Of a stretch of 64,000 nucleotides of DNA, positions 1 to 64,000 are shown in pieces. Below the pieces are notes generated by a model. The model worked only from the letters and a program-made list of their open reading frames with translations, was not told where the DNA came from and ran no database searches. How positions within the stretch are numbered: position 1 is the stretch's first letter; each line of letters opens with the position of its first letter. The translations under genes and the position numbers were made by a program. Location of the stretch: the NCBI RefSeq assembly GCF_029945685.1, contig NZ_JAQSDA010000012.1, forward strand, positions 62,001 to 126,000, read 5' to 3'. Source of the DNA: Polaromonas sp. GTDB lineage: Bacteria > Pseudomonadota > Gammaproteobacteria > Burkholderiales > Burkholderiaceae_C.

Positions 1-585
1 GACGCCGCATACTCGCAGAAGCTCCACTTTGCGCTCTCGCCCGGCTGTCCGGTCAATGTCAACACGCTCACCTTCTCGCCACACACCGGCGCGCATGCCG
101 ACGCGCCCATGCACTACGCCAACGGCGCGCCGGCCATTGGCGCGGTGGACCTGCTGCCCTATCTCGGGCGCTGCCGCGTGATCCACTGCCTGGACTGTGG
201 GCCGCTGGTGGAGCCGCAGCACATCGCCCACGCGCTGGCGGAGCTGCCGCCGCGTGTGCTGTTGCGCACCGCCTCCACAGCCAGCCAGTCCTGGGCATTT
301 TTTACGGCCATAGACCCCGCCACGCTTGCGCTGCTAGCTAGCAAAAACATAGCACTGGTCGGCATCGATACGCCCAGTGTGGACCCTGCCACCAGCCAGG
401 ACCTGCCCAGCCATCACCTGCTGCTGAAACACGATCTGCGTGTGCTGGAAAACCTGGTGCTCGATGACGTGCCGGAAGGCGACTACGAGCTGATTGCCCT
501 GCCTCTGAAACTGACAAAAGCCGACGCCTCGCCGGTTCGCGCCGTGCTGCGTGAACTGCCCGGGAACGGCGCTGGAAAAACATGA
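1..585 (+). CDS. kynB: Kynurenine formamidase (arylformamidase), 5' end outside window
   Basis: Hydrolyses N-formylkynurenine to kynurenine and formate, the second step of tryptophan breakdown. 194 codons are visible and the reading frame is open at base 1, so the N-terminus lies upstream. The metal-binding signature HTGAHADAP of the KynB/cyclase family is read near bases 85-111. The stop overlaps the kynU start by four bases (ATGA), so the two are translationally coupled in a kynB-kynU-kynA operon. A copy of the dispersed AT-core repeat (337-353) lies within the coding sequence and reads through in frame. The identity rests on the motif plus kynU and kynA next door. Confidence 0.93.
337..353 (+). 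repeat. AT-core palindromic repeat, copy inside kynB
   Basis: GCTAGCAAAAACATAGC resembles the repeat core GCTATCAAATAAATAGC seen elsewhere in the window, here translated as part of KynB. This is the weakest family member because its flanking tail is short. Confidence 0.4.
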
Positions 586-1859
586 CCACACTTAATGACT
601 GCCGCGCACTCGACGCCCGCGACGCGCTGCGCCCGCTGCGCGACCACTTTGTGCTGCCCGATGGCGTGATTTACCTGGACGGCAACTCCCTGGGCGTGTT
701 GCCCAAAAGCGCGGCAGCACGTGTTGCCGACGTCATCACACGCGAATGGGGCCAGGACCTGATCCGCGCCTGGAACAGCGCCGGCTGGTTCAACCTGCCG
801 CAACGCCTGGGCGACAAGATTGCGGCGCTGATTGGCGCCGGGCCAGGCGAGGTGGTCGCCACCGACAGCACCTCCGTCAATCTGTACAAGGTCCTCAGCG
901 CGGCCCTGAGCATGGCCGCCGAAGATGCGCCGGCCAGAAAAGTCATCGTCAGCGAACGCAGCAACTTCCCGACCGACCTGTACATTGCCGAGGGCCTGTG
1001 CCGCGAGCGCGGTTACCGCTTGCAGCTGGTCGAGCCCGATGAAATCAATGCCGCATTGACGCAAGACGCCGCCGTGCTGATGCTGACCCACGTGAACTAC
1101 CGCACGGGGGCCATGCACGACATGGCGGCGCTGACACAAGCAGCCCATGCGGCGGGTGTTCTGGTGGTGTGGGACCTGGCGCACAGCGCCGGTGCCGTGC
1201 CAGTGGACCTGCACGGTGCCGCCGCCGACTTTGCCATCGGCTGCGGCTACAAATACCTCAATGGCGGCCCCGGCGCGCCGGCTTTCGTCTGGGTTCATCC
1301 CAGGCATGCCGACCGCTTCCGGCAACCGCTGTCCGGCTGGTGGGGCCATGCCGCGCCGTTCGAGTTCACGCCCGACTACCGGCCCGCCCCCGGCATCACG
1401 CGTTACCTGTGCGGCACCCAGCCCATCCTGAGCCTGGCCGCGCTCGAGTGCGGGCTGGATGTGTTCGGCGCCGCGAACGCCCTCGGTGGCATGGCTGCGC
1501 TGCAGGCCAAGTCGCTGGCACTGACCGACCTGTTCATCACGCTGGTGGAAGAACGTTGCGCCGGCCATGGCCTGGGCCTGGCGACACCGCGTGAGCATGA
1601 AAAGCGCGGCTCACAAATATGCCTCTCGCGCAGCGAAGGCGCTTACGCCATCGTGCAGGCGCTGATTGCGCGCGGCGTGATCGGCGACTTCCGGGCCGGG
1701 TCGGGTGACGGCCGGCATCCGGACATCCTGCGCTTCGGCTTCACCCCGCTGTACATCGGGTTTGAAGATGTCTGGCATGCCGTGGAGCATTTGAAGCAGG
1801 TGCTGGAAACCGCCGAATGGCAGCGCCCTGAATTCAACCAGAAACATGCGGTGACCTGA
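582..1859 (+). CDS. kynU: Kynureninase
   Basis: PLP-dependent cleavage of L-kynurenine to anthranilate and L-alanine. 425 aa, the normal family length. The PLP lysine lies in [12 protein letters not shown] (Lys near residue 224), a kynureninase signature, and the aspartate in [10 protein letters not shown] precedes it. The start is the ATG that overlaps the kynB stop, with a purine-rich GGAAAAA just upstream. It is the middle gene of kynB-kynU-kynA; anthranilate is the end product of the three visible enzymes. Confidence 0.97.
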
Positions 1860-1864
1860 TCATG

Positions 1865-1951
1865 GCCCCCACGGTCGTCCACTGCGTGTGCTCCCTGCCC
1901 CCCGAGGGGGCCGCTGCGCCTGCGGCCCGTCAAAGCCGGTTCCGCGGCCCC
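1865..1951 (+). repeat. GC-rich dispersed repeat, copy between kynU and kynA
   Basis: Begins CCCCCACGGTCG, continues through CTGCCCCCCGAGGGGG and ends with CCGCGGCCCC. Near-identical copies lie at 41612-41698, 57953-58040 and, inverted, 59699-59786; related forms lie at 39672-39759 and within nagZ. The GC-rich arms can fold into stem-loops in the transcript. It separates kynU from kynA without an obvious terminator T-run. Confidence 0.8.
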
Positions 1952-1998
1952 TGCCCGGTTCGATACCGGGGTCTTTCCTTTCCGGTTGGAGAACACGC

Positions 1999-2844
1999 AT
2001 GAACACACAGCGACCGGCAGACATCGTGCACGACGAAAAAGCCAAGCTCGATTTCAGCCGCGACATGAGTTACGGCGACTACCTGCAGCTCGACGCGATT
2101 CTCGGCGCGCAGAAGCCGCTCTCCCCCGCGCATGACGAACTGCTGTTCATCGTGCAGCACCAGACCAGCGAACTCTGGATGAAGCTGATGCTGCACGAGC
2201 TGGGCGCAGCCATTGCGAACGTGGCCCGGGACGAACTCGGCGACGCCTTCAAGAAACTCGCGCGTGTCAGCCGCATCATGGAGCAGCTGGTGCACGCCTG
2301 GGACGTGCTGGCGACCATGACGCCGCCCGAATACAGCGCGATACGGCCCTACCTCGCCAACTCCAGCGGCTTTCAGAGTGCGCAATACCGCTGCATCGAG
2401 TTTGCGCTGGGCAACAAGAACTCCGCCATGCTCAAGCCGCACGCACATCGCCCCGATTTGCTGGCGCAGGTGCAGGCCGCCTTTGAAGCGCCGTCGCTCT
2501 ATGACGAAGCCCTGCGCCTGCTGGCACGCCGCGGCCTGCCGGTGCCGATCAGCGACACGCAGCGCGACTGGACCCAGGCTTACGTGGAAAGCGAGGCGGT
2601 CGAACAGGCCTGGCTGGTGGTCTACCGCGACCCCAAGCAGTACTGGGACCTGTACCAGCTCGGCGAAGAACTCACCGACCTCGAAGACGCGTTTCGGCTC
2701 TGGCGTTTCCGCCATGTGACGACGGTGGAACGTGTGATTGGGTTCAAGCGCGGTACTGGTGGGACCGGTGGTGTGAGTTATCTGCGCAAGATGCTCGATG
2801 TGGTGCTGTTTCCGGAGATCTGGAAACTGCGAACGAATTTGTAA
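1999..2844 (+). CDS. kynA: Tryptophan 2,3-dioxygenase
   Basis: Haem enzyme that opens the indole ring of L-tryptophan to N-formylkynurenine. 281 aa. The substrate region [18 protein letters not shown] and the C-terminal [22 protein letters not shown], which carries the haem-ligand histidine, are intact. The ATG at 1999 is chosen because the frame upstream of it runs through the GC-rich repeat and because TTGGAGAAC precedes it at Shine-Dalgarno distance. Its last 240 bp (2605-2844) are duplicated, with divergence, at 7166-7405. Confidence 0.97.
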
Positions 2845-2982
2845 GAAAAATGGGCTCCCCCCTGCAGAATGGGCGTATCCCGCTATTTCAAATTGGACAG
2901 GTTGTGATGTCTTTTGCTGTATGACGATTGCGCGGATTGATATCCGATCGCCATGACAAATATCCCGAACACGTAAACGGAC

Positions 2983-3288
2983 TAAGTCGCATGCCCGGAA
3001 GAGGAGATGTTCTTGATAGTGAAGGGCAAAGTGAGACTTCGCTATGGCAGCGAAACACGTGAGATTCGCGAGGGCGATGTAATCTGCTGTCCAACGGGCG
3101 GCCCGGAAACGGCGCACCAGATTATTAACGATTCCGAAGACGAACTTGCGTACTTTTCGGTTAGTACCATGATGCCAGCGGAAGTGTGCGAACACCCCGA
3201 TTCCAGGAAGATTGGAGCTTTTGGCGGTGGATTGCGTCACATGACGAACATCAATCACAACATTGACTACTGGACTGACGAGGTGTGA
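2983..3288 (+). pseudogene. Truncated cupin-domain protein (remnant)
   Basis: From the ATG at 3007 this encodes 93 aa matching only the second half of a cupin barrel (EEEMFLIVKGK, then EGDVICCPTGGPETAHQI). In-frame codons before the ATG still read CPEEEM, as in full-length cupins, but a stop at 2983-2985 cuts the frame, so the half carrying the first metal-binding histidines is missing. The base composition is less GC-rich than in kynA. I read it as the leftover of a larger gene at the left edge of the accessory block; a short functional protein is possible but less likely. Confidence 0.6.
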
Positions 3289-3309
3289 GTGCGACGTCAC
3301 CGAGTGCAA

Positions 3310-4209
3310 CTAATTAAGCGTAGCGTCCATCCTTAACCGCTCAATTGCCAGGTCCAGAAAAGCGCGAACCCGCTGTGATGCTTGTCGACCTTCTCTGTGC
3401 ACGACATGCACCGGCAAAGCAGCCGGTTCAAAGTCAGGCAATAACGCCTTCAACTTGCCAGTGCGCAAGTGTTCCGCCACCTGGTACGAAAGCAAACGAG
3501 TCAATCCAAGCCCACCCACCGCTGCAGCCACAGCAGAATCGTTGGTCGTCGTAATCATCCGCGCCTGAAGCCGAATGCTTCTGGGCTCACCTTTTTCCAC
3601 CAACTTCCATTCGGGATTGGGAGTCACGCTACTGGCCGAAACAATAGTGTGGGCGTGCAGATCATCCGGCGAGATCGGAATGCCATGTTTGGCGAGATAG
3701 TCCGGTGCGGCGCAGATCACACGCCTGACCTGACCTACGCGAATCGCCTGCATGGTTGAGTCCGGCAATTCCCCAATGCGCACAGCAACATCCACACCTT
3801 CATCCAGCAAATTGACGACGCGGTCCAGGAACATGCAGGATGCACTCACCTCGGGATAGCGTGTCAAGTACTCGGTGACCACGGGCGTGACATACATCCT
3901 GCCAAACAGCACGGGCGCCGTGATAGTGAGCCTCCCCTTTGGCGACGAGTGCATGCCACTGACGGACTCATCCGCTTCCAGCATTTCCGCCAGGATGCGT
4001 TTGCAATCCTGCGCATAGCGCTCCCCCGCGTCGGTGACTCGAACGGTACGCGTGGTGCGGGTCAGAAGCCGAAGCCCCAAATGGGTTTCCAGTTCGTTGA
4101 TCGCTCGGGTCACCGCTGGTGGCGACATATTCAGCTTGCGCGCGGCGCCAGCAAACCCGTTGGTGTCGACCACCGCAACAAAGACATTGATCAGGTGAAA
4201 TCTGTCCAT
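3310..4209 (-). CDS. LysR-family transcriptional regulator
   Basis: 299 aa with an N-terminal winged helix-turn-helix (FAGAARKLNMSPPAVTRAINELE) followed by an effector-binding domain, of the kind found in regulators of stress and aromatic-compound genes. The ATG at 4209 is chosen because the helix-turn-helix begins about 15 residues later; the frame stays open further upstream but into the divergent promoter. It is transcribed away from the CMD-CZB-DUF1348-PNPOx genes, the usual arrangement for a LysR controlling its neighbours. A TTCC-N9-GGAA inverted repeat lies directly before its start. The inducer is unknown. Confidence 0.9.
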   Translation of the reverse strand: MDRFHLINVFVAVVDTNGFAGAARKLNMSPPAVTRAINELETHLGLRLLTRTTRTVRVTDAGERYAQDCKRILAEMLEADESVSGMHSSPKGRLTITAPVLFGRMYVTPVVTEYLTRYPEVSASCMFLDRVVNLLDEGVDVAVRIGELPDSTMQAIRVGQVRRVICAAPDYLAKHGIPISPDDLHAHTIVSASSVTPNPEWKLVEKGEPRSIRLQARMITTTNDSAVAAAVGGLGLTRLLSYQVAEHLRTGKLKALLPDFEPAALPVHVVHREGRQASQRVRAFLDLAIERLRMDATLN

Positions 4210-4212
4210 AGC

Positions 4213-4229
4213 ATTCCGCAAAATGGAAT
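4213..4229. promoter_or_regulatory. Probable LysR-type operator
   Basis: ATTCC-GCAAAAT-GGAAT is an inverted repeat fitting the T-N11-A pattern of LysR sites. It lies 3 bp upstream of the lysR start, in the divergent region facing the CMD gene. Binding is inferred from position and shape only. Confidence 0.5.
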
Positions 4230-4347
4230 TGTGAATTGATTTTACTGGTGATTCTCCGATCTTGATGACTTGAATACAGTTCATCCACTCGCTGAAAACG
4301 CAGCGAAGGCAAGTTCCAAACCACCGTAACCCATGAAGGAAATCACC

Positions 4348-4896
4348 ATGTCCCGTATCAGCATCCCCACCGTTGACAACTCTGTCGAAGCATCCAAGCC
4401 TCTGTTGGCCGCCGTTCAAAAACAACTGGGCGTCGTACCCAATTTGATGAAACTAGTGGGCCATAGCCCCGCCGCCCTGGAAGGCTACTTGTCGCTGAAC
4501 GGCGCTTTGGGTAAGGGCAAGCTCAGTGTCCAACTGCGTGAACGCATTGCGCTGACCATCGCCGAATACAACGGTTGCGACTACTGCCTGTCTGCCCATG
4601 ACTACCTGGGCCGCAATGTTGCCAAACTCAGCAGCGCCGAACTCGACGCGGCGCGTGATGGCCGTTCGGACGATGCCAGCACAGAAGCGGCGCTGCAGTT
4701 TGCCTTGCGTGTGGCGAAGTCTCGCGGAAAAGTCAGCGATGCCGAAATCGCCACCTTGCGCCTGGCAGGCTTCGACGAAGCTGCCGTGATTGAAATCGTC
4801 GCCAATGTCGCAGTGAACGTACTGACGAACTACATCAACAACGTGGCACTGACCGACATCGATTTCCCAGTCGTTCAGGCCAAGTTGGCAGCTTAA
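4348..4896 (+). CDS. Carboxymuconolactone decarboxylase / AhpD-like peroxidase family protein
   Basis: 182 aa. It carries the AhpD-type active-site pattern ERIALTIAEYNGCDYCLSAH, with Glu65, the redox CxxC pair Cys77/Cys80 and His84, which in family members supports thiol-dependent reduction of alkyl hydroperoxides. The ATG at 4348 is preferred over 4333 because GAAGGAAA sits at Shine-Dalgarno distance. It is the first gene of a four-gene run divergent from the LysR gene. Function as a peroxidase or oxidant-responsive protein is inferred from the motif; substrate unknown. Confidence 0.87.
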   Translation: MSRISIPTVDNSVEASKPLLAAVQKQLGVVPNLMKLVGHSPAALEGYLSLNGALGKGKLSVQLRERIALTIAEYNGCDYCLSAHDYLGRNVAKLSSAELDAARDGRSDDASTEAALQFALRVAKSRGKVSDAEIATLRLAGFDEAAVIEIVANVAVNVLTNYINNVALTDIDFPVVQAKLAA

Positions 4897-4953
4897 GTTC
4901 ACCGGGTTGCCGGTACCTCCGGCAACCCATCTCAATACCCAACAGGAGCCAGC

Positions 4954-5334
4954 ATGAATCTCGACAACGCCGTTCAAACTCGCGCCCAGTGGAAGACCAA
5001 ACTTCGCTCAGCCATCGCCAAACACGAACAACTCGACCTGATGACCTTGTCCAGAGACGACTGCTGTGAGTTGGGCCAATGGCCGCATGGGGAAGGCAAG
5101 TCGAGCTATGGCAGGCTGACATCCCACGGAGACTGCATTCACAAACATTTGGCATTTCATAGCGAAGTGACCAAAGTGGCCAGAGCCGTCAATGCCACGC
5201 AGTTTGATGCAGCCGAAGGCATGCTCAATGCGGGCACTCCGTGCGCCAAAGCTTCCAGTGCATTGAGCGTTTCGTTCCTGCAATTGCGCAAAGAAGCTGG
5301 AATCCGAGCAACCTATTTGACAGGCCTGCCATGA
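4954..5334 (+). CDS. Stand-alone CZB (chemoreceptor zinc-binding) domain protein
   Basis: 126 aa comprising a single CZB domain with no kinase, cyclase or receptor module. The C-x-L-G-x-W motif is present (Cys38 to Trp43, with an extra Cys37), as are the paired histidines in HLAFH (His65, His69). The first zinc-ligand histidine usually three residues before the first Trp appears replaced by Arg10 (TRAQWKTKL). CZB domains bind zinc and some sense hypochlorite through the cysteine. CAGGAGCC precedes the start, and the stop overlaps the next start (ATGA), so it is coupled to the DUF1348 gene. Confidence 0.82.
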
Positions 5335-5813
5335 ACACCAGCACCGAACCGCCGCGCCAGCCATTGCCTCCGTTTCACTTGGAATCTGCGGTCCAGAAGG
5401 TCAGGATGGCGGAAGACGCATGGAACTCCCGGGATCCTGCGCGGGTTGCACTCGCCTATACGCCGCAGAGTCAGTGGCGAAATCGCTCGGAATTCCTGAT
5501 GGGGCGGGAGGCGATCAAGGCGTTTCTCGCGGCCAAGTGGAACCGTGAAAAGGAATACCGGCTGATCAAAGAGCTGTGGTCTTTCCAGTCCAATCGTATT
5601 GCTGCGCGATTCTGCTATGAATGGCAAGACGCAACAGGGCACTGGTTTAGAAGCTATGGCAACGAGAACTGGGAGTTTGACGAGAACGGGCTGATGCAAT
5701 TGCGCCTGGCCAGCATCAACGACCTGTCGATATTAAGTACCGAGCGTAAGTTTTTTTGGCCCTTGGGGCGGCGGCCAGATGACCACGCGTCTCTTTCGCA
5801 AATGGGGCTTTAG
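5331..5813 (+). CDS. DUF1348 family protein (NTF2-like fold)
   Basis: 160 aa with the characteristic run [20 protein letters not shown], then SQWRNRSEF and [16 protein letters not shown]1348 proteins are predicted small NTF2-like alpha-beta barrels with no established activity. The ATG at 5331 overlaps the CZB stop by four bases and begins just before the conserved domain. It ends directly before the PNPOx-like gene, so the four genes 4348-6431 look like one transcript. Confidence 0.88.
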
Positions 5814-6431
5814 ATGATGCGAAGCATGTACCAATTCACCAGCGACATTGCCTTCAGTCCCACGGTCAAGGCCATCCAAACCCGTAAAGGGTCTCGCCAT
5901 GGCTATGCCCGCATGGAGCAGGCGGGGTCCTGGGAATCTTCTATCACACCGGAGCTTCGGGAATTCATCGCTTTACAGACCAGTTTTTATATGGCGACGG
6001 TCAACACAGACGGACAGCCTTACATTCAGCACAGAGGCGGCCCGGCGGGCTTCTTGCGGGTGTTAGATGAACACACACTGGCCTTTGTGGATTACGCAGG
6101 GAACAAGCAATTCATCTCACAGGGGAACCTGTCCGAAAATTCCAAAGCGCATCTATTTTTGATGGACTACGCATACCGGCAGCGGATCAAGATTTGGGGC
6201 GACGCCAAGGTAGTTGAGGGCGATGACGAGCTGATTGCGAAGTTGATGCCTGCCGATTACCAAGCCAAACCGGAACAAGTCATTATTTTTACGGTCACCG
6301 CATGGGACGCAAACTGTCCGCAGCATATTCCCGTGCGATTTGATGCCGTTAAAGTGAAAGAGACGCTAGACGCGAGGGATCAACGCATCCGAGAGCTCGA
6401 AGCGGAACTTGCGCATTTGGGGAAACATTAA
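5814..6431 (+). CDS. Pyridoxamine 5'-phosphate oxidase-like FMN-binding protein
   Basis: 205 aa. The split-barrel flavin fold is suggested by FYMATVNTDGQPYIQHRGGPAGFLRVLD, FVDYAGNKQFISQGNL and RIKIWGDAKVV. The C-terminus ends in a short charged helix (ARDQRIRELEAELAHL). These proteins reduce or sequester small molecules using FMN, and this one need not act on pyridoxine. The start directly follows the DUF1348 stop; ATG codons at 5817 and 5826 are alternatives. It is the last gene of the LysR-linked run. Confidence 0.85.
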   Translation: MMRSMYQFTSDIAFSPTVKAIQTRKGSRHGYARMEQAGSWESSITPELREFIALQTSFYMATVNTDGQPYIQHRGGPAGFLRVLDEHTLAFVDYAGNKQFISQGNLSENSKAHLFLMDYAYRQRIKIWGDAKVVEGDDELIAKLMPADYQAKPEQVIIFTVTAWDANCPQHIPVRFDAVKVKETLDARDQRIRELEAELAHLGKH

Positions 6432-6460
6432 AAAATAGTTCACGAAACTGACGGAGTCGC

Positions 6461-6484
6461 AATGTCACTTGTAACCCTGACATT
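6461..6484. promoter_or_regulatory. Inverted repeat upstream of the crotonase remnant
   Basis: AATGTCA and TGACATT are separated by 10 bases. It could be an operator for the decayed crotonase gene or a weak hairpin ending the upstream transcript; no T-run follows. Confidence 0.3.
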
Positions 6485-6550
6485 GCACAAATTCAATTTA
6501 TCAAGTCTGAATGCCTCCGCTCAACACCATCACCATTCTAGGAACGCACT

Positions 6551-7075
6551 GTGAACTCCTTTCTCGCCTACCAGTTTGCCGATGGAGTTGCCACCGTCAC
6601 TCTTGACGATGGCAAAGCCAACGTAATGAGCGTTGCGATACTGGCTGACATTGAGACGGCGCTCACAAGAGCCGAAGCTGACAGGGCCGTTGTAGTGATC
6701 CAGGGCCGACCTGGCTTGTTCTCCGGCGGCTTTGACTTGACCGCCTTCAAGCGAGACTAGAAGGAACTCTCCCAAATGCTGAAGGCCGGCGCCGAGATGA
6801 CAGAGCGATTGCTCACCTTTCCATATCCCGTGGGCGCCGTATGTACGGGTCATGCGATTGCCATGGGAGCCTTCCTCCTGCTGAGCGCAGACTACCGAAT
6901 CGGCACCAATCCCGAAGCAAAAATTCAGGTAAACGAGGTTCTGATTGGATTGACACTTCCACACTTCGCAATCGAAGTGTGCCGGCAACGCCTTACGCCC
7001 GCCCATTTCAGCCTTGCAGCCACCACTGCAACTCGTATGACCAGCAAAGCGCGGTGAAAGCGGGCTTCTCCTAAC
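6551..7075 (+). pseudogene. Enoyl-CoA hydratase/isomerase (crotonase) remnant
   Basis: Starting from GTG at 6551 the translation follows a crotonase (VATVTLDDGKANVMS, RPGLFSGGFDL, AVCTGHAIAMGAFLLLSADYRIG, NEVLIGLTLPHFAIEV), but an in-frame TAG lies at 6758-6760. After about 7030 homology moves to another frame ([11 protein letters not shown]) before a stop at 7073-7075. Read together, one nonsense codon and one frameshift disable it. Family members hydrate or isomerise CoA esters. It lies between the PNPOx-like gene and the kynA fragment in the decaying right part of the block. Confidence 0.85.
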
Positions 7076-7165
7076 CGGTCATTCGTGATGGGTTCTAATC
7101 AAACGACGAATGTCTGCTGTCGGGCGATGATTTTTCTGGCCGCTACACCCGCTTTGTCGTCGTTG

Positions 7166-7405
7166 CAGGCTTGGCGGCAGGTCTACCGCGACACGAAAGC
7201 ACATTGGGATCTGCACCAACTGGGCGAAGAACTCACCCATTTGAAAGACGCGTTCCGCCTGTGGCACTTTAGGCATGTGACCACGATAGAACGTGTGATC
7301 GGCTTCAAACGAGGCACCGGCGGCACCGGAGGCGTGAGTTACCTGCGCAAGATGCTGGATGTGGTGTTGTTTCCGGAGATCTGGAAGCTACGTACGGATT
7401 TGTAG
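7166..7405 (+). pseudogene. kynA 3'-end fragment (tryptophan 2,3-dioxygenase C-terminus)
   Basis: 240 bp colinear without gaps with kynA 2605-2844; the encoded 79 residues differ at 11 positions. It includes [19 protein letters not shown] and the same terminal KLRTDL-type ending, but none of the first 200 residues. The frame extends upstream to 7085 in sequence unrelated to kynA. It marks the right edge of the block 2845-7165 and suggests recombination at kynA with DNA from a related organism, or an old partial duplication. Confidence 0.92.
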
Positions 7406-7412
7406 GTGCTAT

Positions 7413-7462
7413 TGACCTCTGGCCCTTAACTGGTGAGCGCAATCAGCTATTAAATACATAGC
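7413..7462 (-). repeat. AT-core palindromic repeat
   Basis: Core GCTATTAAATACATAGC (7446-7462) with the family tail (CTGGCCCTTAACTGG...GAGCGCAA) on its left. It lies between the kynA fragment and the monooxygenase stop. Confidence 0.75.
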
Positions 7463-7465
7463 GAC

Positions 7466-8641
7466 TCACTGCTCGCCATACAACCATGGCACATCCAGCA
7501 AACGCTCTCCCAGCAGCTTGAGCGAGGCATCCCGCCCCCAGCGCACCATGCCGCTGGCATGAAAGATCTGCCCATTGCGAATCGCCCGTGCTTGCACACG
7601 CGCGTTGCGCTGCCAGCGGTTCAGCGCATACCGGTTCAGCATGGTCGGCACGTCCAGGGCCAGGTCCAGCGCCTGCGTCAGCACGCGCCCGAGTTCGGCG
7701 GCGTCTTCGATGGCCATGCCGGCGCCCTGGGCCAGGTAGGGGCGCATCGGGTGGGCGGCGTCGCCCAGCAACGCCACGCGGCCCAGCGCATGCTGATACG
7801 CACCCTGCATGGGCGGACGGTCGCAAAGCGCCCAGAGCCGCCACGCGGGGACGGCGCGCACCAGATCCTGCAGTGGCGCGCAGCTGCCGGCCAGTGCCGC
7901 ATGCAGGCCGGCGCCGTCGGTGCCCTGGTCCCAGTTGTCGGGATCGCCCCCGCTGCGTCCTTCGACGATGCCCACCACGTTGAGCGACCGGCCGCCGCAC
8001 ACCGGGTACTGCACCACATGAAGCTTCGGTCCCAGCCAGGCCGTGACCTGGCGGGAGCGCAGGGTGTCGGGCAGGTCGGCCTGCGGCAGCAAGGCGCGGT
8101 AAGCGAGGTGGCCGGTGACGCGCGGCGGCCCGTCGCCCAGCAGCCACTGGCGCACCGGGCTCCACAAACCATCGGCACCCACCAGCACCTCGCCTTCCAC
8201 CGGCGGGTCGTCACCACTTTGCACCGTGACGGCCTCGGAGTTCTGGGTGAAAGCACTCAGGGTGTGATTGAGCTTGAGGGCCACCCCGGCCTGCTGCACC
8301 GCGGTCAGCAGCAGGCCATGCAGGTCGGCGCGGTGCACCGTGGCGTAAGGCGCGCCGTAACGTTGCGCCATCACCTCGCCGAGCCGCAGGACGCCCAGCG
8401 TTTCGCCGGTGACGGCGCTGCGCACCTCCAGCCGATCGGGAAAGGCCGCCACGCCAGCCAGCGCATCGGCCAGGCCCCAGCCATGCAGCACCTTGACGAC
8501 GTTGGGGCCGAGCTGGATGCCCGCGCCGACTTCGCTGAAGGCTGACGCACGCTCGTACAGGCGCACATCCCAGCCGGCCCGCGCGCCCGCCAGCGCTGCC
8601 GCCAGCCCGCCAATGCCGCCACCGGCAATCAGCGCCTGCAC
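7466..8641 (-). CDS. FAD-dependent aromatic-ring monooxygenase
   Basis: 391 aa of the flavin hydroxylase group related to salicylate and 3-hydroxybenzoate hydroxylases. It shows the N-terminal dinucleotide-binding GGGIGG, the DG motif VGADGLWSPVR and the C-terminal ribose-binding GDAAHPMRPYLAQGAGMAIEDA. The start is GTG at 8641. Members hydroxylate aromatic acids with NAD(P)H and O2. Proximity to the kyn genes makes a tryptophan- or anthranilate-derived substrate possible, but the gene is on the opposite strand and nothing in the sequence settles the substrate. Confidence 0.88.
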   Translation of the reverse strand: MQALIAGGGIGGLAAALAGARAGWDVRLYERASAFSEVGAGIQLGPNVVKVLHGWGLADALAGVAAFPDRLEVRSAVTGETLGVLRLGEVMAQRYGAPYATVHRADLHGLLLTAVQQAGVALKLNHTLSAFTQNSEAVTVQSGDDPPVEGEVLVGADGLWSPVRQWLLGDGPPRVTGHLAYRALLPQADLPDTLRSRQVTAWLGPKLHVVQYPVCGGRSLNVVGIVEGRSGGDPDNWDQGTDGAGLHAALAGSCAPLQDLVRAVPAWRLWALCDRPPMQGAYQHALGRVALLGDAAHPMRPYLAQGAGMAIEDAAELGRVLTQALDLALDVPTMLNRYALNRWQRNARVQARAIRNGQIFHASGMVRWGRDASLKLLGERLLDVPWLYGEQ

Positions 8642-8693
8642 GTCAACCCACCGGAATTCAAGCTGTCGCCGCCTGCTTCACACGCAGCCCCTC

Positions 8694-8738
8694 GCGGCCA
8701 GCAGTTGCCTGAGAACCTCACCGCGCGGCCGCGCGGTG
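8694..8738. other. acnA-tail-like remnant plus 20-bp palindrome
   Basis: On the minus strand 8697-8716 repeats the last codons of acnA (the VLRQLLAA coding run) about 50 bases beyond the acnA stop, with substitutions. A perfect palindrome CACCGCGCGGCCGCGCGGTG follows at 8719-8738. It could act as a weak transcription-ending hairpin for acnA but lacks a T-run. A short local duplication explains the first part best. Confidence 0.45.
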
Positions 8739-8761
8739 ATTCAACATAACGCCTTTTGTTC

Positions 8762-11623
8762 TCATGCAGCTAAGAGCTGCCTGAGAACGAAAGGCAGAAT
8801 GCCGCCGTGCCGGTAGTAGTCGACCTCGATCGGCGTGTCGATGCGCAGGATGACCTCCAGCTCCTCGCGCGAGCCGTCTTCGCGCGTCACCACCAGCCTG
8901 CCCCGGCTTTGCGGCTTGAGCTCGGGATCGGGCAACACGTCAATCACTTCCCGGCCGTTCAGGCGCAGGCTCTGCCACGAATCGCCGGGCAAAAACTGCA
9001 GGGGCAACACGCCCATGCCGACCAGGTTGCTGCGGTGAATGCGCTCGAAACTGCGCGCCACCACCGCCTTGATGCCCAGCAGCTGGGTGCCCTTGGCGGC
9101 CCAGTCGCGCGAGGACCCCGTGCCGTACTCCTCGCCTGCAAGAATCACCGTGGGCATGCCTTGCTCCATGTATTTCATGGCCGCGTCGTAAATGAACATC
9201 TTGTCGCCACCCGGCTGGAACAGCGTCACGCCCCCTTCTTCGCGCGAGCCGTCGGGGCCTGCAGGAATCATCAGGTTCTTGATGCGCACATTGGCAAAGG
9301 TGCCTCGCATCATCACCTCGTGGTTGCCGCGGCGCGCGCCGTAGCTGTTGAAGTCGGCCTTCTGCACGCCGTGCGCCAGCAGCCACTGGCCGGCTGGCGA
9401 ACTGCCCTTGATGGAGCCGGCCGGCGAAATGTGGTCGGTGGTGATGGAGTCGCCAAAGAGCGCCATGATTCGCGCGCCCTTGACCGACACCGCGTCTTTC
9501 TGGCCGCCCACCGCAGGGTCCAAGGCAAAGCCCTTGAAGAACGGCGGCTCGGCGATGTAGGTGCTGACGGGCCAGGTATAGGCGGTGCCGGTCACCCCCT
9601 TGATCCTTTCCCAGAGCTTGCCGGGCTCGGACTTGACCTTGGCGTAGTTCTCGCGGAAGGCCTTGCCGTTCATGGCGAACTTCATGAGCTTGTAGATCTC
9701 GTCGCTGGTCGGCCAGATGTCGCCGAGGTAGACGTCCTTGCCGCCTTTGCCCTTGCCGACCGGTTCGGTCATCAGGTCGCGCAGCACCGTGCCGGCAATC
9801 GCGTAGGCCACGACCAGCGGCGGGCTGGCCAGAAAGTTGGCCTTCAGGTTGGGGTGGATGCGCGCCTCGAAGTTGCGGTTGCCCGACAGCACGGCGGCGC
9901 ACACCAGGTCGCTCTTGGTGATGGCCTCGTTGATCTCGGGCGTCAGGTCGCCGGCATTGCCGATGCAGGTCGTGCAGCCGTAACCGGCCAGCGCAAAGCC
10001 GAGTTTTTCCAGATAGGGCAGCAAGCCGGTGTCGGTGAGGTACTCCGTGACGATGCGCGAGCCCGGCGCCAGCGAGGTCTTGATGTGCGGCTGCACCTTC
10101 AGGCCGGCTTCCACTGCCTTCTTGGCGAGCAGGCCCGCCGCCAGCAGGACGCTGGGGTTGGAGGTGTTGGTACAGCTGGTGATGGCGGCGATCAGCACGT
10201 CGCCGTTGCCGATGGTGATGCCCCCGGCCTTGGGAGCCGCGGGCGCCGGGACATCTGCGTGGGCCGTCGCCAGCGTGGGTCGGTTGCCCTCCATCTCGAC
10301 CACCATGCGTGGTGCGCCGGCCGGCGTCGGTGGCGCGCCCGGGGAAATGTCGGTCGGGGCCGGCGCCGTTTGCAGCAGGTGGCGCGTGGCCAGCAGGGCG
10401 GCCGGCTGGTTGAAACCGTTCTCGGCATTCGGCTTGCTGAACAGCGAAGCGAACTGGGTCGCCACCTGACCCAGCTCGATCCGGTCCTGCGGGCGCTTGG
10501 GGCCGGCCAGACTGGGCGTGACATCACCGAGGTCGAGCTTGACCACCTGCGAAAAATCGATCTGGCCGGGCAGCGGCACGCCGAACAGGCCCTGCGCGCG
10601 GAAATAGGCCTCGAAGGCCTCGATCTCGGCCTTGGTGCGGCCAGTGCCGGTGAAGTACTCAATCGTTTTTTCATCGACCGGAAAGAAACCCATGGTCGCG
10701 CCGTATTCGGGCGCCATGTTGGCAATCGTCGCGCGATCGGGCAGGGCCAGTGTGCGCGTGCCTTCGCCGAAAAACTCGACAAACTTGCCGACCACTTTTT
10801 CCTTGCGCAGTTGCTCGGTCACCCGCAGCACCAGGTCGGTGGCGGTGACGCCTTCGCGCAGGCGGCCGGTCAGCTCAAAGCCCACCACATCGGGCGTCAG
10901 CATGTAAACCGGCTGGCCCAGCATGGCGGCCTCTGCCTCGATACCGCCCACACCCCAGCCGACGACACCGATGCCGTTGATCATGGTGGTGTGGCTGTCG
11001 GTGCCGACCAGCGTGTCGGGGTAATACACGCCGTCGGCACGCTTGTGCACGCCACGGGCCAGATACTCCAGGTTGACCTGGTGGACGATGCCGAAGCCCG
11101 GCGGCACGACGCCGAAAGTGTCAAAGGCCTGCATGCCCCACTTCATGAACTGGTAACGCTCGTTGTTGCGCTGGAACTCCAGCTTCATGTTCAGGTCAAG
11201 CGAGTTTTTCTTGCCGTAGTAATCGACCATGATGGAGTGGTCCACCACCAGGTCCACCGGCACCAGCGGTTCGATGGCCTTCGGGTTTTTGCCCAGCTTG
11301 ATCGCCACGCTGCGCATCGCCGCCAGGTCGGCCAGCAGCGGCACGCCGGTGAAGTCCTGCAGCACCACCCGCGAGACGACAAAGGGGATTTCTTCGGTGC
11401 GGTCGGCATTCGGGAACCAGTTGGCCAGCTGGCGCACATGTTCGGCACTCACCTTTTTGCCGTCACAGTTGCGCAGCACCGACTCCAGCACGATGCGCAG
11501 GGACACTGGCAGGCGGGCAATTTTCGGGAATTGTCTGGCCAGCGCCGGCAGGGAGTGGAATTTGCCGGTTTTGCCGCTGGCCGTTTTGAAGGTCGAGAGC
11601 GTGGAGGAGAATGTGTGTGACAT
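8762..11623 (-). CDS. acnA: Aconitate hydratase A
   Basis: Interconverts citrate and isocitrate through a [4Fe-4S] cluster. 953 aa, longer than the roughly 890-900 aa usual for AcnA. The cluster cysteines lie in [12 protein letters not shown] and [10 protein letters not shown]; the C-terminal swivelling domain carries [16 protein letters not shown]. The extra length lies largely in a Pro/Ala-rich stretch between the two main parts (about residues 410-465, bases 10230-10400), probably a surface linker. The ATG at 11623 has AGGAG upstream. It is a stand-alone gene, and the window also has acnB. Confidence 0.96.
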
Positions 11624-11664
11624 GGGGGCTCCTGAAGATTCACATGTCCTTCATTGTGCCGCCA

Positions 11665-12312
11665 CTAGGATCCCCGCAACGGTTGCGCGGTTGCGCCTGC
11701 CGCGAACAGCCGCGCCAGGCCCTCGATTTCCGCCTCGTCGTCCCATGTGTGGGCCGGCGCGAGCACCAGGCGGCTGGCCAGGAACCCAAGATTGAGCGAC
11801 AGAAAGCCGCGTGCCAGGGTGGCCGCTTCGACGTCCGACCGCAGGTTCCCGCCGGCCTGCAGGTGGCGGAACAGTTCGACCAAGGGATTCCAGGCCGCAG
11901 CCTGCCACTGGCCCGCGAACTCCGCACGCAGCGCCTCGTCCCGCAGCAGCTCCACCAGCAGCAGTCGCGTCAACTCCGGCGTGCCAGACAAGGCTTTCAT
12001 CCGGGCCTGCAGCAAGGCACAGTGCCACGCTTGCAGGTCGCCGGCGAAGGCCGCGATCGCCTGACCCAACTCCTGGAGCGACACTGGCACAAGGTGGATC
12101 AGCACGGCCTCCTCGACCACGGCCCGCACCAGTTTCTCCTTGGAGCCGAAATGCTTGAACAGGGTGCGCTCGGTGGTCTGCGCCGCAGCTGCGATCTCGC
12201 GGGTGCTGGCTTGGGCGACGCCCCGGCTGGCAAACAGCTGCGCGGCGGCCCACAGGATATCGGCTGTGCGGGCCTCGGAGCGTGGCCGTCCGCGGGGGGT
12301 TGAATCAGGCAT
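11665..12312 (-). CDS. TetR-family transcriptional repressor
   Basis: 215 aa: N-terminal TetR helix-turn-helix (TADILWAAAQLFASRGV, then STREIAAAAQTTERTLFKHFGSKEKL) and a helical ligand-binding domain. Divergent from the PhlG-like hydrolase gene with only 72 bp between starts. Those 72 bp contain two copies of a 19-bp pseudo-palindrome, one abutting this gene's start, which predicts autorepression and repression of the hydrolase. The inducer is unknown; an acylated phenolic substrate of the hydrolase is a reasonable guess. Confidence 0.92.
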   Translation of the reverse strand: MPDSTPRGRPRSEARTADILWAAAQLFASRGVAQASTREIAAAAQTTERTLFKHFGSKEKLVRAVVEEAVLIHLVPVSLQELGQAIAAFAGDLQAWHCALLQARMKALSGTPELTRLLLVELLRDEALRAEFAGQWQAAAWNPLVELFRHLQAGGNLRSDVEAATLARGFLSLNLGFLASRLVLAPAHTWDDEAEIEGLARLFAAGATAQPLRGS

Positions 12313-12318
12313 GGAAAA

Positions 12319-12337
12319 AGTATAGCACTTGCTTTAC
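12319..12337. promoter_or_regulatory. Probable TetR operator, copy 1
   Basis: AGTATAGCACTTGCTTTAC, matching copy 2 at 16 of 19 positions and spaced exactly 35 bp from it. It starts 7 bp upstream of the tetR start codon, suited to autorepression. Confidence 0.72.
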
Positions 12338-12361
12338 TTATTTCCTCCACTAAAGTATAGT
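12333..12361 (+). promoter_or_regulatory. Candidate sigma-70 promoter for the PhlG-like gene
   Basis: TTTACT (12333-12338), 17 bp, then TATAGT (12356-12361). The -10 hexamer lies inside operator copy 2 and the -35 overlaps copy 1, so repressor binding would block it. Confidence 0.5.
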
Positions 12362-12372
12362 ACTCGCTATAC
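12354..12372. promoter_or_regulatory. Probable TetR operator, copy 2
   Basis: AGTATAGTACTCGCTATAC, containing the perfect inverted repeat GTATAG-N6-CTATAC. It overlaps the -10 region of the hydrolase gene, whose ATG is at 12385 with AGGAGA before it. Confidence 0.75.
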
Positions 12373-12384
12373 ATAGGAGAACCC

Positions 12385-13110
12385 ATGCTCAACGCCACCT
12401 ACCAAGCCCTCCCCCTAGGCCCCATTTCGACCCGCCTGCCGGACGTGCCCACCTATCCCCCCAGCTACTCGGGCGTACCGGCCCCGGTCCGCCTACCCTG
12501 GGGCCTGAAGCCGCTGGGCTCGGCCGACAGCGGCGTCGACCGCCTCGCCGACGGCCGGGTGCGCTGCTGGATCAGGCACGAGGTGATACGCGGCGTGACG
12601 CCCCACATGCTTGCTTGGTGGTTCGCCAACCTCGAAGGCGACGTGGTGATAGACGGACGCCGCATCAACCGCTACCGGATCTGGCATCCCTACGACCACG
12701 TCCACGCCAGCTACGCGCGCCGGCTGCCCGACGGCAGCATCGGCCCAGGCGCAGCCATCCGCCTGCGAGAAATCCTGGGCGGCAACCCCAACTTCGTGGT
12801 GGACGTGGTCACCGAGATCGAGAAGCTCGACGAGGAGGGCTACATCCACAACCCGATCGTGCACGGCATCCGCGGCTTGGCTCGCATGGAGTACACCTTC
12901 AAGGCCGTCGCTGGCGGCACGCTGTACGAGAACTGCCTGATCTTCGGCGCCCGCGGCGGTTGGCCGAAGCTGGCACACCCGCTGCTGGAACGGATCGCCT
13001 TCCCGCCTGGCAAGGGCGAGACCTGGCTGCGCCACAACGTCGAGGAGGTCGGCCAGTTCGAGCATTTCCTGCCAGGACTGTATCGGCAGGAGACGGGGCT
13101 GGATAGCTAG
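12385..13110 (+). CDS. PhlG-like (DAPG hydrolase family) protein
   Basis: 241 aa resembling 2,4-diacetylphloroglucinol hydrolase, a zinc enzyme that cleaves a carbon-carbon bond to release acetate from an acylated phloroglucinol. Candidate metal-binding positions are seen in RIWHPYDHVH (residues 98-107), the Glu-rich EIEKLDEEG (144-152) and HNVEE (217-221); assigning them as ligands is inference. AGGAGA precedes the ATG. Its stop overlaps the convergent serA stop by a few bases. The divergent TetR gene suggests induction by substrate, so detoxification of a plant or microbial phenolic is plausible. Confidence 0.75.
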   Translation: MLNATYQALPLGPISTRLPDVPTYPPSYSGVPAPVRLPWGLKPLGSADSGVDRLADGRVRCWIRHEVIRGVTPHMLAWWFANLEGDVVIDGRRINRYRIWHPYDHVHASYARRLPDGSIGPGAAIRLREILGGNPNFVVDVVTEIEKLDEEGYIHNPIVHGIRGLARMEYTFKAVAGGTLYENCLIFGARGGWPKLAHPLLERIAFPPGKGETWLRHNVEEVGQFEHFLPGLYRQETGLDS

Positions 13111-14312
13111 TCGGAATCCGGCAAATAACGCACGGCCAGAACACCCTCAATCGCCCGCAGATGCTCCAGCACCGCATCACCCACCGGGCTCTCCACATCG
13201 ACCAGGGTGTAGGCCATGTCGCCGCGCGACTTGTTGACCATGTTGTGGATGTTCAGGCCGGCCTGGGCCATGGCGGTGGAAATCTGGCCCAGCATGTTGG
13301 GCACGTTGGCATTGGCAATGGCCACCCGGTAGGCCGACTCGCGCGCCATGACCACGGCCGGGAAGTTGACCGCATTGACCACGTTGCCGTGTTCCAGGTA
13401 GTCGCGCAGCTGCTCGGCCACCATGATGGCGCAGTTTTCCTCGGCTTCGCGGGTGGATGCGCCCAGGTGCGGCAGCGCAACGACACGGGGATGGTGGTTG
13501 AGCGTTGCAGAAGGGAAATCGCAGACATAGGCGCGCAGCTGCTGCGCGTCGAGCGCGGCCAGCACCGCGGTCTCGCTGACCACCCCCTCGCGGGAGAAAT
13601 TGAGCAGAACGGCGCCCGGCCGCATCAGCGCGATGTTGCCGGGGCCGACCAGGTCGCGCGTGGCAGCCACCAGCGGCACGTGCAGGGTCACGAAGTCCGA
13701 ATTTTTCAGCACCTCGGCGACGCTGGCCGCCTTTTTGACCTGCGCCGGCAGGCTCCAGGCGGCATCGACCGTGATGTCGGGGTCGTAGCCGAGCACGTTC
13801 ATACCGAGCTTGATGGCCGCGTCGGCCACCAGGCAGCCGACCTTGCCCAAGCCCACAATGCCCAGCGTGTGGCCGGCCAGCTCGAAGCCGGCGAAGTGTT
13901 TCTTGCCCTCTTCCACCGCCTTGTCCATATCCGCCGTGGTGGTGTCCAGGCCGGCGACAAAACGCAGCGCCGGCGCGATGTTGCGCGCCGCCAGCAGCAT
14001 GCCGGTCAGCACCAGTTCTTTCACCGCATTGGCATTGGCGCCCGGCGCATTGAATACCGGCACGCCGCGTGCACTCATGGCCTGCACCGGGATGTTGTTG
14101 GTGCCGGCGCCGGCGCGGGCAATCGCCTGCACGCTGTCGGGAAGGGCCATGCCATGCATGTCGGCAGAGCGCACCAGCACAGCGTCGGGGCGCGCCATGT
14201 CCTTGCCGGTACGGTAGCGTTCTGCCGGCAGGCGCTTCAAGCCATTGGCCGAGATCTGGTTAAGCACCAGAACCTCGAAGCGCCGCGCCGGCACGGCCAC
14301 GGCCTCAGCCAT
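13107..14312 (-). CDS. serA: D-3-phosphoglycerate dehydrogenase
   Basis: Oxidises 3-phosphoglycerate to 3-phosphohydroxypyruvate, committing carbon to serine. 401 aa: catalytic and NAD-binding domains ([10 protein letters not shown]; active-site region [15 protein letters not shown]) and a C-terminal ACT domain ([23 protein letters not shown]) that usually binds serine for feedback inhibition. It overlaps the end of serC by eight bases on the same strand, giving a serC-serA operon for the first two steps of serine synthesis. Confidence 0.95.
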
Positions 14313-15387
14313 GGCTGGCCTCGAACTCCTTCATGTACGTCACCAGCGCCTGCACGCCTTCGAGCGGCATGGCGTTGTAGATCGAGGCACGCATGCCGCC
14401 GACCGAGCGATGGCCCTTGAGCTGCAGCATGCCGCGTGCCTGCGCACCCTTGAGGAAGGCCTCGTCGAGCGACTCGTCCTTGAGTTTGAAGGGCACGTTC
14501 ATCAGCGAACGGTCTTCGCGCGCCACCGGGTTGCTGTAGAACGAGGTGGCATCGAGGTAGTCGTACAGCAGGGCCGCCTTGCGGCGGTTGTGCGCCTCCA
14601 CGGCTGTCAGGCCGCCCAGCGCCTTGAGGTGCTTGAACACCAGGCCGGCGATGTAGATCGCATAGGTCGGCGGCGTGTTGTACATCGAGTCGTTGTCGGC
14701 CTGCTGCTTGTAGTCGAACACGGAAGGCGTTTGGGGAATCGCCTGGCCGATCAGGTCCTCGCGGACAATCACGATAGTCAGGCCCGAGGGGCCGATGTTC
14801 TTTTGCGCGCCGGCATAGATCAGGCCGTAGCGGCTGACGTCGATGGGGCGCGACAGCAGGTTGGACGACATGTCGGCCACCAGCGGCACCTTGCCGGTGT
14901 CGGGCGTCCAGTGGTACTCCACACCGCCAATGGTTTCGTTCGAGCAGATGTGCACATAGGCGGCATCGGGGTCCAGCTTCCAGGTGTCGAATTTCGGCAC
15001 GCTGGTAAAACCGTTGGCTTCCGAACTGGCGGCGACGTTGACCTTGCAGAAGTTCTTCGCCTCCTTGATCGATTTTTTCATCCACTCGCCGGTGTTGATG
15101 AAATCCGCACCGGCATGGCCGCGCAGCAGGTTCATCGGCACGATGGCGTTCTGCGCCAGGCCGCCGCCCTGCAGGAACAGCACCTTGTAGTTGGCCGGAA
15201 TCGCCAGCAGCTCACGCAGGTCGGCCTCGGCCTGGGCATGGATGGAGATGAACTCCTTGCCGCGGTGACTCATCTCCATCACCGACATGCCGGAACCGTT
15301 CCAGTCCAGCATTTCGGCGGCGGCCTGCCGCAGCACGGTTTCAGGAAGGGTGGCCGGTCCGGCACTGAAGTTCAAGGCGCGTGTCAT
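14305..15387 (-). CDS. serC: Phosphoserine aminotransferase
   Basis: PLP-dependent transamination of 3-phosphohydroxypyruvate to O-phosphoserine, and the matching step in pyridoxal phosphate synthesis. 360 aa. N-terminal [17 protein letters not shown] and the PLP-lysine region [23 protein letters not shown] are intact. The ATG at 15387 gives the normal family length; the frame continues upstream but only into the neighbouring gene. Overlaps serA downstream. pdxJ, the pathway partner for PLP synthesis, lies at 58076-58870. Confidence 0.96.
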
Positions 15388-15485
15388 GAAGAGGACTTTC
15401 CAGGAGGGATGATGGGAAACGGTCCGGCACCCCGGAGGGGCCAGAACGCACAGCATACAAGAAACGCCCGCGCCGGCCCCGCCCT

Positions 15486-15911
15486 TCACCAGCCCGGTTG
15501 TGCCGCCGCCTTGCGCAGGCCCACCCACTGCATTTCGGCCAGCAGGCCCACCGCCACCGCCTGGATGGCGATGAAGGCCTTGCCGGTCAGCGTGGGCGTC
15601 ACCACATCGCCCAGCAGCAGGGCCAGACAAGCCGCCACCCACAGGAGGTTCGCGCCTATCAGCAGCCAGACCAGCCCTGCGAGCATCCACTGGCGCGTGG
15701 CGATGAAGCAGATCAAGGCCACATAGCCCAAAATCGCCCAGCCTGACGCCACCAGCAGAGTTTCAGGCAAGCCGAGCAGGGCGGCCAGCCAGCCGGTCAG
15801 CAGCAGTTGAAGTGCACCGGTGGCCGCACCGGTGGCGGCGTCGAGCCAGAGCACGCTGCGCAGGAAGCGGGGCGAAGCCGTGAGGGAAGAGAAGGAAGCA
15901 ACAGCAGACAT
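15486..15911 (-). CDS. Small integral membrane protein, function unknown
   Basis: 141 aa with about four hydrophobic helices ([82 protein letters not shown]). AAGGAG lies seven bases before the ATG. It is divergent from the XRE regulator at 16086, which is the best clue to its control. No enzymatic motif is seen, and I do not recognise a named family. Confidence 0.75.
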
Positions 15912-15969
15912 GAAATACTCCTTGAGTGAATCAGGATGGAGGAACAAGGGACAGCGATTTGACGGAGTA

Positions 15970-15996
15970 CCGCAGCCGGCTGTCCATCGGCTGCGG
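15970..15996. promoter_or_regulatory. Inverted repeat in the divergent region of the membrane protein and XRE genes
   Basis: CCGCAGCCG and CGGCTGCGG, a perfect 9-bp pair with a 9-base spacer, between the two divergent starts. It may be the operator of the XRE regulator; no promoter hexamers stand out. Confidence 0.4.
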
Positions 15997-16085
15997 TCAT
16001 GGGGCCATGATTCCCGCCGCAGCGCGCAGCGTCGATAACCTGCGAGGTAATGGCCCGCATGCCGCGCCGGCTTTACGATGGCGCC

Positions 16086-16919
16086 ATGACTGCCAGCCTT
16101 TACCCCCCCACCCGGCCTGCTCGCTCCACCCCGCTGCCTTTTGGTGAGCACCTGCGTCACTGGCGCCAGCACCGGCGCCTGAGCCAGCTGGACCTGGCCA
16201 GCGAGGCCGACATTTCGACGCGGCACCTGAGTTTTGTCGAAACCGGCCGCGCCGTGCCCAGCCGCGAGATGGTGCTGCGCCTGTCCGAGCGGCTGGAGAT
16301 TCCGCTGCGCGAGCGCAACACGCTGCTGGTGGCGGCCGGGTATGCGCCCATGTACCGCGAACGCCCGCTGGACGACCCGGCGCTGGCCTCGGCCCGGCAG
16401 GCGGTGGAGCTGATCCTCAAGAGCCACGAACCCTTCCCGGCGCTGGCACTGGACCGGCACTGGAACCTGCTGGCCGCCAACGCCGCCCTGCCGCATCTGC
16501 TGGCCGGCGCTGCCCCCGAGCTGCTGCAGGCGCCCATCAACGTGCTGCGCCTGAGCCTGCACCCGCGCGGCCTGGCCAGCAAGATCGTCAACCTTGTCCA
16601 GTGGCGCAAGCACCTGTTCGAGCGGCTGCGCCAGCAGATCGCCGCCACGGCCGACCCGGTGCTGGCCGACCTGCTGGCCGAACTTCAGGGCTACCCGGTG
16701 CCCGAAGGCGCCGACGAGACGCACCTCGAAGGCGAACACCTGGGCGTGGTCATGCCCTTCCAGTTCCGCACCGACCACGGCGTGCTGAGCTTCATCAGCA
16801 CTGTCACCATTTTTGGCACCCCGGTGGACGTGACCCTGCAGGAGCTGATGCTGGAGACCTTTTTTCCGGCCGACGCCTTCACCACCCAGGTTCTGCACCG
16901 GCTGCTGTCGCCCGCGTGA
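16086..16919 (+). CDS. XRE-family regulator with MmyB-like ligand-binding domain
   Basis: 277 aa. A helix-turn-helix near the N-terminus (RHWRQHRRLSQLDLASEADISTRHLSFVETGRAVPS) is followed by the MmyB-type PAS-like region, which in relatives binds a small ligand such as a fatty acid. The ATG at 16086 is preferred to one 36 bases upstream because it lies closer to the domain start. Divergent from the small membrane protein and 46 bp upstream of the molybdopterin oxidoreductase, so either may be a target. Confidence 0.85.
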   Translation: MTASLYPPTRPARSTPLPFGEHLRHWRQHRRLSQLDLASEADISTRHLSFVETGRAVPSREMVLRLSERLEIPLRERNTLLVAAGYAPMYRERPLDDPALASARQAVELILKSHEPFPALALDRHWNLLAANAALPHLLAGAAPELLQAPINVLRLSLHPRGLASKIVNLVQWRKHLFERLRQQIAATADPVLADLLAELQGYPVPEGADETHLEGEHLGVVMPFQFRTDHGVLSFISTVTIFGTPVDVTLQELMLETFFPADAFTTQVLHRLLSPA

Positions 16920-16965
16920 TCGCGCGGCGGCAAGGCTTCGCGCACCATGCAGCCAGGAGCCCCCC

Positions 16966-19182
16966 ATGAGCGACACCACCCATCACCGAATCTGCCCCCT
17001 GTGCGAAGCCTGCTGCGGTCTCGAACTCAAGGTCCGCGAGGGCAAGGTCATCAGCATCCGTGGCCATGACAGCGACGCTTTCAGCGCCGGCTACATCTGC
17101 CCCAAGGGCGTGGCGCTGAAAGACCTGCACGAAGACCCGGACCGGCTGCGCACGCCGCTGATCAAGCGCAACGGGGAGTTTGTGCCGGCCAGCTGGGATG
17201 AAGCCTTTGCCGAGATCGAGCGCCGCCTGCCGCCACTTCTTGCGCAGCATGGCCGCCAGGCGGGCGCCATCAGCGTGGGCAATCCGTCGGCGCACAAGAT
17301 CGGCCTGCTGCTTTATTTTTCGCGGCTGGCCAAGGCGCTGGGATCGCGCAATGTATTTTCAGCGTCGACGCTGGACCAGATGCCCAAGCAGCTCTCCAGC
17401 GGGCTGATGTTCGGCCACTGGCTCAGCATTGCCGTGCCCGACATCACGCGCTGTGACTTTCTGCTGGTGCTGGGCGCGAATCCGCTGGCGAGCAACGGCA
17501 GTCTGTGGACCGTGCCCGACTTCAAGGGCAAGGCCAAGGCCATGCAGGCGCGTGGCGGCAAGCTGGTGGTGATCGACCCGCGCCGCACCGAAACTGCCGC
17601 CGTGGCGGACGCCCACCACTTCATCCGCCCCGGCGCCGACGTGTTCCTGCTGCTGGGCCTGGTACACACGCTGTTTGACGAAAAGCTGGTGCGGCTGGGG
17701 CGCATCGCGCCCCTGGTCGATGGTGTGGATGCTGTTGAAGCCGCCGTGCAGGGATTCAGCGCCGAGGTGGTGGCACCGCGCTGCGGCATCGACGCTCAAA
17801 CCATACGCAGCCTGGCGCGGCAACTCGCCGCTACGCCGCGCGCCGCGGTGTATGGCCGCATCGGCACCTGCACGCAGGAATACGGCACGCTGGCAAGCTG
17901 GCTGGTCGATGTGCTCAATGTGCTGACCGGCCACCTCGACGAGCCCGGCGGCGCGATGTTCCCGAAAGCCGCCGCCTTCGCGCACAACACCGCCGGCCAG
18001 CCCGGCAGCGGTCGCGGCATCACGACCGGGCGCCATACCAGCCGGGTCAGCGGTGCGCCCGAGGTCTTCGGCGAATTGCCCATGACCTGCCTGGCCGAAG
18101 AAATTGAAACGCCCGGCCCCGGCCAGGTGCGCGCGCTGATCACGGTGGCCAGCAACCCGGTGCTTTCATCACCCAACGGCGCGCGGCTGGCGCAGGCCCT
18201 CGACAGCCTGGACTTCATGGTCAGCCTGGACATCTATGTCAACGAAACCTCGCGCCATGCCGACGTGATCCTGCCCGGCCCGTCGCCGCTGGAGGACATG
18301 CATTACGACGTGGCGTTCCCGCAGTTTTCCTGGCGCAACCATGCGCGTTACAGCGCGCCGGTGTTCGCCGCGCCGCAAGGCCAGCCGGCGGAGTGGGAAA
18401 CCCTGCTCAAGCTCGCGGCCATCGTGCAGGGCGAAGGCGCCGGTGCCGATGCCGGGCAACTCGACGACCGCCACTTTGCCGAGGATGCCAAAAAACGGTT
18501 CGGCGACCACGCCGACGCCGTGATCGACGCCATGCAAGGTCTGCGCGGGCCGGACCGCCTGCTCGAACTCGCGCTGCGCACTGGCCCCTATGGCGACCAG
18601 TTTGGCCGGGACCCCGCAGGCCTGACCCTGGCCAAGGTGCAGGCCGCACCGAACGGCATCGACCTGGGTGAACTGCAGCCGCGCATGCCCGAGCTGCTGC
18701 GCACACCTTCCGGCAAGATTGAACTCGCGCCGCCCTCGCTGCTGAAGGACCTGCAGCGCGCCGCCCAGGCGATCACGCAGCCAGTGCCGGCCATGGTGAT
18801 CGTCGGCCGGCGCGACGTGCGCTCCAACAACAGCTGGATGCACAACCTGCCCGTGCTTGCGAAAGGGCCGATGCGCTGCACGGCGCTGGTTCACCCGGAC
18901 GACGCGAAGCGCCTGGGTCTGACGGACGGCGCGCCGGCGCGCATCAGCAACCAGGGACGCAGCATCGAGGCGCAAGTGCAGGTTAGCGAGGAGATGATGC
19001 CCGGCGTCGTGAGCCTGCCGCACGGCTGGGGCCATGGCCTCCCGGGCACGCGCATGGCGCTGGCCGCCGAACGGCCCGGCGCCAACCTCAATGCCCTGCT
19101 CGACGAAGACCGGCGCGACCCGCTGTCGGGCAACGCGGTGCTCAGCGGCGTGCCAGTGGAACTTCAGGCTGTCAGCGCCTGA
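16966..19182 (+). CDS. Molybdopterin-dependent oxidoreductase (MopB family)
   Basis: 738 aa with an N-terminal [4Fe-4S] motif (Cys10, Cys13, Cys17, Cys45), three molybdopterin-binding segments and the C-terminal cofactor domain (TALVHPDDAKRLGLTDG, VSLPHGWGHG). There is no Tat signal, so it is probably cytoplasmic. Where formate dehydrogenases and nitrate reductases have Cys, Sec or Ser as molybdenum ligand, this protein reads NVFSASTLDQMPK with no obvious Cys. AGGAGCC lies before the ATG. No partner subunit, cofactor-sulfurating gene or transporter adjoins it, so the substrate cannot be named. Confidence 0.88.
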   Translation: MSDTTHHRICPLCEACCGLELKVREGKVISIRGHDSDAFSAGYICPKGVALKDLHEDPDRLRTPLIKRNGEFVPASWDEAFAEIERRLPPLLAQHGRQAGAISVGNPSAHKIGLLLYFSRLAKALGSRNVFSASTLDQMPKQLSSGLMFGHWLSIAVPDITRCDFLLVLGANPLASNGSLWTVPDFKGKAKAMQARGGKLVVIDPRRTETAAVADAHHFIRPGADVFLLLGLVHTLFDEKLVRLGRIAPLVDGVDAVEAAVQGFSAEVVAPRCGIDAQTIRSLARQLAATPRAAVYGRIGTCTQEYGTLASWLVDVLNVLTGHLDEPGGAMFPKAAAFAHNTAGQPGSGRGITTGRHTSRVSGAPEVFGELPMTCLAEEIETPGPGQVRALITVASNPVLSSPNGARLAQALDSLDFMVSLDIYVNETSRHADVILPGPSPLEDMHYDVAFPQFSWRNHARYSAPVFAAPQGQPAEWETLLKLAAIVQGEGAGADAGQLDDRHFAEDAKKRFGDHADAVIDAMQGLRGPDRLLELALRTGPYGDQFGRDPAGLTLAKVQAAPNGIDLGELQPRMPELLRTPSGKIELAPPSLLKDLQRAAQAITQPVPAMVIVGRRDVRSNNSWMHNLPVLAKGPMRCTALVHPDDAKRLGLTDGAPARISNQGRSIEAQVQVSEEMMPGVVSLPHGWGHGLPGTRMALAAERPGANLNALLDEDRRDPLSGNAVLSGVPVELQAVSA

Positions 19183-19222
19183 GGCCAAGGTTTTCGCGAG
19201 CTTACTAAAGAAATCGCGCGTT

Positions 19223-19264
19223 GGCCCTTGTTGCACAGGCGCAAGCAGCTATCAAATAAATAGC
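19223..19264 (-). repeat. AT-core palindromic repeat
   Basis: Core GCTATCAAATAAATAGC (19248-19264), identical to the copy at 37080, with the tail GGCGCAAGCA on its left. It sits between the convergent mopB and SDR genes. Confidence 0.85.
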
Positions 19265-19280
19265 AGATTGAAGTAGCTCT

Positions 19281-20078
19281 TCAATCGACTGACATGCCGC
19301 AACTGAGGTTGACCACGGTGCCCGTCATGGCGCCGGCTTGTTCCGACGCGAGGAACACGGCGGTGTTGGCAATCTCGGCCAGGCGCGGCAGTCGCTTGAG
19401 CAGCGTGCCTTCGGCAGCGCCGGCCAGCATCTCGTCAATGCCCATGCCCGCGGGCAAGGCGACCTGGCGAAACACATCGCGGCTGTGAGAGCCCCGCGTC
19501 ACGGCCTCCGGAATCGCATGCGAGCGCAGGCAGAGCACGCGCACACCGTCAGCGCCCAGTTCACCAGCCAGATGCCGCGTCATGGCCTCCACACCCGCAC
19601 ACGCCACGCAGTGGCCCAGGAAGCCCGGGCCGACCATTTTTGCCGCCGGCGTGGTCAGCATCAGGATCACACCCGCCCCTTCCCTGACCATGTGCCGGGC
19701 CACCGCTTTGGCGGTGATGAAGTTGGTGCGGGAGTAGGCCTCCACCGGGTAGCTGTAGTCGGCCAGCGACAGGCTGGCCAGCGGCACCCCCTGCACGTGA
19801 AAAAAACCGACCGCGTTCAACGCAATGTCAATGCTGCCCGCTTCGGCCACCACTTTGTCCGCATGCCGGTTCACCGCGTCCTCATCCAGCGCATCCACCC
19901 GTGCGGTCTCCGCCTTGCCACCGGCGGCCACAATGTCGCGCGCCACCGCGTCGAGTTTTTCAGGCGAACGGCCCGCAAGAAACACGCGCGCGCCGGCCCC
20001 GGCAAATGCACGCGCCGCGGCGCCACCTATGACGCCGCCCCCGCCGTAGACCACGGCCACCTTGCTTCTCAGGATCAT
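19281..20078 (-). CDS. SDR-family protein with altered catalytic residues
   Basis: 265 aa with a Rossmann start (VAVVYGGGGVIGGAAARAFA), the NAV variant of the NNAG motif and a typical C-terminus (FLASEQAGAMTGTVVNLSCG). At the YxxxK site it reads HCVAC (His156, Cys160) before AGVEAMTRHLAGEL, so the canonical Tyr and Lys are both replaced; the usual catalytic Ser region reads LTTPA. It may bind NAD(P) without standard dehydrogenase chemistry. The start is 16 bp after the DUF1428 gene stop on the same strand, so the two are probably co-transcribed. Confidence 0.85.
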   Translation of the reverse strand: MILRSKVAVVYGGGGVIGGAAARAFAGAGARVFLAGRSPEKLDAVARDIVAAGGKAETARVDALDEDAVNRHADKVVAEAGSIDIALNAVGFFHVQGVPLASLSLADYSYPVEAYSRTNFITAKAVARHMVREGAGVILMLTTPAAKMVGPGFLGHCVACAGVEAMTRHLAGELGADGVRVLCLRSHAIPEAVTRGSHSRDVFRQVALPAGMGIDEMLAGAAEGTLLKRLPRLAEIANTAVFLASEQAGAMTGTVVNLSCGMSVD

Positions 20079-20094
20079 TTTTTGTTCCGGCGGT

Positions 20095-20457
20095 TTACAG
20101 CTCGACCAGTGTCTTGAAGCCGCCCCAGAACATGCGTTTGCCGTCGAAAGGCATGGCTTTCGGGTCCATCATGTCGGCCAGACGCGGGTCACTCATGACC
20201 TTGGCGTTGACCGCGTCGCGGTGCTTGCGCGAGGTGTAGACGATCCACGAAAAAACCACCGTCTCGTTGGCCTTGAGCTTGACGCTTTGCGGAAACGAGG
20301 TGCTCTTGCCTGGTTTCACATCGTCGGCCACACATTCGACGTATTCCAGCGCGCCGTGCTCGCGCCAGATCTTGCCGGCCTTTCGCGCCATGCGGCGGTA
20401 GGCATCCAGGTTTTCCGTAGGTACCGGAACGACAAATCCATCAACATAACGACTCAT
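20095..20457 (-). CDS. DUF1428 family protein
   Basis: 120 aa starting MSRYVDGFVVPVP and continuing AYRRMARKAGKIWREHGALEYVEC, the hallmark of DUF1428, a small dimeric ferredoxin-like alpha-beta barrel family with no assigned reaction. AAGGAGAG precedes the ATG. First gene of a two-gene unit with the SDR. Confidence 0.9.
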   Translation of the reverse strand: MSRYVDGFVVPVPTENLDAYRRMARKAGKIWREHGALEYVECVADDVKPGKSTSFPQSVKLKANETVVFSWIVYTSRKHRDAVNAKVMSDPRLADMMDPKAMPFDGKRMFWGGFKTLVEL

Positions 20458-20503
20458 GTGAACTCTCCTTGGGTTTACTCAAAAGATTAGGGAGCGCTTG
20501 CAG

Positions 20504-20541
20504 GCCGCAGCCTTGCCCGTTTTTCGGCGGGGAGCTGCGGC
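20504..20541 (-). terminator. Possible hairpin after the MFS gene
   Basis: GCCGCAGC and GCTGCGGC pair with an inner CCCG/CGGG stem, directly beyond the MFS stop on the minus strand. There is no T-run, so at best it is a weak or Rho-assisted terminator. Confidence 0.35.
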
Positions 20542-21804
20542 TTACTCCGCACCCTGCCCGGCGGCTGGCAATGTGGCAGCCGCAACGCCGGTACGCATCA
20601 GCACCGCGCCCAGTACCGCCGCGGCGGCCGCAAACACAGCCCCCAGAAGAAAAGCCAGCTGGTAGCCGCCATTGAGGGCTGCCAGCGGCTGCGCGCCCGC
20701 GCTCGTCAGGTGAGCGGTACGTGCGGCGGCTGCGCTGGCCAGCACCGCCAGCCCCAACGCCCCGCCCATCATGAAGGCGGTGTTGACCACGCCCGACGCA
20801 ATGCCCGACTCGCTCGGCGCCACATCGCTCATGGCGGCCAGCAGCACAGGGTTGAAGGCCATGATCAGGTTGGCCGGCAGAAAGCCCAGCCCGACCTGCA
20901 TCGCGCTGTAGCCCAGCACCAACTGCATATAGAGCGCGGAAATAAAGAACCAGGCAAACATGGCCGCTGCCCACAACACACCGACGAGGTTGGCTACGGC
21001 CACATTGCGCAGGCGAAACAGGCCCAGGGGCACCAGCGGCGTGGGCACGCGCGACTCGATGCGCAGGAACACGCCCATCAGCACGGCTGCTGCGGCCAGC
21101 ATCCCCAGCGTCTGCGAGGAAGTCCAGCCGGTCTCGTTGCCGTTGACGATGGCGTAGACCGCCAGCATCAGCGACGAAGTCACCGTGACTGCGCCCGCCA
21201 CGTCAAGACGCGCGCCTGCCGCCCGCCCGCGCCCGCCGGGCAGCAGAACCAGGCACAGGGCGAAGACAGCCACGCCTATGGGCAGGTTGACGAGAAAGAT
21301 CCAGTGCCAGTTGAGGGCATCGGTCAGCACGCCGCCCAGCAGCACGCCTATGCTGCCGCCGCCGGCACAGACAAAACCGTAGACACCCATGGCCTTGGCC
21401 CGCTCGGCCGGCTCGATGAACAGATTCATGATGAGGGAGAGCGCAATGGCCGACACCACGGCGCCGCCCAGACCCTGCACGGCGCGCGCCACAATCAGCA
21501 GCCCTTGGGAGTTGGCCAGGCCGCAGGCCAGTGACGCCAGCGTGAACAGCACCAGGCCGGCCAGAAACAGCCGGCGTTGCCCGTACAGGTCACCCAGCCT
21601 TCCGCCCAGCAGCAGAAAGCCGCCAAACGTGAGCATGTAGGCATTGACGACCCAGACCAGCGAGGTCTCCGAAAAAGCCAGGTCGGTGCGTATCGACGGC
21701 AGGGCCACGTTCACGATGGTGGTGTCGAGCACGATCATCAGCACACCGAGGCAAAGCACAGTGAGCGCCCACCAGCGTCTGCGGCTGTCCATCGCGGCAC
21801 TCAT
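20542..21804 (-). CDS. MFS drug-efflux transporter, DHA2 (EmrB/QacA) type, internally shortened
   Basis: 420 aa. The DHA2 signatures are present: LDTTIVNVALPSI in helix 1, GGRLGDLYGQRRLF after helix 2, RAVQGLGGAVV, and LLGGVLTDALNWHWIFLVNLP in helix 5. Members usually have 14 helices and about 470-490 residues. Here FLPANLIM runs straight into AFNPVLLAAMSDVAPSESG, segments that in relatives are separated by roughly 60 residues with about two helices, so an in-frame internal deletion is likely. The start is ATG 21804 or 21792; the frame also offers GTG at 21810. A perfect inverted repeat (21934-21952) lies about 130 bp upstream. Confidence 0.85.
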   Translation of the reverse strand: MSAAMDSRRRWWALTVLCLGVLMIVLDTTIVNVALPSIRTDLAFSETSLVWVVNAYMLTFGGFLLLGGRLGDLYGQRRLFLAGLVLFTLASLACGLANSQGLLIVARAVQGLGGAVVSAIALSLIMNLFIEPAERAKAMGVYGFVCAGGGSIGVLLGGVLTDALNWHWIFLVNLPIGVAVFALCLVLLPGGRGRAAGARLDVAGAVTVTSSLMLAVYAIVNGNETGWTSSQTLGMLAAAAVLMGVFLRIESRVPTPLVPLGLFRLRNVAVANLVGVLWAAAMFAWFFISALYMQLVLGYSAMQVGLGFLPANLIMAFNPVLLAAMSDVAPSESGIASGVVNTAFMMGGALGLAVLASAAAARTAHLTSAGAQPLAALNGGYQLAFLLGAVFAAAAAVLGAVLMRTGVAAATLPAAGQGAE

Positions 21805-21933
21805 GCGCACCGCCCGGGACAGCCGGACGCCGGCGCTGCGGGTTGGACGGAAAAACGAGACATCGGCAAGTCCATGGTTGTGCTTTCAAGGCAAGTGTGC
21901 AAAAAGTGGGCGGGAACCACACACTTTCATTAA

Positions 21934-21952
21934 TTGTGTACGGTGTACACAA
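21934..21952. promoter_or_regulatory. Operator-like perfect inverted repeat
   Basis: TTGTGTAC-GGT-GTACACAA, two perfect 8-base arms with a 3-base spacer, in an AT-rich stretch upstream of the MFS gene. The form suits a dimeric TetR, MarR or GntR repressor. No regulator gene is adjacent. Confidence 0.62.
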
Positions 21953-22035
21953 AAGCATACCAAAAATCATGAGCAGCGTCCACATCACGGGTGCCCGCTG
22001 CAGTTGGCGCCCTCCGTCGGGGCCGGATCGCTCTT

Positions 22036-22090
22036 TTTTTGATAGCTGCTTGCGTCCGTCCGTAAAGGGCTCAAGGCACTTTTGGCTACC
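22036..22090 (+). repeat. AT-core repeat, partial copy
   Basis: GATAGCTGCTTGCGTCCGTC, then a tail with AAGGGCTCAAGGC and a closing GGCTACC. Only the right arm of the core is kept. Confidence 0.65.
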
Positions 22091-22238
22091 AACCGCCAAC
22101 ACGGACCGGCACCGGCACCGCCCGGGCTGTCGGCATGCACTGACAGCCAGCGGGGACCGTGACTGATGAAAATGCGTGGCGCAGGCGCCTAAGGTGGATC
22201 CTGAATCCATTCACCACGCAAGCACTCACGGAGCCCGC

Positions 22239-22739
22239 ATGAACACCCCTACTGCCGACAAGCAAACCCTCTGGGACCTGATCAAGGACATCAAATTCGG
22301 CATGCTGACGCACCGCCATACCGACGGCATGCTGCACAGCCACCCGCTGACCACCCAGAACCAGTCTGCTGACGAAGACGCGCGTCTGTATTTCTTTGTT
22401 TCACGCAACAGCGAAATCGCCCGCCGCCTGGGGCAGGACGGCAATGTCAACGTGTCGTACGCCGACCCCGGCCGGGACAGCTATGTGTCCCTGTCCGGCC
22501 AGGGCGCGATTGTCGAAGACAGCGCGAAAAAGGCAGCCCTGTGGTCGCCGATGGCCAAGGCCTGGTTTCAAGGCCCCACTGATCCGGATCTCGGGCTGCT
22601 GGAAATCAGCATCCGCCACGCCGAATACTGGGACGTGAAGGAAAGCAAGATGGTTCAGTTGGCCAAGATGGCCAAAGCCGCGCTGACCGGCGAGCCACCG
22701 AAAAACCTGGGCGAGCACAAAGAGCTGAAGCTGTCCTGA
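22239..22739 (+). CDS. General-stress FMN-binding split-barrel protein (PNPOx-like)
   Basis: 166 aa of the general stress protein 26 group: LWDLIKDIKFGMLTHRHTDG, SHPLTTQN, LYFFVSRNSEIARRL, VNVSYADPGRDSYVSLSGQG. Relatives bind FMN or FAD and are induced by stress; none of the motifs indicates vitamin B6 synthesis. The ATG at 22239 begins just before the conserved domain; the frame upstream has no support. Different from the PNPOx-like protein at 5814. Confidence 0.88.
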   Translation: MNTPTADKQTLWDLIKDIKFGMLTHRHTDGMLHSHPLTTQNQSADEDARLYFFVSRNSEIARRLGQDGNVNVSYADPGRDSYVSLSGQGAIVEDSAKKAALWSPMAKAWFQGPTDPDLGLLEISIRHAEYWDVKESKMVQLAKMAKAALTGEPPKNLGEHKELKLS

Positions 22740-22756
22740 AGCACCGGTTGCACGAC

Positions 22757-23140
22757 ATGCCACTTCTGTGCTTCAACAAGGCGACCGACCCGGCCGCACC
22801 CGACGACCTGCGGATCAACCCGGCGGCCGTGCTCTACGTGGAAGCATCGCGGGCGGACCTGCTCGGCCAGACCACCATCCACCTGCTGGGACAGGGCACC
22901 AGCGTTAACGCGGTCACGCAGTCCACCGCCACCGTGATCAGTGCCATCGGCGGCCTGGTGGGCGCCAGGCGCCACTACCTTGCGCCGCCGCCCGACGATG
23001 GGGCGAGCACCGTGTACATCTCACCCATCAATGTCAGCCATGTGCGGCCCAACCTGCCCGCCTCGTCGGACTTCTGGTATGTGAAGTTTGTCGACGGTTC
23101 GGAGTTGCGCATCGTTGACCCCTTGCCGAGCGGTCTGTAG
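22757..23140 (+). CDS. Hypothetical protein
   Basis: 127 aa, not recognised. It holds two similar beta-rich segments, INPAAVLYVEASRADLLGQT and ISPINVSHVRPNLPASSDFW, each going from an Ile-(Asn/Ser)-Pro start to a strand-rich stretch, suggesting a duplicated small domain. No signal peptide or metal motif. The ATG at 22757 is used; a TTG at 22748 is in frame. It is 17 bp after the stress-protein stop and followed by a strong terminator, so it is probably the last gene of that transcript. Confidence 0.65.
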   Translation: MPLLCFNKATDPAAPDDLRINPAAVLYVEASRADLLGQTTIHLLGQGTSVNAVTQSTATVISAIGGLVGARRHYLAPPPDDGASTVYISPINVSHVRPNLPASSDFWYVKFVDGSELRIVDPLPSGL

Positions 23141-23151
23141 ATCGCCCAGAC

Positions 23152-23187
23152 AAAAAGCCCCGCAACTTTCGCTGCGGGGCTTTTTTT
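23152..23187. terminator. Bidirectional intrinsic terminator
   Basis: Stem AGCCCCGCA / TGCGGGGCT with an 8-base loop, a T-run on the right and an A-run on the left. It ends both the 22757 gene and the convergent acnB. Confidence 0.93.
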
Positions 23188-23201
23188 CGGGAGCGCCTGA
23201 C

Positions 23202-25817
23202 TTAAGCCGGCACGCTGTCCTTCACCGTATCCGCCATGTCGGTGTAATCCTTGACCTGGTCAAAGTTCAGGTACTGGTAGACCTCGGCACTGGCGGCCGT
23301 CAGCACACCCATGTCGGCCATGTATTCCTGTTTCGTCGGGATGCGGCCCAGCTTGGAGCAGATGGCGGCCAGTTCGGCAGAACCGAGGTAGACGTTGGAG
23401 TTTTTACCCAGGCGGTTCGGGAAGTTGCGTGTCGAGGTGGAGAACACCGTCGCGCCCTCTTTCACCTGCGCCTGGTTGCCCATGCACAGGCTGCAGCCCG
23501 GCATTTCCATGCGCGCACCGGCCGAACCGAGCACGCCGTAGTGGCCTTCTTCTGTAAGTTGTTTGGCGTCCATCTTGGTCGGCGGCGCCATCCACAGCTT
23601 GACCGGGATGTCGCGCTTGTTCTCGAGCAGCTTGGACGCAGCGCGGAAATGGCCGATGTTGGTCATGCAGCTGCCGATGAACACCTCATCAATCTTGCTG
23701 CCGGCCACTTCGCCGAGGGTCTTCACGTCGTCCGGATCGTTCGGGCAGGCCACGATGGGTTCGTGGATGTCGGCCAGGTCGATCTCGATCACGGCGGTGT
23801 ATTCCGCATCGGCATCGGCCTTGAGCAGTTGCGGGTCGGCCAGCCAGGCCTCCATGGCGGCGATGCGGCGCTTGATGGTGCGCACGTCCGAGTAACCCGA
23901 GGCAATCATCCACTTGAGCATGGTGATGTTGCTGGTGATGTACTCGATGATGGGTTCCTTGTTCAGGTGCACCGTGCAGCCGCCGGCAGAGCGCTCGGCC
24001 GAGGCATCGCTGAGTTCAAACGCCTGCTCGACCTTCAGATCGGGCAAGCCTTCGATTTCGAGGATGCGTCCCGAGAAGATGTTCTTCTTGCCCTGCTTGG
24101 CGACCGTCAGCAGGCCGGCCTTGATGGCATACAGCGGAATCGCGTTGACCAGGTCGCGCAGGGTGATGCCGGGCTGCATCTGGCCCTTGAAACGAACCAG
24201 CACCGACTCGGGCATGTCCAGGGGCATCACGCCGGTGGCAGCGCCAAAAGCGACCAGGCCAGAGCCTGCCGGGAAGCTGATGCCGATGGGGAACCGTGTG
24301 TGGCTGTCACCGCCGGTGCCGACCGTGTCGGGCAGAAGCATGCGGTTGAGCCAGCTGTGGATGATGCCGTCGCCCGGGCGCAGCGGGATGCCGCCGCGGT
24401 CGCTCATGAACTCGGGCAACTCGTGGTGCATCTTCACGTCGACCGGCTTGGGATAGGCGGCGGTGTGGCAGAAGGACTGCATCACCAGGTCAGCCGAAAA
24501 GCCCAGGCAGGCCAGGTCTTTCAGCTCGTCGCGGGTCATCGGGCCAGTGGTGTCCTGGGAACCGACGGAGGTCATCTTCGGCTCGCAATAGGTTCCCGGG
24601 CGCACGCCCTGGCCTTCGGGCAGACCGACTGCGCGGCCGACCATTTTCTGCGCCAGCGTGAAACCACGCTCGCTGGCGACGGGTGCCTGCGGCAGGCGGA
24701 ACAGGGTGGAGACCGGCAAGCCCAACGCCCAGCGCGCCTTGGCGGTCAGGCCGCGGCCGACGATCAGCGGAATGCGGCCGCCGGCGCGCACTTCGTCAAA
24801 CAACACCTCGCTCTTGAGCTTGAATTCGGCGATGACCTTGCCGTCTTTCAGCGCCTTGCCGTCGTAGGGGCGCAGCTCGATCACGTCGCCCATGGCCATC
24901 TGGCTCACGTCGAGCTCGATCGGCAGCGCGCCCGAGTCTTCCATGGTGTTGTAGAAAATCGGCGCGATTTTTGCGCCCAGGCAGACACCGCCAAAACGCT
25001 TGTTCGGCACAAAAGGGATGTCCTGACCGGTGAACCACAGCACCGAGTTGGTGGCCGACTTGCGTGACGAGCCGGTGCCCACCACGTCGCCGACATAGGC
25101 CACGAGGTTGCCCTTGGCTTTCAGCTCCTCGATGAATTTGACCGGGCCGCGTTTGCCGTCTTCTTCCGGCGTGACGCCGGGACGGGCATTTTTGTGCATC
25201 GCCAGCGCGTGCAGCGGAATGTCGGGGCGGCTCCAGGCGTCGGGTGCAGGCGACAGGTCGTCGGTGTTGATCTCCCCGGCCACCTTGAACACGGTCAGCT
25301 TGATGGACTCAGGGACTTCGGGGCGGCTGGTGAACCACTCGGCATCGGCCCAGCTTTGCAGCACGGCCTTGGCGTATTTGTTGCCCTTGTCGGCTTTTTC
25401 CTTGACGTCGTGAAACTGGTCGAACATCAGCAGGGTATTTTTCAGGCCGCTGGCGGCCTGGCTGGCGACGCTGTCTTCGGCGTCGTCGAGCAAATCGATC
25501 ATCGGGCTGATGTTGTAGCCCCCAAGCATGGTGCCCAGCAATTGCGTGGCCTTTTCACGCGAGATCAACGAACACTTCTCGGTCCCGTGTGCCACGGCGG
25601 CCAGGTAGCTGGCCTTGACTTTGGCCGCGTCATCAACGCCGGCCGGCACGCGGTGCGTGATCAGCTCGACCAGAAAGGCCTCTTCGCCCTTGGGCGGGTT
25701 CTTCAGCAGCTCGATGACTTCGCCCGTCTGTTTGGCCGACAGCGGCAGCGGCGGGATGCCGAGCGCGGCGCGCTCGGCCACGTGGTTGCGATAACTTGTG
25801 ATGAACTCGGACACCAT
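23202..25817 (-). CDS. acnB: Aconitate hydratase B (bifunctional with 2-methylisocitrate dehydratase)
   Basis: 871 aa, the normal length for AcnB, with its domain order reversed relative to AcnA: an N-terminal HEAT-like domain, the swivelling domain ([17 protein letters not shown]), then the cluster domains with [16 protein letters not shown] and [11 protein letters not shown] providing the [4Fe-4S] cysteines. The ATG at 25817 ([17 protein letters not shown]) is preceded by AGGAGAAA; codons further upstream lack support. First of several TCA-cycle genes clustered here, on the same strand as the lyase and mdh. Confidence 0.97.
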
Positions 25818-25877
25818 GGTTTTTTCTCCTGTACTCAAAAAAATTTCAAAGCAGCGCGCGCCGTTGCTGGTCAGCTG

Positions 25878-26492
25878 TTATTCCGCTTTGGCGGGCAGCG
25901 CCGGTTGCGCTGAACCCGTGCCAGCCAGGGCGGGAGCCGGCTTGGCTACAGGCAGGGGATCCAGAATGCTCACCGGGGGGTTCTTTTTCATCTCGTCGGC
26001 AAAGGTCAGCTGCGCAGGGCTCATGCACTCGTCGGCCAGCCGCTGGCCCTGCTTCTGGCTCATCAGCATGGACTTGTTGCCCAGCTGCAGCCACATGGCG
26101 CCGGCACGGCCGTCTTCCAGGCGGATGGCGCCGGTACGGCTTCCGACAGGGTGCATGCGGAAACGCGTCTTGCCCGTTTGCACCAGGAAAAAGCCCGGGC
26201 GCTTCTCGCTCGGCGTGATGGTGACGAAAGCACCGAGTTCACAGGGAATCGTGCCCACATAGACCCGTTTGGCAATTTCCAGGTCTTCGGCGGTCAGCGT
26301 GACATTCGGGTCGTCATCGATGGGCGTCATTTCCTCGACCGCTTTGGCCGCCGAACGTTTGATCGGCGCGCGTTTGGCGGCCTGTTCGGGCTTCGCGACG
26401 GCCGCTTTGGGGGCGGGTTTGGGCGTGGCCGTCTGGGCCAGCAGCAGAGCGGGGGCGGCAAGCGCCAGGGCAGCAAGAACAATGCGTTTCAT
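25878..26492 (-). CDS. Secreted or periplasmic hypothetical protein
   Basis: 204 aa beginning with a clear signal peptide (MKRIVLAALALAAPALLLAQ) and a low-complexity Ala/Lys/Pro stretch to about residue 50. The rest contains ITPSEKRPGFFLVQTGKTRFRM and MWLQLGNKSMLMSQKQGQRLADEC with two conserved-looking cysteines (in TIPCELG and DECMS). I do not recognise a characterised family. It lies between acnB and the CoA-ester lyase on the same strand. Confidence 0.75.
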   Translation of the reverse strand: MKRIVLAALALAAPALLLAQTATPKPAPKAAVAKPEQAAKRAPIKRSAAKAVEEMTPIDDDPNVTLTAEDLEIAKRVYVGTIPCELGAFVTITPSEKRPGFFLVQTGKTRFRMHPVGSRTGAIRLEDGRAGAMWLQLGNKSMLMSQKQGQRLADECMSPAQLTFADEMKKNPPVSILDPLPVAKPAPALAGTGSAQPALPAKAE

Positions 26493-26531
26493 GGGGTTTC
26501 CTTGGGAAAAGATCGGCAATCTGGCAAGCAA

Positions 26532-27521
26532 CTAATGAAGCGCGGCAGAAAAATATGCCTGCGCCTCATGCGGTAATACGCGGCCGGTCTGGTGCGCCCG
26601 CTCCAGCACCTGCCAGAAATAGCGGTAACTGGCGCGGTCGTGCAACTGGCCTTCAAAACTGATGGGCGCCCAATCGTCATGTGCGCCAGCAGCTATTATT
26701 TTTGTAGCGTTCTCGATCTCGCCTTCGCTGGGCGCAAAAGCCTCGAGGATGGGACGGATCTGGCCCGGGTGGATGCTCCACATGCGGGTGTAGCCGAACT
26801 CACGGGCGGCTTTTTGGGCAGCCGCCTTCATGGCTGCAGTGTCACTGAATTCGGTGACAACACAGTGCGAGGGAACTTTGGCGTACGCGTGGGAGGCCGA
26901 GGCAATCTCGAGCTTGGCGCGCACCACCAGCGGATGCGTGAACTGGCCCTGGCTGCTCATGCCAGCGGCGGGAATGGCACCGCCGTGGCTGGAGACAAAG
27001 TCCATCAGGCCGAAGCTGAGCGACTGCACACGCGGATGGGCCGCGATGGCGAAGGCACGGTGCACCGCCGCGGGTGATTCCAGCAGCACATGGACAGGCA
27101 GTTCAGCCCGCGAGGCCGCAGCCAGGGCGGCCACCACGCGTTCAACATCGGCGACCGATTCGACCTTGGGCACCATGAGGTGACAGAGCCTGTCGCCGAC
27201 CTGGCCGGCAATGGTGGCAATGTCCGCTTCAAACGCCGGATGGTCCACCGCATGGACCCGCACGGCGACGCGTGCCCCGTCGGCGGCTTGCGCGACCAGC
27301 GCGCACACCAGTGCCGCGTGATCGGCCTCGCCACCCACGGGCGCGCCGTCCTCGCAGTCCAGCGTCACGTCGAACACGCAGGTGCCGAACTCCTCGGTCA
27401 TCTCCGCCTGCAACTGCAGGCTTTTGCGCATCCGTGCTTCGACGCCGCTGTAGTGGTCACAGACCGGCAGGAAAGCTGCCGCGGCCTGTGCACCCAGAAG
27501 AACGTCGCGAGGATGTGTCAC
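26532..27521 (-). CDS. HpcH/HpaI aldolase / citrate lyase beta-subunit family protein (CoA-ester lyase)
   Basis: 329 aa of the CitE-like TIM-barrel family: [20 protein letters not shown] supplies the metal-binding acids, [10 protein letters not shown] the arginine, LMVPKVES and [15 protein letters not shown] the remaining barrel strands. Relatives cleave or form malyl-CoA, citramalyl-CoA or similar esters. Position between acnB and mdh fits a malate- or glyoxylate-related role. A copy of the AT-core repeat is translated near the C-terminal side ([14 protein letters not shown]). Confidence 0.85.
26682..26708 (-). repeat. AT-core repeat inside the CoA-ester lyase gene
   Basis: Core GCTATTATTTTTGTAGC with the TGCGCCAGCA tail on the left, translated in frame as part of ATKIIAAGA. 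Confidence 0.6.
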
Positions 27522-27541
27522 TACCGTGTGTGCTTCTGCAA

Positions 27542-28528
27542 TCAGAGCAGGTGGGCGACGCCGGCCTGCTCACCCTGCAGCTCTTCCAGGGTCTTGTTGA
27601 TGCGTTCCTGGCTGAACGCGTCGATCTCCAGGCCCTCGACCAGCTTGTATTCACCGCCTTCGCAGGTGACGGGGAAGCCGAACATCGTGTCCTTCGGAAT
27701 GCCGTACTGGCCGTCCGACGGAATGCCCATGGTGACCCATTTGCCCTTGGTGCCCAGCGCCCAGTCGCGCATGTGGTCGATGGCGGCGTTGGCAGCCGAG
27801 GCGGCGGACGACGAACCGCGCGCTTCAATGATGGCGGCGCCGCGCTTGCCGACGGTGGGCAGGAACACGTTGGCGTTCCATTCCTGGTCGTTGATCATCT
27901 TGGCGACGCTTTCGCCATTGATGGTGGCGAAGCGGTAGTCGGCGTACATGGTCGGCGAGTGGTTGCCCCAGACCGTGAGTTTTTCGATGTCGGCCACGGC
28001 CTTGCCGGTTTTGGCGGCGAGCTGGCTGGCAGCACGGTTGTGGTCCAGGCGCAGCATGGCGGTGAAGTTCTTGCGCTGCAGGTCGGGCGCGCTTTTCATC
28101 GCGATGTAGGCATTGGTGTTGGCGGGGTTGCCAACCACCAGCACCTTGACGTTGCGGCTGGCGACGGCATTGAGTGCCTTGCCCTGCGCGGTGAAGATGG
28201 CGCCGTTGACGGCCAGCAGCTCGGCACGCTCCATGCCCGGGCCGCGGGGACGCGAACCCACCAGCAGCGCGTAGTCAGCATCCTTGAAGGCCTTCATGGG
28301 ATCGTCATAGGCCTCCATGCCCACCAGCAGCGGGAAGGCGCAGTCGTCGAGCTCCATCATCACGCCCTTGAGCGCCTTTTGCGGGCCTTCCACAGGCACT
28401 TCCAGCAGTTGCAGGATCACCGGCTGGTCCTTGCCCAGCATTTCACCGGAAGCGATGCGAAACAGAAGTGCGTAACCGATTTGACCAGCGGCCCCTGTAA
28501 CGGCAACACGGACGGGTTTTTTGCTCAT
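27542..28528 (-). CDS. mdh: Malate dehydrogenase
   Basis: NAD-dependent oxidation of malate to oxaloacetate. 328 aa. [23 protein letters not shown] is the nucleotide-binding start; the catalytic region [15 protein letters not shown] carries the active-site histidine and [14 protein letters not shown] the substrate arginine. The ATG at 28528 matches the family N-terminus ([18 protein letters not shown]). A good promoter (TTGACG-N18-TAAAAT) lies upstream, back to back with that of the divergent GntR gene, and a CRP-type site lies in the leader. Confidence 0.97.
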
Positions 28529-28610
28529 GGTGGAGAACTCCAGGAAGGTTGTAAATCGGTTGAAGAGGTAACAATGAAGTGGTTTGCGCAGCCTGGGTGC
28601 CCCGAACGCA

Positions 28611-28626
28611 TGTGACATACATCACA
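28611..28626. promoter_or_regulatory. CRP-type binding site upstream of mdh
   Basis: TGTGACATACATCACA has perfect TGTGA-N6-TCACA arms, the consensus of CRP-family sites. It lies 83 bp before the mdh start and downstream of the predicted -10, so it could repress that promoter or activate a second one nearer the gene. Confidence 0.6.
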
Positions 28627-28658
28627 CAGGGCAAAGCGTTGCGTCGACTCAGCCAAAG

Positions 28659-28688
28659 ATTTTACGCTGGAAAACCCGCAGGCGTCAA
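28659..28688 (-). promoter_or_regulatory. mdh promoter
   Basis: On the minus strand: TTGACG, 18 bp, TAAAAT. The predicted leader is about 120 bases. Confidence 0.65.
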
Positions 28689-28689
28689 T

Positions 28690-28717
28690 TTGTCTTATGT
28701 CTTATATAAGATATGAT
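28690..28717 (+). promoter_or_regulatory. gntR promoter
   Basis: TTGTCT, 16 bp, TATGAT. Its -35 is one base from the mdh -35, so the two promoters are back to back. The predicted transcript start near 28724 favours the translation start at 28740. Confidence 0.6.
28697..28714. promoter_or_regulatory. Probable GntR operator
   Basis: ATGTCTTATATAAGATAT, with a perfect 12-base palindrome TCTTATATAAGA at its centre, lying between the -35 and -10 of gntR. The position predicts autorepression and possibly an effect on mdh. Confidence 0.7.
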
Positions 28718-28739
28718 TGGACAGCTTCACACACTCCCC

Positions 28740-29510
28740 ATGGCCGCCATCCCGCCCCCGTCCGCCGATGATTTTGCAGGTGCCACGCCGGCCTTCAGCC
28801 CGTTGTACCAGCAGATCAAGGGCCTGATCCTGCAAAGCCTGCAATCGGGCGAGTGGAAGCCGGGTGAAGCCATTCCCTCCGAGATGGATCTTGCCGCGCG
28901 CTACCGCGTGAGCCAGGGCACGGTGCGCAAGGCCATTGATGAGCTGGCCGCCGACAACCTGGTGGTGCGGCGTCAGGGCAAGGGCACCTTTGTGGCCACG
29001 CACGCCGAGCAGCATGTGCAGTTCCGTTTTCTCAAACTCGTGCCCGACAGCGGCACGCCGGGCAGCGAAGGCCCGGCCCAGCGCGACATCATCGACTGCC
29101 GGCGCGTGCGCGCCAGCGCCGACATTGCCCGCGCGCTGGCGCTGCGCACCGGCGATGCCGTGCTGCAGGCACGCCGCGTGCTGAGTTTTGCCGGAACACC
29201 GACAATTCTGGAAGACCTCTGGTTGCCCGCGGCCCCGTTCAAGGGCCTGACCACCGAGCGGCTGGCCGACTACCACGGCCCGATGTACGCGCTGTTCGAG
29301 ACCGAGTTCAATGTGCGCATGGTTCGCGCCGAAGAAAAAATACGCGCCGAGGCCGCCACCGACGGGCGCGAGCTGCTCCTGAAAGTGGAGCAAGGCACGC
29401 CCTTGCTGAGCGTGGAGCGCATTGCCTACACCTACAACGATGTGCCGATGGAGTTGCGGCGCGGTTATTACCGCACCGACACCCACTATTACCGCAATAC
29501 CCTGAGCTGA
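28740..29510 (+). CDS. GntR-family (HutC type) transcriptional regulator
   Basis: 256 aa: N-terminal GntR winged helix (LYQQIKGLILQSLQSGEWKPGEAIPSEMDLAARY, SQGTVRKAIDELAADNLVVRRQGKGTF) and a UTRA effector domain (CRRVRASADIARALALRTGD to ELRRGYYRTDTHYYRN). The ATG at 28740 fits the predicted promoter; an in-frame ATG at 28713 lies inside the -10. Divergent from mdh and upstream of the sdh operon, a placement common in Burkholderiales, so control of TCA-cycle genes is likely but not proven. Confidence 0.9.
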   Translation: MAAIPPPSADDFAGATPAFSPLYQQIKGLILQSLQSGEWKPGEAIPSEMDLAARYRVSQGTVRKAIDELAADNLVVRRQGKGTFVATHAEQHVQFRFLKLVPDSGTPGSEGPAQRDIIDCRRVRASADIARALALRTGDAVLQARRVLSFAGTPTILEDLWLPAAPFKGLTTERLADYHGPMYALFETEFNVRMVRAEEKIRAEAATDGRELLLKVEQGTPLLSVERIAYTYNDVPMELRRGYYRTDTHYYRNTLS

Positions 29511-29518
29511 AAGCGGCC

Positions 29519-29698
29519 ATGGGCTTCAAGGGCAACAAGTCATCGCTGCCGAGCAAGACCTGCCTGGCCTGCGGCCGCGAGATGAGCTGGCGCAAAAGCT
29601 GGGCGAAAAACTGGGACCAGGTCAAATACTGCTCCCAGTCCTGCCGCGCGAACAAACCAGCAACAGGAAGGCCGGCAGCAGTAGCCGACAAAACATAG
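29519..29698 (+). CDS. DUF2256 zinc-ribbon-like small protein
   Basis: 59 aa with Cys15-x-x-Cys18 and Cys38-x3-Cys42 around the family core MSWRKSWAKNWDQVKYCS, a probable zinc-binding mini-domain. It is 8 bp after the gntR stop and 55 bp before the photolyase gene. DUF2256 genes are commonly found beside cryptochrome/photolyase genes, as here. Function unknown. Confidence 0.88.
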   Translation: MGFKGNKSSLPSKTCLACGREMSWRKSWAKNWDQVKYCSQSCRANKPATGRPAAVADKT

Positions 29699-29753
29699 GC
29701 CGTATTGCACCGCGGGGCATTGGCGGCCGCACGGTTCAGGGACAATTGCGGCA

Positions 29754-31337
29754 ATGCCTTCCGCTCCCTGCCGCCACCTGATCCTGATCCTGGGCGACCA
29801 GCTCGACGGCGACTCCGCAGCTTTCGACAACCTAGATCCCAACCGGGACGTCGTGCTGATGATCGAGGCACGGGAAGAGTCCACCCACGTCTGGTCGCAC
29901 AAGGCGCGCACGGTGCTGTTTCTGTCAGCCATGCGGCATTTTGCCGACACGCTCCGGCAGCGCGGCTGGCGCGTGGCCTACCGCGCCCTCGATGCGGAAG
30001 GCGACCTCACACTGGCCGATGGCCTGCGCGCCGCCATCGCCCGGTACCGGCCTGAACGCGTCATGGGTGTGGAGCCGGGCGACCTGCGGGTTCGCAGGCA
30101 GATGGACGAGGCTCTTGAATCCCTTGTCAACCCGTCAGCCGCCACAGCAGCTGAACAGCCGGCTTCCTTCATGGAATGGCGTGAGGACCGGCATTTCATG
30201 TGCGCGCTGCCGCGGTTTCGACGCTGGGCCGGCCAGTCGGGCAGCCTGCGCATGGAGTTTTTCTACCGCATGATGCGCCAGGAATACCAGGTGCTGATGG
30301 ACGACGGGAAACCGGCAGGCGGGCGGTGGAACTACGACGCCGACAACCGCAAGGGCTTTGGCAAAGCCGGGCCGCAGCATCTGCCCCGCCCCCCGGTGTT
30401 TGAACCCGACGCCATCACGCGCGAGGTCATGGCGCTGGTCGAGCAGGAGTTTGCCGATCATCCCGGCGAGCTGGGGCGCTTCAACTGGCCGGTTTCGCGT
30501 GAGCAGGCACTGCAGGCGCTGGCCGACTTCATCACCGAGCGCCTGCCCGACTTCGGCAAACACCAGGATGCCATGTGGACCGGCCTGGACTTCGGCTGGC
30601 ACGCCCTGCTGTCGAGCTCGCTCAACCTCAAGCTGCTCAACCCGCTGGAGGTGGTGCTTGCCGCCGAGAACGCCTATCGCACCCGCCACCTTGATCTGGC
30701 CAGCGTGGAGGGATTTATCCGCCAGGTGCTGGGCTGGCGCGAATTCATCCGCGGCGTGTATTTCCTGGACATGCCAGGCCTCAAGACCGCCAACCACTTC
30801 GGCCACGACCGGCCCCTGCCCGCCTGGTACTGGACCGGCGAAACCCACATGAACTGCATGCACCAGTGCATCAGCCAGACACTGGCCAATGGCTACTCGC
30901 ACCACATCCAGCGCCTGATGGTGACCGGCATGTTCGGAGTGGCGGCGCAAATCAGTCCGCAGCAGTTGTGCGACTGGTATCTGGCGGTGTATGTCGACGC
31001 GGTGGAATGGGTCGAGCTGCCCAATACGGCCGGCATGGCGCTGTTTGCCAACGGCGGGCGCTTCACCTCCAAACCTTATGTGGCCAGCGGCGCCTATGTC
31101 AAACGCATGAGCAACTATTGCAGCGGCTGCCGTTATGAGCCCGAAACGCGGACCGGCCCCAACGCCTGCCCGATGACCACGCTGTACTGGAATTTTCTGG
31201 ACCGGCACGAAACGGCGTTCGCAGCCAACCCGCGGACGGCGCTGATGATCAAGCACCTGCAGGGCATGGCTCCGCAGGACAGGCAGCTGTTGCGCGCGCA
31301 GGCGCAGGACATGCTGGCCGGACTGGATCAGCTGTAA
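29754..31337 (+). CDS. Fe-S bacterial cryptochrome / (6-4) photolyase family protein
   Basis: 527 aa of the FeS-BCP group typified by Agrobacterium PhrB: N-terminal antenna domain (HLILILGDQLDGDSAAFDN) and C-terminal FAD/DNA domain (DAVEWVELPNTAGMALFANGG). Candidate [4Fe-4S] ligands are one of Cys368/Cys372 with Cys456, Cys459 and Cys472 (NYCSGC, NACPMT). Members repair UV-induced (6-4) photoproducts using blue light. It follows the DUF2256 gene. Confidence 0.92.
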   Translation: MPSAPCRHLILILGDQLDGDSAAFDNLDPNRDVVLMIEAREESTHVWSHKARTVLFLSAMRHFADTLRQRGWRVAYRALDAEGDLTLADGLRAAIARYRPERVMGVEPGDLRVRRQMDEALESLVNPSAATAAEQPASFMEWREDRHFMCALPRFRRWAGQSGSLRMEFFYRMMRQEYQVLMDDGKPAGGRWNYDADNRKGFGKAGPQHLPRPPVFEPDAITREVMALVEQEFADHPGELGRFNWPVSREQALQALADFITERLPDFGKHQDAMWTGLDFGWHALLSSSLNLKLLNPLEVVLAAENAYRTRHLDLASVEGFIRQVLGWREFIRGVYFLDMPGLKTANHFGHDRPLPAWYWTGETHMNCMHQCISQTLANGYSHHIQRLMVTGMFGVAAQISPQQLCDWYLAVYVDAVEWVELPNTAGMALFANGGRFTSKPYVASGAYVKRMSNYCSGCRYEPETRTGPNACPMTTLYWNFLDRHETAFAANPRTALMIKHLQGMAPQDRQLLRAQAQDMLAGLDQL

Positions 31338-31551
31338 TGTTCCCGTCAGCTTGCCCCGGTTTCGCGCGCTCCGACCGGCCGGCAACTCTTTTTTCGCCCC
31401 ATTTTCCTGACAAAACCCTGCTGCCATGGCCTGGGCGGGCAGGTTCATTGCTGCGTTGCAATAGAATTCGAAGGTTTTCAGTTGTAACTGCTTTGTGCTT
31501 CACGGGCAGTTACCAGGCAGTTACCAGTCCTCTCCCCACGAAAGCCCAACA

Positions 31552-31995
31552 ATGACAGAGCTGGCATCCAAACAGCGTCCCAAGCGGCCCGAGTTCCGCA
31601 ACATCAACGCCTTCAAAGACCTGACGACCTACCGCATGACCCCTGCGGCCTGGGTGTCGATCCTTCACCGCGCCAGCGGCGCCATCATGTTCCTCCTGAT
31701 GCCCTTCATCATCTGGATGTTCGACACCTCGCTTTCTTCGGAGATTTCTTTCGAGAAATTCAAGGCGGCCTTCAACGTCGGCATGCTGGGCTTGCCGGGC
31801 TTCATCTGGAAGCTGGTGGCCCTCGCCTTGATCTGGGCCTACCTGCACCACTTCATCGCCGGCCTGCGCCATCTCTACATGGACGCCACCCACCGGCTCA
31901 GCAACGAATTCGGCAAAAGCACCGCACTGGTCACGCTGTCACTGAGCATTCTGCTGACGCTGGTGCTGGGCGCCAAGCTGTTCGGCCTCTACTGA
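31552..31995 (+). CDS. sdhC: Succinate dehydrogenase cytochrome b556 subunit
   Basis: 147 aa membrane anchor with three hydrophobic helices. SILHRASGAIMFLLMPF is the SdhC signature near the quinone site, and YLHHFIAGLRHLYMD carries the haem-ligand histidine. The ATG at 31552 gives the normal N-terminus (MTELASKQRPKRPEFRNINA). First gene of sdhCDAB-sdhE-gltA; the region just upstream contains a tandem CAGTTACCAG. Confidence 0.95.
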   Translation: MTELASKQRPKRPEFRNINAFKDLTTYRMTPAAWVSILHRASGAIMFLLMPFIIWMFDTSLSSEISFEKFKAAFNVGMLGLPGFIWKLVALALIWAYLHHFIAGLRHLYMDATHRLSNEFGKSTALVTLSLSILLTLVLGAKLFGLY

Positions 31996-32011
31996 TTCAA
32001 GGAGCATCCCC

Positions 32012-32377
32012 ATGTCTGTGAACTACGGCTCCAAACGCCTCGTTGTCGGCGCACATTACGGCACACGTGACTGGCTGGCCCAACGCGTCACCGCAGCCCT
32101 GATGGCCCTTTTCACCGTTCTGCTGCTGGCCCAGGTGATCTTCACCAAGGGCCCCCTCGGTTATGACCGCTGGGCGGGCATTTTCGCGTCGCAGTGGATG
32201 AAGGTGCTGACGTTTGTCGTGATCCTCGCCCTGCTCTACCACGTGTGGGTCGGCATGCGCGACATCTGGATGGACTACGTCAAGCCGGTGTGGCTCAAGC
32301 TGTCCCTGGACGTGTTCACGATCGTGTGGCTGGTGGCCTGCGCCGGCTGGGGCATCCAGGTCCTGTGGCGCCTTTGA
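32012..32377 (+). CDS. sdhD: Succinate dehydrogenase hydrophobic membrane anchor subunit
   Basis: 121 aa with three helices; LLYHVWVGMRDIWMDYVKP contains the haem-ligand histidine and the conserved DY of the quinone site. It is 16 bp after sdhC with AAGGAG upstream. Confidence 0.95.
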   Translation: MSVNYGSKRLVVGAHYGTRDWLAQRVTAALMALFTVLLLAQVIFTKGPLGYDRWAGIFASQWMKVLTFVVILALLYHVWVGMRDIWMDYVKPVWLKLSLDVFTIVWLVACAGWGIQVLWRL

Positions 32378-32428
32378 GCCCCGGAACCGAGCGCCCACTT
32401 CTGACGACCGACTTTTGAAAAAGCAATC

Positions 32429-34222
32429 ATGACTGCATCCTCCAAGCTTCCCAAACGAAAATTCGACGTGGTGATCGTCGGGGCCGGCGGCTCCGGCATG
32501 CGTGCCTCGCTGCAGCTGGCGCGTGCCGGCCTGAACGTGGCCGTGCTCTCCAAGGTGTTCCCGACACGTTCGCACACGGTGGCGGCCCAGGGCGGCATCG
32601 GTGCCTCGCTCGGCAACATGTCCGAAGACAACTGGCACTACCACTTCTACGACACCGTCAAGGGCTCCGACTGGCTCGGCGACCAGGATGCGATCGAGTA
32701 CATGTGCCGCGAGGCGCCCAAGGTCGTGTATGACCTCGAGCACATGGGCATGCCGTTTGACCGCAACCCCGACGGCACGATTTATCAGCGCCCCTTCGGC
32801 GGCCACACCGCCAACTATGGCGAAAAAGCCGTGCAGCGCGCCTGCGCCGCGGCCGACCGCACCGGCCACGCCATGCTGCACACCCTGTACCAGCAGAACG
32901 TCAAGGAAAAAACCAGTTTCTTCGTTGAATGGCTGGCCATGGACCTGATCCGCGACGCCGCTGGCGACGTGGTCGGCGTGACCGCCATCGAGATGGAAAC
33001 CGGCGACGTGCATATCTTCGAAGCCAAGACCACCTTGCTGGCCACCGGCGGCGCCGGCCGCATTTTTGCGGCGTCAACCAATGCCTTCATCAACACCGGC
33101 GACGGCCTGGGCATGGCGGCGCGTGCCGGCATCCCGCTCGAAGACATGGAGTTCTGGCAATTCCACCCGACCGGCGTGCATGGCGCCGGCGTGTTGCTGA
33201 CCGAGGGCTGCCGCGGCGAAGGCGCGATTTTGCGCAACAGCAACGGCGAGCGTTTCATGGAGCGCTACGCACCGGCCTACAAGGACCTGGCACCGCGCGA
33301 CTATGTCTCGCGCTGCATGGACCAGGAAATCAAGGAAGGCCGCGGTTGCGGCCCGAACAAGGACTACATCAACCTCGACATGACCCACCTGGGTGCCGAG
33401 ACCATCATGAAGCGCCTGCCTTCGGTGTTCGAGATCGGCCACAACTTCGCCAACGTGGACATCACCAAGGAACCGATTCCGGTGGTGCCCACCATCCACT
33501 ACCAGATGGGCGGCATCCCGACCAACATCCACGGCCAGGTGGTCACGCAGGACGCCGACAACAAGAGCCAGGTTGTCAACGGCCTGTACGCCGTGGGCGA
33601 ATGCGCCTGCGTCAGCGTGCATGGCGCCAACCGCCTGGGCACCAACTCGCTGCTCGACCTGCTGGTGTTCGGCCGCGCCGCCGGCAACCACATCGTCGAG
33701 TTCAACAAGACCACCGCCCACAAGTCCCTGCCGGCTGACGCCGCCGACGCCACGCTGGCGCGCATCGCGCGGCTGGACAACGCGACCGGCGGCGAATACG
33801 CCCAGGACGTGGCCAACGACATCCGTGCAGCCATGCAGCAGCATGCCGGCGTGTTCCGTACCCAGGCCATCATGGACGAAGGCGTGGCCAAGGTCGCCGC
33901 GCTGCGCGAGCGTGTCAACAATATCGGCCTCAAGGACAAATCAAGGATTTTCAACACCGCGCGCATCGAGGCGCTGGAAGTCGAGAACCTGATTGAGGCT
34001 GCCCAGGCGACCATTGTCTCGGCCGCTGCACGCCACGAAAGCCGCGGCGCGCACTCGGTGGACGACTACGGGGACACGCCAGAGCATCCGAACGGCCGCA
34101 ACGACACCGACTGGCACAAACACACGCTGTGGCACAGCCAGGGCAATCGCCTGAGCTACAAGCCCGTGCAGATGAAGCCCCTGACCGTGGACTCCATCCC
34201 CCTGACCGTTCGCTCCTTTTAA
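32429..34222 (+). CDS. sdhA: Succinate dehydrogenase flavoprotein subunit
   Basis: 597 aa. VVIVGAGGSGMRASLQLA binds FAD, and SHTVAAQGGIGASLGN contains the histidine to which FAD is covalently attached. Substrate residues lie in FHPTGVHGAGVL and GCRGEGAILRN. It oxidises succinate to fumarate. FAD attachment is assisted by SdhE, encoded two genes downstream. Confidence 0.98.
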   Translation: MTASSKLPKRKFDVVIVGAGGSGMRASLQLARAGLNVAVLSKVFPTRSHTVAAQGGIGASLGNMSEDNWHYHFYDTVKGSDWLGDQDAIEYMCREAPKVVYDLEHMGMPFDRNPDGTIYQRPFGGHTANYGEKAVQRACAAADRTGHAMLHTLYQQNVKEKTSFFVEWLAMDLIRDAAGDVVGVTAIEMETGDVHIFEAKTTLLATGGAGRIFAASTNAFINTGDGLGMAARAGIPLEDMEFWQFHPTGVHGAGVLLTEGCRGEGAILRNSNGERFMERYAPAYKDLAPRDYVSRCMDQEIKEGRGCGPNKDYINLDMTHLGAETIMKRLPSVFEIGHNFANVDITKEPIPVVPTIHYQMGGIPTNIHGQVVTQDADNKSQVVNGLYAVGECACVSVHGANRLGTNSLLDLLVFGRAAGNHIVEFNKTTAHKSLPADAADATLARIARLDNATGGEYAQDVANDIRAAMQQHAGVFRTQAIMDEGVAKVAALRERVNNIGLKDKSRIFNTARIEALEVENLIEAAQATIVSAAARHESRGAHSVDDYGDTPEHPNGRNDTDWHKHTLWHSQGNRLSYKPVQMKPLTVDSIPLTVRSF

Positions 34223-34238
34223 GACAAGCGGGAACCTC

Positions 34239-34943
34239 ATGACCAAACGTACTTTCAAGATCTACCGCTACGACCCGGACCAGGACACCAAGCCCTACAT
34301 GCAGACCATCGAGGTCGAGCTCGATGGCAGCGAGCGCATGCTGCTCGATGCCCTGATGAAGCTCAAGGCGCAGGATCCGACGATCTCCTTTCGCCGCTCC
34401 TGCCGCGAGGGTGTGTGCGGCTCGGACGCCATGAACATCAACGGCAAGAACGGGCTGGCCTGCCTGACCAACATGCGCACGCTGCCAGGCACGATTGTGC
34501 TCAAGCCGCTGCCGGGCCTGCCGGTGGTGCGCGACTTGATCGTCGACATGACGCAGTTCTTCAAGCAGTACAACTCGATCAAGCCCTACCTGATCAACGA
34601 CAACGTGCCGCCCGAGAAAGAGCGCCTGCAAAGCCCTGAAGAACGCGACGAGCTCAACGGCCTGTACGAGTGCATCCTGTGCGCCAGCTGTTCCACCAGC
34701 TGCCCCAGCTTCTGGTGGAACCCGGACAAGTTTGTCGGCCCGGCCGGCCTGCTGCAGGCCTACCGTTTCATTGCCGACAGCCGCGATGAAGCCACTGCCG
34801 AACGCCTGGACAACCTGGAAGACCCGTACCGCCTGTTCCGCTGCCACACCATCATGAACTGCGTCGATGTCTGCCCCAAGGGACTCAATCCCAGCAAGGC
34901 CATCGGAAAAATCAAGGAAATGATGGTCCTGCGCGCCGTCTGA
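34239..34943 (+). CDS. sdhB: Succinate dehydrogenase iron-sulfur subunit
   Basis: 234 aa. Cluster ligands: [2Fe-2S] in SCREGVCGSDAM and LACL, [4Fe-4S] in CILCASCSTSCPSFWWN, [3Fe-4S] in CHTIMNCVDVCPKGLNP. It passes electrons from SdhA to the quinone site. 16 bp after sdhA. Confidence 0.98.
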   Translation: MTKRTFKIYRYDPDQDTKPYMQTIEVELDGSERMLLDALMKLKAQDPTISFRRSCREGVCGSDAMNINGKNGLACLTNMRTLPGTIVLKPLPGLPVVRDLIVDMTQFFKQYNSIKPYLINDNVPPEKERLQSPEERDELNGLYECILCASCSTSCPSFWWNPDKFVGPAGLLQAYRFIADSRDEATAERLDNLEDPYRLFRCHTIMNCVDVCPKGLNPSKAIGKIKEMMVLRAV

Positions 34944-34945
34944 GC

Positions 34946-35269
34946 ATGCATACAGCAGACGAACTTCTTGGCGAACGCGCCCTGAGCAAACTCAAGTGGC
35001 GCTGCCGCCGCGGCCTGCTGGAAAATGACCTGCTGATCGAGAAGTTTTTCAGGCGGCACGAAGCCACGCTGACCGTCAGCCAGGCCCAAGGCCTGAATGA
35101 TTTAATGGAATTGTCCGACAACGACCTGCTGGACCTTCTGCTAAAACGTCGGGAACCCGGCCAGCTTTCAGAAACAGATGCACAGGTAAGTGCATCTACT
35201 TACGAGGCCGTGCAGGTCTTAAACTTGATTCGCTCCGCAGCCACGGGCTCCGTGACCGACCCCCTTTGA
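34946..35269 (+). CDS. sdhE: Succinate dehydrogenase assembly factor 2 (FAD assembly)
   Basis: 107 aa with the SdhE/CptB motif in KWRCRRGLLENDLLIEKFF, whose RGLLE element contacts SdhA during covalent flavinylation. It is about 15-20 residues longer than common family members through a C-terminal tail. Two bases separate it from sdhB. Confidence 0.92.
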   Translation: MHTADELLGERALSKLKWRCRRGLLENDLLIEKFFRRHEATLTVSQAQGLNDLMELSDNDLLDLLLKRREPGQLSETDAQVSASTYEAVQVLNLIRSAATGSVTDPL

Positions 35270-35290
35270 TTTGAAAAGAAAGACGCAAAA

Positions 35291-36601
35291 ATGAAGCTAG
35301 CTGACAACAAAGCCACACTTTCCTTCAGCAATGGCAGCCCCAGTGTTGAGTTGCCGGTGTACCACGGCAGCGTCGGACCCGACGTCGTGGACATCCGCAA
35401 GCTGTACGCCCAGACCGGCATGTTCACCTACGATCCGGGCTTCCTGTCCACCGCGTCCTGCCAGTCGGCCATCACTTACATCGATGGCGACAAGGGTGAA
35501 TTGCTGTACCGCGGCTACCCGATCGAGCAGCTGGCCACCAACTGCGACTACATGGAGACCTGCCATCTGCTGCTCTACGGTGAGCTGCCCAAGGCCGACC
35601 AGAAGAAGGAATTTGTCAGTCGTGTGACCAACCACACCATGGTCAACGAGCAGATGCAGTTTTTCCTGCGCGGCTTCCGCCGGGATGCGCATCCGATGGC
35701 CATCATGACCGGCCTGGTGGGCGCCCTGTCGGCCTTCTACCACGACAGCACCGACATCAACAATCCGGAGCATCGCGAGATTGCCGCGATCCGACTGATC
35801 GCCAAGATGCCCACGCTGGTCGCCATGGCCTACAAGTACACCATGGGCCAGCCCTACATGTACCCGAAGAACAACCTCAGTTATGCAGGCAACTTCCTGC
35901 ACATGATGTTTGCCACGCCTTGTGAGGAGTACAAGGTCAACCCGGTGCTCGAACGCGCGCTGGACCGCATCTTCATCCTGCACGCCGACCACGAGCAGAA
36001 CGCCTCCACCTCCACCGTGCGCCTGTGCGGCTCGTCCGGCACCAACCCGTTTGCAGCCATTGCAGCCGGTGTGGCCTGTCTCTGGGGCCCGGCCCACGGC
36101 GGCGCCAACGAAGCGGCCCTCAACATGCTGGGCGACATCCAGAAAGCCGGCGGCGTCGAGAAAATCGGCGAGTTCATCAAGCAGGTCAAGGACAAGAACT
36201 CCGGCGTCAAGCTGATGGGTTTTGGCCACCGCGTCTACAAGAACTACGACCCGCGCGCCAAACTCATGCAGGAAACCTGCAAGGAAGTGCTCAGGGAAAT
36301 GGGCCTGGAAAACGACCCGCTGTTCAAGCTGGCCATGGCGCTGGAAAAAATCGCCCTGGAAGACGAATACTTCGTTTCGCGCAAGCTCTACCCCAACGTG
36401 GACTTCTACTCCGGCATCGTGCAGCGCGCCATCGGCATCCCCGTGCCACTGTTCACCGCGATCTTCGCGCTGGCCCGCACGGTCGGCTGGATCGCCCAGC
36501 TCAACGAGATGATCGGCGACCCCGAGTACAAGATCGGCCGTCCGCGCCAGCTGTTCAACGGCTCGGTCCAGCGCGACGTCAAGCCGATCAACGCACGCTG
36601 A
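35291..36601 (+). CDS. gltA: Citrate synthase (type II)
   Basis: 436 aa hexameric type. Catalytic His and Asp regions are seen in [32 protein letters not shown] and [13 protein letters not shown]. The N-terminal domain with [19 protein letters not shown] is typical of the NADH-inhibited Gram-negative enzyme. Last gene of the sdh operon; a strong terminator follows. Confidence 0.97.
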
Positions 36602-36623
36602 TCGGCCTGCACGCCTGAATCCG

Positions 36624-36656
36624 GCCCGCCCGTGGCAACACGGGCGGGCTTTTTTT
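36624..36656 (+). terminator. Intrinsic terminator after gltA
   Basis: Stem GCCCGCCCGTG / CACGGGCGGGC, loop GCAA, followed by seven T. Confidence 0.95.
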
Positions 36657-36696
36657 GCGGCCCTGACCACGTGAGGACCACTTGAGGAGTTCACCC

Positions 36697-37077
36697 TTGA
36701 CATTCATCCCCACTGCCGCCGAACTGCGTGCGGCCATCGCCCGCCCCACCGCGCCCCGCGCCTGCGAATGTGCGCTGGGCGCCTGCGCCGGCTGGGAAAG
36801 CCTGGCCGAGTACCGCTGGGAAGCCGGGCAGATGACCTTGGTCGCCACCTTGCGTGACCCTGCCGTGGACGAACCCACGCTGGAAGAAAAACACCCCGGG
36901 GGCACGCGTTACGACGCGCCCGACGCCCCCGTGGCTGTCGGCTTTTTTCCCTACAACCGCTGCGAGGTCTGGCACTGCGGCCGCTGCGAACGGCACCTGC
37001 TGCGTTACACCGAGTTCGGTGGCTACAACGTGGACCACCGGGTACGGGCACTCGATCCCGGCAGGATCATCGACTGA
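36697..37077 (+). CDS. Cys-rich hypothetical protein, TTG start
   Basis: 126 aa, not assigned to a named family. Clusters CECALGAC (residues 23-30) and CEVWHCGRCERH in the second half look metal-binding. TTG at 36697 is chosen because TTGAGGAG gives a Shine-Dalgarno eight bases upstream; TTG at 36682 is in frame but overlaps that site. It is 40 bp past the gltA terminator, so it probably has its own promoter. Confidence 0.65.
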   Translation: MTFIPTAAELRAAIARPTAPRACECALGACAGWESLAEYRWEAGQMTLVATLRDPAVDEPTLEEKHPGGTRYDAPDAPVAVGFFPYNRCEVWHCGRCERHLLRYTEFGGYNVDHRVRALDPGRIID

Positions 37078-37079
37078 TT

Positions 37080-37130
37080 GCTATCAAATAAATAGCTGCT
37101 TGCGCCCGCCCCTGCTGGGCTGGAGGCCAA
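37080..37130 (+). repeat. AT-core palindromic repeat
   Basis: Full-length copy: core GCTATCAAATAAATAGC (37080-37096), then TGCTTGCGCCCGCC and GGGCTGGAGGCCAAAA. Confidence 0.88.
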
Positions 37131-37192
37131 AAACACCCACAAGACCGGCCAAGGATCGGCCGCACAGGCCCCAGCCAGCGGGAAAGCCAGTC

Positions 37193-37207
37193 ATCGCATT
37201 CCGCGAT
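37193..37207. promoter_or_regulatory. LysR-type site 1 (ATC-N9-GAT)
   Basis: ATC-GCATTCCGC-GAT within the wider inverted repeat TCATCGC/GCGATGA. It lies 51 bp upstream of site 2, before the lysR gene. Confidence 0.5.
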
Positions 37208-37243
37208 GACCAAGGCTGGATAAAGCGGTCAAAATAGACATAC

Positions 37244-37258
37244 ATCGTGAACCGCGAT
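37244..37258. promoter_or_regulatory. LysR-type site 2 (ATC-N9-GAT)
   Basis: ATC-GTGAACCGC-GAT, sharing CCGCGATGA with site 1. It lies about 18 bp before the lysR start codon. Confidence 0.45.
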
Positions 37259-37275
37259 GACTTTCGCCCTTTTTG

Positions 37276-38220
37276 ATGAGCAGCTCAGAACGCAACTTCG
37301 CCCGCCGCATGGACCTCACCTCGCTGCAACTGTTTGTGGCCGTGTGTGAGCTCGGCAGCATCGGCAAGGCGGCCGAGCGGGAGTTCATTGCCGCGTCGGC
37401 CGTCAGCAAACGCCTCTCCGACCTCGAAGCCGCGCTCGACACCCCGCTGCTCTATCGCCACACACGTGGCGTGGACCTGACGCCGGCCGGCCAGAGCCTG
37501 CTGCACCATGCCCGTTCGGTGCTGTTCAGCCTCGAGAAAATGCAGGGCGAGCTCAGCGAATACGCGGCCGGCGTGCGCGGCCATGTGCGCGTGCATGCCA
37601 GCATCTCGGCCATTGTGCAGTTCCTGCCGGAAGACCTGGGCACCTTCATCAGCCAGCATCCGGAGGTCAAGATCGACCTCGAGGAACACCTGAGCACGGA
37701 AGTCGTGCGTGCGGTGCAGGAAGGCGCGGCCGATCTGGGCATCTGCAACACCGCCGACGGCATTGGCCAGCTGCAGACCCTGCCCTACCGCCAGGACCGC
37801 CTCGTGATGATCGTGCCGCGCGGCCATGTGCTGGGCAGGCAGGACAGCATGACTTTTGCGGACAGCCTCGATTTCGACCACGTCGGCCTGCACTCGAACA
37901 GCTCCATCTACCTCGCCATGCGCGATGCCGCCGCATCGGCCGGGCGCACCATCAAGCTGCGCATCCACGTGACCGGGCTGGACGCGATGTGCCGCATGAT
38001 CCACAACGGCCTGGGTGTCGGCGTGATGCCGCAGCGGGCGTTCGAGCTCATGCACGGCGTCGGCGAACTCGAATCGGTCGCGCTGACCGATGCCTGGGCG
38101 TCGCGCCAGATCGCGCTGGTGGCGCGCGACTTTTCCAGCCTGCCGGTCACCGCCCGCCTGCTGGTCGACCACCTCACCGCGCGTGCGGACGACACGGGCA
38201 GCAGCACCTCAGCCACTTAA
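37276..38220 (+). CDS. LysR-family transcriptional regulator upstream of leuCDB
   Basis: 314 aa with N-terminal helix-turn-helix (GSIGKAAEREFIAASAVSKRLSDLEAALD) and a C-terminal effector domain. The start is ATG 37276; an ATG at 37309 lies nearer the domain. It is 27 bp upstream of leuC on the same strand, so it may be co-transcribed with leuCDB or control it. Two ATC-N9-GAT sites precede it. Its effector is unknown. Confidence 0.88.
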   Translation: MSSSERNFARRMDLTSLQLFVAVCELGSIGKAAEREFIAASAVSKRLSDLEAALDTPLLYRHTRGVDLTPAGQSLLHHARSVLFSLEKMQGELSEYAAGVRGHVRVHASISAIVQFLPEDLGTFISQHPEVKIDLEEHLSTEVVRAVQEGAADLGICNTADGIGQLQTLPYRQDRLVMIVPRGHVLGRQDSMTFADSLDFDHVGLHSNSSIYLAMRDAAASAGRTIKLRIHVTGLDAMCRMIHNGLGVGVMPQRAFELMHGVGELESVALTDAWASRQIALVARDFSSLPVTARLLVDHLTARADDTGSSTSAT

Positions 38221-38247
38221 AATCGACAGACCACGAAGGAAAACACC

Positions 38248-39669
38248 ATGGGACGCACCCTTTACGACAAGATCTGGGACGAACACGTCGTCCACACCGA
38301 GGAAGACGGCACCGCCATCCTCTACATCGACCGCCATCTGGTGCATGAAGTCACCAGCCCACAGGCCTTCGAGGGCCTGCGCGAGGCCGGCCGCAAGGTC
38401 TGGCGTATCAGCTCTATCGTGGCTACCGCCGACCACAACACGCCGACCACCGGCTGGGAGCTCGGCTACGACGGCATCACCGACCTGGTCAGCAAGGAAC
38501 AGATCACCACGCTGGACAGCAACATCGCCGAGTTCGGCGCGGCGGCCTACTTCCCCTTCCTGTCCAAACGCCAGGGCATCGTGCATGTGATGGGACCCGA
38601 GACCGGCGCCACCCTGCCCGGCATGACCGTGGTCTGCGGCGACTCGCACACCTCGACCCACGGCGCCTTCGGCGCACTGGCGCACGGCATAGGCACGAGC
38701 GAGGTCGAACATGTGATGGCCACGCAAACCCTGCTCGCCAAAAAGGCAAAAAACATGCTGGTCCGTGTGGACGGCATGCTGGCCCCGGGCCTGACCGGCA
38801 AGGACATCGTGCTGGCCATCATTGGAAAAATCGGCACGGCGGGCGGCACCGGCTACACGATTGAATTCGGCGGCGCGGCGATACGCGCGCTCAGCATGGA
38901 AGGCCGCATGACGGTCTGCAACATGGCCATCGAAGCCGGCGCCCGTGCCGGCCTGGTGGCGGTGGACGCCAAGACCATCGCCTACGTCAAGGGCAAGCCG
39001 CTGGCGCCCACCGGAGTGGAGTGGGAGCAGGCGGTGCAGTACTGGAGCACCCTGCAGTCCGATGCCGACGCCGTGTTCGACACCGTGGTGCAGCTCGACG
39101 CGAGCCAGATCCGGCCGCAGGTCACCTGGGGTACCTCGCCCGAGATGGTGCTGTCCATCGACGACCGCGTGCCCGACCCGGACAAGGAAAAAGACGCGAA
39201 CAAGCGCGACGCGATCGAACGCGCCCTGACTTACATGGGCCTGCAGCCCGGCAAGGCGATCAACGACATCCTGGTCGACAAGGTCTTCATCGGCTCCTGC
39301 ACCAACAGCCGCATCGAGGACATGCGCGAAGCCGCCGCCATCCTGCAGAAAATCGGCAAGAAGGTCGCCGGCAACGTCAAGCTCGCCATGGTGGTGCCCG
39401 GCTCCGGCCTGGTCAAGGAACAGGCCGAGCGCGAAGGCCTGGACAAGATTTTCGTCGCCGCCGGATTCGAATGGCGCGAGCCGGGCTGTTCCATGTGCCT
39501 GGCGATGAACGCCGACCGGCTCGAACCGGGCGAGCGCTGCGCCTCCACCAGCAACCGCAACTTCGAAGGCCGGCAGGGTGCCGGCGGCCGCACGCACCTG
39601 GTGAGTCCGGCCATGGCTGCCGCCGCTGCCGTGCACGGCCACTTCGTCGATATTCGCAAATTCACATGA
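38248..39669 (+). CDS. leuC: 3-isopropylmalate dehydratase large subunit
   Basis: 473 aa aconitase-family subunit. The [4Fe-4S] cysteines are in [10 protein letters not shown] and [23 protein letters not shown] is the substrate loop. With LeuD it converts 2- to 3-isopropylmalate in leucine synthesis. GAAGGAAA precedes the ATG. Confidence 0.97.
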
Positions 39670-39671
39670 AC

Positions 39672-39759
39672 CACCCCCGTCTCGGCTCACTTCGTGTAGC
39701 CGGATCCCCCCTCGAGGGGGCGGCCTCTGTGGACCGGCAAAGCCGGATCCACGCGGCCA
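39672..39759 (+). repeat. GC-rich dispersed repeat, variant between leuC and leuD
   Basis: A diverged member: CACCCCCGTCTCGG, then CCCCCCTCGAGGGGGCGGCC and GGCAAAGCCGGATCC. It fills most of the leuC-leuD gap. Confidence 0.7.
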
Positions 39760-39809
39760 CTTGAACAGACAGCAAACGCAGCGCTTCGATTTATTGAAAG
39801 AAGATCAGC

Positions 39810-40460
39810 ATGAAAAAATTCACCGTCCACAAAGGCCTGGTCGCTCCGATGGACCGCGAGAACGTCGATACCGACGCGATCATCCCCAAGCAGTTCCTCA
39901 AGTCCATCCGCAAGACCGGCTTCGGCCCCAACCTGTTCGACGCCTGGCGTTACCTCGACCCCGGCTTTCCCGGCCAGGACCCGGCGACACGCAGGCCGAA
40001 CCCGGACTTCGTGCTGAACCAGCCGCGCTACCAAGGCGCTTCCATCCTGCTGGCGCGCAAGAACTTCGGCTGCGGCTCCTCGCGCGAGCACGCGCCCTGG
40101 GCGTTGGACCAGTACGGTTTTCGCGCCATCATTGCGCCGAGTTACGCCGACATCTTTTTCAACAACAGCTTCAAGAACGGCCTGCTGCCCATCGTGCTGA
40201 GCGAAGCGCAGGTGAGCCAGCTGTTCGACGAGGCGCTGGCCTTCCCCGGCTACCAGCTCACCATCGACCTGGAGCGCCAGGTGGTGATCAAGCCACAGGG
40301 GGAAGAGATCGCCTTCGAGGTTCAGGCCTTCAAGAAGTTCTGCCTGCTCGGCGGTTACGACGACATCGGCCTGACCTTGCGCCAGAGCGACAAGATCAAG
40401 GCCTTTGAAGCCGAACGCCTGGCGACCAAGCCCTGGCTGGCGCATACCCTGATCGCCTGA
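39810..40460 (+). CDS. leuD: 3-isopropylmalate dehydratase small subunit
   Basis: 216 aa swivelling-domain subunit. [16 protein letters not shown] and the substrate loop [14 protein letters not shown] are diagnostic. Partner of LeuC, 140 bp downstream of it with a repeat in between. Confidence 0.97.
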
Positions 40461-40482
40461 TTTCCCTGTTTTTATACATAAA

Positions 40483-40534
40483 AAGTGCCTCCAGCCCTTA
40501 TGGGACGGGCGCCAACAGCTATCAATAAAAGAGC
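40483..40534 (-). repeat. AT-core repeat between leuD and leuB
   Basis: GCTATCAATAAAAGAGC with the long tail (GTGCCTCCAGCCCTTATGGG, ACGGGCGCCAACA) on the left. It ends four bases before the leuB ATG, so it supplies leuB's translation-initiation region. Confidence 0.85.
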
Positions 40535-40538
40535 AACC

Positions 40539-41609
40539 ATGAAAATCGCAATTCTTCCCGGTGACGGCATCGGCACCGAAATCGTCGCCGAGGCCGTCAA
40601 GGTCCTTCAGGTACTGGACCTGAAACTGGAGATGGAAACTGCCCTGGTCGGCGGCGCCGCCTACGAAGCGCACGGCCATCCGCTGCCCGACGCCACGCTG
40701 AAACTCGCGCAGGCCTCGGACGCGGTGTTGTTCGGCGCCGTCGGCGACTGGAAATACGACAAGCTCGACCGCCCGCTGCGTCCCGAGCAGGCCATCCTGG
40801 GTCTGCGCAAGCACATGGGCCTGTTCGCCAACTTCCGCCCTGCCATCTGTTACCCGCAGCTGGTCGACGCTTCCAGCCTCAAGCGCGAGCTGGTGTCCGG
40901 CCTGGACATCCTGATCATCCGCGAGCTGACCGGCGACATCTACTTCGGCCAGCCGCGCGGCCGCCGCACGGCCACCGACGGCCACTTCCCCGGCGCCGAG
41001 GAAGCCTTCGACACCATGCGTTATTCGCGCCCCGAGATCGAACGCATCGCCCACGTCGCCTTCCAGGCGGCTCGCAAGCGCGGCAGCCGCGTGACCAGCG
41101 TGGACAAGGCCAATGTGCTGGAAACCTTCCAGTTCTGGAAAGACGTGGTCACCGAAGTCGGCTTGCAATACCCAGACGTGGCGCTGGACCACATGTATGT
41201 GGACAACGCCGCCATGCAGTTGGTCAAGGCGCCCAAGAAGTTCGACGTGGTGGTCACCGGCAACATGTTCGGCGACATCCTGTCCGACGCGGCCGCCATG
41301 CTGACCGGCAGCATCGGCATGTTGCCTTCGGCCAGCCTGAACACCAACAACCAGGGCCTGTACGAGCCCAGCCATGGCAGCGCGCCCGACATCGCCGGCC
41401 AGGGGGTCGCCAATCCGCTGGCCACGATTTTGAGCGCGGCCATGATGCTGCGGTTCAGCCTGAACCAGCCGGAAGCCGCCGCACGGATTGAAAAAGCCGT
41501 GGATGCAGTCTTGACGCAGGGCCTGCGCACGCCCGACATCTACAGCGACGGTACGACCAGGGTCGGCACGGTGCAGATGGGCGACGCGGTGGTCAAAGCC
41601 CTGAAATAA
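40539..41609 (+). CDS. leuB: 3-isopropylmalate dehydrogenase
   Basis: 356 aa. [20 protein letters not shown] at the N-terminus, [14 protein letters not shown] and [26 protein letters not shown] are family signatures. NAD-dependent oxidative decarboxylation to 2-ketoisocaproate. The ATG at 40539 matches the conserved N-terminus; upstream in-frame codons lie in the repeat. Confidence 0.97.
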
Positions 41610-41611
41610 GA

Positions 41612-41698
41612 CCCCCACGGTCGCGCACTTCGTGTCGCTCCCTGCCCCCCGAGGGGGCCGCTGCGCCTGCGGACTGGCGGAGCCAGATCCGCGGCCCA
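41612..41698 (+). repeat. GC-rich dispersed repeat, copy after leuB
   Basis: CCCCCACGGTCGCGCACTTC through CTGCCCCCCGAGGGGG to GATCCGCGGCCC. Begins three bases after the leuB stop. Confidence 0.85.
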
Positions 41699-41806
41699 GG
41701 CTGGTTTTGCGCCTCGTGTCTGAAGCAACTGACGTTTTTTTGCCGCAGAAGCTGGCCGCGCAGGCTGGTTTCGCGCAAGCGTCTGCCGCAACAAGGCCAG
41801 CCTGGT

Positions 41807-41812
41807 TAAAAT
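41807..41812 (+). promoter_or_regulatory. Candidate -10 element for the asd leader transcript
   Basis: TAAAAT seven bases before the leader ATG, which would put the transcript start on or next to the ATG and make the leader mRNA leaderless. No strong -35 is seen. Confidence 0.4.
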
Positions 41813-41818
41813 AGTCCC

Positions 41819-41923
41819 ATGCGTCAAAACCCCGCTGTCATCCGCCTCGTCGCCGCTTCGCGCGCGATGTGCGCTGCGCCGGTTTCGACCCAGACCACCA
41901 AAACGACCACCATTAAAGGCTAG
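41819..41923 (+). CDS. Threonine-rich leader peptide upstream of asd
   Basis: 34 codons ending 79 bases before asd. Codons 24-31 read Thr-Gln-Thr-Thr-Lys-Thr-Thr-Thr, that is six Thr codons (five ACC, one ACG) in eight, then Ile-Lys-Gly-stop. This is the design of attenuator leader peptides such as E. coli ThrL. asd acts in the pathway to Thr, Lys, Met and Ile, so stalling at Thr (and Ile/Lys) codons would report shortage of its end products. There is no Shine-Dalgarno, and a TAAAAT lies seven bases before the ATG, so translation from a leaderless transcript is suggested. Not experimentally shown here. Confidence 0.7.
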   Translation: MRQNPAVIRLVAASRAMCAAPVSTQTTKTTTIKG

Positions 41924-41999
41924 CAAGCCTGGTTCGTCGTGCCCTGCCGGCTCGATGAGCCGGGCCGAAAAGCTTCATTTTTGACTTTTTGAAGGGCGC
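41917..41999 (+). promoter_or_regulatory. Candidate attenuator between leader peptide and asd
   Basis: Segment 1 AGGCT (41917-41921) can pair with segment 2 AGCCT (41926-41930). Segment 2 with its following GG (41926-41932) can instead pair with segment 3 CCGGCT (41947-41952), with one bulge. Segment 3 CCGGCTC pairs perfectly with segment 4 GAGCCGG (41957-41963). Segment 1 overlaps the leader stop, so a ribosome stalled at the Thr codons would cover it and favour 2:3. The 3:4 stem is followed only after 14 bases by two T5 runs; CTTC (41973-41976) can also pair with GAAG of the asd ribosome-binding site, so control could be at termination or at translation. Confidence 0.5.
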
Positions 42000-42002
42000 A
42001 TC

Positions 42003-43142
42003 ATGAAACTCAAGGGCAATCTCACGGGACTCGTCGGCTGGCGCGGCATGGTCGGCTCGGTGCTGATCGACCGCATGCAGGCCGAAGGCGACTTCGACCT
42101 GATCGAGCCGGTCTTCTTTTCGACCTCCAATGCCGGCGGCAAGGCCCCGGCGCAGGCGAAGAACGAAACCACGCTGAAAGATGCGTTCGACATCGAGGCC
42201 CTGAAGAAGTGTGACGTCATCATCACCGCCCAGGGCGGCGACTACACCACCGAGGTCTACCCCAAGCTGCGTGCTGCCGGCTGGACCGGCCACTGGATCG
42301 ACGCCGCATCGACCCTGCGCATGAACGAAGACGCCATCATCGTGCTGGACCCGGTCAACCTGCCGGTGATCCAGAACGCGCTGGCCAAGGGCGGCAAGAA
42401 CTGGATCGGCGGAAACTGCACCGTCAGCTGCATGCTGATGGGCGTGGGCGCCCTGTACAAGGCAGGTCTCGTCGAATGGATGACCAGCATGACCTACCAG
42501 GCGGCCTCCGGCGGCGGTGCCCAACACATGCGTGAATTGCTGACCCAGTACGGCACACTCAATGCCGAAGTGCGTGCGCTGCTGGACGACCCGAAATCGG
42601 CCATTCTTGAAATCGACCGCCGCGTGCTGGCGAAACAGCAATCGCTGTCGTCTGCCGAAACCGCCAACTTCGGCGTGCCGCTGGGTGGTTCGCTGATCCC
42701 CTGGATCGACAAGGACCTCGGCAATGGCATGAGCAAGGAAGAATGGAAAGGCGGCGCCGAAACCAACAAGATCCTGGGTCAGGGCGCCAGCTTCGGCACG
42801 GCCGAAACCCCGGTGGACGGTTTCTGCGTGCGTATCGGCGCGATGCGCTGCCACAGCCAGGCGCTCACCTTCAAGCTCAAGAAAGACGTGCCGCTGGCCG
42901 ACATCGAAGCCATGATCGCCGCCGACAACGAGTGGGTGAAGGTGGTACCGAACACGCGCGAAGCCAGCATCACCGACCTGACACCGGTCGCTGTGACGGG
43001 CACCATGGGTATTCCGGTCGGCCGCCTGCGCAAGCTGGCCATGGGCCCCGACTACCTGGGCGCGTTCACCGTGGGCGACCAGCTCCTGTGGGGCGCCGCC
43101 GAGCCGCTGCGCCGCATGTTGCGCATTCTGCTGCAGGCCTGA
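42003..43142 (+). CDS. asd: Aspartate-semialdehyde dehydrogenase
   Basis: 379 aa. NADPH-dependent reduction of aspartyl phosphate to aspartate semialdehyde, the branch point to Lys, Met, Thr and cell-wall diaminopimelate. [13 protein letters not shown] binds the cofactor; the catalytic cysteine is in [12 protein letters not shown] (near residue 139). GAAGGGC lies before the ATG. Downstream of leuB and the Thr-rich leader; fimV follows. Confidence 0.97.
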
Positions 43143-43393
43143 AGTGGCGCGGGGGTGGCCGGTGATACCCGGCGCCCACCCGTAACCACTTGTGACAGCC
43201 CGTTGTCGTCAGGCAACATCTGGAAGTTGTAAGTTGATGCTAACCCGGGGTGTCAAAACTTAAGTGCTGTCTTAGCTTGTCAGCCTAATGCCTTGATGTT
43301 AATGTTGTTTTGTCGAAAATTAGCGTTGAGGTTTTTGTGCGGACCAGCAGAATAAAATTTAATGCAACCCGGGCACCGGAGGCCCCAATTCCC

Positions 43394-46102
43394 ATGAATC
43401 AACCCGTCCGTTGGCGCATGGGAGCCGTGGCGGCTGCCATGGCCGTTTTGGGCAGCATCGCCACCTTGCCGGCACATGCTCTGGGGCTGGGCCGGGTCAT
43501 CGTCCAGTCTGCCTTGGGAGAACCTCTCCGTGCAGAAATCGAAATTGTCGAAATCAGCGCCGACGAAGCCGCCTCCCTGCGCACCAGCGTCGCCAATGCC
43601 GATGCCTTCAAGGCCGCCGGCCTGGAATACACCGCCGCCGTTGCCAATGTCCAGATCAGCCTGCAGCGCCGCGCCGATGGCCGGGCTTTCCTGCGCCTGA
43701 GCAGCGACCGACCCGTCAGCGAACCTTTTGTCGACCTGATCCTCGAAGCCCGCTGGGCATCCGGGCGCATCGTGCGTGACTACACGATGCTGTTTGATCC
43801 ACCGAACCTGCGCCAGGCCGCAGCGCCGGCCATGCAGGCACCGACCGCGCCCCTCATTTCTCGACCGGCCCCTCCGCCCCCCGTGGCCTCCATGCCCGCG
43901 CCACCGCGACCGTCCGTCGCGCCGGCACAGCCCGCCCCTCCCAGCCCGACTCCGTCCCGCCCCGCCCCGGTGGCCAAGGCGCCCGCACCACAGCCCGCCC
44001 CCGCCGAGCGCACAGCCTCTGCGGACAGCCAGAAAATTGTTGTCAAAGCTGGCGACACGGCCGGAAAAATCGCGGCGCAGGCCAAACCGGCCAGCGTGTC
44101 GCTGGACCAGATGCTGGTCGCACTGCTGCGCAGCAACCCCGATGCCTTCATCGGTGGCAATGTCAACCGACTCAAGTCCGGCGCCGTCCTCGAAGTCCCG
44201 ACGGGCGACCAGGCGGAATACATTCCTGCCGCCGAAGCAAGTCGAACCATCGTTGCCCAGAGCAAGGACTTCAACGAATTCCGCCGCAAGCTGGCTGAAG
44301 GCGCCCCGACGACCCAGGTCGCCGGCGCAGACCGCAAGGCCGCAGGCCAGGTCCAGGCCAAAGTCGAGGACAAGGCGCCTGCCGCTGCAACGCCCGACAA
44401 GCTGACGCTCTCCAAAGGTGCGGTCCAGAGCAAGGCAGCGGCCGAAGAAAAAATCGCGCAGGACCGCCAGGCGAAGGAGGCGGCCGCCCGCGTCGCCGAA
44501 CTGTCGAAAAACATCAGCGACCTGAACAAGCTGACCAGTTCGCCAGCAGCGCCAGCCGCACCGGCGACGCCTGCCACGCCCCCCATGGCGCCCGCCGCCA
44601 CCAGCCCGACCGTGCCGGGGGTGGTCGTGGCAACGCCGGCAGCCGCATCCGCTGCACCGGGCGCGTTGCCTGCTGCAGCCCCAGCGGCTTCCGCACCCGT
44701 CGCCATGCCTGCGGCGAGCCCGGCCAACGAGGCTGCAGCGCCCGCAGCCAGCGCCAGCGCCGCCGCACCGGTGCCGGCAGCAGCAGTTCCGGCGGCAAGC
44801 GCTCCTGCGCCGGTGAAAAAACCGGTCGTGATTCCTCCCCCGCCTCCGGAACCCAGCCTGATCGACGAGTTGCTTGACAACCCGCTGATGCTGGCCGGCG
44901 CCGCTGCCTTGCTGGTGCTTCTGGCCGCCTTCGGTGTGTACCGCTCCCGCCAGCGTAAAAATGCCGCCGCGGTCGACAGCTCCTTCCTCGAAAGCCGACT
45001 GCAGCCCGACTCCTTCTTCGGCGCCAGCGGCGGCCAGCGCATCGACACCAATGAGGCCAACGTTACCGGCTCGTCGATGGTTTATTCACCGAGCCAGCTT
45101 GACGCCGCCGGTGATGTGGATCCTGTGGCGGAAGCCGATGTCTACCTGGCTTACGGGCGTGATCTGCAAGCCGAGGAAATCCTCAAGGAAGCCATCCGTG
45201 TGAGCCCCACACGCGTGGCCATCCATGCGAAGCTGATGGAGATTTATGCCAAACGCCGTGACACCAGGGCTTTTGAAATGGTGGCGACAGAAGCGTACAA
45301 CCTGACCCGCGGCCAGGGCGTTGAATGGGCACACATGGCTGAAATGGGCCGTGAGCTGGACCCTGCCAACCCCATGTACCAACCCGGTGGACAGCCCGTG
45401 TCTCCAGCCGCCAGCAGCATGGCTGTTGCCGGCGCCAGCGTCGCAGCATTGGCCGCTGGACAAACCCTGGCCCAGGCCGCCCGTCCCGCGCCAGAACCGG
45501 CGGCGGCTGCCGTGGATTTCGACCTGGACCTTGATTTCTCGCTCGGTGACGAACCTGACGCGCCGGTAGCCGTTGCCCCGCCGGCACCGGTGGCACCGGC
45601 CCCTGCGGCTCCGGTCCAACCCGTCCTGTCCATGCCGGCAGCCGCAGCCGCGCCCACCGACAACAGCCTGGACTTCAGTTCCGCGACCTTGGTGATGCCT
45701 GCGGCGGCACCCGCTCCAGCGAAACCTGCCGATCCCCCGCCCGCAGCAGACAACAGCCTGAACTTCGCCACAGAACCGGCCGCCCTGAACACCGGCGCCG
45801 GCAGTCTGAACACCGGCGCCGGCAACCTGGACACCTCTGGCGGCATGCTCGAGTTCGATATGGGCGCCCTGTCGCTCGATCTCGATGGCCCGGCCACGGA
45901 AAGCCCGAAAACCACCGCCGCGAGCGCTCTCGCGCCGACCGTGGAAAGTGACGATCCGCTGGAAACCAAGTTTGCATTGGCCGAGGAGTTCCGCGCGATT
46001 GGCGATGTCGATGGCGCCCGTTCGCTGGCCGAAGAAGTGGTGGCGCAATCGAGTGGCTCGCTCAAGAGCAAGGCCCAGGCATTTCTTAACGCCCTGGCCT
46101 GA
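43394..46102 (+). CDS. fimV: FimV-like peptidoglycan-binding membrane protein
   Basis: 902 aa. Signal peptide (residues about 1-30), FimV N-terminal domain (LGLGRVIVQSALGEPLRAEIEI), Pro/Ala-rich linkers, a LysM-type region near 212-274 (VVKAGDTAGKIA), one membrane helix near 498-517, a cytoplasmic TPR-like segment near 574-659 (VYLAYGRDLQAEEILKEAIR) and the short C-terminal FimV domain (DPLETKFALAEEFRAIGDVD). In Pseudomonas FimV organises type IV pili and polarity. The ATG at 43394 is chosen because the signal peptide starts there. The C-terminal half contains a tandem LNTGAG repeat. Confidence 0.92.
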   Translation: MNQPVRWRMGAVAAAMAVLGSIATLPAHALGLGRVIVQSALGEPLRAEIEIVEISADEAASLRTSVANADAFKAAGLEYTAAVANVQISLQRRADGRAFLRLSSDRPVSEPFVDLILEARWASGRIVRDYTMLFDPPNLRQAAAPAMQAPTAPLISRPAPPPPVASMPAPPRPSVAPAQPAPPSPTPSRPAPVAKAPAPQPAPAERTASADSQKIVVKAGDTAGKIAAQAKPASVSLDQMLVALLRSNPDAFIGGNVNRLKSGAVLEVPTGDQAEYIPAAEASRTIVAQSKDFNEFRRKLAEGAPTTQVAGADRKAAGQVQAKVEDKAPAAATPDKLTLSKGAVQSKAAAEEKIAQDRQAKEAAARVAELSKNISDLNKLTSSPAAPAAPATPATPPMAPAATSPTVPGVVVATPAAASAAPGALPAAAPAASAPVAMPAASPANEAAAPAASASAAAPVPAAAVPAASAPAPVKKPVVIPPPPPEPSLIDELLDNPLMLAGAAALLVLLAAFGVYRSRQRKNAAAVDSSFLESRLQPDSFFGASGGQRIDTNEANVTGSSMVYSPSQLDAAGDVDPVAEADVYLAYGRDLQAEEILKEAIRVSPTRVAIHAKLMEIYAKRRDTRAFEMVATEAYNLTRGQGVEWAHMAEMGRELDPANPMYQPGGQPVSPAASSMAVAGASVAALAAGQTLAQAARPAPEPAAAAVDFDLDLDFSLGDEPDAPVAVAPPAPVAPAPAAPVQPVLSMPAAAAAPTDNSLDFSSATLVMPAAAPAPAKPADPPPAADNSLNFATEPAALNTGAGSLNTGAGNLDTSGGMLEFDMGALSLDLDGPATESPKTTAASALAPTVESDDPLETKFALAEEFRAIGDVDGARSLAEEVVAQSSGSLKSKAQAFLNALA

Positions 46103-46132
46103 CCCCTTGCACCTTTCTCCTGAGGGCTGCCC

Positions 46133-46915
46133 GTGAGGATCGCTCTGGGACTGAGCTACAACGGCACTGCTTACGAGGGCTGGCAAAGCCAGCTCTCGGG
46201 CAACACGGTGCAGGACCGGCTCGAAAAGGCGCTCGGCAAGTTTGCCGCCCGGCCCATGCGCACCCTGTGCGCCGGGCGCACCGACGCCGGGGTTCACGCC
46301 CTGATGCAGGTGGTTCATTTCGACACCCCCTTGCAGCGCGAGCTGCCCTCCTGGGTGCGCGGCACCAATGCTTTTCTGCCCCGCGACATCGCCGTGCAGT
46401 GGGCGCGTGAGGTGCCCGACGGGTTTCATTGCCGCGGCAGCGCGATCAGCCGTCGCTACGCTTACGTGCTGCTGGAGTCGCCGGTGCGCCCCAGTGTCGA
46501 GGCCGGCCGCGTCGGCTGGGTCTATCGCCCCCTGGACGGCGCGGCCATGCGCGAGGCCATCACCCACCTGGTCGGCGAACACGATTTTTCGTCCTTCCGC
46601 GCCGCCCAGTGCCAGGCCAAAACCCCGGTCAAGACCATTGCGCGCATCGAGGTCTCCCAACGCGCCGGCTACTGGCGTTTCGAGTTCGAGGCCAATGCCT
46701 TTTTGCACCACATGATCCGCAACATCATGGGTTGCCTGGTCACCATCGGCCAGGGCCAGCAGCCGCCCGGCTGGATGGCCGAGGTCCGCGACGCGCGCCG
46801 ACGTGACGTGGCCGCGCCCACGTTTTCGCCCGACGGTCTGTATTTTCTGGGTCCGCGTTACGAGGCCCGTTATGGCCTGCCCGAACGCACAGCGGCTTAT
46901 GATTGGTTGCCATGA
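46133..46915 (+). CDS. truA: tRNA pseudouridine(38-40) synthase
   Basis: 260 aa with a GTG start. MRIALGLSYNGTAYEGWQSQ and the catalytic-aspartate motif LCAGRTDAGVHALMQ identify TruA, which modifies the anticodon arm of many tRNAs. The stop overlaps the trpF start (ATGA). Confidence 0.96.
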   Translation: MRIALGLSYNGTAYEGWQSQLSGNTVQDRLEKALGKFAARPMRTLCAGRTDAGVHALMQVVHFDTPLQRELPSWVRGTNAFLPRDIAVQWAREVPDGFHCRGSAISRRYAYVLLESPVRPSVEAGRVGWVYRPLDGAAMREAITHLVGEHDFSSFRAAQCQAKTPVKTIARIEVSQRAGYWRFEFEANAFLHHMIRNIMGCLVTIGQGQQPPGWMAEVRDARRRDVAAPTFSPDGLYFLGPRYEARYGLPERTAAYDWLP

Positions 46916-47634
46916 CCATGTACAGAACCCGTATCAAGATCTGCGGCCTCACCCGCGAAGAGGATGTGGACGCCGCCGTGGCGGCTGGCGCCGATGCCGT
47001 GGGCTTTGTCATGTACGCGCCCAGCCCGCGCAGCGTAAGCCTTGAGCGCGCCGCCGAGCTGGCCCGCCGACTGCCGCCTTTTGTCACGCCGGTCCTGCTT
47101 TTCGTCAACGCGGATGCTCCTGAAATCATAGCTGCCTGCGCCCGCATACCAACGGCCTTGCTTCAATTTCATGGTGATGAAACGCCCGAAGACTGCCTGC
47201 GGGCCGGGCGGCCCTTCCTGCGGGCGGCGCGCATCCCGCTGGATGAAAACCCTGCAGATGGCGGCCCCGCCTTTGATCTCGTAAAATACGTCCAGGACTT
47301 CAAGGCCGCCCAGGCCATCCTGCTCGACGCCCATGTCGACGGATTCGGGGGCGGCGGAAAAACATTCAATTGGTCACTTCTTCCTCCAAGCGTCAACGCT
47401 CACCTCGTTTTGTCTGGTGGACTCACACCTGCAAATGTGACCGATGGCATTTTGCAAGTGCGGCCGCGTTGTAAGACGCTGGCCGTCGATGTCAGTTCGG
47501 GCGTCGAGATTTCCAGCGGAGGGACCACCCTCAAGGGAATCAAAAGCGCCGACAAGATCCATCAGTTCGTCGCAGCCGTTCGTGCTGCCGACGACATACT
47601 TGCAAAGAATCATGTACACCTACCAGCAACCTGA
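46912..47634 (+). CDS. trpF: Phosphoribosylanthranilate isomerase
   Basis: 240 aa TIM barrel: [35 protein letters not shown], and [16 protein letters not shown] with the catalytic aspartate. ATG 46912 overlaps the truA stop; ATG 46918 is an alternative. The trpB start lies inside its last codons (23-bp overlap). The stretch [10 protein letters not shown] is encoded by a copy of the AT-core repeat. Confidence 0.95.
47122..47160 (+). repeat. AT-core repeat inside trpF
   Basis: TGAAATCATAGCTGCCTGCG matches the right arm and tail of the repeat and is translated in frame, in the variable surface region between barrel strands. Confidence 0.55.
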
Positions 47635-48880
47635 CCCGACGGGCCACTTCGGGATTTACGGCGGCAGTTTTGTTTCCGAAACGCTGACCCACGCGATCAA
47701 CGAACTCAAGGCCGCTTACGCGAAATACCAGCACGACCCGGCTTTCCTTGCAGAGTTTCACTACGAGCTCAAGCATTTCGTCGGCCGCCCCTCCCCGATC
47801 TACCATGCCGCCCGCATGAGCCGCGAGCAGGGCGGCGCGCAGATTTACCTCAAACGCGAAGACCTCAACCACACCGGCGCGCACAAGATCAACAACACCA
47901 TCGGCCAGGCCATGCTGGCCCGGCGCATGGGCAAGCCGCGCATCATCGCCGAAACCGGCGCCGGCCAGCACGGCGTGGCGACAGCCACCATCTGCGCGCG
48001 TTACGGTCTTGAATGTGTGGTTTACATGGGCAGCGAAGACGTCAAGCGCCAGAGCCCCAACGTCTACCGCATGAAGCTGCTGGGCGCCACCGTGGTACCG
48101 GTCGAATCAGGCAGCAAGACGCTCAAAGACGCGCTCAACGAAGCCATGCGCGACTGGGTCGCCAATGTGGACAACACCTTCTACATCATCGGCACAGTGG
48201 CGGGCCCGCACCCCTACCCGATGATGGTGCGCGACTTCCAGAGCGTGATCGGCGAGGAATGCCTGACCCAGATGCCCGAGATGACCGGCGGCAAGCAGCC
48301 CGACGCGGTGATTGCCTGCGTCGGTGGCGGCAGCAATGCCATGGGCATTTTTCACCCCTACATCTCGCATGAAAACACGAGGCTGATCGGCGTGGAAGCC
48401 GCTGGTGAAGGCATGGACAGCGGCAAACACTCGGCCTCGCTGCAACGTGGCGTACCGGGGGTGTTGCACGGCAACCGCACCTATGTGCTGCAAAACGAGG
48501 ACGGCCAGGTCACCGAGACGCACAGCATCAGTGCCGGCCTGGACTACCCCGGTGTTGGCCCTGAACATGCCTTTCTCAAGGACATTGGCCGCGCCGAATA
48601 CGTCGGCATCACCGATGCCGAGGCGCTGTCGGCCTTCCACTACCTGTGCCGCACCGAAGGCATCATTCCCGCCCTGGAGTCCAGCCACGCGGTGGCCTAC
48701 GCCATGAAACTCGCCAAAACCATGCGTGCCGACCAGTCCATCCTGGTCAACCTGTCAGGGCGCGGCGACAAGGACATCGGCACCGTGGCCGACCTGTCGA
48801 AGGCAGATTTTTATTGCAGGCCGTCATGCCAGGGTCTGGGCGTCAAAGGCGGTGCCAGCGTGGTCGAGGTGCTGCGATGA
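47612..48880 (+). CDS. trpB: Tryptophan synthase beta chain
   Basis: 422 aa. The PLP lysine is in [14 protein letters not shown], and [10 protein letters not shown] binds the phosphate. Condenses indole with serine. ATG 47612 gives [18 protein letters not shown], the conserved N-terminus; it overlaps trpF. The stop overlaps the trpA start (ATGA). Confidence 0.97.
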
Positions 48881-49710
48881 GCCGCATCCAGCCCACCCTG
48901 GCCGCGCTGCAGGCCGAAGGCCGCAAGGCGCTGATTCCCTACGTCACCGGCGGTTACCCGTTTGCCGATATCACGCCCGAGCTCATGCACGGCATGGTGG
49001 CCGGCGGCGCCGACGTGATTGAACTGGGTGTGCCCTTCTCGGACCCGAGTGCCGACGGCCCGGTCATCCAGAAAGCCGGTGACCAGGCGCTCGCCATGGG
49101 CATTGGCCTGGCGCAGGTGCTGGAGATGGTTCGCCTCTTTCGCCAGAAAGACAGCAAGACCCCTGTGGTGCTGATGGGTTACGCCAACCCGATCGAAGCC
49201 TATGACCTCAAACGCGGCAAGGACGCCTTTGTGCGCGACGCCTCGGCGGCCGGTGTGGACGGCGTGCTGGTGGTGGACTACCCACCCGAAGAGTGTGTGG
49301 TTTTCGCCGCCACCTTGCGCGACCACGGCATGGACCTGATCTTCCTGCTGGCCCCCACCAGCACCGACGAACGCATGGCGCAGATCGCCAAAGTGGCCAG
49401 CGGTTATGTCTATTACGTCTCGCTCAAGGGTGTCACCGGTGCCGGCACGCTGGACCTGGGCGCGGTGGAAGCCATGCTGCCGCGCATACGCCAACACGTC
49501 AGCATCCCGGTGGGCGTGGGCTTCGGCATCCGCGACGCCGCCACCGCCAAGGCCATCGGCCGGGTGGCTGACGCGGTGGTCATCGGCAGTCGCATCATCC
49601 AGCTGATCACCGACCAGCCGCGTGGGCAAGTGGTGCCGCTGGTGCGTGATTTCCTCGCTGGCATCCGCCAGGCGCTGGACGCGCCGGGCGGGCCTGGAGA
49701 CAGCGCATAA
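48877..49710 (+). CDS. trpA: Tryptophan synthase alpha chain
   Basis: 277 aa. [28 protein letters not shown] (catalytic Glu and Asp) and [15 protein letters not shown] are family signatures. Releases indole from indoleglycerol phosphate and channels it to TrpB. Confidence 0.97.
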
Positions 49711-49792
49711 TCGCCTTTCTTTTCCGGTTTGACCCCTGCGAGCGGCCCGCGCCGCCCGGGGGCACCACCCCACAAGGACAGAAGGACCCATC

Positions 49793-50665
49793 ATGTCTTG
49801 GCTAGAAAAACTCCTCCCGCCGAAAATCAGCCCGACCAACCCGACCGAGCGCCGCAGCGTGCCCGAAGGGCTGTGGGTCAAATGCCCCAGCTGTGAAGCC
49901 GTGCTCTACAAGACCGACCTGGAAAAAAACCAGAACGTCTGCCCGCAGTGCAGCCACCACCACCGCATGGACGCACGGGCCCGGCTGGACTCGTTTCTGG
50001 ACCCCGAGGGCCGTTATGAGCTGGGGCAGGAAGTGCTGCCGGTGGACCCGCTCAAGTTCAAGGACAGCCGCAAATACCCCGAACGCCTGAAAGAGGCGCT
50101 GGAAAACACCGGCGAGACCGACGCGCTGATCGTCATGGGCGGCGCGGTGCACAGCATCGGCGTGGTTGTGGCCTGCTTCGAGTTCGACTTCATGGGCGGC
50201 AGCATGGGCAGCGTGGTCGGCGAACGCTTCGTGCGCGGTGTGCATGCCGCGATCGAGCAGAAAGTGCCCTTCATCTGCTTCACGGCCACCGGCGGTGCAC
50301 GCATGCAGGAGGGCCTGCTGAGCCTCATGCAGATGGCCAAGACCAATGCCTCGCTGACCCGGCTGGCCAAAAAAGGCCTGCCCTACATCAGCGTGCTGAC
50401 CGACCCGACCATGGGCGGGGTCAGTGCCGGCTTCGCGTTTGTCGGCGACATCGTGATTGCCGAACCGAAAGCGCTGATCGGTTTTGCCGGCCCGCGTGTC
50501 ATCGAGTCCACGGTGCGCGTGACCCTGCCCGAAGGCTTTCAGCGCGCCGAGTTCCTGCAGACCAAGGGCGCGGTCGATTTCATCTGCGACCGGCGTGAAC
50601 TGCGCAAGACCGTGGCCAATTCACTGGCCATGCTGCTGCGCCAGCCGGCCGACGCCGTCGCCTGA
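49793..50665 (+). CDS. accD: Acetyl-CoA carboxylase carboxyltransferase subunit beta
   Basis: 290 aa. The N-terminal zinc finger is [11 protein letters not shown] with CPQCSHHH; the carboxyltransferase fold contains [15 protein letters not shown] and [11 protein letters not shown]. With AccA it makes malonyl-CoA. Follows trpA, as commonly in proteobacteria. Confidence 0.97.
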
Positions 50666-50713
50666 GGTCGCGGCGCCCCGACCACGGTCGCCGTTCCAGC
50701 CGCCATCACTCCT

Positions 50714-50763
50714 GAATTGATAGCTGCCAGCGCCCTGCTGCAAAGGGCTGGAGGGCTATATCA
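50714..50763 (+). repeat. AT-core repeat downstream of accD
   Basis: TTGATAGCTGCCAGCGCCCT, then AAAGGGCTGGAGG and a closing GCTATATCA. The TGATAGC and GCTATATCA ends are nearly inverted, so the whole element can fold as one hairpin. Confidence 0.8.
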
Positions 50764-50912
50764 TGCATGATTGTACGCCCCGGGCTGTGCCAGGCCTGGC
50801 TGACCACGGGCGAAGCGCCTGACAGGAAGATCCGGGCGGACACCAAAGCCCGCACATGGGGAAACAGGATCGTGGGAAGATAGTACCTCCCGGAAATTCC
50901 CCCGCCTGATCG

Positions 50913-51569
50913 ATGTCTGACGTGCTCACCCTCTCCTCGCTGCCGCTTTTCCCGCTGGGCACGGTGCTTTACCCCGGCGGTTTGCTGCCGCTGCGGATTT
51001 TCGAGGTGCGTTACCTCGACATGATCGGCAAATGCCACAAAACCGGCGCGCCCTTTGGCGTGGTGGCGCTGACCCAGGGCTCCGAAGTGCGCAAGCCCGG
51101 GGACGGGCCCAGCGGCGACGGTTTTGCCAACGAGTCCTTCTACAACGTCGGCACCCTGACCACCATCACCAGCTTTTCGGTACCGCAGCCGGGCCTGATG
51201 GTCATTCGCTGCACCGGCACCCAGCGTTTCGAGATTTCCAGCCGCGAGAAGCTCAAACACGGCCTGTGGATCGCCGACGTGACGCGGCTGGACGACGACC
51301 AGACCATCCCGGTTCCCGACGACTTGCTCGGCACGGCCAATGCGCTGGGCAAGCTGATCCGCACCCTGCAGGAGCGCGGCGTGCCGCCGGACCAGATGCC
51401 GCTGGAGCCGCCCTACCGGCTCGACGACTGCGGCTGGGTGGCCAACCGCTGGTGCGAACTGCTGCCCATGCCGCTGGAACTCAAGCAGCGCCTGATGGAG
51501 CTGGACAACCCGCTGGTCCGGCTCGAACTGGTCAGCGACATCCTCGAAAAAACCGGCATCGCGATGTAG
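50913..51569 (+). CDS. LON peptidase N-terminal-domain protein
   Basis: 218 aa with [28 protein letters not shown], the start of the LON substrate-binding domain, but no AAA ATPase or Ser-Lys protease domain. Such stand-alone proteins are common and of uncertain role, probably binding unfolded or specific proteins. Lies between accD and lysS on the same strand. Confidence 0.9.
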
Positions 51570-51705
51570 CCCCCAGGCCGCCCCCCGGTGCAGGCGGCAA
51601 CGCAGCCTAAAATCAGGGGTTTGGCACTTTGCCCGGTCGCGCCGGTTTTTCCGGCCCGCCGCCCTGTGCGCCCGGCCTGCCCTCTTTCTTCGAGAACCTT
51701 TTTTC

Positions 51706-53259
51706 ATGTCCAACACCAACACCAGCCCCGCCGCCGCGCCCGCGCATGACGAGAACCAGCTCATGGCCGAGCGCCGTGAAAAGCTCAAGGTCATGCGCCA
51801 GCACCAGGCCGATGGCAAGGGTGTCGCCTTCCCGAACGACGTCAAGCCGGAACACCGGGCCGAGGCCCTGTTTGCGCAGTACGACGACAAGACCAAGGAA
51901 GAACTGGTGCCGCTGGCCGTCAACGTCAGCGTGGCCGGCCGCATGATGCTCAAGCGCGTGATGGGCAAGGCCAGTTTCGCCACGCTGCAGGACGCGTCCT
52001 TCGGCCCTTCAGGCGGGCGTATCCAGGTGTACGTCAACAACGAAGGCGTGGGTGAAGAGGTTCACAACGCCTTCAAGCACTGGGACCTGGGCGACATCGT
52101 GGCCGCGACCGGCACACTGTTCAAGACCAAAACCGGCGAGCTGTCGATTCACGCCACCAGCATCCGCCTGATCACCAAAAGCCTGCGGCCGCTGCCCGAC
52201 AAGTTCCACGGCGTGGCCGACCAGGAGGTCAAGTACCGCCAGCGTTATGTGGACCTGATCACCGACGAAGCCGCGCGCAAGCGTTTTGCCGCCCGCAGCA
52301 AGGCCGTCTCGGCGATGCGCAACTTCATGGTCGACAACGATTTTCTCGAAGTCGAAACACCCATGCTGCACCCGATTCCGGGCGGTGCCAATGCCAAGCC
52401 CTTTGTCACGCACCACAACGCGCTCGACCAGCAGATGTTTTTGCGCATTGCGCCCGAGCTCTACCTCAAGCGCCTGATCGTCGGCGGCTTCGAGCGCGTG
52501 TTCGAGATCAACCGGAGCTTTCGCAACGAAGGCATCAGCGTGCGGCACAACCCCGAGTTCACGATGATGGAGTTCTACGCCGCCTGGTGGAACTACGAAG
52601 ACCTGATGAGCTTCACCGAAGACCTGATCCGCCATGTCGCCACCCGGGTGACCGGCGGCACGCAGCTGAGCTACCAGGGCAAGCCGGTGGACCTGGGCCA
52701 GCCGTTTGAACGCCTGACGATCCGCGAAGCCATCCTCAAGCACACCGACGCCGGCGCCCATGTGGACGACGCCGCCTGGCTGCTGGCCGCCCTGAAGAAG
52801 CTCGGCAAGTTCAGCGCCAAGGACAGGCTCGACGCCCGCTCGCTGCCCAGCCTGCAGGTGACTTATTTTGAAGAGCTGGTCGAGGAAAAACTCTGGCAGC
52901 CCACCTTCATCATGGAACACCCGACCGAGATCTCGCCGCTGGCTAGAGCCAACGACGCGCGGCCCGAGGTGACCGAGCGCTTTGAGCTCTACATCACCGG
53001 CCGCGAGTTCGGCAACGGCTTCAGCGAGCTCAACGACGCCGAAGACCAGGCCGCACGCTTTCTCGCCCAGTCAGACGCCAAGGACGGCGGCGACGAGGAA
53101 GCCATGCACTACGACGCCGACTATGTGCGCGCCCTCGAATACGGCATGCCCCCTAGCGGCGGCTGCGGCATCGGCATCGACCGCCTGATGATGCTGCTGA
53201 CCGACAGCGCCAGCATTCGCGACGTCATACTGTTTCCGGCGTTGCGGCACGAGGCTTGA
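51706..53259 (+). CDS. lysS: Lysyl-tRNA synthetase (class II)
   Basis: 517 aa. N-terminal OB-fold anticodon domain ([21 protein letters not shown]), class II motif 2 ([20 protein letters not shown]) and motif 3 ([17 protein letters not shown]) are intact. Charges tRNA-Lys. Confidence 0.97.
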
Positions 53260-53302
53260 GGTTTGGGCTGGGCTGAACAGCTGCGGTAGGCAGGCCGTTG
53301 GG

Positions 53303-53728
53303 CTAGGCGCTGCATTCCTGGGGATGCGTCTGGGCGCTGAGAGCACGGGCCTGAATCTCAAAATGGTTGTCCCAGTAGGCGCCGCGGCCCCGCATGAGCT
53401 GCCAGAGGCTTGACGCGCAGTACGCAAAAAAGAACAGCGGCCCCCAACGCCCGTACTGCTGAACATGAACACGCTCATGCGTACCGATAATTCGCAGTTC
53501 CTCACGCGTCACGGCCAGGATGACATGGCCGAAGACGATGCCGCGAAACGGAAGCTTGCCCGCCAGCTTGCCGCAACCCGCCCGGCTTTCGCGGTAGGTC
53601 ACCTCCAGCGCTCCGGATGACCACTTGGCCCGACCACCCGCCAGCAAGGGAATGCAGGCAAGCACGAGGCCGATCGCCGAGCAGGGCGAAGCCCACAGCA
53701 ACCTGACGATTTCAAGCCAGCGCTTCAT
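53303..53728 (-). CDS. Small membrane-associated protein with HExxH motif
   Basis: 141 aa: an N-terminal hydrophobic helix (about residues 8-31), a middle segment with GKLPFRGIVFGHVILAV, then THERVHVQQYGRWGPLFFFAY containing HERVH (84-88), which matches the HExxH zinc-protease pattern. No named family recognised. It is 19 bp downstream of the VOC gene on the same strand, so it may share the LexA-type promoter. Confidence 0.7.
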   Translation of the reverse strand: MKRWLEIVRLLWASPCSAIGLVLACIPLLAGGRAKWSSGALEVTYRESRAGCGKLAGKLPFRGIVFGHVILAVTREELRIIGTHERVHVQQYGRWGPLFFFAYCASSLWQLMRGRGAYWDNHFEIQARALSAQTHPQECSA

Positions 53729-53747
53729 GAGGGTGGCTGGATGTTGC

Positions 53748-54161
53748 TTACTCGGGCAGATGGCTGACGGCTTCAATGTTATTGCCCTCTGGATCAATAA
53801 CAAATGCTCCGTAGTAGTTCGCGTGATAGTCCGGCCGCAGACCGGGGGCGCCATTGTCTTTTGCGCCAGCGGCGATTGCAGCCTGGTAAAAGGCATCCAC
53901 TTGGGCGCGATTTTTTGCCCGCCATGCAAGATGACAGCCTGAGGTAGCTGGTGGGCCGCCGTATGGCGAGGGGCCATCGATGAACCAAACATCGGCCTTT
54001 TTTCCATCAGGCTCGGATGAGTCTGGATAGGCGAACCCTACGATGTTCGCGCCGAAGTTGCCTTCAAAGCACACGCTGTAGCCAAGCGGCTCAAGGACAG
54101 CGCTATAAAAAGTTTTGGCACGCGAAATATCGGTCACGCGGAAAGTCATGTGGTCGAGCAT
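53748..54161 (-). CDS. VOC-family (glyoxalase/bleomycin-resistance fold) protein
   Basis: 137 aa: MLDHMTFRVTDISRAKTFYSAVLEPLGYS, HLAWRAKNRAQVDAFYQAAIAAGAKDNGAPG and YYGAFVIDPEGNNIEAV are typical of vicinal-oxygen-chelate proteins with His and Glu metal ligands. Substrate unknown; relatives include glyoxalases, extradiol dioxygenases and antibiotic-binding proteins. The ATG at 54161 matches the domain start. A LexA-type box lies 48-67 bases upstream. The composition is less GC-rich than in neighbouring genes. Confidence 0.87.
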   Translation of the reverse strand: MLDHMTFRVTDISRAKTFYSAVLEPLGYSVCFEGNFGANIVGFAYPDSSEPDGKKADVWFIDGPSPYGGPPATSGCHLAWRAKNRAQVDAFYQAAIAAGAKDNGAPGLRPDYHANYYGAFVIDPEGNNIEAVSHLPE

Positions 54162-54208
54162 GATGGCGTCCTCTGAGGTTGATTCGATGTGGATTAGCCA
54201 GATCATTG

Positions 54209-54228
54209 TACTGTATAGACGTACAGCA
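54209..54228. promoter_or_regulatory. LexA (SOS) box upstream of the VOC gene
   Basis: TACTGTATAGACGTACAGCA contains CTGT-N8-ACAG and agrees with 16 of the 20 bases of the E. coli SOS consensus. It lies in the promoter region of the VOC gene, whose start is at 54161. Confidence 0.65.
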
Positions 54229-54388
54229 TTTTGCGCAAAAGTCCTAACGAGGCTTTAGAGAAGCCGTGATCCGGCGGTCTTCGTGCACGTCTGAGGTCGG
54301 GTTTTCAGCTACCCGTGCGGCCCCGGCGAGACAGTCTCGCCTATTTCCGCTGCGCATAGCCGTTTAAGCACAAAATTGGCGAAATGCC

Positions 54389-54426
54389 CAAGCGGGACGA
54401 ACGCTACCAGCTATCAAACCGATAGC
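54389..54426 (-). repeat. AT-core palindromic repeat
   Basis: Core GCTATCAAACCGATAGC (54410-54426) with part of the tail on its left, just beyond the patatin gene stop. Confidence 0.75.
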
Positions 54427-54445
54427 AACCACTCCCATCAAAGCT

Positions 54446-55666
54446 CTACAGCAACCCGGCCCCGGGCAGAAAAACCGGCGGTGGTTCGGGCGGCGGCGGC
54501 TCGCTCTGCGCGGGCTCGGCTTTTTCCACCGGCATGCGCAGGTCGTCGAGATAATCGCGGGCGATGTTGACGGTGCTTTTGACGCCGAGGGCGGCGAAGC
54601 GTTTGGCCAGCCACTCTTTGCCGCAGACGATGCCCAGGTCGCGCAGGGAGTGAATCAGGCTCTTGTCTGTGGATGACTTGCTGGCGGCGGTGAATTTTTC
54701 CAGCGCCTGGCCGCCGTCGATGCGGTGCATCAGCACGTCTTTGTAATGCGCGGGGTCCAGCTTGCCTTCGGCGAGCAGGCGCTTGACGAAATCGACCGCG
54801 CGCATTTCGGCAATCAGCGCGGCGTTGAAGGTGATTTCGGTCATGCGGTCCATGATCTCGCCGGGTTTGGTGGGCAGCTCGGCGCGCTGGATCGGGTTGA
54901 TTTGCACCAGCACGATGTCGCGGCTCTCGCAGCGGTAGATCAGCGGGTGAATCGCCGGGTTGCCCGAATAACCGCCGTCCCAGAAATGGTCGCCGTCAAT
55001 TTCCACCGCCTGAAACACCATGGGCAGGCAGGCCGAGGCCATCACCGCGCTGGCCGTCAGCCGCTTGCCGCAAAACACCTCGGCCTTGCCGCTGCTCACG
55101 CGCGTGGCCACCACAAACACCTGGGGGGTGTCCGGGCTGGCCGCCGCCGCCAGGCGTTCAAAGTCCACCTGCTTTTCCAGAAAGTCTTTCAGCGGGTTGA
55201 TGTCGAAGGGGTTGCGCTGGTAGGGCGAGAGGGCGTTCGACCAGTAACGTGTCATGGCATCGGTCCACAGCTTGCTGGACCAGTTGCCGCCGCCCATCAG
55301 CCCGAACAGGATGCCGAACGGCGCCTGCTGCATCTTGCTGACCGATTGCGAGAGCGAGGACGACAGCGCGCCCATGTCGACAATGCCGTTCCAGAAGCTG
55401 TCCAGCGCTTCACGCGCCGCGTCGTGCCGCGCGGCGCGGGGTTTGCCTTCAGACCGGGCAAAGCCGTGGGCCAGCGCCACCGCGTTCATGGCGCCGGCGC
55501 TGGTGCCGCTGATGCCTTCGAAGGCCATGCGCCCGTCGTCCAGCAGGGCGTCGAGCACGCCCCAGGTGAAAGCCCCGTGCGAGCCACCGCCCTGCAGCGC
55601 CAGGTTGATGCGCGGCGTGTGCGGGTCTGGCGGCGCGGCAGATTCTGGTGCGGCGGGCAGGTTCAT
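54446..55666 (-). CDS. Patatin-like phospholipase family protein
   Basis: 406 aa. The oxyanion GGGSHGAF, nucleophile GTSAGA and catalytic DGG (in FWDGGYSGNPA) form the complete Ser-Asp dyad of bacterial patatins, which hydrolyse acyl lipids. No signal peptide is evident, and the C-terminus is Pro/Glu-rich. Divergent from the metallopeptidase-like gene at 55753. Confidence 0.93.
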   Translation of the reverse strand: MNLPAAPESAAPPDPHTPRINLALQGGGSHGAFTWGVLDALLDDGRMAFEGISGTSAGAMNAVALAHGFARSEGKPRAARHDAAREALDSFWNGIVDMGALSSSLSQSVSKMQQAPFGILFGLMGGGNWSSKLWTDAMTRYWSNALSPYQRNPFDINPLKDFLEKQVDFERLAAAASPDTPQVFVVATRVSSGKAEVFCGKRLTASAVMASACLPMVFQAVEIDGDHFWDGGYSGNPAIHPLIYRCESRDIVLVQINPIQRAELPTKPGEIMDRMTEITFNAALIAEMRAVDFVKRLLAEGKLDPAHYKDVLMHRIDGGQALEKFTAASKSSTDKSLIHSLRDLGIVCGKEWLAKRFAALGVKSTVNIARDYLDDLRMPVEKAEPAQSEPPPPEPPPVFLPGAGLL

Positions 55667-55752
55667 GCGGTGAGCTTAGCAAGAAACAGGCACGAACTAA
55701 AATAGGCCCTGCCCCCGCGCTCCACCCGCCCCTTCCGCCACCACCGACTCCC

Positions 55753-56262
55753 ATGAACTACCTGACGGGTTACCCCGACACCCTGCAGAGCCAGGTGCGT
55801 GACCTGGTCGCGCAAGACCGGCTGGGCGCCATGCTGCTGAAAAAATACCGCAGCGCGCACGAGATACGCACTGACAAGGCGCTGTACGACTACGTCATCG
55901 ACATCAAGAACAGTTTTCTGCGCAATGCCGACGCTTTGAGCAAGGTGGCGTTTGACAGCAAGCTGCAGGTGATTGCCCATGCGCTGGGCACCCACACCAC
56001 GGTATCGCGTGTGCAGGGCAGCAAGCTCAAGTCCAAGCGCGAGATCCGCGTGGCCAGCCTGTTCAAGGAGGTGCCGATCGAGTTTTTGCGCATGATCACG
56101 GTGCACGAGCTGGCGCACCTGAAGGAAAAGGCGCACGACAAGGCGTTTTACCAGCTCTGCACCTACATGGAGCCGGACTACCACCAGTTCGAGCTGGACC
56201 TGCGCCTGTACCTGACCCACATGGCCGCCGGCGGGCAAGCGCCGTGGCCGGTGACTCGCTGA
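55753..56262 (+). CDS. YgjP-like metallopeptidase-domain protein
   Basis: 169 aa with VHELAHLKEKAHDKAFYQL: HELAH at 118-122 and His128 match the zinc site of the YgjP/WLM-type metallopeptidase superfamily. No signal peptide. The ATG at 55753 is chosen because the upstream frame overlaps the patatin promoter. Physiological substrate unknown. Confidence 0.85.
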   Translation: MNYLTGYPDTLQSQVRDLVAQDRLGAMLLKKYRSAHEIRTDKALYDYVIDIKNSFLRNADALSKVAFDSKLQVIAHALGTHTTVSRVQGSKLKSKREIRVASLFKEVPIEFLRMITVHELAHLKEKAHDKAFYQLCTYMEPDYHQFELDLRLYLTHMAAGGQAPWPVTR

Positions 56263-56283
56263 ACCGCTGAGCAGGCGCTGTTT

Positions 56284-56341
56284 GCTATCTATTTGAGAGC
56301 TGTCTGCGCATGCCCCATTTGGGCCGGCGCACGAAAAGGCT
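56284..56341 (+). repeat. AT-core repeat between two convergent genes
   Basis: GCTATCTATTTGAGAGC with tail TGTCTGCGCATGCCC and TTTGGGCCGGCGC, directly beyond the nagZ stop. Confidence 0.7.
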
Positions 56342-56350
56342 CAAAGAAAC

Positions 56351-57487
56351 TCAGGGAACCAGCCCCAGCGCGTGCATGTAGGCCGGGTGCAGCATCAGCG
56401 CGTCCCAGTCGATGGCAGGCGTGGTGGGCAGCAGGTCCAGACGGCGCCCTTCGCTGGCTTCCAGCGGCTCCCACTGCTGCCGGAGCTGGCCCTGGGTCAA
56501 GCCGTCGAGCAGCTCGTCCACCTCCTGGCCCTCGCCCATCGACTGGTTGCACAGCAGCACCATGTCGCAGCCGGCGTTGAGCGCGGCCATCGCCGCTTCG
56601 GTGTAGCTGACCTGCTTGCCGTCGAGCAGGCGGGCACCGGCCATGCTGAGGTCGTCGCTGAAAATGGCGCCGCCAAAACCGAGCTGGCCGCGCAGGATGT
56701 AGGTCAGCCACTTCTCGGAAAAACCGGCCGGGCGCGCATCGACCTTGGGGTAAATCACATGGGCCGGCATCACGCTGGTCAGCGTGGTGTTGAGCCACTC
56801 GTAAGGGGCCGCGTCGTCCGCCAGGATGGCTTTCAGGCTGCGCCTGTCGACCGGGATGTCGGTGTGCGAATCGGCCTTGACAAAACCATGGCCAGGAAAG
56901 TGTTTGCCGCAGTTGGCCATGCCGCTTTGCAGCAGGCCGTGCATCAGGCTTTTGGCCAGCAGCCCGACCACACGCGGGTCGCGCGCAAAGGCGCGGTCGC
57001 CGATGACGCTGCTTCGGGAAGCGCCGGGCCGCCCCAAGCTGACCACGCCCCCCCGGGGGGCAGCAGGCACTTGTGCCTGCGTGGGGGCCTCATCCGTAAA
57101 GTCCAGGTCCAGCACCGGCGTGAAGCTGAAGTCCACGCCGCAGGCGCGCAGCTCGGCGCCCAGCACGTAGCCGCAGGCCGTGGCGGCATTGGTCGCCGCC
57201 ATCGCGTCTTTCAGCCACAACTCGCCCAGCGCACGCATGGGCGGCAGGTGGGTGAAGCCGTCGGTCTTGAAGCGCTGCACGCGGCCGCCTTCGTGGTCCA
57301 CGCAGATCAGCAGGTCCTTGCGGATTTTCTTGATCTCGGCGCACAGCGCCGTGAGCTGCGCGCGGTTGTCCCAGTTGCGGGCAAACAGGATGATGCCGCC
57401 CGTCAGCGGATGTTTGAGACGGCGTTTGTCGGTTTTGCTGAGGGTCAGGCCGGCAATGTCGATGATCAGGGGGGCGTGTTGGCTCAT
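56351..57487 (-). CDS. nagZ: Beta-N-acetylhexosaminidase with an in-frame repeat insertion
   Basis: Glycoside hydrolase family 3 enzyme that removes GlcNAc from muropeptides in cell-wall recycling. 378 aa against a usual 340 or so. KHFPGHG (195-201) and SDDLSMAGA, with the nucleophile Asp, are intact. Between VLDLD and SVIGDRAF, normally close together, sit about 28 extra residues (131-158) encoded by a GC-rich dispersed repeat. ATG 57487 has a short AT-core repeat upstream. Last gene of the lepA-to-nagZ operon. Confidence 0.95.
   Translation of the reverse strand: MSQHAPLIIDIAGLTLSKTDKRRLKHPLTGGIILFARNWDNRAQLTALCAEIKKIRKDLLICVDHEGGRVQRFKTDGFTHLPPMRALGELWLKDAMAATNAATACGYVLGAELRACGVDFSFTPVLDLDFTDEAPTQAQVPAAPRGGVVSLGRPGASRSSVIGDRAFARDPRVVGLLAKSLMHGLLQSGMANCGKHFPGHGFVKADSHTDIPVDRRSLKAILADDAAPYEWLNTTLTSVMPAHVIYPKVDARPAGFSEKWLTYILRGQLGFGGAIFSDDLSMAGARLLDGKQVSYTEAAMAALNAGCDMVLLCNQSMGEGQEVDELLDGLTQGQLRQQWEPLEASEGRRLDLLPTTPAIDWDALMLHPAYMHALGLVP
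57016..57090 (-). repeat. GC-rich dispersed repeat inserted inside nagZ
   Basis: On the coding strand it begins GGCCCCCACG and includes CTGCCCCCCGGGGGGG and GGCCCGGCG, as in the intergenic copies, plus an internal GCAGGCAC/GTGCCTGC hairpin. It keeps the reading frame. Confidence 0.75.
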
Positions 57488-57501
57488 GAGGAATCTCTGA
57501 T

Positions 57502-57548
57502 TGACTATGAATTTAATAGCTGCTCGCGTACGTACAGCTTGGGCTATG
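57502..57548 (+). repeat. AT-core repeat between nagZ and acpS
   Basis: GACTATGAATTTAATAGC followed by TGCTCGCGTACG and a closing GGGCTATGAC. It overlaps the last bases of acpS. Confidence 0.65.
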
Positions 57549-57942
57549 ACGGGTTTTTCTCTACAACCACAAAACTGGCGGCGTAGTCGGTTTCGTCGGT
57601 CACGCTGACGTGGGCGGTCAGGCCGCGCGCCTCGAACCATTCCTTGAGCGCGCCGTGCAACACGATCTCGGGCTTGCCGCTGGCGGCCTTGGCGATTTCG
57701 CAGTGGCGCCAGGTCATGGGCAGACGCATGCCCATGCCGACGGCCTTGCTGAACGCTTCCTTGGCGGAAAAGCGCGTGGCCAGGTAACGCAGGCCGCGCT
57801 CGGGCCAGCGTGCGCTACGGGCTTGCCAGGTGGCGAACTCGGCGTCGCTGAGGATCTTCTGCGCAAAACGCTCGCCATGCCGCTCAAAGCTGGCGCGGAC
57901 GCGGCGCACGTCGCAGATGTCGGTGCCTATGCCGTAAATCAT
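57544..57942 (-). CDS. acpS: Holo-[acyl-carrier-protein] synthase
   Basis: 132 aa. [15 protein letters not shown] carries the metal-binding aspartate and [16 protein letters not shown] the second acidic and catalytic residues. Transfers phosphopantetheine to acyl carrier protein. ATG 57942 matches the conserved N-terminus; the frame upstream crosses the GC-rich repeat. Confidence 0.96.
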
Positions 57943-57952
57943 CAGAATGTGG

Positions 57953-58040
57953 CCCCCACGGTCGCGCACTGCGTGTCGCTCCCTGCCCCCCGGAGGGGCC
58001 GCTGCGTCTGCGGGCCGGCGAAGCCGGACCCGCGGCCCCG
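57953..58040 (+). repeat. GC-rich dispersed repeat between acpS and pdxJ
   Basis: CCCCCACGGTCGCGCACTGC to GGACCCGCGGCCCC, on the strand opposite to the genes. Nearly identical to 41612-41698. Confidence 0.85.
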
Positions 58041-58075
58041 GCTGGCAAAGAGAGGAAGTTGCAACAACGTGCCCA

Positions 58076-58870
58076 TCAGGCGACGGGGAACGCGTTGTCA
58101 ATGCAGCGCAGGTAAGCGGCGACCGTGGCGCTGTAGCCCAGCTCCAGCGCGTCGGCAATCAGCGCGTGGCCAATCGACACCTCGAGCACGCCGGGCACCG
58201 CCTGCAGGAACCCGGTGAGGTTGTCGCGGTTCAGGTCGTGGCCGGCGTTCACTCCCAATTTGATAGCTGCCGCCGCCCGTCCCGCAAGGACAAACGGCTG
58301 CAAAGCCTTTTCTTGTTCGGGCGTGCCCCAGGCCCGCGCATAGGTCTCGGTGTACAGCTCCACCCGGTCCGCGCCGACGGCCTGGGCGGCCGCCATGGCT
58401 TCGGGTAGCGGGTCCATGAACAGGCTGACGCGCACGCCCCGGTGATGGGCTTCTTCAATCAGAGGTTTCAAACGGGCCGCATCCTGGGGAAAGCTCCAGC
58501 CGTGGTCGCTGGTGAACTGGCCTTCGCTGTCGGGCACAAAGGTGCATTGGTGCAGCGGCAGGCCGCGCGCCGACAGGTTGCGCACAAACTCCATCAGGTT
58601 CTGCAGCGGGTTGCCCTCGACATTGAACTCGCGGTCGGGCCAGTCCTTCATGAGCGCCGCCAGCTCGTAAACGTCGTCGCTGCGGATATGCCGCTCGTCG
58701 GGACGCGGATGCACGGTGATGCCCTGGGCGCCCGCCTCCAGGCACAGCTGCGCCGCCCGCAGCACGTCGGGGATGCCCAGGTGGCGGGTGTTGCGCAGCA
58801 AGGCGACCTTGTTGACGTTGACCGACAGGGCGGTGCGGTGGCGGAGAGCGGGGGCGTGTACAGGAGCCAT
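58076..58870 (-). CDS. pdxJ: Pyridoxine 5'-phosphate synthase
   Basis: 264 aa TIM barrel that forms pyridoxine 5'-phosphate. [34 protein letters not shown] and [13 protein letters not shown] are signatures. The stretch of about residues 188-205 ([18 protein letters not shown]) is encoded by an AT-core repeat and replaces or lengthens a helix before GVNAGHDLN. Confidence 0.96.
58256..58308 (+). repeat. AT-core repeat inside pdxJ
   Basis: TTTGATAGCTGCCGCCGCCC then CGTCCCGCAAGGAC and ACGGCTGCAAAGCC, matching the tail of intergenic copies. Translated on the opposite strand as part of PdxJ. Confidence 0.75.
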
Positions 58871-58886
58871 GGTGGGCGTTGATCCC

Positions 58887-59636
58887 TTAGAAAGCCTGCA
58901 GATCGATCATCATCTGCCGGGTTTTGAAAACCTTCACATCGCAATGGTAGTGCAGCAGGGACCGCAGCTGGGTTTTGAGTGCCGGCAAATGGTTCACACA
59001 GGCCTGCACCGTGTCGGTAAACGGTGCATCGTCCTTGAGGGTGTCCTGCAGATCCTGCCATTGCCCGCCCAGCAGGCTGGCGCGGTCGTCGTCATGCGCC
59101 TCGCGCAGGCCGGCTTCGGCCACCAGCACATAGGGTGTCTGCGGCTCCAGGGGCGCCAGCGTGGCGGTCTGGGCGTCCAGCGCCGGCAGCAGGCCAATGC
59201 CCTGCAGCAGGCGCAACTCGAACGCGCGCAAGGCCACCTCCAGCGTGTCAATGGTCTGGCTGGCCAGCAACTGCACGGTGGCGGCATAGGCGTCGAACAG
59301 CACCGGGTGCGGGTCGTCGCGCGCCAGCAGGCGCATCAGCAGTTCGTTGAGGTAATACCCCGACAGCAGGGCGTCGCCGGTCGGCATGACATGGCCGCCC
59401 TGCCACTCGGCGCTGCGCAACATGCGGATCTCGGCGTCGCCGCCGAAAGCGACGTGCAGCGGCTGCAGCGGCAACAGAATGGGACGGAAGTTCGAGCTCG
59501 GTTTCTTCGCGCCGCGCGCCACCAGCGCAATGCGGCCGTAGCTGCGGGTGAACACTTCCAGAATCAGGCTGGACTCGCTCCAGTCGTAGCGGTGCAGGAC
59601 ATAGGCCGGCTCGTCGCTGATGCGTTTAGTAGCCAA
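58887..59636 (-). CDS. recO: DNA repair protein RecO
   Basis: 249 aa. N-terminal OB fold ([36 protein letters not shown]) and helical C-terminal domain ([19 protein letters not shown]). Works with RecR to load RecA. The start read is TTG at 59636, which gives the family N-terminus; no ATG is better placed. Downstream of era. Confidence 0.94.
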
Positions 59637-59698
59637 GGTGAAGGTCAGACGAGGGAATGAGTGTCAACGAGAGCCACTGTCTTGGTCTCAAACCAGCA

Positions 59699-59786
59699 GG
59701 GGCCGCGGAACCGGCTTCGCCGGGCCGCAGGCGCAGCGGCCCCCTCGGGGGGCAGGGAGCTACACGCAGTGAGCGACCGTGGGGGC
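59699..59786 (-). repeat. GC-rich dispersed repeat between recO and era
   Basis: Inverse of the consensus: GGGCCGCGGAACCGG through CCCCTCGGGGGGCAGGGAG to CGACCGTGGGGG. It ends at the era stop codon. Confidence 0.85.
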
Positions 59787-59787
59787 A

Positions 59788-60864
59788 TCACTCGTAGCCA
59801 AACGTTCTGACCCTGGCTTCATCGTCCGCCCATCCCGAGCGCACCTTGACCCAGATCTCCAGGAACACCTTGCCGCCGGTCAGGGCTTCGAGTTCGTGCC
59901 GGGCTTCGGTGCCGATGCGCTTGAGCTTTTCACCCTTCTCGCCAATGATCATGCCCTTGTGGCCGTCGCGTTCGACAACAATGGTGGCGGCGATCCGGCG
60001 CAGTTCGCCCTCCTGCTCGAACTTGTCGATGATCACCGTCGAGGTGTAGGGCAGCTCGTCGCCGGTCAGGCGGAACAGCTTTTCGCGGATGATCTCGGCC
60101 GCCATGAAACGCTCGCTGCGGTCGGTCAGCTCCTCGGCACCGTACATCCAGGGCTGCGGGGGCAGGTACTTCTCGCAGATGCCGAACAGGCGCTCGACAT
60201 CCTTGGCGTTGTTGGCCGACATCGGCACGAACTCGGCAAAGTTGTGCCGCTCCTGCATTTCCTTGAGCCAGGGCGCGATGTCCGCGCGGCGGTGGATCAG
60301 GTCGAACTTGTTGGCCAGCAGGATCGCCGGCGTGTTCGCCGGCAGCAGCGACAGCACCTTGGCATCGGCCTGGTTGAACTGGCCGGCCTCGACGACGAAC
60401 ACAATCAGGTCCACGTCGTTGACGGCGCCCACCACCGTCTTGTTGAGCGAGCGGTTCAGGGCATTGCCGTGGCGGGTCTGGAAACCCGGGGTGTCGACAA
60501 ACACATACTGAGTGGCGCCCAGCGTGCGCATGCCGGTGATGCGGTGCCGCGTGGTTTGCGCCTTGCGCGAGGTGATGCTGATTTTCTGCCCCACCAGCGC
60601 GTTGAGCAAAGTCGACTTGCCCACATTGGGCTTGCCGACGATGGCGATCAGGCCGCAGCGCTGACCGTCAACCGGCGGCGCGTTGTTGGCCTGCGAGGTC
60701 ATGGCTTTGGCCAGCATGGCTTCCAGGGCGGCATCCTGCGCCGGCACGATGGCTTCTGCCGGCTCAACAGCAGGCGCAGCCCTGGCCTTGGTGGGGGCTT
60801 TGGTCGTGCCGGCAGGCGCTGCCGGGCGTGCCGGCTTGGAGGGAGTTTTTTTTGCGGGGGTCAT
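59788..60864 (-). CDS. era: GTPase Era with N-terminal extension
   Basis: Essential GTPase for 16S rRNA maturation and 30S assembly. 358 aa: the Era core starts at about residue 70 (G1 box GKPNVGKST 77-85; DTPGFQT; NKFD) and ends in the KH domain ([15 protein letters not shown]). The first 54 residues are Ala/Pro/Lys-rich and absent from ordinary Era (about 300 aa). An internal ATG at residue 55 would give the normal length, so either the extension is real or translation starts there. 44 bp after rnc. Confidence 0.95.
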
Positions 60865-60908
60865 GAGGGTCGCCTGTTGGCGGCTGCGCTTGCAGCGCCG
60901 GTTTCAAG

Positions 60909-61607
60909 TCAAGGAAGCGTTTTTACGTAAGCCAGCATCGCGGCGGCAGCGGCCTGCTCGCCGGCACGCCGCGAGCCGCCAATGCCGCGTTCCGCACGGC
61001 CAAACTCGCTGATTTCACATTCCACGTCAAAGGTCTGCTTGTGGGCTGCGCCCAGCGTTCCAACCACGCGGTAGATCGGCAGGTTCATTTTGCGGCCCTG
61101 CAGCCATTCCTGCAACTCCGTCTTCGGGTCCTTGCCGATGGCCTGCATGGTCGGGTTGATTTCAACGTCCTGGAACAGCCGGCGCACCAGGCGATCGGCC
61201 TTGTCGAAACCGGCATCCAGGAACACGGCGCCAATGACCGCTTCCAGCGCATCGGCCAGAATCGATGGCCGCTTCTGCCCGCCCGACTTGGCCTCGCCCT
61301 CGCCAAGGCGTATCAACAGCGGCAGGCCCAGCTGCACCGCCAGCTTGTGCAGCGTGTCCTGCTTGACCAGGTTGGCGCGCACCCGCGACAAGTCGCCCTC
61401 GGGCAACTCGCTCAGCCGCTCGTACAGCAAACCGGCCACCGCCAGGTTGAGCACGGAGTCGCCCAGAAACTCGACGCGCTCGTTGTGGTCGGCTGAAAAG
61501 CTGCGGTGGGTCAGCGCCTGCTGCAGCAGGCGTGGATTGGAGAATTCGTGCTCCAGGCGCGTTTGCAGCGCCTGCAGGTCCGGGCTCAAGGTTGGACTGG
61601 CACGCAC
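60909..61607 (-). CDS. rnc: Ribonuclease III
   Basis: 232 aa. The catalytic signature ERVEFLGDSVLNLAVAG, DALEAVIGAVFLD, and a C-terminal dsRNA-binding domain (DPKTELQEWLQGRKMNLPIY). Processes rRNA precursors and dsRNA. GTG start directly adjoining the stop of the DUF4845 gene. Confidence 0.97.
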   Translation of the reverse strand: MRASPTLSPDLQALQTRLEHEFSNPRLLQQALTHRSFSADHNERVEFLGDSVLNLAVAGLLYERLSELPEGDLSRVRANLVKQDTLHKLAVQLGLPLLIRLGEGEAKSGGQKRPSILADALEAVIGAVFLDAGFDKADRLVRRLFQDVEINPTMQAIGKDPKTELQEWLQGRKMNLPIYRVVGTLGAAHKQTFDVECEISEFGRAERGIGGSRRAGEQAAAAAMLAYVKTLP

Positions 61608-61952
61608 TTACTTGGAGCGGCCGGTGTACTTGAGCAGCAGGTAAGCCGGCCCGCCAATGTGGATTTCCCGGTTGTAGGCAAAACTGACCGTCACCTTGTC
61701 GCCGTTTTTTCCGACCTCGAGGTCCTTGCCGCTGATCGACTTGATGTCGTCAATGGCGGCCGCCTTGTCGAAAATCGCGCGTACTTCGGGCACCGTACTG
61801 CCCTCGGCCGCCTTGCTGGCCGCCTTGGTGATGGCCTGGAATTCGACCAGGGTGGGAAACACCTGGGCTGCGATCACGCCCGCGAAAGCCAGCACGCCGC
61901 CCACGAACAGGATGCCAATGAACGAAATGCCACGTTGCCGATTTTTCATCAT
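61608..61952 (-). CDS. DUF4845 family membrane protein
   Basis: 114 aa with one N-terminal membrane helix (GISFIGILFVGGVLAFAGVIAAQVFP) and a small soluble domain (VSFAYNREIHIGGPAYLLLKY). Conserved between lepB and rnc in betaproteobacteria, of unknown function. Two ATG codons in tandem at 61952/61949. Confidence 0.92.
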   Translation of the reverse strand: MMKNRQRGISFIGILFVGGVLAFAGVIAAQVFPTLVEFQAITKAASKAAEGSTVPEVRAIFDKAAAIDDIKSISGKDLEVGKNGDKVTVSFAYNREIHIGGPAYLLLKYTGRSK

Positions 61953-62030
61953 GTGTTTCCCCAGCTGTTGTTAGTTGCGCCCCATGTCCCGCCCTGCCCC
62001 TGCGCCGTCAAGGCCGGCCCGGCTCCCGCC

Positions 62031-63008
62031 TCAGTCGACCTTGCCGATGCGTTTGAGGTTACCAAAATTCATCCAGACAAAAAAGGCCTTGCCGACAATG
62101 TTGGCCTCGGGCACAAAACCCCAGTAGCGCGAATCCAGTGAATTGTCGCGGTTGTCGCCCATCATGAAATAGTGCCCCTGCGGCACCTTGCAGACCACGC
62201 CCTCGCTACTGTAGCGGCAATTTTGACGATAGGGAAAGTCGGAAGCACCGGCAATGAAGGCTGGCCGGTCCTCGTCATTGAGCACACGGTAGGTCTTGCT
62301 GCCGGTGGTTTCCCTGAACTGCTTGGCATAACGCAGGGCGTCTTCGTCAAAGAAATCGGACAGCGCCACCTTGGGCACCGGCTGGCCGTTGATGGTGAGC
62401 TTCTTGTTCAGGTAGGCCACTTCGTCGCCAGGCACACCGACCACCCGCTTGATGTAGTCCAGACTGGGTTGGGGCGGGTAACGGAACACCATCACGTCAC
62501 CGCGCTGCGGACTGTTGTTGTCAATGATCTTGAGGTTGATGACGGGGAGCCGCACGCCGTAGTGGAATTTGTTGACCAGAATCAGGTCGCCCACCAGCAT
62601 GGTCGGAATCATGGAGCCGGATGGAATTTTGAAAGGCTCGAACAGGAAAGAACGCAGCAGGAACACGACCACAATGACCGGGAAAAGCCCGGCTGTCCAG
62701 TCCAGCCACCAGGGCTGCATGAGGACCCGGCCCCGGGCTTCCTCGATGTTGCCATCGACCTGGCTGATGCCCCTGGCGGCCAGCTCGCTGCGGCGTCGGG
62801 CCGCCTCCTGCTCGATGATTTCGGCCGCCTTGCGGCGCTGCGGCCAGAAGTAGAACTTCTCGGCCAGCCAATACAGGCCCGTGACCACGGTTGCCAGAAA
62901 CAGCAGCAGGGAGAAATTGCCTTCCACCATGCCCAGGTACCAGGCGCCGCCGTAACCGGCGAACACCATCAGCACCAGCGCGGTGAGGGTACTCATGAAG
63001 CCCATCAT
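62031..63008 (-). CDS. lepB: Signal peptidase I
   Basis: 325 aa. N-terminal helices, then the catalytic Ser132 in IPSGSMIPT and Lys187 in YIKRVVG; GHYFMMGDNRDNSLDSRYWG is box E. Removes signal peptides at the periplasmic face of the inner membrane. The start (ATGATG) overlaps the lepA stop by one base, giving translational coupling. Confidence 0.97.
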   Translation of the reverse strand: MMGFMSTLTALVLMVFAGYGGAWYLGMVEGNFSLLLFLATVVTGLYWLAEKFYFWPQRRKAAEIIEQEAARRRSELAARGISQVDGNIEEARGRVLMQPWWLDWTAGLFPVIVVVFLLRSFLFEPFKIPSGSMIPTMLVGDLILVNKFHYGVRLPVINLKIIDNNSPQRGDVMVFRYPPQPSLDYIKRVVGVPGDEVAYLNKKLTINGQPVPKVALSDFFDEDALRYAKQFRETTGSKTYRVLNDEDRPAFIAGASDFPYRQNCRYSSEGVVCKVPQGHYFMMGDNRDNSLDSRYWGFVPEANIVGKAFFVWMNFGNLKRIGKVD

Positions 63009-64000
63009 TATTCTTCTACCTGCAGGATGGCCAGGAAGGCCTCCTGGGGAACTTCCACCGAACCGATCTGTTTCATGCGTTTTTTACCTGCTTTTTGTTT
63101 TTCAAGAAGCTTTTTCTTGCGTGAAATGTCGCCACCGTAGCACTTGGCAATCACGTTCTTGCGCAGCGCCTTGATTGTCTCACGCGCAATGATGTTGGCC
63201 CCGATGGCCGCCTGGATCGCGACGTCGAACTGCTGGCGGGAAATGATCTCGCGCATCTTGGCCACCACCGCCCGGCCGCGGTAGGCCGACTGGCTGCGGT
63301 GGACGATGATGGACAGCGCATCAACCTTCTCCCCGTTGAGCAGGATGTCGACCTTGACCACATCGGAAGCCCGGAACTCCTTGAACTCGTAATCCATGGA
63401 CGCGTAGCCGCGCGAGACGGACTTGAGCTTGTCGAAGAAGTCGAGCACGATCTCGCCCAGCGGCATCTCGTAGGTCAGCATGACCTGCTTGCCGTGGTAG
63501 GCCATGTTGAGCTGGACGCCGCGCTTGAGGTTGGCCAGCGTCATGACGGCGCCCACGTACTCCTGCGGCATGTAGAGATGCACGGTGACGATGGGCTCGC
63601 GGATCTCGTTGATCCTGCCGGCATCCGGGATCTTCGACGGGTTTTCGACCATGATGATCTCGCCATCGGCCTTGAGCACCTGGTAGACCACGCTGGGCGC
63701 GGTTGTGATCAGGTCCTGGTCGAACTCGCGTTCGAGCCGTTCCTGCACGATCTCCATGTGCAGCAGACCCAGAAAACCGCAGCGAAAGCCAAAACCCAGC
63801 GCCTGGCTGACTTCGGGCTCGTAGTGCAGGGACGCATCGTTGAGCTTGAGCTTTTCCAGCGCGTCGCGCAGGGAGTCGTACTCGCTGGCTTCGGTCGGGT
63901 ACAGGCCGGCAAACACCTGCGGCTGGATTTCCTTGAAGCCGGGCAGGGCCTCGGTGGCGGTCGCTGCCACCCCGCCGGTGCCTGGCCTGATCAATGTCAC
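63008..64000 (-). CDS. lepA: Elongation factor 4 (LepA), C-terminal part; 5' end outside window
   Basis: 331 codons are visible and the frame runs off the right edge. [70 protein letters not shown] and the C-terminal [25 protein letters not shown] are LepA-specific. The GTPase domain lies beyond the edge. EF4 back-translocates or remodels stalled ribosomes. First visible gene of the lepA-lepB-DUF4845-rnc-era-recO-pdxJ-acpS-nagZ order. Confidence 0.97.

Follow-up and report, generated by a model that had tools for sequence, protein, structure and literature searches.

A putative translational attenuator of asd that reads threonine, isoleucine and lysine codons

Upstream of asd, the gene for aspartate-semialdehyde dehydrogenase, a 64,000-nucleotide stretch of Polaromonas DNA (the window) carries what is most likely a real amino-acid attenuator, acting on translation and reading threonine, isoleucine and lysine codons. 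Asd makes the intermediate for lysine, threonine, methionine and isoleucine, and on the comparative and folding evidence set out below we consider it probable that the element is a translational attenuator of asd which reads the supply of the pathway's end products. A more detailed proposal is one that we favor with rather less assurance: that a single translational attenuator serves three end products, with a shortage of any of them opening asd, that it uses LeuB as its leader in most members, that enzyme tail and leaderless peptide have been exchanged repeatedly, and that the element has been kept across Asd lineages. An earlier, sequence-only reading of this locus had suggested threonine-sensing control of asd by an attenuator with a short leader peptide. 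The threonine-rich leader and probable control of asd survive from that proposal, although the codon set has widened to threonine, isoleucine and lysine, all three of which occur in 119 of 122 regulatory tails. Its ribosome-position logic is likewise retained, with translation initiation as the likelier target in place of a terminator, which is not conserved. A separate peptide is the sensor in the window and in a minority of relatives, and the tail of LeuB takes this role elsewhere. The conservation of codons and stems was checked in relatives and holds, the Thr/Ile/Lys codons being frame-specific and the stems covarying.

The asd leader region in the window and its relatives

All features of the locus lie on the forward strand. 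The preceding gene, leuB (40539-41609; 356 codons), ends ordinarily in the window, with ...AVVKALK directly before its stop codon. A separate leader ORF of 34 codons (MRQNPAVIRLVAASRAMCAAPVSTQTTKTTTIKG; 41819-41923) lies between it and asd, the putative controlled gene (42003-43142), whose product has its closest named relatives in Polaromonas. The leader stop codon is 79 nt from the asd ATG at 42003, and six of the leader codons (24, 26, 27, 29, 30 and 31) specify threonine. The candidate regulatory run, codons 24-33 (T Q T T K T T T I K; 41888-41917), was delimited by the position profile and by a scan of A-site positions. The sequence-only reading had given the length of the frame, its six threonine codons within codons 24-31 and its distance from asd correctly, as it had the positions of AGGCT (41917), AGCCTGG (41926), CCGGCTC (41947) and GAGCCGG (41957).

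Segment 1 (41903-41921), the 5' arm of the 1:2 stem according to folding and a partner-swap test, overlaps the last threonine codons together with the Ile-Lys-Gly-stop codons, which supports the earlier suggestion that a ribosome on the regulatory codons would mask it. Segment 2 (GCCTGGTTCGTCG; 41927-41939) has segment 1 as its predicted partner in the OFF fold and segment 4 in the ON fold. The anti-SD arm GTGCCCT (41939-41945), identified from the fold, the swap test and the list of SD partners, is followed by segment 3 (CCGGCTC; 41947-41953), which was defined by the fold, the swap test and the count of paired cells in the alignment. Within segment 4 (CGATGAGCCGGGC; 41953-41965), positions 41957-41963 would pair with segment 3 and the whole of 41953-41965 with segment 2. 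An A/U-rich hairpin (41966-41991), taken from the fold and varying in sequence among genera, separates segment 4 from the asd SD region AGGGCGC (41993-41999), which in the OFF fold is paired with 41939-41945. The region from 41819 to 42003 folds better than its dinucleotide shuffles (z -2.3), with 5 of 200 shuffles as good.

A -10-like box, TAAAAT (41807-41812), stands 6 nt 5' of the leader ATG, and a TAnnnT box 6-9 nt before the start codon is found at 44 of the 49 separate leaders in the family, 37 of these 44 being 31-34 codons long. Such spacing is what would be expected if the transcript began at or next to the start codon, and from it we infer a leaderless start for the separate leaders. 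The earlier placement of the transcript start at the leader ATG therefore suits the spacing, and it is this spacing that points to 41819, a scan for two-hexamer promoters near the leader having found no site.

The element, consisting of an ORF end rich in Thr/Ile/Lys codons followed by the same kind of RNA, is deeply and widely conserved in the family. Our survey covered 200 genomes of the window's GTDB family, in 196 of which Asd was found; 149 upstream regions were fetched, and 148 were assessable, the window among them. L207 and L223 were set aside for upstream sequence that was too short. Under a codon rule of at least four Thr/Ile/Lys and at least two Thr in the last nine codons, the element precedes asd at 122 of the 148 loci and is missing from 26. 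These 122 comprise 49 separate leaders, including that of the window, and 73 LeuB tails, the latter class being defined by a residue pattern or an open frame of more than 340 codons, with L115, L139, L172 and L188 set as separate leaders by hand. Of 80 named asd loci, a set that overlaps the 148 and whose counts are not added to theirs, 66 are preceded at 73-126 nt by an ORF end rich in Thr/Ile/Lys. The RNA model strongly matches two of the 26 loci that fail the codon rule (L100 and L213), matches L107 in a displaced position and L148 weakly; at most of the others LeuB ends ordinarily. Of the 196 genomes with Asd, 46 fell outside the 149 places listed, and 31 of these together with G330 were examined separately. 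Twenty-eight further assessable loci, mostly with divergent Asd, include 22 with an RNA-model match at E<0.001, which in one case is partial.

Two loci of the survey differ in gene content. At L107 (795-884, minus strand) the element precedes an acetyltransferase-like ORF, recognised by eye, that separates it from asd, an arrangement resembling the insertion of a gene under the element's control. One asd match, G055:C123:1334-2494, was reported with a single internal TAA.

Alternative pairings and the level of control

In the model that we propose, a ribosome translating the leader, or leuB in most relatives, would cover the start of segment 2 on reaching the stop codon and then depart, after which the 1:2 and 3:4 stems would form and the anti-SD arm would pair with the asd SD, resulting in little asd translation. 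Were charged tRNA for threonine, isoleucine or lysine scarce, the ribosome would wait on roughly the last ten codons, masking segment 1. Segment 2 would then pair with segment 4 over 12-13 bp, shutting the anti-SD arm in the loop, and the SD would be left open for translation of asd. The stall, the freeing of the SD in vivo and the separate responses to the three amino acids are inferences of this model. On the predictions and the comparative data, the mutually exclusive sets are 2:4 on the one hand and 1:2, 3:4 and SD:anti-SD on the other.

The alignment evidence centers on the 2:4 helix. Given 49 aligned rows, RNAalifold chose it unprompted, with 95.7% of cells paired over its 12-13 bp and 24 cells changed on both sides, compared with 11.2 in shuffles. 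In the same alignment 3:4 is paired in 97% of cells and the SD helix in 72%, the rows being poorly aligned at the latter. Alternative folds that include 1:2 with 3:4 had been anticipated by the sequence-only reading and stand, as do pairings that exclude one another, 2:4 being incompatible with both 1:2 and 3:4. The 2:3 pairing that it had set against them is feasible in the window and was dropped, covariation and the alignment fold both giving 2:4 as the conserved alternative.

An alignment-free swap test, in which duplex energies of native and swapped partners were compared with the long-spacer loci L130, L132 and L161 left out, gave z values over all loci of -6.8 for 1:2, -4.9 for 2:4, -7.7 for 3:4 and -4.6 for anti-SD:SD. 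The corresponding values in separate leaders were -3.7, -6.5, -4.3 and a modest -1.9. In LeuB tails they were -2.4 for 1:2, -5.8 for 3:4 and -3.1 for anti-SD:SD, and native 2:4 partners were no better there than swapped ones (z -0.55, about -0.6). Two controls, segment 1 with segment 4 (-0.4) and segment 2 with the SD (-0.9), behaved as null; non-null values came from segment 1 with the SD (-2.9) and from the stretch separating segment 4 from the SD (-2.1), indicating that clade effects exist. The SD arms change together with their partners, as in TCGCCC/GGGCGA, GCGCC/GGCGC, GCGCCCT/AGGGCGT and ACGCCC/GGGCGT, in a list drawn from 108 of the 122 loci, the other 14 lacking the TCGT and GAGYC cores.

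Predicted folding in the window follows the position of the ribosome closely. The free fold contains 1:2, 3:4, the A/U hairpin and the pairing of 41939-41945 with the SD at 41993-41999, and with a ribosome masked on the last threonine codon a 13 bp 2:4 helix takes over. The probabilities of 2:4 and of the SD helix are 0.98 and 0.02 with the ribosome stalled there, and 0.00 and 0.99 with the ribosome at the stop codon; leaving the upstream RNA unmasked gives 0.76 for the SD helix at the stop. The stalled ON value is robust for assumed footprints of +10 to +18, and footprints of +9 and +19 gave no stalled ON fold in the window. When the A site was moved along the leader, 2:4 stood at 0.92-1.00 on codons -9 to -2, which cover the conserved Thr/Ile/Lys codons, and at 0.03 with the ribosome at the stop; the fold was likewise opened from codons -10 and -12. 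Averaged over separate leaders, 2:4 drops from 0.63-0.79 with the A site on codons -9 to -2 to 0.06 with it at the stop, and farther upstream, on codons -16 to -10, it averages 0.50-0.57; the predicted contrast is sharp toward the stop and modest upstream, and less sharp than in the window alone.

The ribosome mask itself blocks 2:4 at the stop, and the rise of the SD helix there is not built in. For 47 separate leaders the SD helix averages 0.32 stalled and 0.87 at the stop, and among changes of more than 0.2, 31 loci fall on stalling and none rises. With the stretch from stop to SD shuffled, the averages are 0.20 and 0.24, with 21 falling and 9 rising of 141. At 72 LeuB-tail loci the values are 0.54 and 0.64, with 15 falling and 7 rising; these sets and the A-site scan leave out spacers longer than about 130 nt. 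The modelled switch is thus clear in the window and across the separate leaders taken together, and weak in LeuB tails, where the mechanism consequently rests on homology and the swap tests. Plain SD accessibility had also been tried as a family-wide measure and proved inconsistent over the 122 loci (25 up, 20 down), so that probabilities of the named helices were used in its stead.

It is unlikely that the element works by classical transcription attenuation, in which the OFF fold (3:4, the closing helix or the A/U hairpin) would be a terminator and 2:4 an antiterminator. This alternative shares the leader logic, and when loops of up to 40 nt are allowed, terminator-like sites occur at 32 of 122 loci, 22 among the 49 separate leaders and 10 among the 73 tails, the rate in shuffles being 13%. 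Their excess in separate leaders makes partial termination possible in some genera, and a few loci (L099, L136, L172, L188, L184, L199 and L203) show a hairpin with a clear T run after it. However, short-loop terminators were found at 4 of 122 loci, not above the 5% in shuffles, and none in the window leader; the window appears in neither the short-loop nor the long-loop list. The longest T run is four or fewer at 86 of 122 loci, and covariation of the SD arm with its partner also counts against termination. Intrinsic termination was therefore ranked below control of translation as the main mechanism, and it is the lack of a conserved terminator, with no enrichment of short-loop sites, that leads us to the reading as a translational attenuator. 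A leader that governs Rho-dependent termination or mRNA decay through exposure of RNA before asd would dispense with a T run, but it would not predict covarying anti-SD:SD pairs, and we consider it improbable.

Three of the LeuB-tail loci, L184, L199 and L203, share an outer helix, CAAACCC/GGGTTTG, followed by T runs before the SD. From their sequence, these loci may terminate transcription.

Regulatory codons, sensor forms and Asd lineages

Threonine, isoleucine and lysine are all made downstream of Asd, and methionine is also a product of the pathway. The composition of the 122 tails is biased by the codon rule, and a fairer test is given by 129 places that the RNA model picks out at E<0.001, among them the 49 rows used to train the model, with the partial matches L130, L132 and L258 left out. 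At these places the last nine codons hold on average 7.16 Thr/Ile/Lys in the frame of the stop codon, compared with 0.15 and 1.02 for the remaining two frames, a conservation that excludes chance. The lowest place is L100, where the RNA is kept and just three of nine codons are of this kind. Threonine accounts for 41% of residues, lysine for 22%, isoleucine for 16% and methionine for less than 1%, so that methionine codons are hardly used in the regulatory tails although methionine is an end product of the Asd pathway.

The conserved residues lie right before the stop codon, as they would in a nascent arrest peptide sensing something besides charged tRNA. We nevertheless regard such a peptide as very improbable: the order of residues is not fixed, and at every position threonine, isoleucine and lysine interchange, in two protein contexts that are unrelated, which fits codon sensing better.

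The LeuB-tail form is the most surprising feature of the element, one in which an enzyme would have gained an extra C-terminal tail of regulatory codons; examples of such C termini are ...VVAAITKTITKG and ...VVAAITTTTKTIKS, each directly before the stop codon. LeuB tails spread over most of a LeuB tree of 131 rows (80 tail, 24 separate and 27 without either, the labels of the L232-L257 rows being set by hand), which requires 25 label changes. Its well-supported branches, obtained by a quick method without bootstrap, force at least three changes for the separate form. These changes suggest that the sensor forms switched more than once, and tail and separate leader have probably been swapped repeatedly, in a direction that the tree does not settle. 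Inspection by eye shows, in some separate leaders (e.g. L102 and L122), a small TGCCGCCCTGGCA-type inverted repeat in the middle of the ORF, possibly a pause hairpin.

At 21 loci the element is kept before an Asd that is 65-73% identical to that of the window, and at 16 of these, with at least 340 comparable LeuB residues, LeuB identity is 83-89%. Of these 21, 18 sit with L276, from another family, behind a 100/100 branch of an 87-row Asd tree, and the remaining three join two other families. These sequence relationships suggest that asd was displaced at its own locus two or more times or, alternatively, that old lineages of Asd were sorted; the element would have stayed either way. L238-L261 show a divergent asd behind a little-changed leuB and leader element. 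It is scarcely credible that neither the pairings nor the Thr-rich ORF plays any part in regulation, for although 26 of 148 loci lack the codon-defined element, the frame-specific codons, the covariation and the persistence of the element before asd of a different lineage all speak against it.

In other families of the order, inspection by eye of 17 Asd loci from 20 genomes found nothing similar at 16. The other, L267, has within 170 nt before asd a Thr-rich peptide end of its own, RTTTIITKTVMKG, and a matching CTTTCGTCCC/GGGACGAGGG pair, perhaps a parallel case of independent origin. An order-wide covariance search matched 9 of 300 genomes, and its strict filters missed known positives, so that it is uninformative on absence.

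Relation to known systems and significance

A close classical comparison is thrL of the E. coli thr operon, a leader rich in Thr and Ile codons that ends in an intrinsic terminator. Both have a Thr/Ile-rich leader ORF before a gene of the aspartate family, and in both the position of the ribosome would select the RNA fold; here, however, there is no conserved terminator, asd is the target, the leader has Lys codons as well, and the SD takes part in pairing. Measured against attenuators of the trp/thr type, the asd element has a leader with regulatory codons (at 73 of 122 loci leuB itself and not a short ORF) and mutually exclusive pairings, and lacks the terminator. Vitreschak and others (2004) reportedly surveyed attenuation in proteobacteria. 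In the open-access literature, titles and the starts of abstracts among the matches listed gave no such control of asd in this group.

Before leuA in Actinobacteria, a LEU element is described in which a run of Leu codons pairs with the SD, with a pseudoknot (PMC1262725). The two are alike in that regulatory codons lie in a candidate leader peptide and the SD of the controlled gene is part of a stem, and differ in that the asd element has 1:2, 3:4 and 2:4 and a separate anti-SD arm. Pairing of a codon run with the SD, of the LEU type, is absent in the window, where the predicted SD partner (41939-41945) lies 3' of the leader stop. In the alphaproteobacterium Sinorhizobium meliloti, trpL/rnTrpL is described as controlling trp genes by transcription attenuation with a 14-residue peptide, features that set it apart from the asd element (PMC7298713). 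The rnTrpL transcript starts at the ATG of the leader ORF (PMC7298713), to which the likeness on the asd side is the box spacing at 44 of 49 separate leaders. The erm translational attenuators offer a parallel, for in them stalling of the leader ribosome reportedly frees a downstream start from an inhibitory stem (PMC5118997). Their arrest depends on an antibiotic and not on codon starvation.

The asd RNA motif RF01732 of Lactobacillales (PMC2864571) has the gene name in common with our element, but the bacterial group differs and no Rfam match was found here. A search of 41000-43000 of the window with 4227 Rfam models at E up to 5 returned one chance miRNA match, inside asd on the other strand, and eight loci searched at the gathering threshold gave no matches.

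Asd seems to be controlled in this family by an RNA switch without an Rfam match. A ribosome-sensing tail on an intact enzyme would provide an attenuator within an operon that has no leader gene, and the switches between tail and leader would offer natural replicates of how attenuators arise. More broadly, where an enzyme has an odd C terminus rich in Thr and Lys, the explanation may lie in regulatory codons and not in protein function.
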